Source: Coleofasciculus sp. LEGE 07092 (lineage in GTDB: Bacteria > Cyanobacteriota > Cyanobacteriia > Cyanobacteriales > Coleofasciculaceae). Taken from it: 38,392 bases of DNA. Below, in pieces: positions 1 through 38,392 of the stretch. The stretch's first letter is position 1. The number at the start of each line of letters is the position of its first letter. The position numbers and the translations under genes were made by a program. The stretch is from the NCBI RefSeq assembly GCF_015207375.1, contig NZ_JADEWY010000058.1:1-38392 (forward strand), given 5' to 3'. The notes beneath the pieces were generated by a model that saw nothing but the letters and a program-made list of their open reading frames with translations, had not been told where the DNA came from and made no database searches.

Positions 1-28
1 CTCCCACACCCCATCTCAACAGATAACA

Positions 29-3000
29 ATGAGTATCACCATTGCGGGTTACAACCTCATCGAAGTCATGGACGAAAGTACCACTACCCTTGTGTATCGA
101 GGGTTGAGGGAATCGGATCGAGCTTTGGCGATCGTGAAAATTCTCAAAGCAGAGTATCCCACTCTCGAACAGCTTACCCGATTAAGACATGAATATAAAA
201 TACTCACCTCTTTGGAAATAGAAGGAATTGTTCAACCCCTAGGGTTAGAACCTTATCAAAATGGGTTAGCTCTTATTTTGTCAGATTTTGGAGGAGAATT
301 TTTTCATATATTTATAACAACTAATCTCTTGAAACTAACCGATTTTTTCTCCATTGCCATCCAGTTAACCTTAACGCTGTCCCAACTCCACCACCAGACT
401 ATTATTCATAAAGATATTAAGCCTCATAATATTCTAATTAATTCAGAAACCAGTCAAGTTAAACTGACCGATTTTAGCGTTTCATCGCGCCTTTCAAAAG
501 AAAACCCTATTGCTCGCAATCCCAGAGAAATTGAAGGAACGCTTGCCTATATGTCACCGGAGCAAACTGGGAGAATGAACCGTTCAATTGATTATCGAAC
601 TGACTTTTACTCCTTAGGCGTCACTTTCTATGAAATGCTGACTGGACAGCTACCGTTTCAAGCAACTGATCCTCTAGAATTAGTCCACTGTCATATTGCT
701 AAAACACCCATGCCGCCAGCAGAGATGGGCAGAATTCCCCAGGCGGTGTCGGATATTGTGATGAAACTTTTAGCGAAAACGGCGGAAGAGAGATATCAAA
801 ATGCCTTGGGACTCAAAGCTGATTTAGAAGAATGCCAAAGGCAATTTACAGCAACTGGAACCATTGAAAACTTTAGGGTTGGTCAACTCGATTTATACAG
901 CCAGTTTTTGATTCCGCAAAAACTTTATGGTCGAGAGACAGAAGTTGAGCTGCTGATGAATACCTTTGAACGAGTCAGTCAAGGATCAACGGAACTGGTA
1001 CTTGTGAGTGGTTACTCAGGAATTGGCAAATCTTCTTTAGTCAATGAAGTTCATAAACCCATTGTACGCCAACGGGGTTATTTTATTGCTGGGAAATTTG
1101 ACCAATTTAAGCGCAATATTCCCTATGCTTCATTGATTCAAGCCTTTCAAGACTTAATTCGGCAGTTGTTAGCAGAAAGTGCTGAGAGTATAGCGATTTG
1201 GAAAAGCAAACTTTTAAAGGCATTAGGGTCTAATGCTCAGATTATTATTGACGTGATTCCAGACGTCGAACGAATTATGGGTTCTCAACCGGAGGTTCCT
1301 CAATTAAAACCCTCTGAAGCTCAAAATCGTTTTAATCGGATGTTTCAAAAGTTCATTCGTGTATTTACCCAACCCGAACACCCCTTGGCTCTCTTTCTAG
1401 ATGATTTGCAATGGGCAGATTTAGCGTCTTTGAAGTTGATTCAGTTGCTTGCCTGCAACCCGGATAGCCAATATTTGTTGCTGATTGGAGCGTATCGTGA
1501 TAATGAAGTCAGTGCAACACATCCGTTGCTGTTGACTCTAGAGGAAATGCAACAAACTGGCGCAGTTTTAACCTCGATTATCCTTCAATTTTTGCAATTT
1601 TCTCATATCAATCAGTTCGTTGCTGATACCCTCCGTAGTGATTTAGTGACGACAGAATCTCTGGCAAATTTAGTGTTTAAAAAAACCCTCGGCAATCCTT
1701 TCTTTTTAACTCACTTACTCAAATCTCTTTATCAAGAAAATTTATTATTTTTTGATTTTAGACAAGAGTGCTGGCAGTGGGATATGCAGCAACTTCAAGG
1801 CATTGATATTACAGATAATGTGGTTGAGTTAATGGTCGGACAGATTCAAAAGTTACTTCCAGCCACCATCAATGTCTTAAAGTTAGCCGCTTGCATTGGA
1901 GACAAATTTACGTTAGACGTTTTAGCAATTGTTGACGAAAAATCTCAACCAGAAACAGCAATGAATTTGTGGGAAGCCCTACAAGCAGGTCTTATTTTAC
2001 CGCTTTCGGAAGCCTATAAAGCTCCCCTAATCCTTGACGTTGAAACTGAATCATTAAACGTTGGCTATAAGTTTTTGCATGACCGCATCCAACAAGCAGC
2101 TTATTCTCTCATTCCCCTTTCCCTTCAAAAAGAAACGCATCTAAAAATTGGTCGTTTATTACTGCAAAATACACCCATTGAATACCGATCAGAAAATATT
2201 TTTGATTTAGTTAATCAACTCAATTATGGTAGTGATTTACTCACCCTAGAGTCAGAGAAATATGAGCTAGTTGAACTCAATTTCATAGCTGGTCAAAAAG
2301 CGAAAGCAGCGACAGCCTATGACTCGGCTATCCGTTATCTAAAGGTGGGTTTAGGGTTATTGACAGCAACTAGTTGGCAAAGTCATTACAAGCTCACTCT
2401 GGCACTCTATGAGTCAGCCGCAGAAGCTGCTTATCTTAATGGTAACTTTGAGCAGATGGAGAGATGGGCAACGGTTGTCTTGCAACAGGCAAAAATCCCC
2501 ATCGACAAAATGAAAGTCTATGAAGTCAAAATTCAAGCTTGCATGGCGCAAGTCAAACAACTCGAAGCCATCAAAATTGGATTGCAAGCGCTGGAACTTT
2601 TAGGGGTGAGTTTACCAGAGTCGCCTAGCTCCTCGGATATCGAGCAAACATTGACTCAAACAGCGACAAATTTGATGGGTAAGAATATCGATGATTTAAT
2701 TAATCTACCCTTAATGACAGCAGTCGATAAGCTAGCCGCCATACGGATGCTAACCAGTATGGGTTCTCCAACCTATCAAGCAGCACCTGACTTGTTTCCG
2801 TTAGTCATATGTGAACAGGTGAATTTATCTATCAACTTTGGCAATGCACCTTTCTCAGCCTATGGTTATGTTTGTTACGGTGTTATCTTAAACGGAATTA
2901 TTCAAGATATTGAGTTGGCTTATCAATTTGGCCAGTTGGGATTCAGACTAATGGAACATTTCAATGCCTTACTTCTAAAGACGAATGTATTATATGTGGC

Positions 3001-6000
3001 TGGAGCGTGTACGATGCATGGAAAAGTTCATGCTCAGGAAACGCTACCACTGTTGCTGGATGCATACCAAAGCGGACTGGAAAATGGGCAGTTTGAATAT
3101 GGTGGCTATGCCGCTGTGCAAAAATGTAAGCATTCTTATTTCATTGGACAGGAACTGTCAAGACTCGAACAAGAGATGGCAACAATCAGTGATACCCTTG
3201 CCCAAGTTAAGCAAGAAAATGCTTTAACTTGGAATCAGATATTTCAGCAGTCTGTTCTTATCTTGCTAAAGCCTTCTGAAAATCCATGTCATTTAGTGGG
3301 CGAAGTCTACAATGAAGATCAATCACTACCCCTGCTTAAGGAATCCAATGCTAGAACAGCTCTTCATTACTTGTATCTAAATAAGCTTATTCTCTGTTAT
3401 TTATTTGGATACTACCAACCAGCCTCAGAAAATGCTATTCAAGCGGAGCAATATTTAGATGGCGTCAAAGCGTTTTTGGTTGTGCCAGTGTTTCATTTTT
3501 ATGATTCCTTAGCACAACTAGCGATTTATTTATCTGTATCACCTTCAAAACAAGAATCCCTCTTAAATAAAGTAATAGCCAATCAAGACAAGATGCAACA
3601 TTGGGCAAACCATGCCCCCATGAACTTTCAGAATAAGTATGAGCTTGTAGAGGCAGAAAAAGCACGGGTATTGGGTCACTATTGGCAAGCAATGGAGTAT
3701 TATGACCGTGCGATCGCAAATGCTAAACAGAATGGCTATATTCAAGAAGAAGCACTAGCGAATGAACGTGCCGCAGACTTTTATTTCTCCCTCAAAAAAG
3801 AAAAGATTGCCCAGGTTTATCTCACTGAATCGTACTATGGGTATCTTCGCTGGGGAGCGACTGCCAAAACTCAAGACTTAGACACTAAACACCCTTACAT
3901 TTTCTCCCAAATATCCACGCAAAAAGCTAATGTTTTAGACGTAAATCGGACGATTAGTGCTACAACTGCAGGAAGCTCCGGCGTCCTGGATTTAGCGGCT
4001 GTCATGAAAGCGTCTCAAGCACTTTCCGGTGAAATTGTTCTGAGTAAGCTCTTGAGTAAACTGATGAAAATTTTGCTAGAAAATGCTGGAGCTGAAACCG
4101 GATATCTCATTTTAGAAAAAGAGGGACAACTTCTAATCCAGGCTTCCGGGAGTGTGGATGAAAATGAGATAACTGTCCAGCAATCAACTCCGGTAGAAAC
4201 CAGTCAGCAGCTACCATTCTCTATCATCAATTACGTGCATCAAACTCAGAAAAATGTTGTGCTAAACGATGCCACCCATGAGGGGATGTTTACAAGGGAT
4301 TCCTATATTATCCACTCCCAGCCCAAATCAATTTTATGCACACCTATCGTCCACCAAGGTAAACTTATTGGTCTTCTTTATTTAGAAAACCATCTAACTC
4401 GGAGTGCTTTTACGCCAGAGCGATTGGAAGTTTTACAACTCTTATCTTCTCAAGCCGCTATTTCCATTGAAAATGCGCGTCTTTATACCGATTTAGAAAC
4501 CTATAATCGAACGCTGGCAGCGAAAGTAAAAGAGCGAACGCATCAGTTACAAGAGCAGAATTTGCGGCTGCAAGAAGAAATCCACCATCGCCAGCGAGCT
4601 GAAGAAACCGCTGAATCTGCCAATCGTGCCAAAAGTGAATTTTTGGCGAACATGAGCCACGAACTTCGCACACCCCTTAATGGCATATTGGGCTACACTC
4701 AAATCTTTAGACGGCAGAAAAATTTTACGGAATCCCAAAAGCATGGCATTGACATCATTCATCAGTGTGGCGAACACTTATTGATGCTCATTAACGATAT
4801 TTTAGACCTTTCTAAAATTGAAGCTAGAAAAATGGAATTGTACCCGGAAGTGTTTCATTTTCCGGAGTTGATTCGCGGTATTTATGAAATCTGCCGTATC
4901 CGTGCTGAAGAAAAGGAACTAACCTTAACTTACCAAACCCTTTCCCCACTGCCAACTATGATTTGCGGGGATAAAAAACGATTGCGTCAAGTTTTAATGA
5001 ACTTACTTAGCAATGCCGTCAAATTTACAGAAAAGGGGTGTGTTACCGTTAAAATCGGCTATGTTAGGGGGAATGGAGAATGGGGACTAGAGAATGGGCA
5101 AGAGTCTTCTGAATTCCTAACTCCGAAACTTCGGTTTCAAGTCAACGATACAGGAATTGGTATTGCACCAGAACAATTAGAAGAAGTTTTTCTGCCATTC
5201 CAGCAAGTCGGTGAGAGCAGTCGCAAGGCGGAAGGAACCGGATTAGGATTGGCAATTAGCCGTCAATTAGTGGCATTGATGGGCGGCGAACTCAAGATTA
5301 AAAGCACTTTAATGCAAGGTAGCACGTTTTGGTTTGATTTAGAGTTAACTGAGGTTGATGAAGAAAATGAGACTACCAGCCCTTGGGATACTACTATTAT
5401 CGGGTTTATTGGCAACAAGCGAAAAATTTTAGTCGTAGATGACAAACGGGAAAATCGTGCCGTTCTTAGCGGTATCTTAACGCCTTTGGGGTTTGAAGTT
5501 ATTGAAGCCACAAACGGCTTAGACGGTTTAAATAAAGCCCATGAGTTTAAGCCCGATATAATATTTGTAGACTTGGTGATGCCAGTTATGGATGGTTTTG
5601 AAACCACCCGTCGTTTAAGGAGTTCACCAGACTTGGCAGATGTAGTAACGATCGCTATCTCGGCTAGCGTTTTTGAGTTTGATCGGCAGCAAAGTCTAGA
5701 AGTGGGTTGTGATGACTTTCTTCCCAAGCCGATTCGGGAAACAGATCTGCTAGAAAAATTACAGGTTCACTTAAATCTGGAGTGGGTTTATGAAGAACAA
5801 GGGATTCAAGAATCAGCAGCTACACGCCCCTCCCCCTCGATTGTGGCTCCCTCTGCACAGGAAATTGCCATCTTACTCGATCTAGCAATGAGGGGCGACC
5901 TTAGAGGTATTGTAGAACGAGCCGCTTACCTAGAAGCACTCGATCAGCAATGGATTCCTTTTGCCACCCATCTCCGTCAATTAGCAAAAGACTTTGAAGA

Positions 6001-6046
6001 CGAAAAAATCCTGGAATTTATCAAGCAATATAATAGGGCGAGATAA
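29..6046 (+). CDS. HstK-type hybrid Ser/Thr kinase - AAA ATPase - GAF - histidine kinase - receiver protein
   Basis: This 2005-residue multidomain signalling protein is probably cytoplasmic, with no signal peptide or convincing membrane segment. Residues ~7-265 are a Hanks-type Ser/Thr kinase (putative ATP lysine K37, catalytic loop HKDIKPHN with D129, metal-binding motif DFS at D148 instead of DFG, glycine-poor P-loop). Residues ~300-560 are an AAA/NACHT-like ATPase (Walker [10 protein letters not shown] around K334). A long helical TPR-like region follows to ~1310, then a GAF domain (~1335-1490) and a coiled coil. HisKA contains H1544 in [11 protein letters not shown], followed by HATPase_c ([16 protein letters not shown]) and a receiver with phospho-acceptor D1848 ([11 protein letters not shown]). 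This order is that of the cyanobacterial/fungal HstK family. The ATG at 29 is the first start visible, and only 28 bases precede it, so an upstream partner cannot be excluded. The stimulus is unknown. The next gene begins immediately after its stop codon. Confidence 0.93.
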
Positions 6047-8818
6047 ATGAGCATGACACCCCATCCCAAAAATACCATCTTAATCGTAGATGACACTCCC
6101 GCTAATCTGGGGTCACTGTTCGATTTTTTAAATGATTCCGGCTTCAACGTCTCGATCGCTCGCAACGGCGAAACAGCAATTGAGAGAGCTGAATATGCAC
6201 GTCCTGACCTTATTCTACTTGATGTCCTCATGCCAGGAATCGATGGCTTTGAAACCTGTCGCCGCCTAAAAGCCAATACCGCCACAAAAGATATCCCTGT
6301 TATTTTCATGACGGCATTGACTGAAACCGTCGATCAAGTCAAAGGCTTGAGCCTGGGGGCAGTAGACTACATCACCAAGCCACTACAACAAGAAGAAGTA
6401 TTAGCCCGCGTCACCGTCCATTTGAGCCTGCGGAATCTCACCCAGCAACTCACCGAGCAAAATGTGCGTTTGGAACAAGAGATTCAACAGCGCGTGCGCG
6501 TCGAAGAGGAACTCCGACAGCATACGGCAGAACTCACCGACTGGAAAAATCGCTACGAAGCTGTGATTCAAGCCAGTGGACAAATCCTCTATGACTGGGA
6601 TTCTCAAACCAATGATATCACCTATGGTGGCGACTTAGAGCGGATATTGGGCTATTCTCTAGAGGAAATGTCGGGCGGGTTGAACCGCTTTCTTGAACTG
6701 ATTCATCCCGACGATCGCTCCTTATTTAATCAAGAAATTGACCGGGTTTTATTAACAAAAGAGCCGTTTCATCTAGAATTGCAAATCGCTCGAAACGATG
6801 GCACCTATATTACCGTTGAAGACAACGGCTACTTTTTTTTAGACAGTACAGGCAGTATTGCTCGCATGGTTGGCTTTATTGTTGATATTACTGAACGCAA
6901 GAAAGCACAAGCCGAACGAGAGCAAGCCTTTACAGCCCTCCAGCACAGTGAAGCCCGGTTTAGGTGTTTAGTCGAAGCCAATATTATTGGCATTATTGGC
7001 GTAGACTTGAGCGGCACGATTACAGAAGCCAACGACGCCTTCCTAGAGATGGTGGGGTATGAGCGCACTGAGCTGCAATCAGGAACGTTGCGTTGGGATG
7101 AAATCACCCCCTCAGACTATCGGCATCTGGATGAAAAAGCGATCGCAGAACTACTCAGTTCCGGCGTTTGCACTCCCTTTGAGAAAGAATACATTTGCAA
7201 AGATGGCAGTCGGATGTCGGTAATGGTAGGTGCTGCTCTTCTTGAGCAGTCTCAACCCAATGCTATTTGTTTTGTCCTTAACCTGAACGAGCGCAAGCAA
7301 GCCGAGCAGAAAATCCGCGAACAAGCGGCGCTGCTCAATATTACCACCGATGCCATTATCGTGCGAGAGCTCAACAAGCAAATCCGATTTTGGAACAAGG
7401 GAGCCGAGCGCGTGTATGGATGGACAACTCCAGAAGCGATCGGTAAAAATGCCAATGATCTGCTCTATCGGCGGGAAACCTTAGATCAACTCGAAACTGC
7501 CTGGAAAAGTCTAGCCGATTCTGGCTCGTGGCAGAGTGAGTTGCGTCAAATTACCAAAGCGGGCAAGGAAATCCTGGTAGCCAGTCGCTGGACACTAGTA
7601 CGGGATAATGAGGGACACCCCCAATCTATCCTAGTTGTCAACACCGATATTACCGAGAAAAAACAACTCGAAGCCCAGTTTCTCCGCACTCAGCGCCTAG
7701 AAAGTCTCGGCACCCTAGCCAGCGGCATCGCCCATGACCTCAACAATACCCTAACACCCATGATGATGACTGTTCAACTCCTTGAGTGCAAAATCGAGGA
7801 CGAACAGACTGAGCAGTGGTTTTCTATACTGGAAACTAACATTAAACGGGCGGCAGATTTGGTCAAACAAGTCCTATCCTTTTCACGCGGACTTGAAGGG
7901 AAGCACCTCCCCTTAGAAGTCGGACGTTTAATTAAGGAAATCGAAAAGATCGTTAAACAGACTTTTTCTAGAGCCATTGAAGTTCATACTGATATTCCCA
8001 CAGAAAACCTTTGGATGGTATCAGGAGATGCCACTCAGCTCCATCAAGTGCTGATGAACCTCTGCATTAATGCTCGTGATGCCATGCCGGAAGGGGGTAT
8101 CTTGGAGATTTCTGCTAGAAATATCTCTATTGATACTCACTATGTCCGCATGAATCTTGATGCTAAGGTGGGTTCCTACGTTGCTATTAGTGTATCTGAT
8201 ACCGGAACGGGCATCAAGCGAGAAGTTATTGATCGAATTTTTGAGCCATTTTTCACGACAAAAGAGATCGGCAAAGGCACAGGGTTAGGTCTTTCAACCG
8301 TATTGGGCATCATCAAAAGCCATGGTGGATTTGTAAATGTCTACAGTGAACTCGGAAGAGGAACGCAATTTAAAATTTACTTACCCGTAACGCAAACTGA
8401 TGCTGCTAATGACCTGAATGATAAACGTCAGGACTTGCCAAAAGGTCATGGAGAATTAATTCTGGTCGTGGATGATGAAGATTTTATTCGTGACGTGACA
8501 AAAACTTCCCTAGAAGCTTATAATTATAGAGTTTTAACAGCGTGTGATGGGATCGAAGCGATCGCTCTGTATGCTCAACATAAAGATGACATCAATCTCG
8601 TATTAGTTGATATGATGATGCCATCAATGGATGGGTTGACAACGATTCGGACATTGCAGAAAATTAATCCCGAAATTAAGATTATTGCCGTCAGCGGCTT
8701 GGTGTCGAATCATAAGATGATTGAAGTGCTGGGTAAGGCGAATAATGTCAAAACCTTTTTAGCCAAGCCCTTCACATCGAGTGAATTATTGAAAAGTTTA
8801 CAGGCAGTTCTTAGTTAG
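6047..8818 (+). CDS. Hybrid sensor histidine kinase: REC-PAS-PAS-PAS-HisKA-HATPase-REC
   Basis: This 923-residue cytoplasmic hybrid kinase starts with a receiver domain (phospho-acceptor D59 in LLDVLMPGIDG) and a short coiled coil. Three PAS domains follow (~165-290, 305-420 and 425-545), linked by ITERKKA- and LNERKQA-like connectors. HisKA carries H563 in SGIAHDLNN and is followed by HATPase_c (DTGTGI, GKGTGLGLS). A C-terminal receiver has D855 in LVDMMMPSMDG. The ATG directly follows the TAA of the HstK-like gene with no intervening base, so co-transcription and translational coupling are likely. Both proteins are hybrid kinases and may act in one phosphorelay, which is inference. Its last 21 bases overlap convergently with the 3' end of the downstream methyltransferase gene. 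Confidence 0.93.
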   Translation: MSMTPHPKNTILIVDDTPANLGSLFDFLNDSGFNVSIARNGETAIERAEYARPDLILLDVLMPGIDGFETCRRLKANTATKDIPVIFMTALTETVDQVKGLSLGAVDYITKPLQQEEVLARVTVHLSLRNLTQQLTEQNVRLEQEIQQRVRVEEELRQHTAELTDWKNRYEAVIQASGQILYDWDSQTNDITYGGDLERILGYSLEEMSGGLNRFLELIHPDDRSLFNQEIDRVLLTKEPFHLELQIARNDGTYITVEDNGYFFLDSTGSIARMVGFIVDITERKKAQAEREQAFTALQHSEARFRCLVEANIIGIIGVDLSGTITEANDAFLEMVGYERTELQSGTLRWDEITPSDYRHLDEKAIAELLSSGVCTPFEKEYICKDGSRMSVMVGAALLEQSQPNAICFVLNLNERKQAEQKIREQAALLNITTDAIIVRELNKQIRFWNKGAERVYGWTTPEAIGKNANDLLYRRETLDQLETAWKSLADSGSWQSELRQITKAGKEILVASRWTLVRDNEGHPQSILVVNTDITEKKQLEAQFLRTQRLESLGTLASGIAHDLNNTLTPMMMTVQLLECKIEDEQTEQWFSILETNIKRAADLVKQVLSFSRGLEGKHLPLEVGRLIKEIEKIVKQTFSRAIEVHTDIPTENLWMVSGDATQLHQVLMNLCINARDAMPEGGILEISARNISIDTHYVRMNLDAKVGSYVAISVSDTGTGIKREVIDRIFEPFFTTKEIGKGTGLGLSTVLGIIKSHGGFVNVYSELGRGTQFKIYLPVTQTDAANDLNDKRQDLPKGHGELILVVDDEDFIRDVTKTSLEAYNYRVLTACDGIEAIALYAQHKDDINLVLVDMMMPSMDGLTTIRTLQKINPEIKIIAVSGLVSNHKMIEVLGKANNVKTFLAKPFTSSELLKSLQAVLS

Positions 8819-10348
8819 GGTTATGTTCAAATTTGTCAGAAATAGAGCATTACCCAATTCCCTCGGTTCCAGCTTATGCAACCCACCCCCATACACTCGC
8901 CCTTCACCCATCAGCGCCTGAGCAGAAATCTGATTGAGAGCTTGCCACACCTGTTTATGCAATTCTGGCTTATCTAAAAGTGCTTTAGCCAAAGCCGATT
9001 TAGGATACAACATCAAATAGACATTCGTAGCCGTTGCTCTTGAATGATTTAGGATAAATCGAAAAGGTCTACCTCTACCACTATCCTGACGACCCATATA
9101 AGTACACAGAAAAGGGGAAGACGGACGCTTTTCCTGAGAAAACCAGGGAGAACGATGCTTACATAGATAGCGATCGCGAATTCCCTGCTTTACTCCCCTC
9201 TGCAAATAGTCCCAAAGCATCGGATACTTCGCTTTCACCTCATCTGGGGGCAAATCGCATGACAGCAGAAATAACGGGTTCTCAAGAATCGGATTTCCCA
9301 AACTATCAGCTTCAATTTCATCAACGCCTAAAAACCGAGGACTGGGCAAAACTGGCTTGAGAAACTCAAAGGGTAATTTGTAAGCATAAACTTGCTCTGG
9401 TGTCAACACAAAAAAAACATTCGCTCCTGTTGCCAACCCCCGTTTTATAGTAAATAAATCTGATAGCTTTAACGGCTGCTCTGGAGAATTCACCCCACCC
9501 GATACCAACCTAAACTTAGTCCACTTAGCGGTTTGGCGTAGCGACTTGACCGACATCATCCGGAACATTTTAGGTTCTGTCAGACTTCCCTGATAGGTGA
9601 ATTCAACAACATGGTTAGTCGGTGGCAAAGCTTTCTTAAACCAAACCACTGCTGACGTACACAGCGCATCTTCAAACTGTACATCAGCCGGATCGAAACA
9701 ATGAATCCGTAACAACGTAACCCGATTTAGCAAATAATCCTTAATGGGCTGCCCATAATTCACATCCATAAACCCCGTAGGAATCAGCCATCCAGCCAAA
9801 CCATCGGGAGCCATCCAAGCATCGGACATACACAAAAAATGACAGTAAAGACTAGCCAACTGGCTGAGTTTTATTCCTGCTATCTCCTCAGTGACTCGTT
9901 GTAACCTTAGCTTGTCAATCCGACTTAAATGATGATGGCGAACATAGGGGGGATTGCAAATGAGCAAATTAGCTTTAGCCCAGTCCGAATTAGGGGGTAT
10001 AGCCTGAGTGAAGTCAGTAATATTCAGTTTAAGTGGCGTTTCGCGCCAAAGCTTTATCGCTTCATTCCCGTAATGAGAATCAACTTCATACCCGACAGCC
10101 TCAACAATTTGCGATACGGGAAATTGCTGTAATAAGGCAGAGTAAAACGCTCCTGTCCCAAAAGCGGGGTCAAGAAAACGAATTTTTGGGTTTGTGGGTA
10201 ATAGCATCCTCGCATATTTTGTAATATCTGCTGCCAGCGCTGTCGGTGTAGCAAATTGACCCAACTTGTTTCGTTCTGCGTGGGTTTTAACTTCATCCAG
10301 TTGCAATTGTCGCAACACCCGTCTTGATTCTGTCAGAGTGATATTCAT
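8798..10348 (-). CDS. Type II N6-adenine DNA methyltransferase (partner of the XamI-like nuclease)
   Basis: This 516-residue protein has the order of a gamma-class N6-adenine methyltransferase. Motif X-like GQFATPTALA is at 30-39, the SAM-binding motif I FLDPAFGTGAF at 58-68, and catalytic motif IV NPPY at 132-135. A long C-terminal part (~290-500) is presumably the target-recognition domain, resembling TaqI/Eco57I-like enzymes. It should methylate adenine in the site cut by its partner and so protect the host chromosome. The ATG overlaps the stop codon of the upstream nuclease gene in an ATGA arrangement, so the two form one operon with the nuclease first. The 3' end overlaps the hybrid kinase gene by 21 bases in convergent orientation, which may cause transcriptional interference. 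The gene looks complete. Confidence 0.92.
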   Translation of the reverse strand: MNITLTESRRVLRQLQLDEVKTHAERNKLGQFATPTALAADITKYARMLLPTNPKIRFLDPAFGTGAFYSALLQQFPVSQIVEAVGYEVDSHYGNEAIKLWRETPLKLNITDFTQAIPPNSDWAKANLLICNPPYVRHHHLSRIDKLRLQRVTEEIAGIKLSQLASLYCHFLCMSDAWMAPDGLAGWLIPTGFMDVNYGQPIKDYLLNRVTLLRIHCFDPADVQFEDALCTSAVVWFKKALPPTNHVVEFTYQGSLTEPKMFRMMSVKSLRQTAKWTKFRLVSGGVNSPEQPLKLSDLFTIKRGLATGANVFFVLTPEQVYAYKLPFEFLKPVLPSPRFLGVDEIEADSLGNPILENPLFLLSCDLPPDEVKAKYPMLWDYLQRGVKQGIRDRYLCKHRSPWFSQEKRPSSPFLCTYMGRQDSGRGRPFRFILNHSRATATNVYLMLYPKSALAKALLDKPELHKQVWQALNQISAQALMGEGRVYGGGLHKLEPRELGNALFLTNLNITLTKNCL

Positions 10349-11307
10349 ACTCCAAACAACGCTAAATCATCAATCCGATGTTCCCACACCCAGTCAATCC
10401 CTTCAGCCGCTTCGTAACCCAAATAACCGCTGTCGAAATAACCGCAAAGAAACAGAATAAAACGGACATTACTGCCATAGTTGCTCCTCAATTGAGCCAT
10501 TTTAACAGCTTCTTCTTTGCGTCGCTTATTGGGATTGGTATAGTCTCCAGCAGATTTCGCTTCAATTAGTAGGGGTAAGTCGCCTGGACGGGTTTGAACG
10601 GGCATGACTACCACATCAATCGGGATATTAATTTGTTTAGTACCTCCCTGTAAAAGTATGGGAATATTCAGCCGAAACGCAAACGTTCCTGGCTGCATTC
10701 TATTCATACTTAACCGAGTTTCTCCGCCAATATATGAGTAACCACGTTGCTCCAGCCATTGCCTAATCGTAGCAAGCTGTCTTCGCTCTTGGGCGTTGCG
10801 AATAATCGGGTCAGAAATAGCACCGCAGAGACGGTCTGCTACAATTGTCGCTGCCCTGTGAACTTCTGTATCAGTTGGTTGCTGTCCACTCTCCAACCAC
10901 GAGAAAATATCTCTATCAATCAGTCTGGCAATGATTTGACTAATTTTATCCAATCCAGCCTCTAGAGTAGCACTATCTAACCGAGGTGGAGTACGTTGTT
11001 TCTCCTCCATGTTTTTGACCAGATTAGGTGACACCCCAGCTAAACCAATGAGGCGATCGCGTGCTATTGGTGGTGCTGTCGCCATACGGAGGATGGGCAA
11101 AACTTCTGGATGCTGCCGCAGGATAGCGGGTGTAATATTGGTGAGATTAGCGGTCAAGATTAAGGCTGACTCGACTTGTTGAGTTGTAGTAATGCGAGTT
11201 TCGCGGTACGCTTGGGGAGCGAACTGCATAAACCAGTTATTGTAAAAGTCTACCGACCGAGCGATATCGGGTTTCCACAAATGGGGTTTGTCGGCATTGA
11301 CTGGCAC
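10345..11307 (-). CDS. XamI-family type II restriction endonuclease
   Basis: The 320-residue protein matches my recollection of the XamI restriction endonuclease family (Pfam RE_XamI): an N-terminus with KPHLWKPDIARSVD and a C-terminal nuclease core. In the core, D231 (NIPIDVVV) and E249-A-K251 (LLIEAKS) fit the PD-(D/E)XK arrangement. XamI itself cleaves GTCGAC, but the target of this homologue is inferred. The start is GTG at 11307, with a GGAAGG-type ribosome binding site just upstream. It overlaps the methyltransferase gene by four bases. No separate controller (C) protein gene is visible next to it. The gene appears full length with an intact active site, so the system could be functional. 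Confidence 0.85.
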   Translation of the reverse strand: MPVNADKPHLWKPDIARSVDFYNNWFMQFAPQAYRETRITTTQQVESALILTANLTNITPAILRQHPEVLPILRMATAPPIARDRLIGLAGVSPNLVKNMEEKQRTPPRLDSATLEAGLDKISQIIARLIDRDIFSWLESGQQPTDTEVHRAATIVADRLCGAISDPIIRNAQERRQLATIRQWLEQRGYSYIGGETRLSMNRMQPGTFAFRLNIPILLQGGTKQINIPIDVVVMPVQTRPGDLPLLIEAKSAGDYTNPNKRRKEEAVKMAQLRSNYGSNVRFILFLCGYFDSGYLGYEAAEGIDWVWEHRIDDLALFGV

Positions 11308-11336
11308 TATATCACCTTCCTAGCAACCTTCCTACA

Positions 11337-11352
11337 GATAATCAAGATTATC
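11337..11352. promoter_or_regulatory. Perfect inverted repeat upstream of the XamI-like operon
   Basis: GATAATC-aa-GATTATC forms a perfect 7-2-7 inverted repeat about 30 bases upstream of the GTG start of the nuclease gene, within an AT-rich stretch that could hold its promoter. Its size and position suit a dimeric repressor site, but no regulator gene is adjacent. The operator role is inferred only from symmetry and position. Confidence 0.3.
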
Positions 11353-11417
11353 AAATAATCTCCGTTGATATTATCCAACAGCCGATCGCGGGGAAGGTGG
11401 CTCAAAAAACGTTCAGC

Positions 11418-11434
11418 AAAAAAGCCGCGCGGCT
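11418..11434 (-). terminator. Candidate intrinsic terminator downstream of the beta-barrel gene
   Basis: Read on the minus strand, the GC-rich palindrome AGCCGCGCGGCT is followed directly by six T residues. It lies about 110 bases past the stop of the minus-strand outer-membrane gene and upstream of the XamI-like operon, so it could separate the two transcripts. The stem is short (four pairs with a four-base loop), which limits confidence. Confidence 0.4.
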
Positions 11435-11544
11435 AGGGTGTGTTTCACAATCGGCAGGAGAATCGAAGACAATTTCAAACTCCGCCCCTGGTATAAACCG
11501 ATTCCAAAATCTCAAATGATTGTGCGCGTCTTAAGGACATTCCC

Positions 11545-13026
11545 TCAAAATAAGGGAATATTGAAATTCAAACCCACTCCAAATACTAAACCATCAAAAT
11601 CAACCGCTGAATTGGAAGACGCACCAAAACTCTGTCCTCCAAACACATAAAGTTGGCTGTTAGACGATAATCGGTAAGCTAGGGAAGCCGTTAGCTGGTG
11701 ATACTCATCTTGCCGATCCTGTTCGGTAAAGGTTGCCAGGGCGTATTGGTAGTCGAAGGCGAGCCTCAGAGAAGACGTGGGATTATAAGCCAGGGATGCT
11801 CCTACCGTGTTAATGAGTTGAGAACGGCTATCGGGTTCGGCAAAACTCACACGCAGTTTATAGAATGTATCGAGAGTAAACTGCTGTGCTAGTGAATCCC
11901 GACGACCAAGTTCTAAATAAAGGGTATGGTCATTCAGAAAGCGATCGCCTCCTTCCTCCGTAAATAAGTGGCGATTAAACCAACCCACCTCTCCATAGGC
12001 ACGGCGCGATAGCTGCTGGCGAATTCCCAGATCGAATCTCAGTTCATCGTAATTAAACGCTTCCGCATTGCTATAGCGAATGATATTGCCACTCACCGAT
12101 GCCAATAGAGACGTCCGGTTTCCAAGGGAAGGAGCTGCCAACAGCGTCACCCCTGTCCTGAACAAACCATCATCAACAGGATCAACCCCTGAAAAGAGAT
12201 TATCACTTCTGAGATAACCTACCCGACCTAACAGGTACACTGTCGGTTCAGAGGGAGCGACAGGGGGTTCCAATTCCCGTAAGCGCAGAATCCCTAGTTC
12301 CGGATCACCTTCGGTATCTGACTCCTCTAAATTTGGTAAATCTGGAAACGTCTCCATAGGAATGGGTTCCGGTTCACGAGTCGGTGCAACGTCTGGAGGT
12401 GGGTTGGGCGATGTAGGATTGCGGCGAGTAGGTTGATCTGTCGGTGTTTGGAAGTTGGCAATCTTACTGAATGGCAGATTCCCTTGATCCTCAGAAACTT
12501 CATACTCTCCCTGATTTACCCATTCACTACCGTCTAACACTGGCTCTTCTGCCTTCTCCCTTTCTAAGGGTTGGAAGGAAGCGACTGAGCAAATGCCAGA
12601 CTCAGTGGGTACACCATCAAAATTGTTACAATTAAGAGATAGGGTTTTTAGCTGGGCATCACGATTAGCCGCAGCTTCTGCGATCGCCGCAGATGGCAGA
12701 GTAGAATCTTCTGGCTCTAAAACCTTTAAGGAATGGCTGGTGTTAGTTAGAAGAGCCTGAGAATGTTCCAACCTCGGTATTGAGGTTTCGATTGGGGATT
12801 GCCAATCTTCTAAATTAACCGAATCGCCCGCGTCTTCTGTCTGTGCAGACCAAGTTGCTGGACTCGATGCCAGACTGACCCAGAAAACCAGATTTCCTAA
12901 CAGAGCTAAGTGTAATTTTTGAGGCATGATTTTGCTCACCCAAGGAGGTTTGGGTTGCACTTTGAGCTGATGGTAACTTTGTCGGCAGTTGTTGTCTTGA
13001 AACACGTTTTTTCGGGTTTTTAACAT
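11545..13026 (-). CDS. Secreted proline-rich protein with C-terminal outer-membrane beta-barrel
   Basis: This protein of up to 493 residues has a hydrophobic export signal at ~34-62 ending ASSPATWSAQ. Met34 (ATG at 12927) is an alternative start that would place a normal-length signal peptide at the N-terminus, and neither start has a convincing ribosome binding site. Residues ~65-235 are low-complexity, acidic and Pro-rich. Residues ~245-493 consist of alternating amphipathic strands ending in Phe (NFNIPLF), the signature of an outer-membrane beta-barrel. It is transcribed divergently from the FecR-domain gene across a 126-base gap, so shared regulation or a joint envelope function is plausible. 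The specific function and barrel type (porin-like or adhesin-like) are unknown. No TonB box or plug domain was recognised. Confidence 0.75.
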   Translation of the reverse strand: MLKTRKNVFQDNNCRQSYHQLKVQPKPPWVSKIMPQKLHLALLGNLVFWVSLASSPATWSAQTEDAGDSVNLEDWQSPIETSIPRLEHSQALLTNTSHSLKVLEPEDSTLPSAAIAEAAANRDAQLKTLSLNCNNFDGVPTESGICSVASFQPLEREKAEEPVLDGSEWVNQGEYEVSEDQGNLPFSKIANFQTPTDQPTRRNPTSPNPPPDVAPTREPEPIPMETFPDLPNLEESDTEGDPELGILRLRELEPPVAPSEPTVYLLGRVGYLRSDNLFSGVDPVDDGLFRTGVTLLAAPSLGNRTSLLASVSGNIIRYSNAEAFNYDELRFDLGIRQQLSRRAYGEVGWFNRHLFTEEGGDRFLNDHTLYLELGRRDSLAQQFTLDTFYKLRVSFAEPDSRSQLINTVGASLAYNPTSSLRLAFDYQYALATFTEQDRQDEYHQLTASLAYRLSSNSQLYVFGGQSFGASSNSAVDFDGLVFGVGLNFNIPLF

Positions 13027-13152
13027 TCGCTAATAATCTAGAATTTCCTGGGTTCTGTCGTGATATCAGGGAACCCAAACGGTAAATTTTCACTCAATTA
13101 GAATAGCAGACGCACAAACAGCTAAATTTATTGACCAAAGGGGGGTCGAGAA

Positions 13153-14334
13153 TTGAAAATTGCTCATTTTTTTGTTAATAAAAATCGTCATAACTCTCGA
13201 AGGGTTCGTTCTTTCATCCTAGTCCTTGCCATGACGTTATCGGGGGTTGGTTCACTGTTAGTCCCGCAGAATGCGATCGCCCAAACCGCTCTAACACGAG
13301 CTGTGATTCAAGCCCTACGCAACCGTGTGCAGTTAATTCCTAAAAATAGGTCGGCTCGAGCTGCCCGCCCCTCGGACACCCTGGCAGTGGGAGATGCCCT
13401 CACAACTGCCCGTTCCTCCATGGCTCAGTTGCGTTTCAATGATGGTTCTCTAGCTCGCTTAGGAGAGTCAGTCGTCTTTCGTTTCGTTCCCGGCACCCGC
13501 ACCTTTCAGCTTTCCAACGGCACGGCACTCATGTTAATTCCCCCAGGTCGGGGAACAACAAGGGTGCGTACTCCCAATGCCACAGCCGCAATCCGGGGTT
13601 CAGCCCTCTTTGTCCGATACATTCCCGAAACCGATACAACGATTGTGGGAGCCTTAACCGATAGCGGTATTGAGGTATTTAACCGCACGGGTTCTCAACA
13701 TCAGGAACTAAAACCGGGTTATATGGCAGTCATTGTCAAAGATCGCATCGAACGCCTTTACGAATTTGACCTAGAGACATTTTATAAAACTAGCGAATTA
13801 GCCGCAGGACTCAACCTAGAACAGGTAGAATCAGCCGTAAGTTCCGATCAAGCGATCGCACAAGTTCAATCTGAAACCTCTCAAGCCCTGGCGGTGCAAT
13901 CACCTATCATTGGGGAAAATGTCATTGAAAATCCCAGCTTCATGACCTTACCTACCAGTACGCCCGATGATTTTCCAGCGGTCGATTTCAGCGCCATTGA
14001 GAACAATGAACCCACTGCTATTGATTTGAATTCCGACCGATTTGGAAACAATACAGACATCCGGTTGCTGATTGAAGGAGGAGAAATTCAAGCTGGACAA
14101 TCTTCTTCTAGTTCCGGTGGCGGTTCCGGTGGCGGTAATACTGGGGGTGAGTTTCCCGGTGGCGGTAATACTGGGGGTGAGTTTCCCGGTGGCGGTAATA
14201 CTGGGGGTGAGTTTCCCGGTGGTGGCAATACTGGGGGTAAGTTTCCCGGTGGTGGCAATACTGGGGGTAAGTTTCCCGGTGGTGGCAATACTGGGGGTAA
14301 GTTTCCCGGTGGTGGCAATACTGGGAATAATTAG
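13153..14334 (+). CDS. Exported FecR-domain protein with glycine-rich tandem-repeat tail
   Basis: This 393-residue protein uses a TTG start at 13153, supported by an A/G-rich ribosome binding site (AAAGGGGGG) about ten bases upstream. A signal peptide (basic n-region, hydrophobic stretch, cleavage near NAIAQT) directs it out of the cytoplasm. Residues ~55-200 form a FecR-like domain (LAVGDALTT, QLRFNDGSLARLG, RTPNATAAIRGS). The C-terminus, from ~residue 326, is built of decapeptides GGGNTGGEFP and then GGGNTGGKFP. FecR domains usually bind signal, sugar or envelope ligands. No anti-sigma or sigma factor gene is adjacent, so the classical FecI/FecR arrangement is not supported. It is divergent to the beta-barrel gene and followed by a terminator-like hairpin. 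Function is unknown beyond an exported sensor or binding protein. Confidence 0.85.
   Translation: MKIAHFFVNKNRHNSRRVRSFILVLAMTLSGVGSLLVPQNAIAQTALTRAVIQALRNRVQLIPKNRSARAARPSDTLAVGDALTTARSSMAQLRFNDGSLARLGESVVFRFVPGTRTFQLSNGTALMLIPPGRGTTRVRTPNATAAIRGSALFVRYIPETDTTIVGALTDSGIEVFNRTGSQHQELKPGYMAVIVKDRIERLYEFDLETFYKTSELAAGLNLEQVESAVSSDQAIAQVQSETSQALAVQSPIIGENVIENPSFMTLPTSTPDDFPAVDFSAIENNEPTAIDLNSDRFGNNTDIRLLIEGGEIQAGQSSSSSGGGSGGGNTGGEFPGGGNTGGEFPGGGNTGGEFPGGGNTGGKFPGGGNTGGKFPGGGNTGGKFPGGGNTGNN
14128..14331 (+). repeat. 30-bp in-frame tandem repeat in the FecR-domain gene
   Basis: Six full 30-bp units and one partial unit encode the decapeptide GGGNTGG(E/K)FP. Units 1-3 (14128-14217) use GGT-GGC-GGT and a GAG glutamate codon. 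Units 4-6 (14218-14307) use GGT-GGT-GGC and an AAG lysine codon. The final unit (14308-14331) is truncated just before the stop. Because the unit is a multiple of three, copy-number change by slippage or unequal recombination would alter tail length without shifting the frame. Confidence 0.97.
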
Positions 14335-14405
14335 TTGTAACTGTACTTCCGCCAAAGTCTACTAAGTTGTGTTGCCTCCTTGCTACCCCATTACCCAAAA
14401 TTTTC

Positions 14406-14450
14406 ACTTTGCTAGTGTAGACTCGCCAGGAGTAGATGCACTAGTAAAGT
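14406..14450. repeat. Imperfect 12-bp inverted repeat downstream of the FecR gene
   Basis: ACTTTGCTAGTG (14406-14417) and CACTAGTAAAGT (14439-14450) are inverted copies with one mismatch, separated by 21 bases. The repeat directly abuts the terminator-like hairpin at 14451. A further GTAGAC/GTCTAC pair (14416-14421 and 14463-14468) bridges the two structures, so alternative folds are possible. It may be part of a double terminator, a structured 3' UTR or a remnant of a small palindromic element. Confidence 0.6.
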
Positions 14451-14494
14451 AAACCCGCACCAGTCTACGCTGCATGACGGTGAGGGTTTTTTTT
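14451..14494 (+). terminator. Rho-independent terminator-like hairpin after the FecR-domain gene
   Basis: AAACCC-g-CACC (14451-14461) pairs with GGTG-a-GGGTTT (14479-14489), with one internal mismatch and a 17-base loop. The descending arm runs into eight consecutive T residues. It lies about 117 bases after the FecR stop codon in the correct orientation. Confidence 0.6.
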
Positions 14495-14572
14495 AAATTT
14501 CCTCAACGTTGCGCCAATAAGTAGTTTTACTTATCTCTGATTAGGGAGCAAATGAGTAGAATTTTAGGCTCT

Positions 14573-14902
14573 CTAAAACGTTCCTAGCAAAGGTAACACT
14601 TTTGTTTTCAATAACTCTACTAAAGCTGGCTCCATATAATCATATTCATCAGGGATATCTAGGCAAATGACTCGCTTGTTTTTAAGCCAGGGCTGAAACT
14701 TATTTGAAAGCTTATTTCGATGTAATTTTTCCATCACAAAAATGATATCTGCCCACTGAATTGCTTCACTGCACAATGGCATTTCTGCTTCTTGATCCAA
14801 TCCCGCTGAATCTACTTCCAGTCCCTCATACTCCGAAAACACGGCTTCGGCTGTAGGGCTGCGTAGTCGGTTTTGGCTACAAATAAATAATAATTTTTTC
14901 AT
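14573..14902 (-). CDS. Small low-molecular-weight protein-tyrosine-phosphatase-like protein
   Basis: The 109-residue protein begins with a beta strand leading into C8-SQNRL-R14-S15, the C-X5-R-S phosphate-binding loop of low-molecular-weight tyrosine phosphatases. An Asp-rich segment near the C-terminus (DIPDEYDYMEP) could supply the general acid. It is shorter than the classical ~150-residue enzymes but belongs to a compact subfamily of about this length, so it is not obviously truncated. It probably dephosphorylates phosphotyrosine or arsenate-like substrates in the cytoplasm; the substrate is unknown. The ATG at 14902 has no clear ribosome binding site. The gene stands alone between the FecR gene and the XisI-like remnant. 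Confidence 0.8.
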   Translation of the reverse strand: MKKLLFICSQNRLRSPTAEAVFSEYEGLEVDSAGLDQEAEMPLCSEAIQWADIIFVMEKLHRNKLSNKFQPWLKNKRVICLDIPDEYDYMEPALVELLKTKVLPLLGTF

Positions 14903-14946
14903 AAAAGCCGACTCTAGTGTCTACATGCAGATAATATTACAGCCTT

Positions 14947-15102
14947 CTAGCAGCTAAAGAAGGTTACACTAACAAGTGATAGGCGATCGCTCCTGATTGA
15001 GTACGGTTCCCTCTGAACTTGATCATCATTATCAAGAAATTCGGCATAGTCTCTCAGTACTTGCTCCACAACCGATTTATACTTGGCTTGTAGAGAATCC
15101 AT
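14947..15102 (-). pseudogene. Decayed XisI-like remnant (with possible trace of XisH end)
   Basis: A 51-codon minus-strand reading frame starts at ATG 15102 behind a strong AGGAGG (15113-15118). It reads MDSLQAKYKSVVEQVLRDYA, resembling the N-terminus of XisI family proteins (fdxN-element excision factors, normally ~110 residues). A short SDRLSLVSV stretch follows, then a premature stop. In the overlapping frame the codons just before and across this ATG read EVIVRWI (15116-15096). That recalls the typical C-terminus of XisH, which normally overlaps the XisI start in this way. The remainder of both genes is not recognisable, so this looks like a relic. The rest of the gene-free stretch 14903-15292 shows no other gene. 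The family match is from memory of consensus patterns. Confidence 0.4.
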
Positions 15103-15292
15103 CGGACGATGACCTCCTGTGTAAACTCGAAGGATAAAGCATATAAAGTCATCCTCAATAACGGGATAGAACAGGGAATTACCAAATACTTAATCGCTAC
15201 AGGCATCCCACTAGCGTGAATTGTTCTTGTATTTCTCCCTAAAAAGCAAACTGCCGAAACTTCTTAAACTAAAACTATACAAGAGAGTTTTG

Positions 15293-16084
15293 ATGCCTAC
15301 CGAATTCACTGCTGCAACTTTAAGAGAACTTTCTATACCAGAGAGAAAAGAACTCATTTACCAGAAGACTTTAACAATTGATGCTACTCATATAACAGAT
15401 GAAGAATTAAATAAAGCATACAAATTGGCAAAAGCACTTCACCCAATATTAGATTCTTATTTTCAATATCAAATCCAACAATACAATCAAACTGGAACGG
15501 CTTTAGAATTAGAACGGCAATCTAGATTGATTCGTAGTAATATTGATGATTTTACCCATAATTTCATTAAATGGCTACAACAAGATTTTGAAATCAAAAA
15601 ATCTAAGACATTCTCCAAGCCTTCTAATCTCTTTGAACTTTGTGGTGCAACTTTACTAGTGACAAGCAACTCAGTAACAAGGACGCTGAGTACGAGAATG
15701 GGACATCTATGGGAAAAAATAGCTGACATTAGTCCTTATGTAATTATTCCAGAAGTTGAATTTGGAATCAATCTAAAAGGTATTGATATTATTTTATATA
15801 CGGATGGCGCAGTAAGTTTTGCCCAGTTAAAAACCCTTAAAGGTACATTAACAGGTTCTCAGGTTAGCAGGGCAATAAGAGAGTTAAGTAGTCATGAAAA
15901 CCCTTTATTTTTAGTAGCTTTTGATTTAGGGCAATGGACGTTTCCTGCACGTTCCGAAATTCCTCGTTTTGCAGGTCAAGCTTTTTGGAACAAAATTCAC
16001 ATGGATTATGACCTCGTTGAAGGTCAGGTAAAAAATATGTTACAGAAAATTGATCAAGTTTTTGCTGACTTAGCAGCTAATTAA
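15293..16084 (+). CDS. Putative type II restriction endonuclease of unassigned family
   Basis: This protein is 263 residues from ATG 15293, which follows an AGAGAG ribosome-binding-like stretch. An upstream TTG at 15221 in the same frame is less likely because it adds only a Lys/Leu-rich leader. I recognise no named family. The C-terminal half looks like a PD-(D/E)XK nuclease core. RMGHLWEKIADIS (~135-147) could be the helix with an acidic residue, GIDIIL contains D165, and FAQLKTLKG gives Q178-L-K180, where Gln replaces the usual Glu/Asp. The gene lies 59 bases upstream of a complete m5C methyltransferase in the same orientation, the usual layout of a type II R-M pair. It is AT-rich relative to neighbours and free of HIP1, suggesting recent acquisition. 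It could instead be an accessory or anti-phage protein. Confidence 0.65.
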   Translation: MPTEFTAATLRELSIPERKELIYQKTLTIDATHITDEELNKAYKLAKALHPILDSYFQYQIQQYNQTGTALELERQSRLIRSNIDDFTHNFIKWLQQDFEIKKSKTFSKPSNLFELCGATLLVTSNSVTRTLSTRMGHLWEKIADISPYVIIPEVEFGINLKGIDIILYTDGAVSFAQLKTLKGTLTGSQVSRAIRELSSHENPLFLVAFDLGQWTFPARSEIPRFAGQAFWNKIHMDYDLVEGQVKNMLQKIDQVFADLAAN

Positions 16085-16143
16085 ATGTAAAAGACGTAAA
16101 TTTGTATTATTATTTTTAGTGGAGTATCTTTTTTGTTAATAAA

Positions 16144-17334
16144 ATGGAGAACAAAAATATTTGTTCTATTTCCCTGTTTACAGGTGCTTTGGGTTTAGAC
16201 CTTGGTTTAGAACAAGCTGGCTTTCATACTATATCTGTCGTCGAAAAAGATGTTGATGCTACAAAAACCATAGCTCTTAACCGACCCCATCTTTGTCAAA
16301 GTGCTGTACCTAGGACTATAGAAGAAGTTAGCGGACAGGACTTGCTGGAAGAGGGAGGAAGAGTTTTAAATCTTGGCAGGGCTTTACAACCGGGTGAAGT
16401 AGAGTTAGTAACTGGTGGTCCCCCCTGTCAACCGTTTAGTACAGCAGGTAAACGAGGTTCGGTGATAGATCCTCGCGGCAGTTTATTTATGGACTTTATC
16501 CGCATTGTTAGAGAGGTTCAGCCACGTTTCTTTATTATGGAAAACGTGAGAGGATTACTTTCAGCTCCTATCCGACACAGACCGATTAACCAACGGGGGA
16601 AAGGACATCCGCCACTAGAAGCTGATGAAATTCCCGGTGCAGCTTTAGACGTTGTGTTAACAGAAATGAAAGCACTTGGATATAGCGTGGTTTACAATCT
16701 TTTAGAAGCCGCAGACTATGGTGTTCCCCAAAATCGAATGCGTGTTATCTTTATTGGTTCTAGAGATGGCGAACCTCTAACATTTCCTCTAGCGACTCAT
16801 AGTAAAAACGGTATTAAGTTACCCCTATGGCGAACTTTAAAGGAAGGCTTAATGGGGTTAGTCGATCCGCAGCCTGCGTTTATTCCTTACTCTGAAAATC
16901 GCCTCAAATATCTCAGACTTTTAAAAGCAGGGCAAAATTGGAGATACTTACCTGAAGAATTAAAGCGAGAGGCTATGGGAGGAGCTTTCAACTCAGGTGG
17001 CGGTAAAGTTGGTTTTTATAGGCGATTGTCTTGGGAAAAACCCTCTCCTACTATAACAACAAGCCCACACCAAAAAGCCACTGATATGTGTCATCCAGTA
17101 GAACTAAGACCCCTGAGTGTACGTGAATCTGCTAAAATCCAAACGTTTCCTGATGACTGGTATTTTTACGGTTCAGTAACGTCTAAGTATAGGCAAATTG
17201 GTAACGCCGTACCAGTACTCTTAGCGAAAGCGTTGGGCGATTATCTTTACAACTTGATTCAGGGAAATAAACCGCCAGGACGAGAAATGGTAGAGCAGCT
17301 TTCCTTTTTTTCTCATTACCCCAATAATTGCTAA
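16144..17334 (+). CDS. DNA (cytosine-5) methyltransferase
   Basis: The 396-residue enzyme has the full m5C methyltransferase motif series. Motif I is SLFTGALGLDLGLEQAGF near the N-terminus, motif IV is GGPPCQPFS with catalytic C95, and motif VI is MENVRG with E133. Motif VIII is QNRMRVIFIGSR, motif IX-like is RLSWEKPSPTITTS, and motif X is RQIGNAVP. The target-recognition region lies between VIII and IX (~215-300); its sequence specificity cannot be read from this window. It methylates position 5 of cytosine using S-adenosylmethionine. It follows the putative nuclease gene by 59 bases and probably forms an R-M cassette with it. It ends 47 bases before the convergent redoxin gene. No truncation is visible. 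Confidence 0.95.
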   Translation: MENKNICSISLFTGALGLDLGLEQAGFHTISVVEKDVDATKTIALNRPHLCQSAVPRTIEEVSGQDLLEEGGRVLNLGRALQPGEVELVTGGPPCQPFSTAGKRGSVIDPRGSLFMDFIRIVREVQPRFFIMENVRGLLSAPIRHRPINQRGKGHPPLEADEIPGAALDVVLTEMKALGYSVVYNLLEAADYGVPQNRMRVIFIGSRDGEPLTFPLATHSKNGIKLPLWRTLKEGLMGLVDPQPAFIPYSENRLKYLRLLKAGQNWRYLPEELKREAMGGAFNSGGGKVGFYRRLSWEKPSPTITTSPHQKATDMCHPVELRPLSVRESAKIQTFPDDWYFYGSVTSKYRQIGNAVPVLLAKALGDYLYNLIQGNKPPGREMVEQLSFFSHYPNNC

Positions 17335-17381
17335 ATGAACAGCGGCAGCGATCGCCTACCCTATCTTGCAATCCCGCATGA

Positions 17382-17927
17382 CTACTGAATCGTCTCAATC
17401 CGGTTGAGTAACGTCTCAATTTCAGCATTAGCAGACAGGAACGAAAACAGATGTTTATATCGCAGTTTTCCTTGCTGATCAATAAGAAACTGTCCGGATA
17501 AAGGAGCACCTAATGCTTGACCTACTTCATAGGCTTTGAATGTGCGACAATTCGGGTCACTCAAAAGTGGCATTTTTACCCCTAAGTCTTTGACCACTTG
17601 TTGACTTTGCCGAGAATCCGTACTGGTAATCATCAACACCTCAACTCCCTTCTCCGTAAATCGCTCATAGTTCTCATTCATGGCGATAATATGCGGATAG
17701 CAAAGGGGGCAGTACTGCTTCTCGGTGAAAATGCGCGTAAAATCGAGGAGGACGGGTTGCTTATCCCGGTAATCCGATAGCTTGACCTGACGGTTGTTGG
17801 TAATATCAGGTAACTCAAACTCAACCATCGGGTTTCCCAGTCTTAAACGACTGGTTGCGGGTATGGGGACAAAATTGCGGAAGAAGCGCTCGTTGAGCAA
17901 GCCACTAAAATCATTAGACGTTAGCAT
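17382..17927 (-). CDS. AhpC/TSA-family redoxin (peroxiredoxin-like)
   Basis: The protein is 181 residues from ATG 17927. An in-frame start at 18020 would add 31 residues encoded by a hairpin-forming spacer and is unlikely. It has a thioredoxin-like peroxiredoxin fold: the N-terminal FELPDITNNRQVKLSDY, then LLDFTRIFTEKQYCPLCYPH with a CPLC motif at the position of the peroxidatic cysteine. VLMITSTDSRQSQQVVKDLG, PLLSDPNC and GQFLIDQQGKLRY follow. The CXXC spacing suggests a thiol-dependent peroxidase or thioredoxin-like reductase; the substrate is unproven. It lies downstream of a typical 2-Cys peroxiredoxin on the same strand, so both may belong to an oxidative-stress unit. Confidence 0.82.
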   Translation of the reverse strand: MLTSNDFSGLLNERFFRNFVPIPATSRLRLGNPMVEFELPDITNNRQVKLSDYRDKQPVLLDFTRIFTEKQYCPLCYPHIIAMNENYERFTEKGVEVLMITSTDSRQSQQVVKDLGVKMPLLSDPNCRTFKAYEVGQALGAPLSGQFLIDQQGKLRYKHLFSFLSANAEIETLLNRIETIQ

Positions 17928-17958
17928 GGGGTTCTCATTCTGGCAACAGATAAATTTT

Positions 17959-18008
17959 AGCCCCAACCTGCTTGAGATTGGGAAGCTCTCACAAACAGTG
18001 CTGGGGCT
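17959..18008. other. Nested stem-loop between the two peroxiredoxin-type genes
   Basis: AGCCCCA (17959-17965) and TGGGGCT (18002-18008) form an outer seven-pair stem. Inside, TGAGA and TCTCA (minus-strand reading) can form a second stem. It lies 38 bases past the stop of the upstream peroxiredoxin gene and upstream of the redoxin start. Minus-strand bases after the stem (AAAATTT) are not a good U-tract, so it may attenuate transcription or stabilise RNA rather than terminate. Confidence 0.4.
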
Positions 18009-18045
18009 TATTTTATACATCTAGAACTAACGGATTAGCTTTAGT

Positions 18046-18651
18046 TTAGACAGAGGCAAAGAAAACCTTGGACTTAACGGGGTCGGGAACCATGGTTTTG
18101 TCTCCGGGTTGCCAACCTTGGGGGCAAACTTCATCCGGGTGAGCCTGAACGTATTGAATCGCTTTCAGAGTCCGCAGGGTTTCGTCTACATTGCGACCAA
18201 AGGATAGGTTGTTGATGGTCGCGTGTTGGATAATGCCATCTTTATCCAAGATGAACAATCCCCGCAAAGCGACACCCGCATCGGGGTCGAGGACGTTGAA
18301 AGCGGTGCTGATTTCTTTTTTGATGTCAGAAACCAGAGGATAGTTCAGGTCGCCGACACCGCCAGATTTACGGTCTGTCTGAATCCAAGCTAGGTGAGAA
18401 AACTCACTGTCAACCGAAATACCCAGAACCTGCGTGTTGATTTCTTTGAATTCGTCAAAGCGATCGCTAAATGCGGTAATTTCAGTGGGGCAGACAAAGG
18501 TAAAGTCTAGGGGATAGAAGAACAGGACGACATATTGACCACGATAGTCAGACAGTTTAATAGTCTTGAATTCTTGATCGACTACAGCGGTGGCGCTGAA
18601 GTCAGGGGCTTGTTGACCGACTCGCAGACACCCTTCCATCGGGTTAGTCAT
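18046..18651 (-). CDS. Typical 2-Cys peroxiredoxin
   Basis: The 201-residue enzyme reduces hydrogen peroxide and organic hydroperoxides, probably with thioredoxin as electron donor. The peroxidatic cysteine is C54 in FTFVCPTE and the resolving cysteine is C176 in EVCPQGW. The [10 protein letters not shown] segment and the C-terminal extension are typical of the AhpC/Prx1-type cytosolic and chloroplast enzymes. Length is normal. The ATG at 18651 is preceded by AAGGAG at good spacing and a plausible sigma-70-type promoter at 18689-18717. The neighbouring redoxin gene downstream suggests a shared role in oxidative stress defence, important in a photosynthetic cell. Confidence 0.95.
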
Positions 18652-18688
18652 GAATGTATTCTCCTTGAATTCTCTGGCGTAGGCGTTC

Positions 18689-18717
18689 GCTATAGGTTAT
18701 CGATAAAGTTTTGACAA
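18689..18717 (-). promoter_or_regulatory. Sigma-70-type promoter for the 2-Cys peroxiredoxin gene
   Basis: On the minus strand TTGTCA (18717-18712) and TATAGC (18694-18689) are separated by exactly 17 bases. The implied transcription start near 18682 gives a leader of about 30 bases containing the AAGGAG ribosome binding site. The match to consensus and the geometry are good; activity is inferred. Confidence 0.5.
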
Positions 18718-19559
18718 CCGCGCTCGGGTTGCTCGAAACTGTTATTTACGAACTGTTACGACTATATCATACTCATAACGATTTTGAGTAGGGTGGCTAG
18801 AGTTCGGTGAAACCGCCCATCGTGCCAGTTAAGGCAGGGGAATTGCTCAACGGATAAAGTTAAGATGAGTGGCTCAGAACCAGAATCCGGTTAAGTTAAA
18901 GGTGTTGTCGTGCAGTTTCCCATTGCCGAAAAACTCCTGATGCAAGGGATAAATGAGATTGACTTTATCCCCTGATGTAGTCTGCTATACAAAAATATCT
19001 GCGATTTTTCTCTGGTGAAAGTGGAAAAAAAGACAGCGAACGAGTACACTGAGTGCTAAGGAAAGAATCAGAAGCGTTTTCAGGTTAATAAAGCTGGTGC
19101 TGAATTATCGGTAACGCTTCAATAAGACTGAAAGCCAGGGGATTGGGTCAAGATTGTAAGTCGGTAATCGTTTTATTAGCGTCCAGCTACTGGGCGTCTT
19201 ACCTAGTAGACAATTGACAGCAACACACCAACTTCGCGGTTGAGTTGCATTGAGTCGGTGCATCTAACAGAAACAATCTGTCACATCTATCAGACAACTA
19301 GAGGAGACTGTTGCCGTTGATCGTGCAGGGCTAAGGTTTTGAAAGAAACCGCGCTCAATCTAGAAATGCGATCGCCCTTAACACGAAGCACACTGAAAGA
19401 ACTCAGTTCGTAGTCGGCGCAAAACCGGTTAAATCAGTGTCATAACTTCTTGGTTCAAGGAATACTCGTTTTGGCAAGCTTGCAGCCTCTTAAGGGTTCC
19501 TGATGTGTGATGTGACAGTGGCGTTGTGACGAAACTACCGACCGAAGGCAAAAAACTGG
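18718..19559. other. Long gene-free region upstream of the GGDEF-EAL gene
   Basis: About 840 bases hold no convincing open reading frame on either strand. Visible structure includes GAAGCGTT (19071-19078) paired with AACGCTTC (19113-19120) around a 34-base loop, one HIP1 octamer near 19368, and several short imperfect palindromes. I did not recognise a cyclic-di-GMP riboswitch or a known cyanobacterial RNA (tmRNA, RNase P, Yfr1). It may contain a long 5' leader, an unrecognised small RNA or a decayed gene. Confidence 0.5.
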
Positions 19560-22172
19560 TTGCGAATGTCAAAAGAACTCCTTGTGTTGCAATCGCTCAT
19601 CCCCGCGATCGCTAAAGCCCCCGATTTAGATTCAGCGCTAAATGTAGTGCTGCGTCAAATTTGTGCATTCACTCAATGGGATTATGGTGAAGCATGGCTC
19701 CCTTGTCCTAACCAGACCGTTTTGACTTGCAGTACAGCGTGGTATGGTAACACCCCTAGCTTAGACCCGTTTAGGCAGGCTAGGGAAACGCTGACTTTTC
19801 CTCCTAGTACAGGCTTACTAAGGCGGGTGTGGACTTCACAACAACCCGAGTGGATCGAAGAAAGTTCGATTCAATCGGATGCAGTTTTCGTAGATACTAC
19901 ACTAGGGGCAGTTGCCAAATTTCAAGGGGTGTTCGCTGTCCCCATTCTCCAAGAGCAACGGGTGCTAGCAGTGCTGGCTTTCTTCATCTCCCAACCCCGC
20001 TCGGAGAAGAAGGGATTGGTGGAGTTGGTAACAGTTATAGCATTGCAATTGGGGTTAGCGATCGCTCACAAGCAGGTAACGGAACAACTGCGCCAGGAAC
20101 AGAATTTCTCGCAAGCGGTTATTGAAACGAGTTCTGCCTTTTTTGTTGCTATTGATGCACGGGGCAAGACTATTAAGATGAATCAAGGGTTGCTTAATGC
20201 GTTGGGCTACACCCTAGATGAGATTGTAGGCACTGATTTTTTATCCACGTTCATTCGAGAAATTGACCGGGAACCCCTCGCCAAAATTGTCGAAACTCTA
20301 CTAGGAACCCCCTATCTCGTCTCTCTGTTGGGATTAAAGCAGCCAACTCTCAACCAAACCTGGGTGCTAGCCAAGAATGGTAGGGAACAGTTGGTCGAGT
20401 GGCGAGGCAAACCTCTCTTTAAAAACAATGGCGAACTGGACTACTTTTTTGCCGTCGGCACAGATATCACCGAACGTCGCCTGATTCAGCAGGAGACAGC
20501 ACGGTTAGCTTCCTTTCCTTTGCTGACTCCCAATCCGATTGTGGAAATTGATTTAGAAGGTCAAGTTTGCTATCTCAATCCCGAAGCAATGCAATCCCTA
20601 CCGGATCTCCAAGAGCGGGGCGTAGAGCATCCGTTTTTAGGCGGGATACCTTCAATTGGAACAATTGTGCAACAGGAAAATTCTCTCCGGCGAGAGGTGA
20701 AAATTGGTGAGGTTTATTACGAACAAGTTTTGCACTATGTCTGTGAAATCGACTGCATTCGGATTTATGCCTTCGATATTAGCGATCGCAAACGGGCAGA
20801 GGAGCAATTAATTTACAATGCCTTTTATGATCGGCTCACTGGACTTGCCAACCGAGCGCTATTCGTAGACCGTCTTAAGCAAGCGGTACGACGCAACCAC
20901 CAGTATCGGGGCTACAGTAGCATTCACCGTTCCTATCACTTTGCCGTCCTACTGCTCAATTTTAATCGCTTCAAAATAGTCAATGAGAGTCTAGGAAACC
21001 CCATGGGCGATAAACTGCTACAAGAGTTTGCCCATCGGCTTCTAACTTGCCTGCACCCCACCGATACTGTTGCCCGCTTGGGTGGCGACGAGTTTGCCAT
21101 TCTATTAGAAGGAATTCAGGATGTGGGGGATGCCATTCGCGTAGCTGAGGCGATTCAGCAAACCTTGGCGACGCCCTTTTATCTTAATGGTCGTGAAGTC
21201 TTCATGACTCTCAGTATTGGGATTGCTCTGAATACAATTAGTAGTGGTTACAAGGGGGGACGCGATCGCATTGTGCAAGCCGAAAACTTATTGCGCAACG
21301 CTAACCTAGCAATCTATCGCGCCCGATCACACGGCGAATCTCGTTATGAAATCTTCGATACAGCGATGCACAGCAATGCCTTAGAGCGATTGCAGCTTGA
21401 AACAGATTTGCGGCGAGCGATCGAACGGCAGGAATTTCGAGTGTACTATCAACCCATTGTATCACTGTTGACGGGTAAGATTATTGGGTTTGAAGCTTTA
21501 TTACGCTGGCAGCACCCGCAACGGGGTTTAGTCTCTCCGGGAGAATTCATACCCATCGCCGAAGAAACGGGACTAATTACCCCCATCGGTTGGTGGACGT
21601 TGCGAGAAGCGTGTCACCAACTCAGTATCTGGCAACAGACGTTTAAGTCCGACCGACCTCTGACGATGAATGTTAATCTTTCCTGTAAGCAGTTCATACA
21701 ACCAGATTTGCTATCACAAATTGACAAAATTCTCAAGGAAACAAACCTGACAGTTGGCAGCTTGAAGCTAGAGATTACTGAAAGCGTGGTAATGGACAAT
21801 CCTGACTTGGTGAAGACATTGCTTTTAGAGTTGAAGAGACGGCAGATTCATCTCTGTATTGATGATTTCGGGACGGGTTATTCTTCGTTGAGTCGCTTGC
21901 ACAATTTTCCCATTAGTACCTTAAAGATTGACCGTTGCTTTGTCAGTCGGATTGGTGCGCTGGGTGAGAATTCTGAAATTGTGCAAGCCATTGTACATCT
22001 TGCCAAGACTCTGAGTATGGATGTGGTAGCTGAGGGAATTGAAGTATTAGAGCAGGTTTCGCCGCTTATTGCTCTACAGTGTCAGTATGGACAGGGTTTC
22101 TTTTTCTCGAAACCTGTAGACAGCGATGCGGCTGGAGAGTTGTTAATCACGGAGCGGTGTCAGCAGCAGTAG
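19560..22172 (+). CDS. GAF-PAS-GGDEF-EAL cyclic-di-GMP signalling protein
   Basis: This 870-residue cytoplasmic protein has an N-terminal GAF domain (~10-170), a PAS domain (~185-310), a probable second degenerate PAS (~315-420), and tandem GGDEF (~425-590) and EAL (~605-860) domains. The diguanylate cyclase signature GGDEF is intact at residues 508-512. The upstream sequence reads LHPTDTVARL, so the inhibitory RXXD site lacks its Arg. The phosphodiesterase domain keeps EALLRW (E645), NVNLS, ITES, DDFGTGYSS (D768, D769) and AEGIE, so it is probably active. The net activity cannot be decided from sequence. The start is TTG 19560, eleven bases after GAAGG; the ATG at 19566 is an alternative. 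It stands alone behind a long gene-free region. Confidence 0.93.
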   Translation: MRMSKELLVLQSLIPAIAKAPDLDSALNVVLRQICAFTQWDYGEAWLPCPNQTVLTCSTAWYGNTPSLDPFRQARETLTFPPSTGLLRRVWTSQQPEWIEESSIQSDAVFVDTTLGAVAKFQGVFAVPILQEQRVLAVLAFFISQPRSEKKGLVELVTVIALQLGLAIAHKQVTEQLRQEQNFSQAVIETSSAFFVAIDARGKTIKMNQGLLNALGYTLDEIVGTDFLSTFIREIDREPLAKIVETLLGTPYLVSLLGLKQPTLNQTWVLAKNGREQLVEWRGKPLFKNNGELDYFFAVGTDITERRLIQQETARLASFPLLTPNPIVEIDLEGQVCYLNPEAMQSLPDLQERGVEHPFLGGIPSIGTIVQQENSLRREVKIGEVYYEQVLHYVCEIDCIRIYAFDISDRKRAEEQLIYNAFYDRLTGLANRALFVDRLKQAVRRNHQYRGYSSIHRSYHFAVLLLNFNRFKIVNESLGNPMGDKLLQEFAHRLLTCLHPTDTVARLGGDEFAILLEGIQDVGDAIRVAEAIQQTLATPFYLNGREVFMTLSIGIALNTISSGYKGGRDRIVQAENLLRNANLAIYRARSHGESRYEIFDTAMHSNALERLQLETDLRRAIERQEFRVYYQPIVSLLTGKIIGFEALLRWQHPQRGLVSPGEFIPIAEETGLITPIGWWTLREACHQLSIWQQTFKSDRPLTMNVNLSCKQFIQPDLLSQIDKILKETNLTVGSLKLEITESVVMDNPDLVKTLLLELKRRQIHLCIDDFGTGYSSLSRLHNFPISTLKIDRCFVSRIGALGENSEIVQAIVHLAKTLSMDVVAEGIEVLEQVSPLIALQCQYGQGFFFSKPVDSDAAGELLITERCQQQ

Positions 22173-22272
22173 AGTAGAAATGGCACAGAAATAACTCCGT
22201 TTGTAGGTAGTTGGTACTGAGCCTGCCTCCTACCAAATACCAAAAAGAAGAATACTTGCATGGGAGTTATTT

Positions 22273-23751
22273 TCAAAACTGCCGCGACCAATCTTTAAAC
22301 CACCGCTCAACCACTACTTTCGTCTGGGTAAAAAACTCTACCGCATCTCGCCCCTGACCATGTAAATCTCCATAAAAACTATCCTTCCACCCACTAAAAG
22401 GAAAGAATGCCATTGGTGCAGCTACCCCAATATTAATCCCAATATTTCCCGCTTCCGCCTCATACCGAAACTGCCGTGCTGCTGCACCACTACTGGTAAA
22501 TAAACACGCCATATTCCCCCACTGACTGTTATTAACAAAGGCAATTGCATCCTCAATTGTCTCTAAGTGCATCAAACCCAATACAGGACCAAAAATTTCT
22601 GTCCGGGCAATGCTACCTTTAGGATTAACATTTTGCAGGATCGTCGGTCGGATAAAATTCCCCTGTTCATAACCAGAAACCTGGGGATGGCGTCCGTCAA
22701 CTAATACTGTTGCCCCTTCTTTTTCGCCCTGTTGAATCAACCCTTCAATCCGGGCTTGACTTTGAGGGGTAATCACTGGACCCATTTCTACCCCCTCCTG
22801 CAAACCATAGCCTACCACTCTACTTTGGGCAGCCGAAGCGATCGCTTCCGTAAAACTATGCCGCGCTTCCCCCACCGTAACGGCAACAGATGCCGCCAAA
22901 CAACGCTGTCCGGCACAGCCAAAGGCACTATCGGCTGCAATGCGAGTTGTCATCTCCATATCGGCATCGGGGAGGACAATCAGCGGATTTTTTGCACCCC
23001 CCTGACATTGCATTCGCTTGCCATGGGCTGCTCCTTTGCTGTATACATACTGAGCAACAGGGGAAGACCCGACAAAACTAATCCCTCGGATGGTGGGATG
23101 CTCTAAAATTGCATCAACGACCTCTTTAGTCCCATGCACCAGATTAACGACACCCTTGGGTAATTCCGTCGCCTCTAATAACTCAAACACCTTTTGCATC
23201 GTTAGGGGTACTTTTTCCGATGGTTTGACAATACAGGTATTGCCACAAGCGATCGCATAGGGTAAAAACCAGAAAGGAATCATACCGGGGAAATTGAACG
23301 GTGCAATAATTGCCGTGACTCCCACAGGTTGACGAATCATGATTTCATCAATCCCACGGGCAACATCTTCCAGGTTGTACCCTTGCATCAGTATAGGAAT
23401 TCCACAGGCAACTTCTACATTTTCAATTGCCCGTTGCAATTCAGCTTTTGATTCTGCTATAGTTTTTCCGCATTCTTGAGTTATCGTGCGGGCTAATTCT
23501 TCTAAATGCTTTTCCAGTAGAGATTTAAGTTTGAACAGGTACTGCACTCGTGTGGTAGGTGGAGTGCGACGCCAGTTTTTAAAGGCAGTAGCCCCAGCAA
23601 CGGCAGCCGCCTCTACATCATCATTAGCAGATAAAGGAACTTGGGTCAATATATCTGCTGTAGCCGGATTGATCACATTCAGACATTCGGTTGCATGGGA
23701 AGCACACCACTGTCCATTGATGTAGTTGAGTAAGGGATTTTTGAGATGCAC
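22273..23751 (-). CDS. mmsA: Methylmalonate-semialdehyde dehydrogenase (CoA-acylating), aldehyde dehydrogenase superfamily
   Basis: The enzyme oxidises methylmalonate or malonate semialdehyde with NAD+ and CoA to propionyl- or acetyl-CoA, in valine, beta-alanine and inositol catabolism. Diagnostic features are [34 protein letters not shown] and catalytic C284 in GQRCLA. The C-terminal signature, containing [20 protein letters not shown] and followed by [12 protein letters not shown], is characteristic of the MmsA/IolA class. I place the start at GTG 23751 (492 residues), which matches the family length. An in-frame ATG at 23853 would add 34 residues without family similarity and overlap prmA by 53 bases. 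No strong ribosome binding site distinguishes them. It follows prmA on the same strand, but the metabolic link is not obvious. Confidence 0.9.
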
Positions 23752-23800
23752 CTGGATTTTTTCATAAATTGTTTTTTCTAGCCAACCAAAACGCCAACCT

Positions 23801-24691
23801 TTACCGCCGAATATTAAAACAACACCACTCTTGACGCTTCCAAAGGGTAGCAACTATCCAGTTGTGCTGTTCTAAGGTATCAGCAATGGGTTTCGCCTGA
23901 TCCAATAAAACCCCACTAATAATTCCCCAACTGTGAGGAGCAGCGATCGCACTGATTACCGGAATCAGATCCATAATGACCTCTGCCAGAATATTGCAAA
24001 GAATACCATTAATAGGTCGATCACCGATAAGCTTCTTTAAGCGATTCACACTCCCCTTCTCCACCATCAAGCGATCGCTACTAATCTGATTTAAGTCGCG
24101 GTTGCTCCGGGCAGATCGTACAGCTAAGGGGTCAATATCCACAGCATAGACCTTGCTAGCCCCCAGTAAAATAGACGCGATCGATAAAATACCCGAACCA
24201 CAACCAATATCAGCCACTACAGGCTTATCCTTTCCATAACCCAACCGCATCTCCAAGGCTTCCAGACACAGTTGAGTCGTCTGATGAGTCCCCGTACCAA
24301 AAGCTGCGCCAGGATCTAAACGTAAAAGTAGACGTTCTGACGGTTCTGGCAGTGGCAACCAAGCCGGATAGATTAAAAAGCGATCGCCAATTTCTGTGGG
24401 TTTCCAGTATTGCTTCCAACTGCTAGCCCAGTCTTCTTCATCAATAAGGTGCCACTGAGCGATAGGTACAGGTAGCCCTACCGTTAGGGCATCTTGCCGC
24501 AGCCACAGCGATAACGCTGCCAAGTCTAGCAGTTGTGTTTGCATACGGGGCAAGTAAGCCTGCACGAGTAAAGAACTCCCTTTGATTTCAGAAGAGAATC
24601 CCCGGCAGCCAAACTTTTCCAATCGCCAGAAGATTAAATCCTCTAAGGAAGAATCGCACAGAATTTGAATTTCCCACCAGCTATTTGCCAT
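23801..24691 (-). CDS. prmA: Ribosomal protein L11 methyltransferase PrmA
   Basis: The 296-residue cytoplasmic enzyme methylates lysines and the N-terminal amine of ribosomal protein L11, using S-adenosylmethionine. It has the PrmA N-terminal substrate-recognition region and the linker motif FGTGTH (131-136). The SAM-binding motif I is [10 protein letters not shown] (161-170). Motif [14 protein letters not shown] and the catalytic-region [12 protein letters not shown] follow. Length is typical. It lies about 100 bases downstream of serA on the same strand and about 50 bases upstream of the chosen mmsA start. Confidence 0.95.
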
Positions 24692-24702
24692 AACTCAGAA
24701 AT

Positions 24703-24757
24703 CAGAAGTCAGAATCGGCTACGCCCCGCTACGATAACAGAATGCAGAAGTCAGAAT
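24703..24757. repeat. 13-bp direct repeats flanking a short palindromic segment
   Basis: CAGAAGTCAGAAT occurs at 24703-24715 and 24745-24757 in the gap between serA and prmA. Between them is GGCTACGCCCCGCTACG, a type of GC-rich imperfect repeat common between cyanobacterial genes. It is short intergenic repeat debris with no sign of a gene. Confidence 0.7.
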
Positions 24758-24791
24758 TTCTTCTTTTCTCCTAGCTCCTAACTGCTGACTC

Positions 24792-26375
24792 TTACAGTGT
24801 TACCGTGTAAGCATCCCGAATGCCAGGAACTTTCGTAATCTCAGTCAAAATTCCCTCGGGTAGGGGATCGTCAATGCTCAAAACCATAACCGCATCGCCC
24901 CGCACGATTTTACGACCGACCTGCATGCTAGCAATATTGACATTAAAACTGCCCAGCAGGGAACCTATTTTGCCAATAATTCCTGGCATATCCCGGTGCA
25001 AGGTAAATAGCATATGGTGGCTGGGAGGAACGTTAACCGGGAACTCATCGATACTGGTGATGTGAATTTCACCATCACTCAACAAAGCTCCTGTGACAGA
25101 ATGTTCACCCAAAGAACCCTTCGCGGATAAATGGAGGGAACCGCCCGAATAGTCTTGAATCGAGCCATCCCGCGTCTCAATCACACGAATTCCTCGCTCT
25201 TTGGCTTCAATCGTTGCATTAACGTAGTTAACTCGCTCCCGCAAAGCTTGGGAGAGCAGCCCTTTCAGGGAGGCGACGACTAACGGTTGGCTATTATTCG
25301 TTGCCAACTCGCCTTGCAAGTGAACATTGAGCGATTCAATTCGCCCTCCCGCTAACTGACTCACAAGGTTCCCCAAGGTTTCTGCCAACCGCATATAAGG
25401 TTTGAGTTGCTCCAAAACATTAGGTGAGAGTCCTGGAATATTCACGGCTGAACGGGCAGGTAAACCTAATAATACATCCCGAATTTGTTCGGCAACATCA
25501 ATCGCCACATTCGTTTGTGCTTCTGCTGTCGAGGCTCCCAGGTGAGGCGTTAGAATCACTTCCTTGCCGAGTTCTCGCAGTGAGGACTCTCCCAGAGGCT
25601 CTGATTCAAACACATCCAATGCCGCACCTGCAATTTTACCCGTTTTTAAAGCCGCCGCCAGTGCCGCTTCATCAATAATTCCACCTCTGGAGCAATTAAT
25701 AATTCGGGCAGTTGGCTTCATTTTAGCCAAGGCTTCCGTATTAATCAGATGGGTGGTTTCTGGTGTTTTAGGAAGGTGCAGGGTAATGTAATCTGACTCT
25801 CGCAGCAACAAATCCATGTCTACTAAGCGACAACCCAGCTGATCCGCCCGTTCGAGGGAAATGAAGGGATCGTAAGCCAGCAACTTCATGCCCATTGCCC
25901 GCGCTACAGTAGCGACATGGGAGCCAATTTTTCCTAAACCCAAGACGCCCAGCGTTTTTTTGTAGACTTCTGCCCCAATGAAGCGCTTGCGATCCCACTG
26001 ATGGTTTTTCACAGAAATATTCGCTTCTGGAATATGACGCGACAGAGCTAGCATCATGGCTAGGGCGTGTTCGGCGGCAGCGATTGTATTCCCTTCTGGG
26101 GAATTAACCACGACAATGCCCTGCCGAGTCGCGGTTGGGACATCGACGTTATCAACGCCAACTCCAGCACGTCCGATGATTTTCAGTTGTTTGCCAGCTT
26201 CAATGATTTCTTGGGTTAGGCGAGTACCTGAGCGTATCATTATCGCGTCGTAGTCAGCGATGATCCCAGTCAGTTCTTCAGGCGATAGATTCGTGTTGAC
26301 ATCAACCTGAGCCACTTGGGAGAGGATATCAATTCCAGCTTGATCGATGGAGTCGGAGACAAGAACTTTAGACAT
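24792..26375 (-). CDS. serA: D-3-phosphoglycerate dehydrogenase SerA
   Basis: The 527-residue enzyme catalyses the first step of serine biosynthesis, oxidising 3-phosphoglycerate to 3-phosphohydroxypyruvate with NAD+. Visible features are the N-terminal substrate domain (MIRSGTRLTQEII, GRAGVGVDNVD), the NAD-binding GLGKIGSHVA, and the catalytic loop segments NCSRGGIIDE and ILTPHLGASTAEAQ. The C-terminal ASB and ACT regulatory domains (HRDMPGIIGKIGSLLGSFNV) are complete. This is the long type I architecture usual in cyanobacteria. ATG 26375 is preferred over a TTG two codons upstream, since it gives the standard MSKVLVSDS start. A 238-base gap separates it from the divergent membrane-protein gene. 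Confidence 0.96.
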   Translation of the reverse strand: MSKVLVSDSIDQAGIDILSQVAQVDVNTNLSPEELTGIIADYDAIMIRSGTRLTQEIIEAGKQLKIIGRAGVGVDNVDVPTATRQGIVVVNSPEGNTIAAAEHALAMMLALSRHIPEANISVKNHQWDRKRFIGAEVYKKTLGVLGLGKIGSHVATVARAMGMKLLAYDPFISLERADQLGCRLVDMDLLLRESDYITLHLPKTPETTHLINTEALAKMKPTARIINCSRGGIIDEAALAAALKTGKIAGAALDVFESEPLGESSLRELGKEVILTPHLGASTAEAQTNVAIDVAEQIRDVLLGLPARSAVNIPGLSPNVLEQLKPYMRLAETLGNLVSQLAGGRIESLNVHLQGELATNNSQPLVVASLKGLLSQALRERVNYVNATIEAKERGIRVIETRDGSIQDYSGGSLHLSAKGSLGEHSVTGALLSDGEIHITSIDEFPVNVPPSHHMLFTLHRDMPGIIGKIGSLLGSFNVNIASMQVGRKIVRGDAVMVLSIDDPLPEGILTEITKVPGIRDAYTVTL

Positions 26376-26619
26376 TGCCAATAGAGGGGAAAAATTAAGC
26401 TACGCAGAACTTACCTTGCCATACAGCAGGTGTTGTTGGATGTGCAATCGACTTCTTGCAGAAGTCTGAAGGAACGGGGAACAGACCGCAGTAGGTAATT
26501 GTAACGGCAAAGGAGTACGATCCGGTCAATTAGTAGTAAAGATTTTAAGTTTGATCCTGTGCAACAATAAACATCGAACCCTTTAAAACCACTCCCAGAG
26601 GCACTGTTAGACCCCAGCC

Positions 26620-27135
26620 ATGAACTACCTCGTTGCCGTACTATCCGATCGCATTGCTGCTGAAGAAGCTTACACAGCTCTGGAAAAAGAAAGCTTACCG
26701 ATGGCTCAAATCACGATTCTCGGTAAAGGCTACAAAAATGCCGATGATTTTGGCTTGATTGACCCCAACCTACAGGCACTCAAGCAAGTTAAGCAATTTG
26801 CTTATTGGCTGATTCCCTTTGGGTTTGTATCGGGTTATACCTTTAATGTACTGACTGCCATCGAAGTGTTTTCTTGGGCGGGTAGCCTGGGCAATCATAT
26901 CATCGGTGGAGTATTCGGTGCGATCGCAGGTGCGATGGGTAGCTTTTTTGTCGGTGGTGGTGCTGGCTTGGCATTCGCTAGCGGTGACGCTCTACCTTAC
27001 CGCAACCGTCTCAATCAAGGTAAATATCTGATTGTTGTCAAAGGTTCAGAGGTGTTGACCCAGCAAGCTACCCGAATTATACGGAAATTCGAGCCTGAAA
27101 CCTTACAAGGCTATGCTGACCCATCCTCATTTTAA
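26620..27135 (+). CDS. Conserved cyanobacterial membrane protein of unknown function
   Basis: The 171-residue protein has an N-terminal alpha/beta region (NYLVAVLSDRIAAEEAYTAL), resembling the small ferredoxin-like domain of general-stress proteins. Hydrophobic segments lie at ~66-90 and ~95-125, the second very Gly/Ala-rich (GGVFGAIAGAMGSFFVGGG). A final beta-strand pair is YLIVVKGSEVLTQQA. I infer a soluble domain attached to a membrane hairpin. No enzymatic motif is visible. It precedes the PSII S4 gene by 74 bases on the same strand, so co-transcription is possible. Confidence 0.8.
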   Translation: MNYLVAVLSDRIAAEEAYTALEKESLPMAQITILGKGYKNADDFGLIDPNLQALKQVKQFAYWLIPFGFVSGYTFNVLTAIEVFSWAGSLGNHIIGGVFGAIAGAMGSFFVGGGAGLAFASGDALPYRNRLNQGKYLIVVKGSEVLTQQATRIIRKFEPETLQGYADPSSF

Positions 27136-27209
27136 GTCTGAAATTTTGTAGAAATCCGGCTCGCCCTTCTTATCATAATTAAGTAAAGTAGAAAAGCCAA
27201 AAAACCTGA

Positions 27210-27989
27210 ATGCTACCCAGAGAAGAACTGCTCAAAGGAGCTGAAAATCGTGAGGCGGTAGCTCGTACTATCGACCAAGCCGAACAAGTCATTAAGACAT
27301 GGGAAATTGTATTAAGTGATTTCCTCTCGCCTCCAATGCTGGCAGAAATTCAGCAGCAGTTTGGGCGTTTGACAGAGGTGAAGCTGGTGGCTTGGGGAGG
27401 ATATCCCCAGGCAGAGCGACAGCGTTTGGCGATCGCTCGTGAAGAACTGCCCCTCGATTCCTCCCAAGTGGAGGTAGCCGCCTTAGATATTGCCGGAAAT
27501 TTTTTATTTGACCCACCCACCCATCGAGATTTCTTAGGAGCCATGGTGGGTACAGGTTTGACCCGCGAAAAGATGGGCGATATTATTGTCTTGGGAGAGC
27601 GAGGCGCTCAGGCAATTGTCGTACCGGAAATCGTGGAATTTCTGGAAACTCAACTCACTCAAGTCCGTTCCGTACCCGTAAAAACGCGGCGGATCGATTT
27701 AAGTGAACTGAAAATTCGAGAACCGAAGAAGAAGGAGATGACTACCGTCGAGGCATCCATGCGTCTTGATGCGATCGCTTCGGCGGGGTTTGGCACCTCC
27801 CGCAGCAAAATGGCGGAACTGATTAGTGCTGGTGATGTCCGGGTAAACTGGAAAGAAGTCAAGCAAGCCAGTTCTTTGGTTAAAAGCGGTGATTTAATTG
27901 CCATTCGCGGTAAAGGACGGTTGGAGGTTGGGGATGTTGCCCTCACGAAAAAAGACCGCTACCGCATTCAGCTTACTCGATTTATCTAA
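27210..27989 (+). CDS. Photosystem II S4 domain protein (YlmH-like RNA-binding protein)
   Basis: The 259-residue protein has the layout of the photosystem II S4 domain family. An N-terminal RRM-like region includes GGYPQAERQRLAIAREELPL, then FLGAMVGTGLTREKMGDIIV, and a C-terminal S4 RNA-binding domain covers ~183-245 (MRLDAIASAGFGTSRSKMAE, then SAGDVRVNWK). The family is related to Bacillus YlmH, which helps rescue stalled ribosomes. The photosystem II label comes from annotation of cyanobacterial and plastid members. It probably binds ribosomal RNA or tRNA. ATG 27210 is the natural start. The PotC-like gene begins about 40 bases downstream on the same strand. Confidence 0.9.
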   Translation: MLPREELLKGAENREAVARTIDQAEQVIKTWEIVLSDFLSPPMLAEIQQQFGRLTEVKLVAWGGYPQAERQRLAIAREELPLDSSQVEVAALDIAGNFLFDPPTHRDFLGAMVGTGLTREKMGDIIVLGERGAQAIVVPEIVEFLETQLTQVRSVPVKTRRIDLSELKIREPKKKEMTTVEASMRLDAIASAGFGTSRSKMAELISAGDVRVNWKEVKQASSLVKSGDLIAIRGKGRLEVGDVALTKKDRYRIQLTRFI

Positions 27990-28032
27990 ATTCCATAACA
28001 GCTACAATCGCTGACGCCATAGGTAGGTATTG

Positions 28033-28884
28033 ATGAGCAATTCACTAACCCATCAGCAGGAGGAGGAGGTTCCTATCGAGATGCTGCACTCCAAGCTTAA
28101 ACCACGCTTCTCCTGGCAGGGACTCTTCTCAGGGGTGATGTTCTTTTATATGTACCTGCCCATCCTAGTGCTAACGTTTTACAGTTTTAATGAGTCAGCC
28201 TATAGCGCAGGTTGGCAGGGGTTTACCCTAAAGTGGTACATTAAGCTACTAGATGACCCGCGCATTCTTAGGGCATTACAAAATAGCGTAACCGTAGCCT
28301 TTGCTGCTGTCGTGATTTCGGCAGTGATAGGCACCTTAATGGCAGTGGGTTTAGCCCGTTATTATTTCCCTGGCAAGACCCTATATCGGGGCATTTCCTA
28401 CTTACCGTTGATTATCCCCGATATTGCGATGGCGGTCGCTACTTTAGTTTTCTTAGCAGTCATTGGTACGCCCTTGAGCCTCTGGACGATTGTCGCGGCT
28501 CATGTGGTATTCTGTCTGTCTTATATTGCCTTTGTTGTCTCCTCGCGTATTTCTAGTCTCGATCCCCACTTAGAAGAAGCTGCCCTTGATTTAGGCGCGA
28601 CACCCTTCCAAGCCTTTATTAAAATCCTGCTACCGGAGTTAATGCCAGCTATTATTGCGGGGTGTTTGATATCCTTTGTTCTAAGTATGGATGATTTTCT
28701 GATTGCTAGCTTCACTGCCGGGACAGGGGCAACGACTCTACCGATGGAAATATTCAGCCGCATCCGCACGGGGGTTAAACCCGATATCAACGCCCTGAGT
28801 GTTATTTTAATTGGGGTATCGAGTCTCCTTGCCTTTTTCGCTGAATTGCTGCGCTATCGGGGCGAACGGCAACGGTTTAAGTAG
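28033..28884 (+). CDS. PotC-like polyamine ABC transporter permease
   Basis: The inner-membrane permease is 283 residues from ATG 28033, which follows AGGTAGG; a TTG one codon upstream is an alternative start. Six membrane segments are visible, beginning at GVMFFYMYLPILVLTFYSF. The cytoplasmic EAA loop is EEAALDLGATPFQAFIKILL, which contacts the ATPase. FVLSMDDFLIASFTAG is characteristic of PotC/YdcV spermidine-putrescine permeases. The expected partners (ATPase PotA, permease PotB, binding protein PotD) are not adjacent, so it must work with components encoded elsewhere. It may be co-transcribed with the upstream S4 gene. Confidence 0.9.
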   Translation: MSNSLTHQQEEEVPIEMLHSKLKPRFSWQGLFSGVMFFYMYLPILVLTFYSFNESAYSAGWQGFTLKWYIKLLDDPRILRALQNSVTVAFAAVVISAVIGTLMAVGLARYYFPGKTLYRGISYLPLIIPDIAMAVATLVFLAVIGTPLSLWTIVAAHVVFCLSYIAFVVSSRISSLDPHLEEAALDLGATPFQAFIKILLPELMPAIIAGCLISFVLSMDDFLIASFTAGTGATTLPMEIFSRIRTGVKPDINALSVILIGVSSLLAFFAELLRYRGERQRFK

Positions 28885-29086
28885 TTGGGTTGAAGGCAAT
28901 ATCAGTAGAAAAAGGTTGTGGGATGGGGGTGTATACAAATGAGAACCGCTATAGTTGTAGTCCTTTGACCTTTTTCTCATCCTAGAGCTATTCTGAAAAT
29001 GGATATTACAATTTGTGAAGATAAAATAAAAGTATGAGGACAGTCTTTAGTGATCGTCCTACAAAAATTGGAGGAAGGAGTTCATC

Positions 29087-29290
29087 GTGGAAACTACAAT
29101 AAACTGCGCTGAAGCTTGCGTTGAGGGATGTGTTTTGGGTGACAAATGCCCAAATAAGGAATATGCAGCAGATGCATCGAAGTTCATCAGCGAGACTTCG
29201 TTAGACAAAATGCATGAAATTGCTGAGGAGGCACGCAGGAAGAAACTCACCCAGCCCCCTCAATGGGTGATTCCCGACTTTCCAGAGTAG
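29087..29290 (+). CDS. Small four-cysteine protein, function unknown
   Basis: The 67-residue protein starts at GTG 29087 behind a very strong GGAGGAAGGAG at seven-base spacing, so it is very likely translated. Four cysteines lie in the first 21 residues as C7-X3-C11-X3-C15-X5-C21, suggesting metal or Fe-S binding, or redox function. The rest is helical and charged (SKFISETSLDKMHEIAEEA) with a Pro/Trp tail. It has no signal peptide or membrane segment. I recall similar small proteins in other cyanobacteria but no assigned function. It is a single gene between the PotC-like permease and carbonic anhydrase genes, both on the same strand. Confidence 0.75.
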   Translation: METTINCAEACVEGCVLGDKCPNKEYAADASKFISETSLDKMHEIAEEARRKKLTQPPQWVIPDFPE

Positions 29291-29427
29291 TATTTGCTGA
29301 TTGGGAATTGGCATAAAGCCGTCTAATAGGAGTAATGTGGCGAGTTGAACCAAGAATTTGCCACTCTCTACTCGCTGTGTGGGATCATAAAGAAACGGTA
29401 TCCCCTCTTTTTGGAAGCACTTGAGCG

Positions 29428-30132
29428 ATGAAACGGTTGATTCAGGGTCTGCATGAATTTCAGACCAACTACTTCACCACCCACCGGGACTTATTCGAGC
29501 TACTGTCTCAAGGACAGCATCCCAGAGTCCTCTTCATTACCTGCTCTGACTCTCGGATTGACCCCAATCTGATTACACAAACCCAGCCCGGTGAAATGTT
29601 TATTATCCGTAATGCGGGTAATATCATTCCGCCCTATGGTGCCACCAATGGAGGGGAAGGTGCAGCCGTAGAGTATGCTATTCATGCGTTAGGCATTGAG
29701 GATGTGATTGTCTGCGGTCATTCCCACTGCGGTGCAATGAAGGGATTGCTGAAAATCGACCAGCTAGAAGACGAGATGCCAGCGGTTTACCAATGGCTCA
29801 AACACGCCGAAGCAACTCGCCGCATTATCAAAGAACATTACCAGAACTACGAGAGTGAAGACCTGCTCAACGCCGCGACTCAGGAAAACGTCCTCACCCA
29901 ACTAGAAAACCTGCGCACTTACCCCGTCATCCAATCCCGACTCAAAGCAGGTAAGCTTCAGCTTCATGCCTGGGTTTACGAGATCGAAAGCGGCGAGGTT
30001 ATGGAATACAACACCATTCAGGGGCAGTTCGTACCCCCTCAAACCCAGTTTGCCAGAGCTGCATGGATTACACCCGAACAGCAAGAGCGTATCTACAAAG
30101 GGTCTTACAATCAGAGTCCCTCTAAAAAATAA
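29428..30132 (+). CDS. ccaA: Beta-class carbonic anhydrase, CcaA/IcfA type
   Basis: The 234-residue zinc enzyme interconverts CO2 and bicarbonate. Zinc and catalytic residues are present: C39, D41 and R43 in CSDSR, H98 and C101 in GHSHCGAMKG, with RNAGNIIPPYG and GGEGAAVEYA following the family closely. The N-terminal two thirds match my memory of Synechocystis CcaA (IcfA), the carboxysomal enzyme. The C-terminal extension, which in CcaA is linked to carboxysome recruitment, is shorter here but retains an ERIYKGS-like tail. Carboxysomal placement is therefore likely but not certain. It is a single gene, convergent with the channel-protein gene. Confidence 0.92.
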   Translation: MKRLIQGLHEFQTNYFTTHRDLFELLSQGQHPRVLFITCSDSRIDPNLITQTQPGEMFIIRNAGNIIPPYGATNGGEGAAVEYAIHALGIEDVIVCGHSHCGAMKGLLKIDQLEDEMPAVYQWLKHAEATRRIIKEHYQNYESEDLLNAATQENVLTQLENLRTYPVIQSRLKAGKLQLHAWVYEIESGEVMEYNTIQGQFVPPQTQFARAAWITPEQQERIYKGSYNQSPSKK

Positions 30133-30179
30133 ATGATCTCTAGTCCGTAGGACAGGCAACATGAGCTGTTGATCGCAGG

Positions 30180-32276
30180 CTAACAAGAAGAATCTTCCAC
30201 CTTCCCCAAGCGAATTATGTCTTGACAAGAGGTGCAAACAATCGGCACCAAACGAGCGATCGCTTCGGCTTGGCTGAGATCTCGCACCAAACGCTGTGCC
30301 TGGTGTTTGTAAAGGGGAACAGGCAGGGTTCCTGGCAAGTTGTGCATCAACGCTCTTGCTGTACTCAAGTCACAACCGGAAATATGAGCGATCGCATTAG
30401 ATCCTTCAAAAATAGCGTCTGGCGTCAAGACTTGCTTAACCTCTACTTGCCAGCATTTTGGCATCATCGTATCCATACCCTGTTCAATCCGTCGCAAACC
30501 CTGGCTCGTTGCCAAAACCACCATGCGATCGCCCACTTCTAAGCGCGTATCATCAGGGGGCATAAATTCAGAAATTCCGTTAGCCTTCTGATAAACAATT
30601 GGCACCACTCCGTAACCATAGGCAACTTCTGCGAGCAGCAAATCGTGAAGGGTATCCTCAGCATCAATGGCATATTCCGTTACCAAAATTGTTTGATTAT
30701 TCAACCGAAACAGGCTATCGATGTTTTCGCCAAATGCTGCCCCAGCAAAAGCTTCTGCTGCTAAAGCATAGGCACACAGCACTTGGGCATCGGGTAACAA
30801 TTGCGCCAATTTTTTACTCAAACCCTCCTCAAAGGTGCGGATAATCAGAGTACCGAGGGGATTCAGGGTATGAGCCATTAGCCCAACTTCCAGATTCACC
30901 ATTTCATCATCGGTGGCGACAACAACGCTTCTGGCTGTTGGCAGGTTAGCTTTCTTTAAGGCGTTAGCCAAATCATCGGCAATGACAGGTAACTCTGGTA
31001 AAATTCTTGGGTCAAGTTGAGTGTTCGTAATACCCACAATTGGCTGCTTAAATTCTTGCAACTGAGCTGCCACACCCAAACCAACCCGTCCCAGTCCAAC
31101 TACGACGATATGATTGTGCTGCGGTACTGACGGACGCCGCCTGTAAAACTGAAATCTAGCGGTTAACAGTGTCTCGGTAAGCAAGGCGTACAGCACCCCC
31201 ACAAATGCTGTACCTGCTAAAGTAAGTCCGAGACTAAATAGCTGCAACCACCCAGGCATCGGCGCGGTTTGTGGCAGTTCTCCAAATAAATCCCCGTATC
31301 CCCCCAATAGCAAAACGGCTGTGGCATAAAAGGCATCGCGCACGGTAATGTCAGGGTAATACCAACCAAACAGCCCTGTGCCACACAGCAGCAAAAAGAG
31401 TACAGTAATGCCACAGATAAAGGCAACTCGACGGGTTTGATACTGATAGCTCAATTGCCAAAATTTCCTCAGTCTTGGCTGGAGATTTTTCCAGACTATC
31501 CGTTGGGCTATCCGCCGCCAGAACCGTTTTCGCTTCTTTTTAGTCGTTAAAGTTGATTTCTCCGTATCATCAACCGACTGGGGAGCCACTTCCACGTAAA
31601 TTAGGGTATCTCCCCCTTGTATGGCAGTGTCCGGCTCCCACTGGTGAACGGATTCCGGCAGTCTGGATAAGTAGGGTTTGTGACTAATAACTCGGCGGAT
31701 GGAACTATTGAGTTGATGGGTTAAGCATCCGTAAAATTTGTCCCCGACTTTAATTTGACGCTTCACAACCCGCAATTCTTGCCCTTCCAGGTTAAAAAAA
31801 CCCAATGTCTCAGTTTCTAAAGCAGCCAAAGCAAAGGCAGTGATGGGTAGCTGCGTGGGTTCAAAGGAGACATAATTTCCTAAGCGATCGCTCAACAATT
31901 CGTTGAGGTTTTCTTTCCCTGAACGAACAACCAAGCGAGTTTGGGGATTTAAAAGTCGTGCTGCAAAGGCAGTTTCGATATTGACGCGATCGCTACTTGT
32001 AACTAAAAGAACCGCCCGACAGTAGTGGATCTTAGCTTGCTCTAAAACACTCTCTTGACGGCAATCGCCGACAATTAATTCTTCCAGCAAGTTGGGTAAA
32101 TTGGGAATCTCCCAATGTCTGGGCAGTATTTCTTCAATAGCAATGACACTCACCCCAAACTCCTTCAGGGCAACGACACATTGCTGACCTAAGCTACCCA
32201 GTCCACAAACTAAAAATCGGTTGAGTTTTGTCTGGGAACTGCTTGCCTGCTGATGAAAACTCGCGGATACCCGCAT
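30180..32276 (-). CDS. Potassium-channel-like protein with RCK/TrkA-N domains on both sides of the pore
   Basis: This is a 698-residue membrane protein. Residues ~18-215 form a first NAD-binding TrkA-N/RCK module (FLVCGLGSLG). A short basic linker precedes two membrane helices (~287-310 and ~345-372) enclosing a pore loop with LLLGGYGDLFG (Y327), a variant of the TVGYGD potassium filter. A second TrkA-N domain starts at IVVVGLGRVGLGVAAQL (~392), and a TrkA-C-like region runs to ~590. The remaining C-terminus includes FEGSNAIAHISGCDLSTARA. It probably forms a ligand-gated K+ (or less selective cation) channel controlled by nucleotides or Ca2+. ATG 32276 gives an MRVSASF leader. It is convergent with ccaA and has no partner gene. 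Confidence 0.88.
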   Translation of the reverse strand: MRVSASFHQQASSSQTKLNRFLVCGLGSLGQQCVVALKEFGVSVIAIEEILPRHWEIPNLPNLLEELIVGDCRQESVLEQAKIHYCRAVLLVTSSDRVNIETAFAARLLNPQTRLVVRSGKENLNELLSDRLGNYVSFEPTQLPITAFALAALETETLGFFNLEGQELRVVKRQIKVGDKFYGCLTHQLNSSIRRVISHKPYLSRLPESVHQWEPDTAIQGGDTLIYVEVAPQSVDDTEKSTLTTKKKRKRFWRRIAQRIVWKNLQPRLRKFWQLSYQYQTRRVAFICGITVLFLLLCGTGLFGWYYPDITVRDAFYATAVLLLGGYGDLFGELPQTAPMPGWLQLFSLGLTLAGTAFVGVLYALLTETLLTARFQFYRRRPSVPQHNHIVVVGLGRVGLGVAAQLQEFKQPIVGITNTQLDPRILPELPVIADDLANALKKANLPTARSVVVATDDEMVNLEVGLMAHTLNPLGTLIIRTFEEGLSKKLAQLLPDAQVLCAYALAAEAFAGAAFGENIDSLFRLNNQTILVTEYAIDAEDTLHDLLLAEVAYGYGVVPIVYQKANGISEFMPPDDTRLEVGDRMVVLATSQGLRRIEQGMDTMMPKCWQVEVKQVLTPDAIFEGSNAIAHISGCDLSTARALMHNLPGTLPVPLYKHQAQRLVRDLSQAEAIARLVPIVCTSCQDIIRLGKVEDSSC

Positions 32277-32523
32277 TTTGGCTGTATTTTGGCAAGAGAA
32301 CTAGCCTGATTATACGTGCAGTTCTCCAAAGCGTCAGCCTTGAGACTCTCTAAATAGGTATCCCTTGTTTAAAAAAGACTCTTACTTTCGGTAGAAGGTC
32401 GCTCTCTTCCTTTGGCAGATGATGGAGAAAATAAAATGTAGTTATGCTTGTTAAGTAAGTACGCTAAACCGTAGAATTCTGAGCTAATTAAATTAAAAAA
32501 TGAAAACATAAGAGGAGGTACTT

Positions 32524-33156
32524 GTGAATAGAGACCGTAAAATAAATAAAAAAAATATTGGGCTAGTTGGAGCCATTTTTGGTGGCTTTCTAATGGGTCT
32601 GTCAACAATTCCCAAGCCAGCATCGGCAGCACCTCTGGCACCCCTGGTGGGAGTCAATCCCTGTCCGGGAATTTACTACGACGAACCCTTCAGCAGGATG
32701 GTTATGGCTCCCGTCGGATGCCCACCTAATGCGGCAACTCAGATGGGTCAAGGGGGACAAATTTCTAACAGCCCCATTACTCCCGCACCACCCCCAGCAG
32801 GCATACCTCAACCGCCTCTGCCAGAGAACCGCAGTGATGCAGTGGCTACCATTATGCCGATGGATAATACAGTCGATGTGAGACTAAAAAATAATACCAA
32901 CGCGATCGTTTCTTTTGAGGCAGTTGGACATACTGAGCGTCGATATCTGCAAGGTGGGGAAGAAACTGTCCTGCAAAACTTGCCACTTCCTACGACTATC
33001 ACCGCAGTTCGTCAGGATGAAGGCTTACTTCAGATGATGCCGATGTCGGCTGATGAGGAGGGATTATTAGAGGTTTCGTTAGAGGAAGAAACCAGACTAG
33101 ACGATAATCAAGGCGTGTTGAGAATTCAACCTGATGGTCAAGTTTTTGTGAATTAG
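32524..33156 (+). CDS. Secreted hypothetical protein with proline-rich linker
   Basis: The 210-residue protein starts at GTG 32524 behind AGAGGAGG at close spacing. A signal peptide (basic MNRDRKINKKN, hydrophobic LVGAIFGGFLMGLSTI, cleavage near ASAAP) exports it. The mature part has two cysteines (NPCPGIYYDEP and PVGCPP), which could form a disulfide, and a Pro-rich linker (TPAPPPAGIPQPPLP). An acidic C-terminal domain of ~95 residues looks all-beta (VDVRLKNNTNAIVSFEAVGH, then GVLRIQPDGQVFVN). I do not recognise the family. It sits alone between the channel gene and the convergent membrane-protein gene. Confidence 0.78.
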   Translation: MNRDRKINKKNIGLVGAIFGGFLMGLSTIPKPASAAPLAPLVGVNPCPGIYYDEPFSRMVMAPVGCPPNAATQMGQGGQISNSPITPAPPPAGIPQPPLPENRSDAVATIMPMDNTVDVRLKNNTNAIVSFEAVGHTERRYLQGGEETVLQNLPLPTTITAVRQDEGLLQMMPMSADEEGLLEVSLEEETRLDDNQGVLRIQPDGQVFVN

Positions 33157-33268
33157 ATGTACCCATTCACAGCAGGAGACTAGGATTTACGCACAGACGC
33201 TACATTTGGTAGGGACACGATATAACATCCCTGTTTTGTAACTCTCCCTAGACTAGAGGAACTCTGAA

Positions 33269-33302
33269 AGCCCTACACAGAGTTGCTTTCACTCTAGGGG
33301 CT
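33269..33302. terminator. Hairpin between convergent genes, possible bidirectional terminator
   Basis: AGCCCT (33269-33274) pairs with AGGGGCT (33296-33302, one bulge), and AGAGT (33279-33283) pairs with ACTCT (33291-33295) around a seven-base loop. It lies between the convergent genes ending at 33156 and 33320. No strong T-tract follows on either strand. CAGAGTT can also pair with AACTCTG upstream (33260-33266), so two folds compete. Confidence 0.35.
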
Positions 33303-33319
33303 TAAGACATGGGTTTCTG

Positions 33320-33844
33320 TTAGGCAAGTGATCGCTTAATTATCTGGTTTAACTCCTCATAGATAAGATTTGCTTGTTTTTTAAACACATCCTGAAATAT
33401 CAATAATGCGACAATGGGCATTGTAAAAAATAGCAAACTTTCGATTATAAGCCCATACCCAAAGACATTCCACTGCTGTATAAAAAGAAATATGAGAAAC
33501 ACGAGGGTAGAGCAGACTAAGAAGCAAAAAACTAAAAAAAAGATGACTTCGCGAGCAAACCTCATGACAATGTGAACAATTATTTTATCAAATAAAAACT
33601 CAAATCGTCCGTGAATATAGGGTAAGCAAAACGGTTTACGCGGTAAAAAATATGTTTCGGTGTAGCGAATACGACGGAGCTTAAATCCAGAGATTGAAAT
33701 CGTCCCTGCATAGGGAGCATTATCGCTACACAAATCCTCTCGAAATACTTTTGGAGAACCAATCCTAGCCTCTAGCTTCTCGATAATGTTCGACGCTGAA
33801 TCTTGGGTTTGAATGGTAAAGGTTTTGTAGGGGAATATCTGCAC
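33320..33844 (-). CDS. Membrane protein of unknown function with two C-terminal transmembrane helices
   Basis: The 174-residue protein has an N-terminal soluble part of ~90 residues (FPYKTFTIQTQDSASNIIEK, GTISISGFKLRRIRY, YIHGRFEF). Two hydrophobic helices follow: EVIFFLVFCFLVCSTLVFLI at ~98-117, and ~130-150 around LLFFTMPIVALLIFQD. A short amphipathic C-terminal helix ends it. The pattern of a GTI-G-F-I-R segment followed by IxGRFE and a membrane hairpin recurs in cyanobacterial hypothetical proteins. No enzymatic motif is visible. It begins about 80 bases past the WD40 fragment's stop on the same strand. Confidence 0.72.
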   Translation of the reverse strand: MQIFPYKTFTIQTQDSASNIIEKLEARIGSPKVFREDLCSDNAPYAGTISISGFKLRRIRYTETYFLPRKPFCLPYIHGRFEFLFDKIIVHIVMRFAREVIFFLVFCFLVCSTLVFLIFLFIQQWNVFGYGLIIESLLFFTMPIVALLIFQDVFKKQANLIYEELNQIIKRSLA

Positions 33845-33923
33845 GATTGCTTAGTCTCCAAGAAGTATGCTCTAAAATTTCCATCTACTTTCTCTATAGA
33901 ATGTCTGTGCATTCTATTCTAGT

Positions 33924-34163
33924 TTATGGACGCTTCAACACTTTAATTTGGGTATTTTGATTATCAAGGTCGCCTGTAATCCCGACTAACAGTTTACCAT
34001 CCGAACTGACAACTAGATAACTCATCCTTTCTTTATCCAAAGTTGCTTCTAGCTCGGCTGTTTGAAGATTCCATGCTTTGATTTCGTCATCGCTGTGACT
34101 AATAATCGTCTTTCCATCTGATGAAATTTTAACCCGGTTAACCTTGTGTTGCTTCAGATTCAT
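33924..34163 (-). pseudogene. WD40-repeat fragment
   Basis: The 79-codon reading frame encodes about one and a half WD40 blades: VKISSDGKTIISHSDDEIKAW, with WNLQTAE as the WD-like end, then YLVVSSDGKLLVGITG and IKVLKRP. A functional WD40 propeller needs six or seven blades. In-frame sequence upstream is closed by a stop nine codons before the ATG. It therefore looks like a relic of a larger WD40 protein, common in cyanobacteria. A stand-alone small protein is possible but has no family support. Confidence 0.55.
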
Positions 34164-34237
34164 GGTTGATGAAGTTCCTATAAGTAGTGTCTAGATTTTT
34201 ATCAAATTTTCGAGCAACTATCTCAGCAAGTCCTTAA

Positions 34238-34260
34238 AACCCAACCCTTTAGTTGGGGTT
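34238..34260. other. Stem-loop AACCCAAC / GTTGGGGTT
   Basis: AACCCAAC (34238-34245) and GTTGGGGTT (34252-34260) form an eight-pair stem with one bulge and a CCTTTA loop, upstream of the CHAT gene and downstream of the WD40 fragment's start. Hairpins of this kind occur at ends of IS200/IS605 elements and as intergenic repeats in cyanobacteria. No transposase is nearby, so only the structure is supported. The rest of the 34164-34449 gap shows no gene. Confidence 0.35.
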
Positions 34261-34449
34261 CTGCCTTCATGGATCACGTAGGAGTACGATAGTTCCTATG
34301 ACTGAACGCTGAACACTTATGCAATAAATCTAATTTTTTAACATTCAGTATTAATACCTAGCAAAAAACATACTGCATATCCTCACTATCGATCAGAGAT
34401 AGATCAAATTGACAGCAATCTGTACATTTCCTTGATAAAGGACTAAACC

Positions 34450-37400
34450 ATGCGTTTAAATCTAATCAGCCTCAGTGTTGCCACTCTGCTGCTTTCGGTA
34501 ACTCCTGCCTTCTTACCACCCACCTTAACTCTCTCACCTTTAGTCGCACAGCCGCTTTCCAACGAAGATAGTAAAGCTAAAGCCGATCGCCTACTTAAAG
34601 AAGGCATGGAACTATATGACAACATTAATTTTGGAGGCGCACTCGAAAGATTTGAGGAAGCCTTATTAATTTATCAAGGAATCGGCGACAAGATAGGCGA
34701 AGGGACAACCTTCCACCAAATTGGGTTAGTTTACAACAGCAGGAACGAGTATCAGCAGGCGTCGGATTATTATCAGCGAGCTTTAGCCGTTCAACGGGAC
34801 GTGAGTGATGGCGCAGGTGCGAGAGTATCCCTCTACAGAATTGGTAAAATTTACGATAGGCTGGGAGACTATCAGCCGGCACTCGATTACTACCAGCAAG
34901 CTTTGGCAATTCGACAGGAACTGAGGGATGGCAACGAACGTAGTGCCGCTTGTCGCGATCGCGCTTGGCAGGGGATAACTTTTAAAGGAACGGGGAGAGT
35001 TTATCAACAATTAGAAGAGTATCAGCAGGCATTTGATAACTATCAGCAAGCCTTGGCAATTGAACAGGAATTGAGTGATTGCGCCGATGAAGACATACCC
35101 CCTTCCTACGCTAGAGGAGCAACTCTCTTCTACAATACGGGCTTAGTTGCCCAAAAATTGGGAGAGTATCAGCAGGCGTTAGATTCCTATCAAAAAGCTT
35201 TGGCAATTTATCAAGGACTTGACGACAGGGATGAGCAAGGGCTAATACTCAGCAACATGGGGGTAGTTTATCGCAAACTAGGAGAGTATCAGCAAGGGAT
35301 TGATGCCTTCAAACGCGCCGAGGAAATGAATTTTTTGATTCGTAATTTTGGGCAAGGAGGAACTTTCAACAATATAGGATTAATTTACTACGAGTTAGGA
35401 GAGTATCAGCAAGCGCTTGATTCCTACCAAAAAGCGCTAGCATTTTCCCAAAAAATTCATGACAGGGCGGGGGAAGGAGTAAGCCTCAACAATATGGGAG
35501 GAGCTTACCACAAACTAGAAAAGTATCAGCAAGCACTCGATTCTTACCAACAAGCCTTGGCAATTATCCAAGAAGTGGGTGACAAAAAAGGGGAAGGAGT
35601 AGCCCTGAACAATATTGGAGCAGTTTACGACAAGCTAGAACAGTATCAGCAGGCACTTGATTCTTACCAAAAAGCTTTGCCAATTTTCCAAGCAATGGGT
35701 AACGGGGCTTTTGAAGCAGTCACACTCAACAATATTGGGGCAGTTTACGACAAGCTAGGAGACTCTCAACAGGCACGCGATTACTATGAGCAAGCCTTGG
35801 AAATTCAGGAAGAAATCGGCGACAAACAAGGAGAAGGAATACCCCCTTTGCCGATTACCTTAAATCTTGAGCCTCTAATTTTGCCAAAGTCCCCCACAGC
35901 AGACCAAGAAAGTGAGGAACTCAAACTTTACCAGATAGGGATTCAACTCTCTAAGCAAGGTCAATATCGAGAAGCTCTAGAGACGTTGCAGCAAGCTTTA
36001 GTGATTGCTAGAGAACTTCGAGATCAGGCAAGAGAATGGAAGAATCTTAACCAAATTGGGCTAGTTTACAGCAACCTAGGAGAGTATCAATTAGCTTTAA
36101 ATTTCTTACAAAAATCCCTAGCAATTCCTAAACAAGTATTTGAGAATACGGGAGCAATACACTACAATATTGGACTAGTTTACAGCAGATTGGGAGACTA
36201 CACTAAAGCCTTAGAGTTCTATCAACAAGCCTCAGCACTCACCCAAAAACTTGGCAATAAGGCGGGAGAAGTGAGAATCCTCAACGCAATGGGTAATGTT
36301 CACTCTCACCTAAAACAGTACGAACTAGCTTTGGATTCTTATCAGCAAGCCTTAGAACTTCTGAAAACCATTGATTTTGAAAAAAAATTGCTGGAAGGAG
36401 CAACTCTCAATAATATTGCACAAGTTTACCGCCGCCAAGGAAAGTATGAATTAGCCTTGGAATTATTTAGCCAAGCTTTAACGATTCAAAAACAATTTGG
36501 ATCTAAGGCAGGAGAAGGGTTAATTCTCGATAATATGGGAGAAGCTTACTATCATTTAGGACAGTATCCAACTGCTCTAGAGTATTACCAGCAAGCTTTA
36601 GTCATCAGTCAAGAGATAGGTGATCGGGCGAGAGAAGGAGAAAATCTGAGTAATATTGGTTATCTGCTAGAGAAACAGAACCAATCCGAGTTAGCCATTA
36701 TTTTCTTCAAGCAATCCGTCAACGCCAGAGAAGCAATCCGGGAAAATATTAAGGGACTTCCCCAAGAACAGCAGCAATCTTACACCGAAACCATTGCTGA
36801 GGATTATCGCCATTTAGCTGACTTATTATTACAACAAAACCGCATCTTGGAAGCCCAACGAGTCCTCGATTTACTCAAAGTTCAAGAACTCGACGACTAC
36901 CTGCGAAATGTGCGGGGGACTGAAAATACAGTGCAAGGTGTACCTAATTTATCCCCTGAACAGCAAATTGAAGATGGCTATCAAGAGATTCTGAATAAAG
37001 CGATCGCTCTTGGTAAAGAACTCACGCAACTGCGACAGAAAAGCAACCGTACTTCCCAAGAGGAACAGCGCCTTGTCGAACTTGTCAACGCCCAAGAAAA
37101 AATTATCACAAATTTCAATAACTTTATCGAAAGTGACGAAGTAGAAGCCCTAATTTCTCAACTCACTCCTAAGACGCGCAAACCTGATTTAATCAACACT
37201 CTCGACGATCTCCTCAGCATCCAAAATAATCTGAAAGATTTGCAACAAAATGCCGTTCTCCTTTATCCTCTTATTCTAGAAGACCGCTTAGAACTTATCC
37301 TCACAACCCCAGACTCTCCGCCGATTCGCCGTACTGTTCCAGTTACTAAAGAAAAACTTTCTCAAACTATCCTCGCCTTTCGTCAAGCCTTACAAAACCC

Positions 37401-38352
37401 TAAATCGGATGCAAAAACCCCAGCACAGCAACTCTACAACTGGCTGATTAAACCGTTAGAAAACGACCTGAAAGCCGCAGAAGCCGAAACCCTTATCTAT
37501 GCACCCGATGGACAACTGCGCTACATTCCCCTTGCCGCTTTGCACGATGGTGAACAATGGTTAATTCAACGCTATCGTATTAATAATATTACTGCTGCTT
37601 CCTTGACGGAACTGGATACTCAACCCCAGTACAGACGTTCCGCCGGAACGTCTCTACGAGTTCTCGCTGGAGCATTTACCACCGGACACCACAGCGTCAC
37701 CATTGGTAAAGAACGCTTTAACTTTGGCGGTTTGCCCTATGCCGGAGTGGAAGTGGAAACCTTAGCCGCAACAGTTCCCAACACGACTCAACTATTCAAT
37801 AATGCCTTTAATCCTGAAGACACAAAACCGAAAATGGGGGACTATAACGTCTTACATTTTGCCACCCATGGGGCAATTGTAGTCGGGACACCGGAAGAGT
37901 CGTTTATTCTCTTTGGGGATGGCACTCCTGTAACTATTGCTGATGTTCGCAACTGGAACCTTAATAATGTAGATTTAGTCGTGCTTTCTGCTTGTGAAAC
38001 TGGAATCGGTGGCAATCTAGGTACAGGTGCAGAAATTCTGGGGTTAGGCTATCAGATGCAGAGGGCTGGAGCAAGGGCGGCTATTGCTTCGTTATGGACG
38101 GTTGATGATGGTGGCACTCAGCTATTAATGAATGAATTCTATAGTGCTCTTCAAAATGGAAATACAACCAAAGCTGAAGCCCTGCGACAAGCACAAGTTG
38201 CTCTAATTACGGGTGATTATACCGCTTCGAGAGAACAACGAGGTTCGATTGTGGCAGTGCAGGTTCGTGATGGGCTAAAGCCGGAAGTGGTGAATCGTCT
38301 CAATCATCCTTATTATTGGGCACCGTTTATTCTAATTGGTAATGGGTTGTGA
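34450..38352 (+). CDS. Exported TPR-repeat CHAT-domain (caspase-like peptidase) protein
   Basis: This 1300-residue protein has a signal peptide (LISLSVATLLLSVTPAFLP, processed before ~residue 40). Two blocks of ~40-residue kinesin-light-chain-like TPR repeats lie at ~44-465 and ~487-770, separated by a Pro-rich linker (IPPLPITLNLEPLILP). A helical region with coiled coil follows (~775-920), then a C-terminal CHAT domain (~985-1298). The clan CD protease dyad is intact: H1140 in HFATHG and C1182 in LSACETG, followed by GAEILGLGYQMQRAGARAAI and WAPFILIGNG. CHAT domains are caspase/separase relatives acting as proteases; the TPRs probably bind partners. The ATG at 34450 follows AAAGGA. The export signal suggests a periplasmic or outer location. 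The substrate is unknown. A palindrome is inserted in frame at 37629-37657. Confidence 0.92.
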   Translation: MRLNLISLSVATLLLSVTPAFLPPTLTLSPLVAQPLSNEDSKAKADRLLKEGMELYDNINFGGALERFEEALLIYQGIGDKIGEGTTFHQIGLVYNSRNEYQQASDYYQRALAVQRDVSDGAGARVSLYRIGKIYDRLGDYQPALDYYQQALAIRQELRDGNERSAACRDRAWQGITFKGTGRVYQQLEEYQQAFDNYQQALAIEQELSDCADEDIPPSYARGATLFYNTGLVAQKLGEYQQALDSYQKALAIYQGLDDRDEQGLILSNMGVVYRKLGEYQQGIDAFKRAEEMNFLIRNFGQGGTFNNIGLIYYELGEYQQALDSYQKALAFSQKIHDRAGEGVSLNNMGGAYHKLEKYQQALDSYQQALAIIQEVGDKKGEGVALNNIGAVYDKLEQYQQALDSYQKALPIFQAMGNGAFEAVTLNNIGAVYDKLGDSQQARDYYEQALEIQEEIGDKQGEGIPPLPITLNLEPLILPKSPTADQESEELKLYQIGIQLSKQGQYREALETLQQALVIARELRDQAREWKNLNQIGLVYSNLGEYQLALNFLQKSLAIPKQVFENTGAIHYNIGLVYSRLGDYTKALEFYQQASALTQKLGNKAGEVRILNAMGNVHSHLKQYELALDSYQQALELLKTIDFEKKLLEGATLNNIAQVYRRQGKYELALELFSQALTIQKQFGSKAGEGLILDNMGEAYYHLGQYPTALEYYQQALVISQEIGDRAREGENLSNIGYLLEKQNQSELAIIFFKQSVNAREAIRENIKGLPQEQQQSYTETIAEDYRHLADLLLQQNRILEAQRVLDLLKVQELDDYLRNVRGTENTVQGVPNLSPEQQIEDGYQEILNKAIALGKELTQLRQKSNRTSQEEQRLVELVNAQEKIITNFNNFIESDEVEALISQLTPKTRKPDLINTLDDLLSIQNNLKDLQQNAVLLYPLILEDRLELILTTPDSPPIRRTVPVTKEKLSQTILAFRQALQNPKSDAKTPAQQLYNWLIKPLENDLKAAEAETLIYAPDGQLRYIPLAALHDGEQWLIQRYRINNITAASLTELDTQPQYRRSAGTSLRVLAGAFTTGHHSVTIGKERFNFGGLPYAGVEVETLAATVPNTTQLFNNAFNPEDTKPKMGDYNVLHFATHGAIVVGTPEESFILFGDGTPVTIADVRNWNLNNVDLVVLSACETGIGGNLGTGAEILGLGYQMQRAGARAAIASLWTVDDGGTQLLMNEFYSALQNGNTTKAEALRQAQVALITGDYTASREQRGSIVAVQVRDGLKPEVVNRLNHPYYWAPFILIGNGL
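37629..37657. repeat. Palindromic repeat inserted in frame within the CHAT gene
   Basis: GTACAGACGTTCC (37629-37641) and GGAACGTCTCTAC (37645-37657) are inverted 13-base arms with one mismatch around GCC. The GTAGAGACGTTCC form is typical of short palindromic elements scattered in cyanobacterial genomes, as I recall. Here it adds codons for YRRSAGTSL just before LRVLAGAF, without breaking the reading frame. Confidence 0.75.
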
Positions 38353-38358
38353 AGAGTG

Positions 38359-38379
38359 GGGAGTTGGGAGTTGGGAGAT
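38359..38379. repeat. Heptanucleotide tandem repeat (STRR-like)
   Basis: Three consecutive heptamers, GGGAGTT, GGGAGTT and GGGAGAT, follow the CHAT gene stop codon and run towards the window edge. Short tandemly repeated repetitive heptamers of this type are common between genes in filamentous cyanobacteria. The array may continue outside the window. Confidence 0.75.
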
Positions 38380-38392
38380 GGGGGGACAAGGT

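What the first reader, a model, noticed from the sequence alone, without database searches (positions are those of the whole stretch)
15293..17334. Possible undescribed type II restriction-modification pair with Q-X-K nuclease motif
The 263-residue gene upstream of a complete m5C methyltransferase has D165 and Q178-L-K180 with a preceding RMGHLWEKIADIS helix. This fits a PD-(D/E)XK fold with Gln in place of the acidic residue. I cannot assign it to a named restriction family. AT-rich composition, absence of HIP1 and adjacency to mobile debris point to a horizontally acquired cassette.
Basis: partly seen in the sequence, partly recalled or inferred. Interest (0 to 1): 0.7.

Follow-up and report, generated by a model that had tools for sequence, protein, structure and literature searches.

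The report
AvaII-like restriction-modification pair in cyanobacteria
Two neighbouring cyanobacterial genes look like a DNA-cutting enzyme and the matching DNA-marking enzyme that protects the cell's own DNA; the cutter belongs to a sequence family that the libraries searched do not name, but it is built like known cutters such as EcoO109I and AvaII, so it is a sound find of an ordinary kind.

Summary
Window 15293-16084 (263 aa) and 16144-17334 (396 aa, C5-cytosine methyltransferase) form a probable type II restriction-modification pair. The 263-aa protein matches no family above cut-off in Pfam, and none in NCBIfam or PADLOC. Its AlphaFold model (pLDDT 92) is best matched by EcoO109I (Z 11.2). 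E141, D165, Q178 and K180 are invariant in 26 aligned homologues. A methyltransferase lies beside 37 of 38 database homologues. Glutamine here is not new: solved AvaII uses E123, D147, Q161 and K163, Gln161 binding the catalytic metal, and the helix-Glu to Asp spacing (24) is the same. Methyltransferases related to the window's are paired with SinI-, PmeII-, Eco47II- or EcoO109I-family nucleases, so the target is probably GGWCC (about 0.5) or GGNCC (about 0.35). Site-avoidance statistics did not confirm either: GGWCC is less depleted in carriers than in genomes without the methyltransferase. Best reading: an AvaII-like nuclease cutting G/GWCC, its partner methylating a cytosine there. A new sequence family of a known kind; nuclease activity and target are inferred, not shown.

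The parts
15293..16084 (+). predicted restriction endonuclease, 263 aa, PD-(D/E)XK fold with Gln (E141, D165, Q178-L-K180)
15713..15715 (+). codon of E141, helix glutamate (AvaII E123 equivalent by spacing)
   Evidence: invariant in 26 aligned nucleases; AvaII residues
15785..15787 (+). codon of D165, metal-binding aspartate (AvaII D147 equivalent by spacing)
   Evidence: invariant
15824..15832 (+). codons of Q178-L179-K180 (AvaII Q161-X-K163 equivalent)
   Evidence: Q and K invariant; aligned with QVK of EcoO109I-family members by hhalign
16144..17334 (+). C5-cytosine DNA methyltransferase, 396 aa
   Evidence: PF00145 1.1e-62; motifs; tree
16426..16428 (+). codon of catalytic Cys95 (PCQPFS)
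   Evidence: invariant in 14 methyltransferases
16786..17103 (+). target recognition region of the methyltransferase (residues 215-320, bounds approximate)
   Evidence: 44-54% identical to methyltransferases paired with SinI-family nucleases

Best explanation
A type II restriction-modification pair. The 263-aa protein is a nuclease of the AvaII/EcoO109I structural group. It most likely acts as a homodimer on a 5-bp GGNCC-class site, most likely GGWCC, cutting after the first G and leaving 3-nt 5' overhangs. D165, the side-chain oxygen of Q178, K180 and E141 would hold one or two metal ions at the scissile phosphate, as D147, Q161, K163 and E123 do in AvaII. The downstream enzyme methylates a cytosine of the same site at C5 and so protects the host, while unmethylated phage or plasmid DNA is cut. 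Shown by computation: gene pairing, invariant residues, predicted fold, kinship of the methyltransferase with those paired with SinI, PmeII, Eco47II and EcoO109I-family nucleases. Inferred: nuclease activity, dimer, cut position, target site.
For: Invariant E-24-D-13-QxK in 26 aligned nucleases, against E-24-D-14-QxK in AvaII. Model pLDDT 92.4; EcoO109I is the only Foldseek hit under 1e-3 (2.1e-4, TM 0.44); VIA Z 11.2 over 190 residues, rmsd 4.3 A. A distant family member gives EcoO109I Z 10.4 over 187 residues. Profile-profile match to ten EcoO109I-family nucleases: Prob 91.5, E 8.8e-7, with the E, D and QLK on their E, D and QVK. Methyltransferase beside the gene in 37 of 38 loci and 17 of 19 genomes, sets that overlap. 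In the tree of 29 methyltransferases the three clades that hold our family's partners also hold those of SinI-, Eco47II-, PmeII- and EcoO109I-family nucleases.
Against: No Pfam, NCBIfam or PADLOC match above cut-off. Structural identity is only 14%; the aligner's note warns that Z under about 13 can be a common arrangement for largely helical models; AvaII (5.2), PspGI (6.0), Ecl18kI (5.7) and EcoRII (4.7) score among unrelated rows. For the distant member Foldseek alone found nothing under 1e-3 and ranked Ecl18kI first. Site avoidance does not single out carriers: GGWCC is avoided as strongly or more in genomes without the methyltransferase (0/52, 0/48, 1/44 seen/expected), and over whole genomes it is less depleted in the 16 genomes with a close methyltransferase than in 14 without (medians 0.134 and 0.157 for those with and without the nuclease, against 0.022; p 0.007). 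No biochemistry.
Confidence: 0.82

Rival explanations
1. Same kind of pair, but the site is GGNCC (or an extended form such as RGGNCCY) rather than GGWCC.
For: EcoO109I, the best structural match, recognises RGGNCCY (PMC7337904 passages). An Eco47II-paired methyltransferase lies in one of the three clades. GGNCC m5C methylation was measured in Anabaena flos-aquae CCAP 1403/13f (PMC8112702, passages), a strain that I could not tie to any locus here. GGSCC o/e in samples is 0.24, 0.60, 0.62, 0.87, 0.30 and 0.41 in six carriers of family f6, against 0.92-1.67 in six f6 genomes without an intact close methyltransferase; over whole genomes GGSCC is more depleted in 16 genomes with the methyltransferase than in 14 without (p 0.0008).
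Against: That whole-genome difference goes when GGCC avoidance (AGGCCT counts) is allowed for (p 0.31). G213, a carrier, shows GGSCC 1.26 with GGWCC 0.02. The recognition region is closest to SinI partners (44-54%, against 38% for the Eco47II partner). Q-X-K occurs in AvaII, SinI-family and a PmeII-family nuclease, whereas EcoO109I aligns with SLK and the Eco47II relative has EIK.
Confidence: 0.35
2. The nuclease is inactive and the methyltransferase is now in effect an orphan.
For: No nuclease match below E 0.09 in 7 of 16 genomes whose methyltransferase is at least 77% identical; remnant tail in G022; only 27 of 38 loci keep an open frame of 240 codons or more, some for contig ends.
Against: In the window the frame is open, full length, with every invariant residue kept.
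Confidence: 0.08
3. Not a restriction enzyme but another PD-(D/E)XK protein, such as a nicking or repair enzyme tied to the methyltransferase.
For: Gln variant; weak NERD matches in 4 of 26 members, best E 0.01; XPF-type nucleases at Z 6-7 for the distant member.
Against: Fold and profile point first to EcoO109I; related methyltransferases have restriction nucleases as partners.
Confidence: 0.05

Closest known systems
AvaII (GGWCC; PDB 6s48, 6g3b, 6s58)
   Same: Q-X-K active site with helix Glu; E to D spacing 24; helical N-terminal part
   Different: no AvaII chain listed in the PDB sequence searches; Z only 5.2; D to Q 13 here, 14 in AvaII
EcoO109I / PF14511 (RGGNCCY; PDB 1wtd, 1wte)
   Same: best fold match (Z 11.2); profile-profile Prob 91.5; some PF14511 members have QVK and pair with methyltransferases 70-72% identical to the window's
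   Different: below Pfam cut-off; EcoO109I itself aligns with SLK; 14% identity
SinI family, PF09570 (GGWCC, recalled for SinI)
   Same: invariant Q-x-K, and an invariant E and D 24 apart, in 6 members; partner methyltransferases 40-46% identical to the window's
   Different: no profile match to our family (Prob 0.4)
PmeII family (GGWCC inferred from P. mendocina and PmeII in PMC8112702 passages)
   Same: QIK and an m5C partner in the one protein looked at
   Different: a PF14511 member by sequence; its methyltransferase lies in another clade
Eco47II family, PF09553 (GGNCC, given 'without certainty' for a homologue in PMC10305163 passages)
   Same: m5C partner with a related recognition region
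   Different: E-I-K active site in the one protein looked at

Membership tests
Type II restriction-modification system | separate nuclease and methyltransferase genes, adjacent | tested here: met
   37 of 38 loci; 17 of 19 genomes
Type II restriction-modification system | nuclease cuts the unmethylated site, methylation protects it | not testable with these tools
   needs biochemistry
C5-cytosine methyltransferase (PF00145) | family match and catalytic motifs | tested here: met
   E 1.1e-62; PCQ, ENV, QxRxR and GNAV found, strict FxGxG not
PD-(D/E)XK superfamily | fold core | tested here: met
   EcoO109I 2.1e-4 and Z 11.2; distant member Z 10.4; predicted models, not solved structures
PD-(D/E)XK superfamily | strict D...(D/E)XK residues | tested here: not met
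   Gln at the D/E position in all 26 aligned; known variant in AvaII
EcoO109I family, PF14511 | Pfam gathering score | tested here: not met
   window protein 13.8 bits against 22.5; other members weak, 9 of 14 with best E 0.0066, 7 of 26 with best E 0.023 at a tighter listing limit
EcoO109I family, PF14511 | profile similarity across the catalytic core | tested here: met
   hhalign Prob 91.5, 151 columns
AvaII | E, D, Q-X-K catalytic set with AvaII spacing | tested here: met
   by sequence spacing, no superposition of atoms made
AvaII | homologous fold | tested here: inconclusive
   Z 5.2 and 6.3, within the range of unrelated rows
AvaII | GGWCC recognition | tested here: inconclusive
   avoidance does not favour it
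SinI family, PF09570 | Pfam match or profile similarity | tested here: not met
   no PF09570 among the matches of 26 members; Prob 0.4

The most novel reading that the evidence does not exclude
Gln in place of the catalytic acid is a shared signature of enzymes that cut GGWCC: AvaII, six SinI-family proteins, a PmeII-family protein, a branch of PF14511 and this family carry Q-X-K, while the GGNCC-type EcoO109I (SLK) and an Eco47II relative (EIK) do not. If so, Q-X-K predicts the central-base preference, and unrelated nuclease families have been swapped repeatedly beside one lineage of methyltransferases while keeping both the site and the Gln. The sample is very small and most sites are assigned by family name.
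Probability: 0.15. Interest if true: 0.55.

Novelty: new member of a known kind. Interest (0 to 1): 0.33.

Why it matters
It gives a testable identity (an AvaII-like pair, predicted GGWCC or GGNCC) to a nuclease family that the models in Pfam, NCBIfam and PADLOC miss, found in filamentous and bloom-forming cyanobacteria such as Dolichospermum, Aphanizomenon and Microcystis. Pre-methylating plasmids at this site could help transform such strains. Several unrelated nuclease families sharing one methyltransferase lineage make a good case for studying how restriction systems exchange their nuclease.

Tried and rejected
Site avoidance as proof of the target. It first looked good (GGWCC the most avoided of 32 odd palindromes in 6 of 13 carriers sampled), then failed its control: the six genomes without a close methyltransferase show 0.00-0.52 as well. 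In whole-genome counts for 37 genomes (42 searched; five with a 46-50% identical SinI-type methyltransferase, G005, G011, G014, G033 and G174, were left out of the comparison) GGWCC is less depleted in the 16 genomes with a close methyltransferase than in 14 without (p 0.007). GGSCC is more depleted in them (p 0.0008), but not once GGCC avoidance is allowed for (p 0.31). The p-values ignore kinship. Rejected as evidence for either site.

G022 and G064 were first counted as non-carriers; one search showed that both hold a methyltransferase 77-80% identical, so they were re-labelled 'methyltransferase only'.

Sequence search for a solved relative gave only chance-level rows. No match to the window nuclease in phages or plasmids, nor to two distant members in plasmids. 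SinI-family membership rejected. HIP1 absence as a sign of transfer rejected. HinP1I, which I recall as another Q-X-K enzyme, and the PD-(D/E)XK classification paper were not held. A search for Microcystis and isoschizomer names found no paper. I recall AflI as GGWCC, which does not square with the GGNCC motif printed for its strain; left open.

Full report
What is there. The window carries a 263-codon ORF at 15293-16084 and, 59 bp on, a 396-codon ORF at 16144-17334, both on the + strand. The second is a C5-cytosine methyltransferase (PF00145, E 1.1e-62; motifs). The first has no Pfam match above cut-off, no NCBIfam match and no PADLOC match. Below cut-off, 9 of 14 homologues in one set (E up to 1) and 7 of 26 in a larger one (E up to 0.1) weakly match RE_EcoO109I; 1 of 14 and 4 of 26 match RE_TdeIII.

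Homologues and pairing. A search of 386 cyanobacterial genomes found relatives in 19; 17 of the 19 have an m5C methyltransferase next to them (broken in G385), the other two being a contig-end fragment (G155) and a weak hit with stops (G262). A scan of the GTDB genome collection gave 38 loci, cyanobacteria except for Psychrobacter, Sutcliffiella and Parendozoicomonas; 37 of 38 carry the methyltransferase, the exception (L059) being a fragment. The two sets overlap. Three arrangements occur: tandem nuclease first (window, G300, the distant cyanobacterial group), convergent (most close relatives) and tandem methyltransferase first (L055). Pairing kept through re-arrangement argues for a working pair.

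Invariant residues. In 26 aligned nucleases E141, P153, G163, D165, Q178, K180, T181, TLTGSQ 185-190, R193 and E197 never vary, down to 28% identity. The rows are the window and 25 of the 38 loci; three near-duplicates and ten broken or cut copies were left out, and L055 is partial. This is the residue set of a PD-(D/E)XK nuclease with Gln in the D/E place.

Fold. AlphaFold2 on that alignment gave pLDDT 92.4, pTM 0.88. Foldseek against the PDB gave one hit under 0.001, EcoO109I (2.1e-4, TM 0.44). VIA-align gave EcoO109I Z 11.2 (190 residues, rmsd 4.3, 14% identity), above the next rows, designed helical proteins at 7; PspGI 6.0, Ecl18kI 5.7, AvaII 5.2 and EcoRII 4.7 stand among unrelated rows. 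The tool warns that Z under about 13 can be a common arrangement for mostly helical models. A distant member (L047, 33% identical) modelled at pLDDT 91.0 gave EcoO109I Z 10.4 and AvaII 6.3, while Foldseek alone had nothing under 0.001 and put Ecl18kI first at 7.7e-3. Profile-profile comparison with ten PF14511 proteins gave Prob 91.5, E 8.8e-7 over 151 columns, with our E, D and QLK on their E, D and QVK; against six SinI-family proteins it gave 0.4.

The glutamine is known. The section on the AvaII active site in PMC7337904 (that section read in full; other passages) states that AvaII holds its catalytic metal by D147 and a glutamine, Q161, through the carboxamide oxygen, with K163 and helix E123. 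Our E141-D165 spacing equals AvaII's (24), and D to Q is 13 against 14. The review PMC4081073 (passages) notes Q for E in BtgZI. In our data six SinI-family proteins have invariant Q-x-K, PF14511 members have Q, E, S or G at this place, EcoO109I itself aligns with SLK, one PmeII-family protein has QIK and one Eco47II relative EIK.

Methyltransferase lineage and target. In plasmids (4775 records with a match, 40 listed) nine records were opened: H2, H3, H5-H8, H13, H16 and H18; the best-scoring one, H1, has no annotation and was not opened. Six of the nine methyltransferases have a SinI-family nuclease beside them, one a PmeII-family, one an Eco47II-family, one none annotated. Recognition-region identity to the window is 44-54% for the SinI partners, 44% for the PmeII partner and 38% for the Eco47II partner. 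A tree of 29 methyltransferases gives three clades; our nuclease family occurs beside members of all three, and each clade also holds members paired with other nuclease families (PF14511/QVK; SinI; Eco47II, PmeII and PF14511). With the midpoint root, which is for drawing only, the window's clade joins the SinI-paired one. So nuclease partners appear to have been exchanged while the methyltransferase type stayed. SinI as GGWCC is recalled; P. mendocina GGWCC and the name PmeII are from PMC8112702 (passages), Eco47II GGNCC from PMC10305163 (passages, where it is given without certainty), AvaII GGWCC and EcoO109I RGGNCCY from PMC7337904. I take GGWCC as most likely (about 0.5) and GGNCC next (about 0.35).

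Avoidance test, negative. In samples of about 100 kb (88 kb for G153, 188 kb for the window's genome) from 25 genomes GGWCC is the most avoided odd palindrome in the window's genome (61 seen, 142 expected), but also in genomes without such a methyltransferase (0/52, 0/48, 1/44). Whole-genome counts for 37 genomes show GGWCC less depleted in the 16 with a close methyltransferase than in 14 without (p 0.007); GGSCC is more depleted in them (p 0.0008) but not once GGCC avoidance is allowed for (p 0.31). The first of these runs against the lead site if avoidance were a guide; carriers may simply have gained the pair lately. The statistic is not used.

Gain and loss. Of 16 genomes with a methyltransferase at least 77% identical, 9 keep a nuclease match and 7 give none below E 0.09; G022 keeps only a C-terminal tail, and G149 has a short hit (E 0.099) beside its methyltransferase. 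Of 18 relatives searched for the neighbouring peroxiredoxin gene, the 11 loci fetched have no such pair within 1.5 kb, 10 of them keeping the second peroxiredoxin gene; the window's left-flank genes were not found there, so the empty site is not defined. The cassette is AT-rich. This fits a restriction system that is gained and lost often.

Literature. The listings of searches (titles and starts of abstracts) showed no paper on this nuclease family; passages of PMC4390886, PMC10899764, PMC3459991 and PMC8262939 gave nothing on it. The library is partial and REBASE was not available, so 'undescribed' is not established.

Verdict. The glutamine, which was the surprising part, is an AvaII feature. 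A new sequence family of a known kind.

Noticed in passing
window 14903-15292, minus strand: A stretch beginning MDSLQAKYKSVVEQVLRDYAEFLDNDD resembles the start of XisI (Pfam E 0.12, below cut-off) and may be a broken XisI-type gene.
   Followed up: partly
L080-L084 (genomes G203, G195, G129, G039, G191): EcoO109I-family nucleases with QVK active sites paired with methyltransferases 70-72% identical to the window's.
   Followed up: partly
G000, other contigs: The genome has 13 C5-methyltransferase matches, some of them fragments, and strongly avoids GGCC (o/e 0.02 in 188 kb).
   Followed up: no
L070, L072, L073: Open frames of 605-618 codons in which the PF14511 nuclease match lies within a far longer protein, possibly fused to its methyltransferase.
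   Followed up: no
window 13153-14334, 3' end: Tandem glycine-rich repeats (FPGGGNTGG-like) at the end of this ORF.
   Followed up: no
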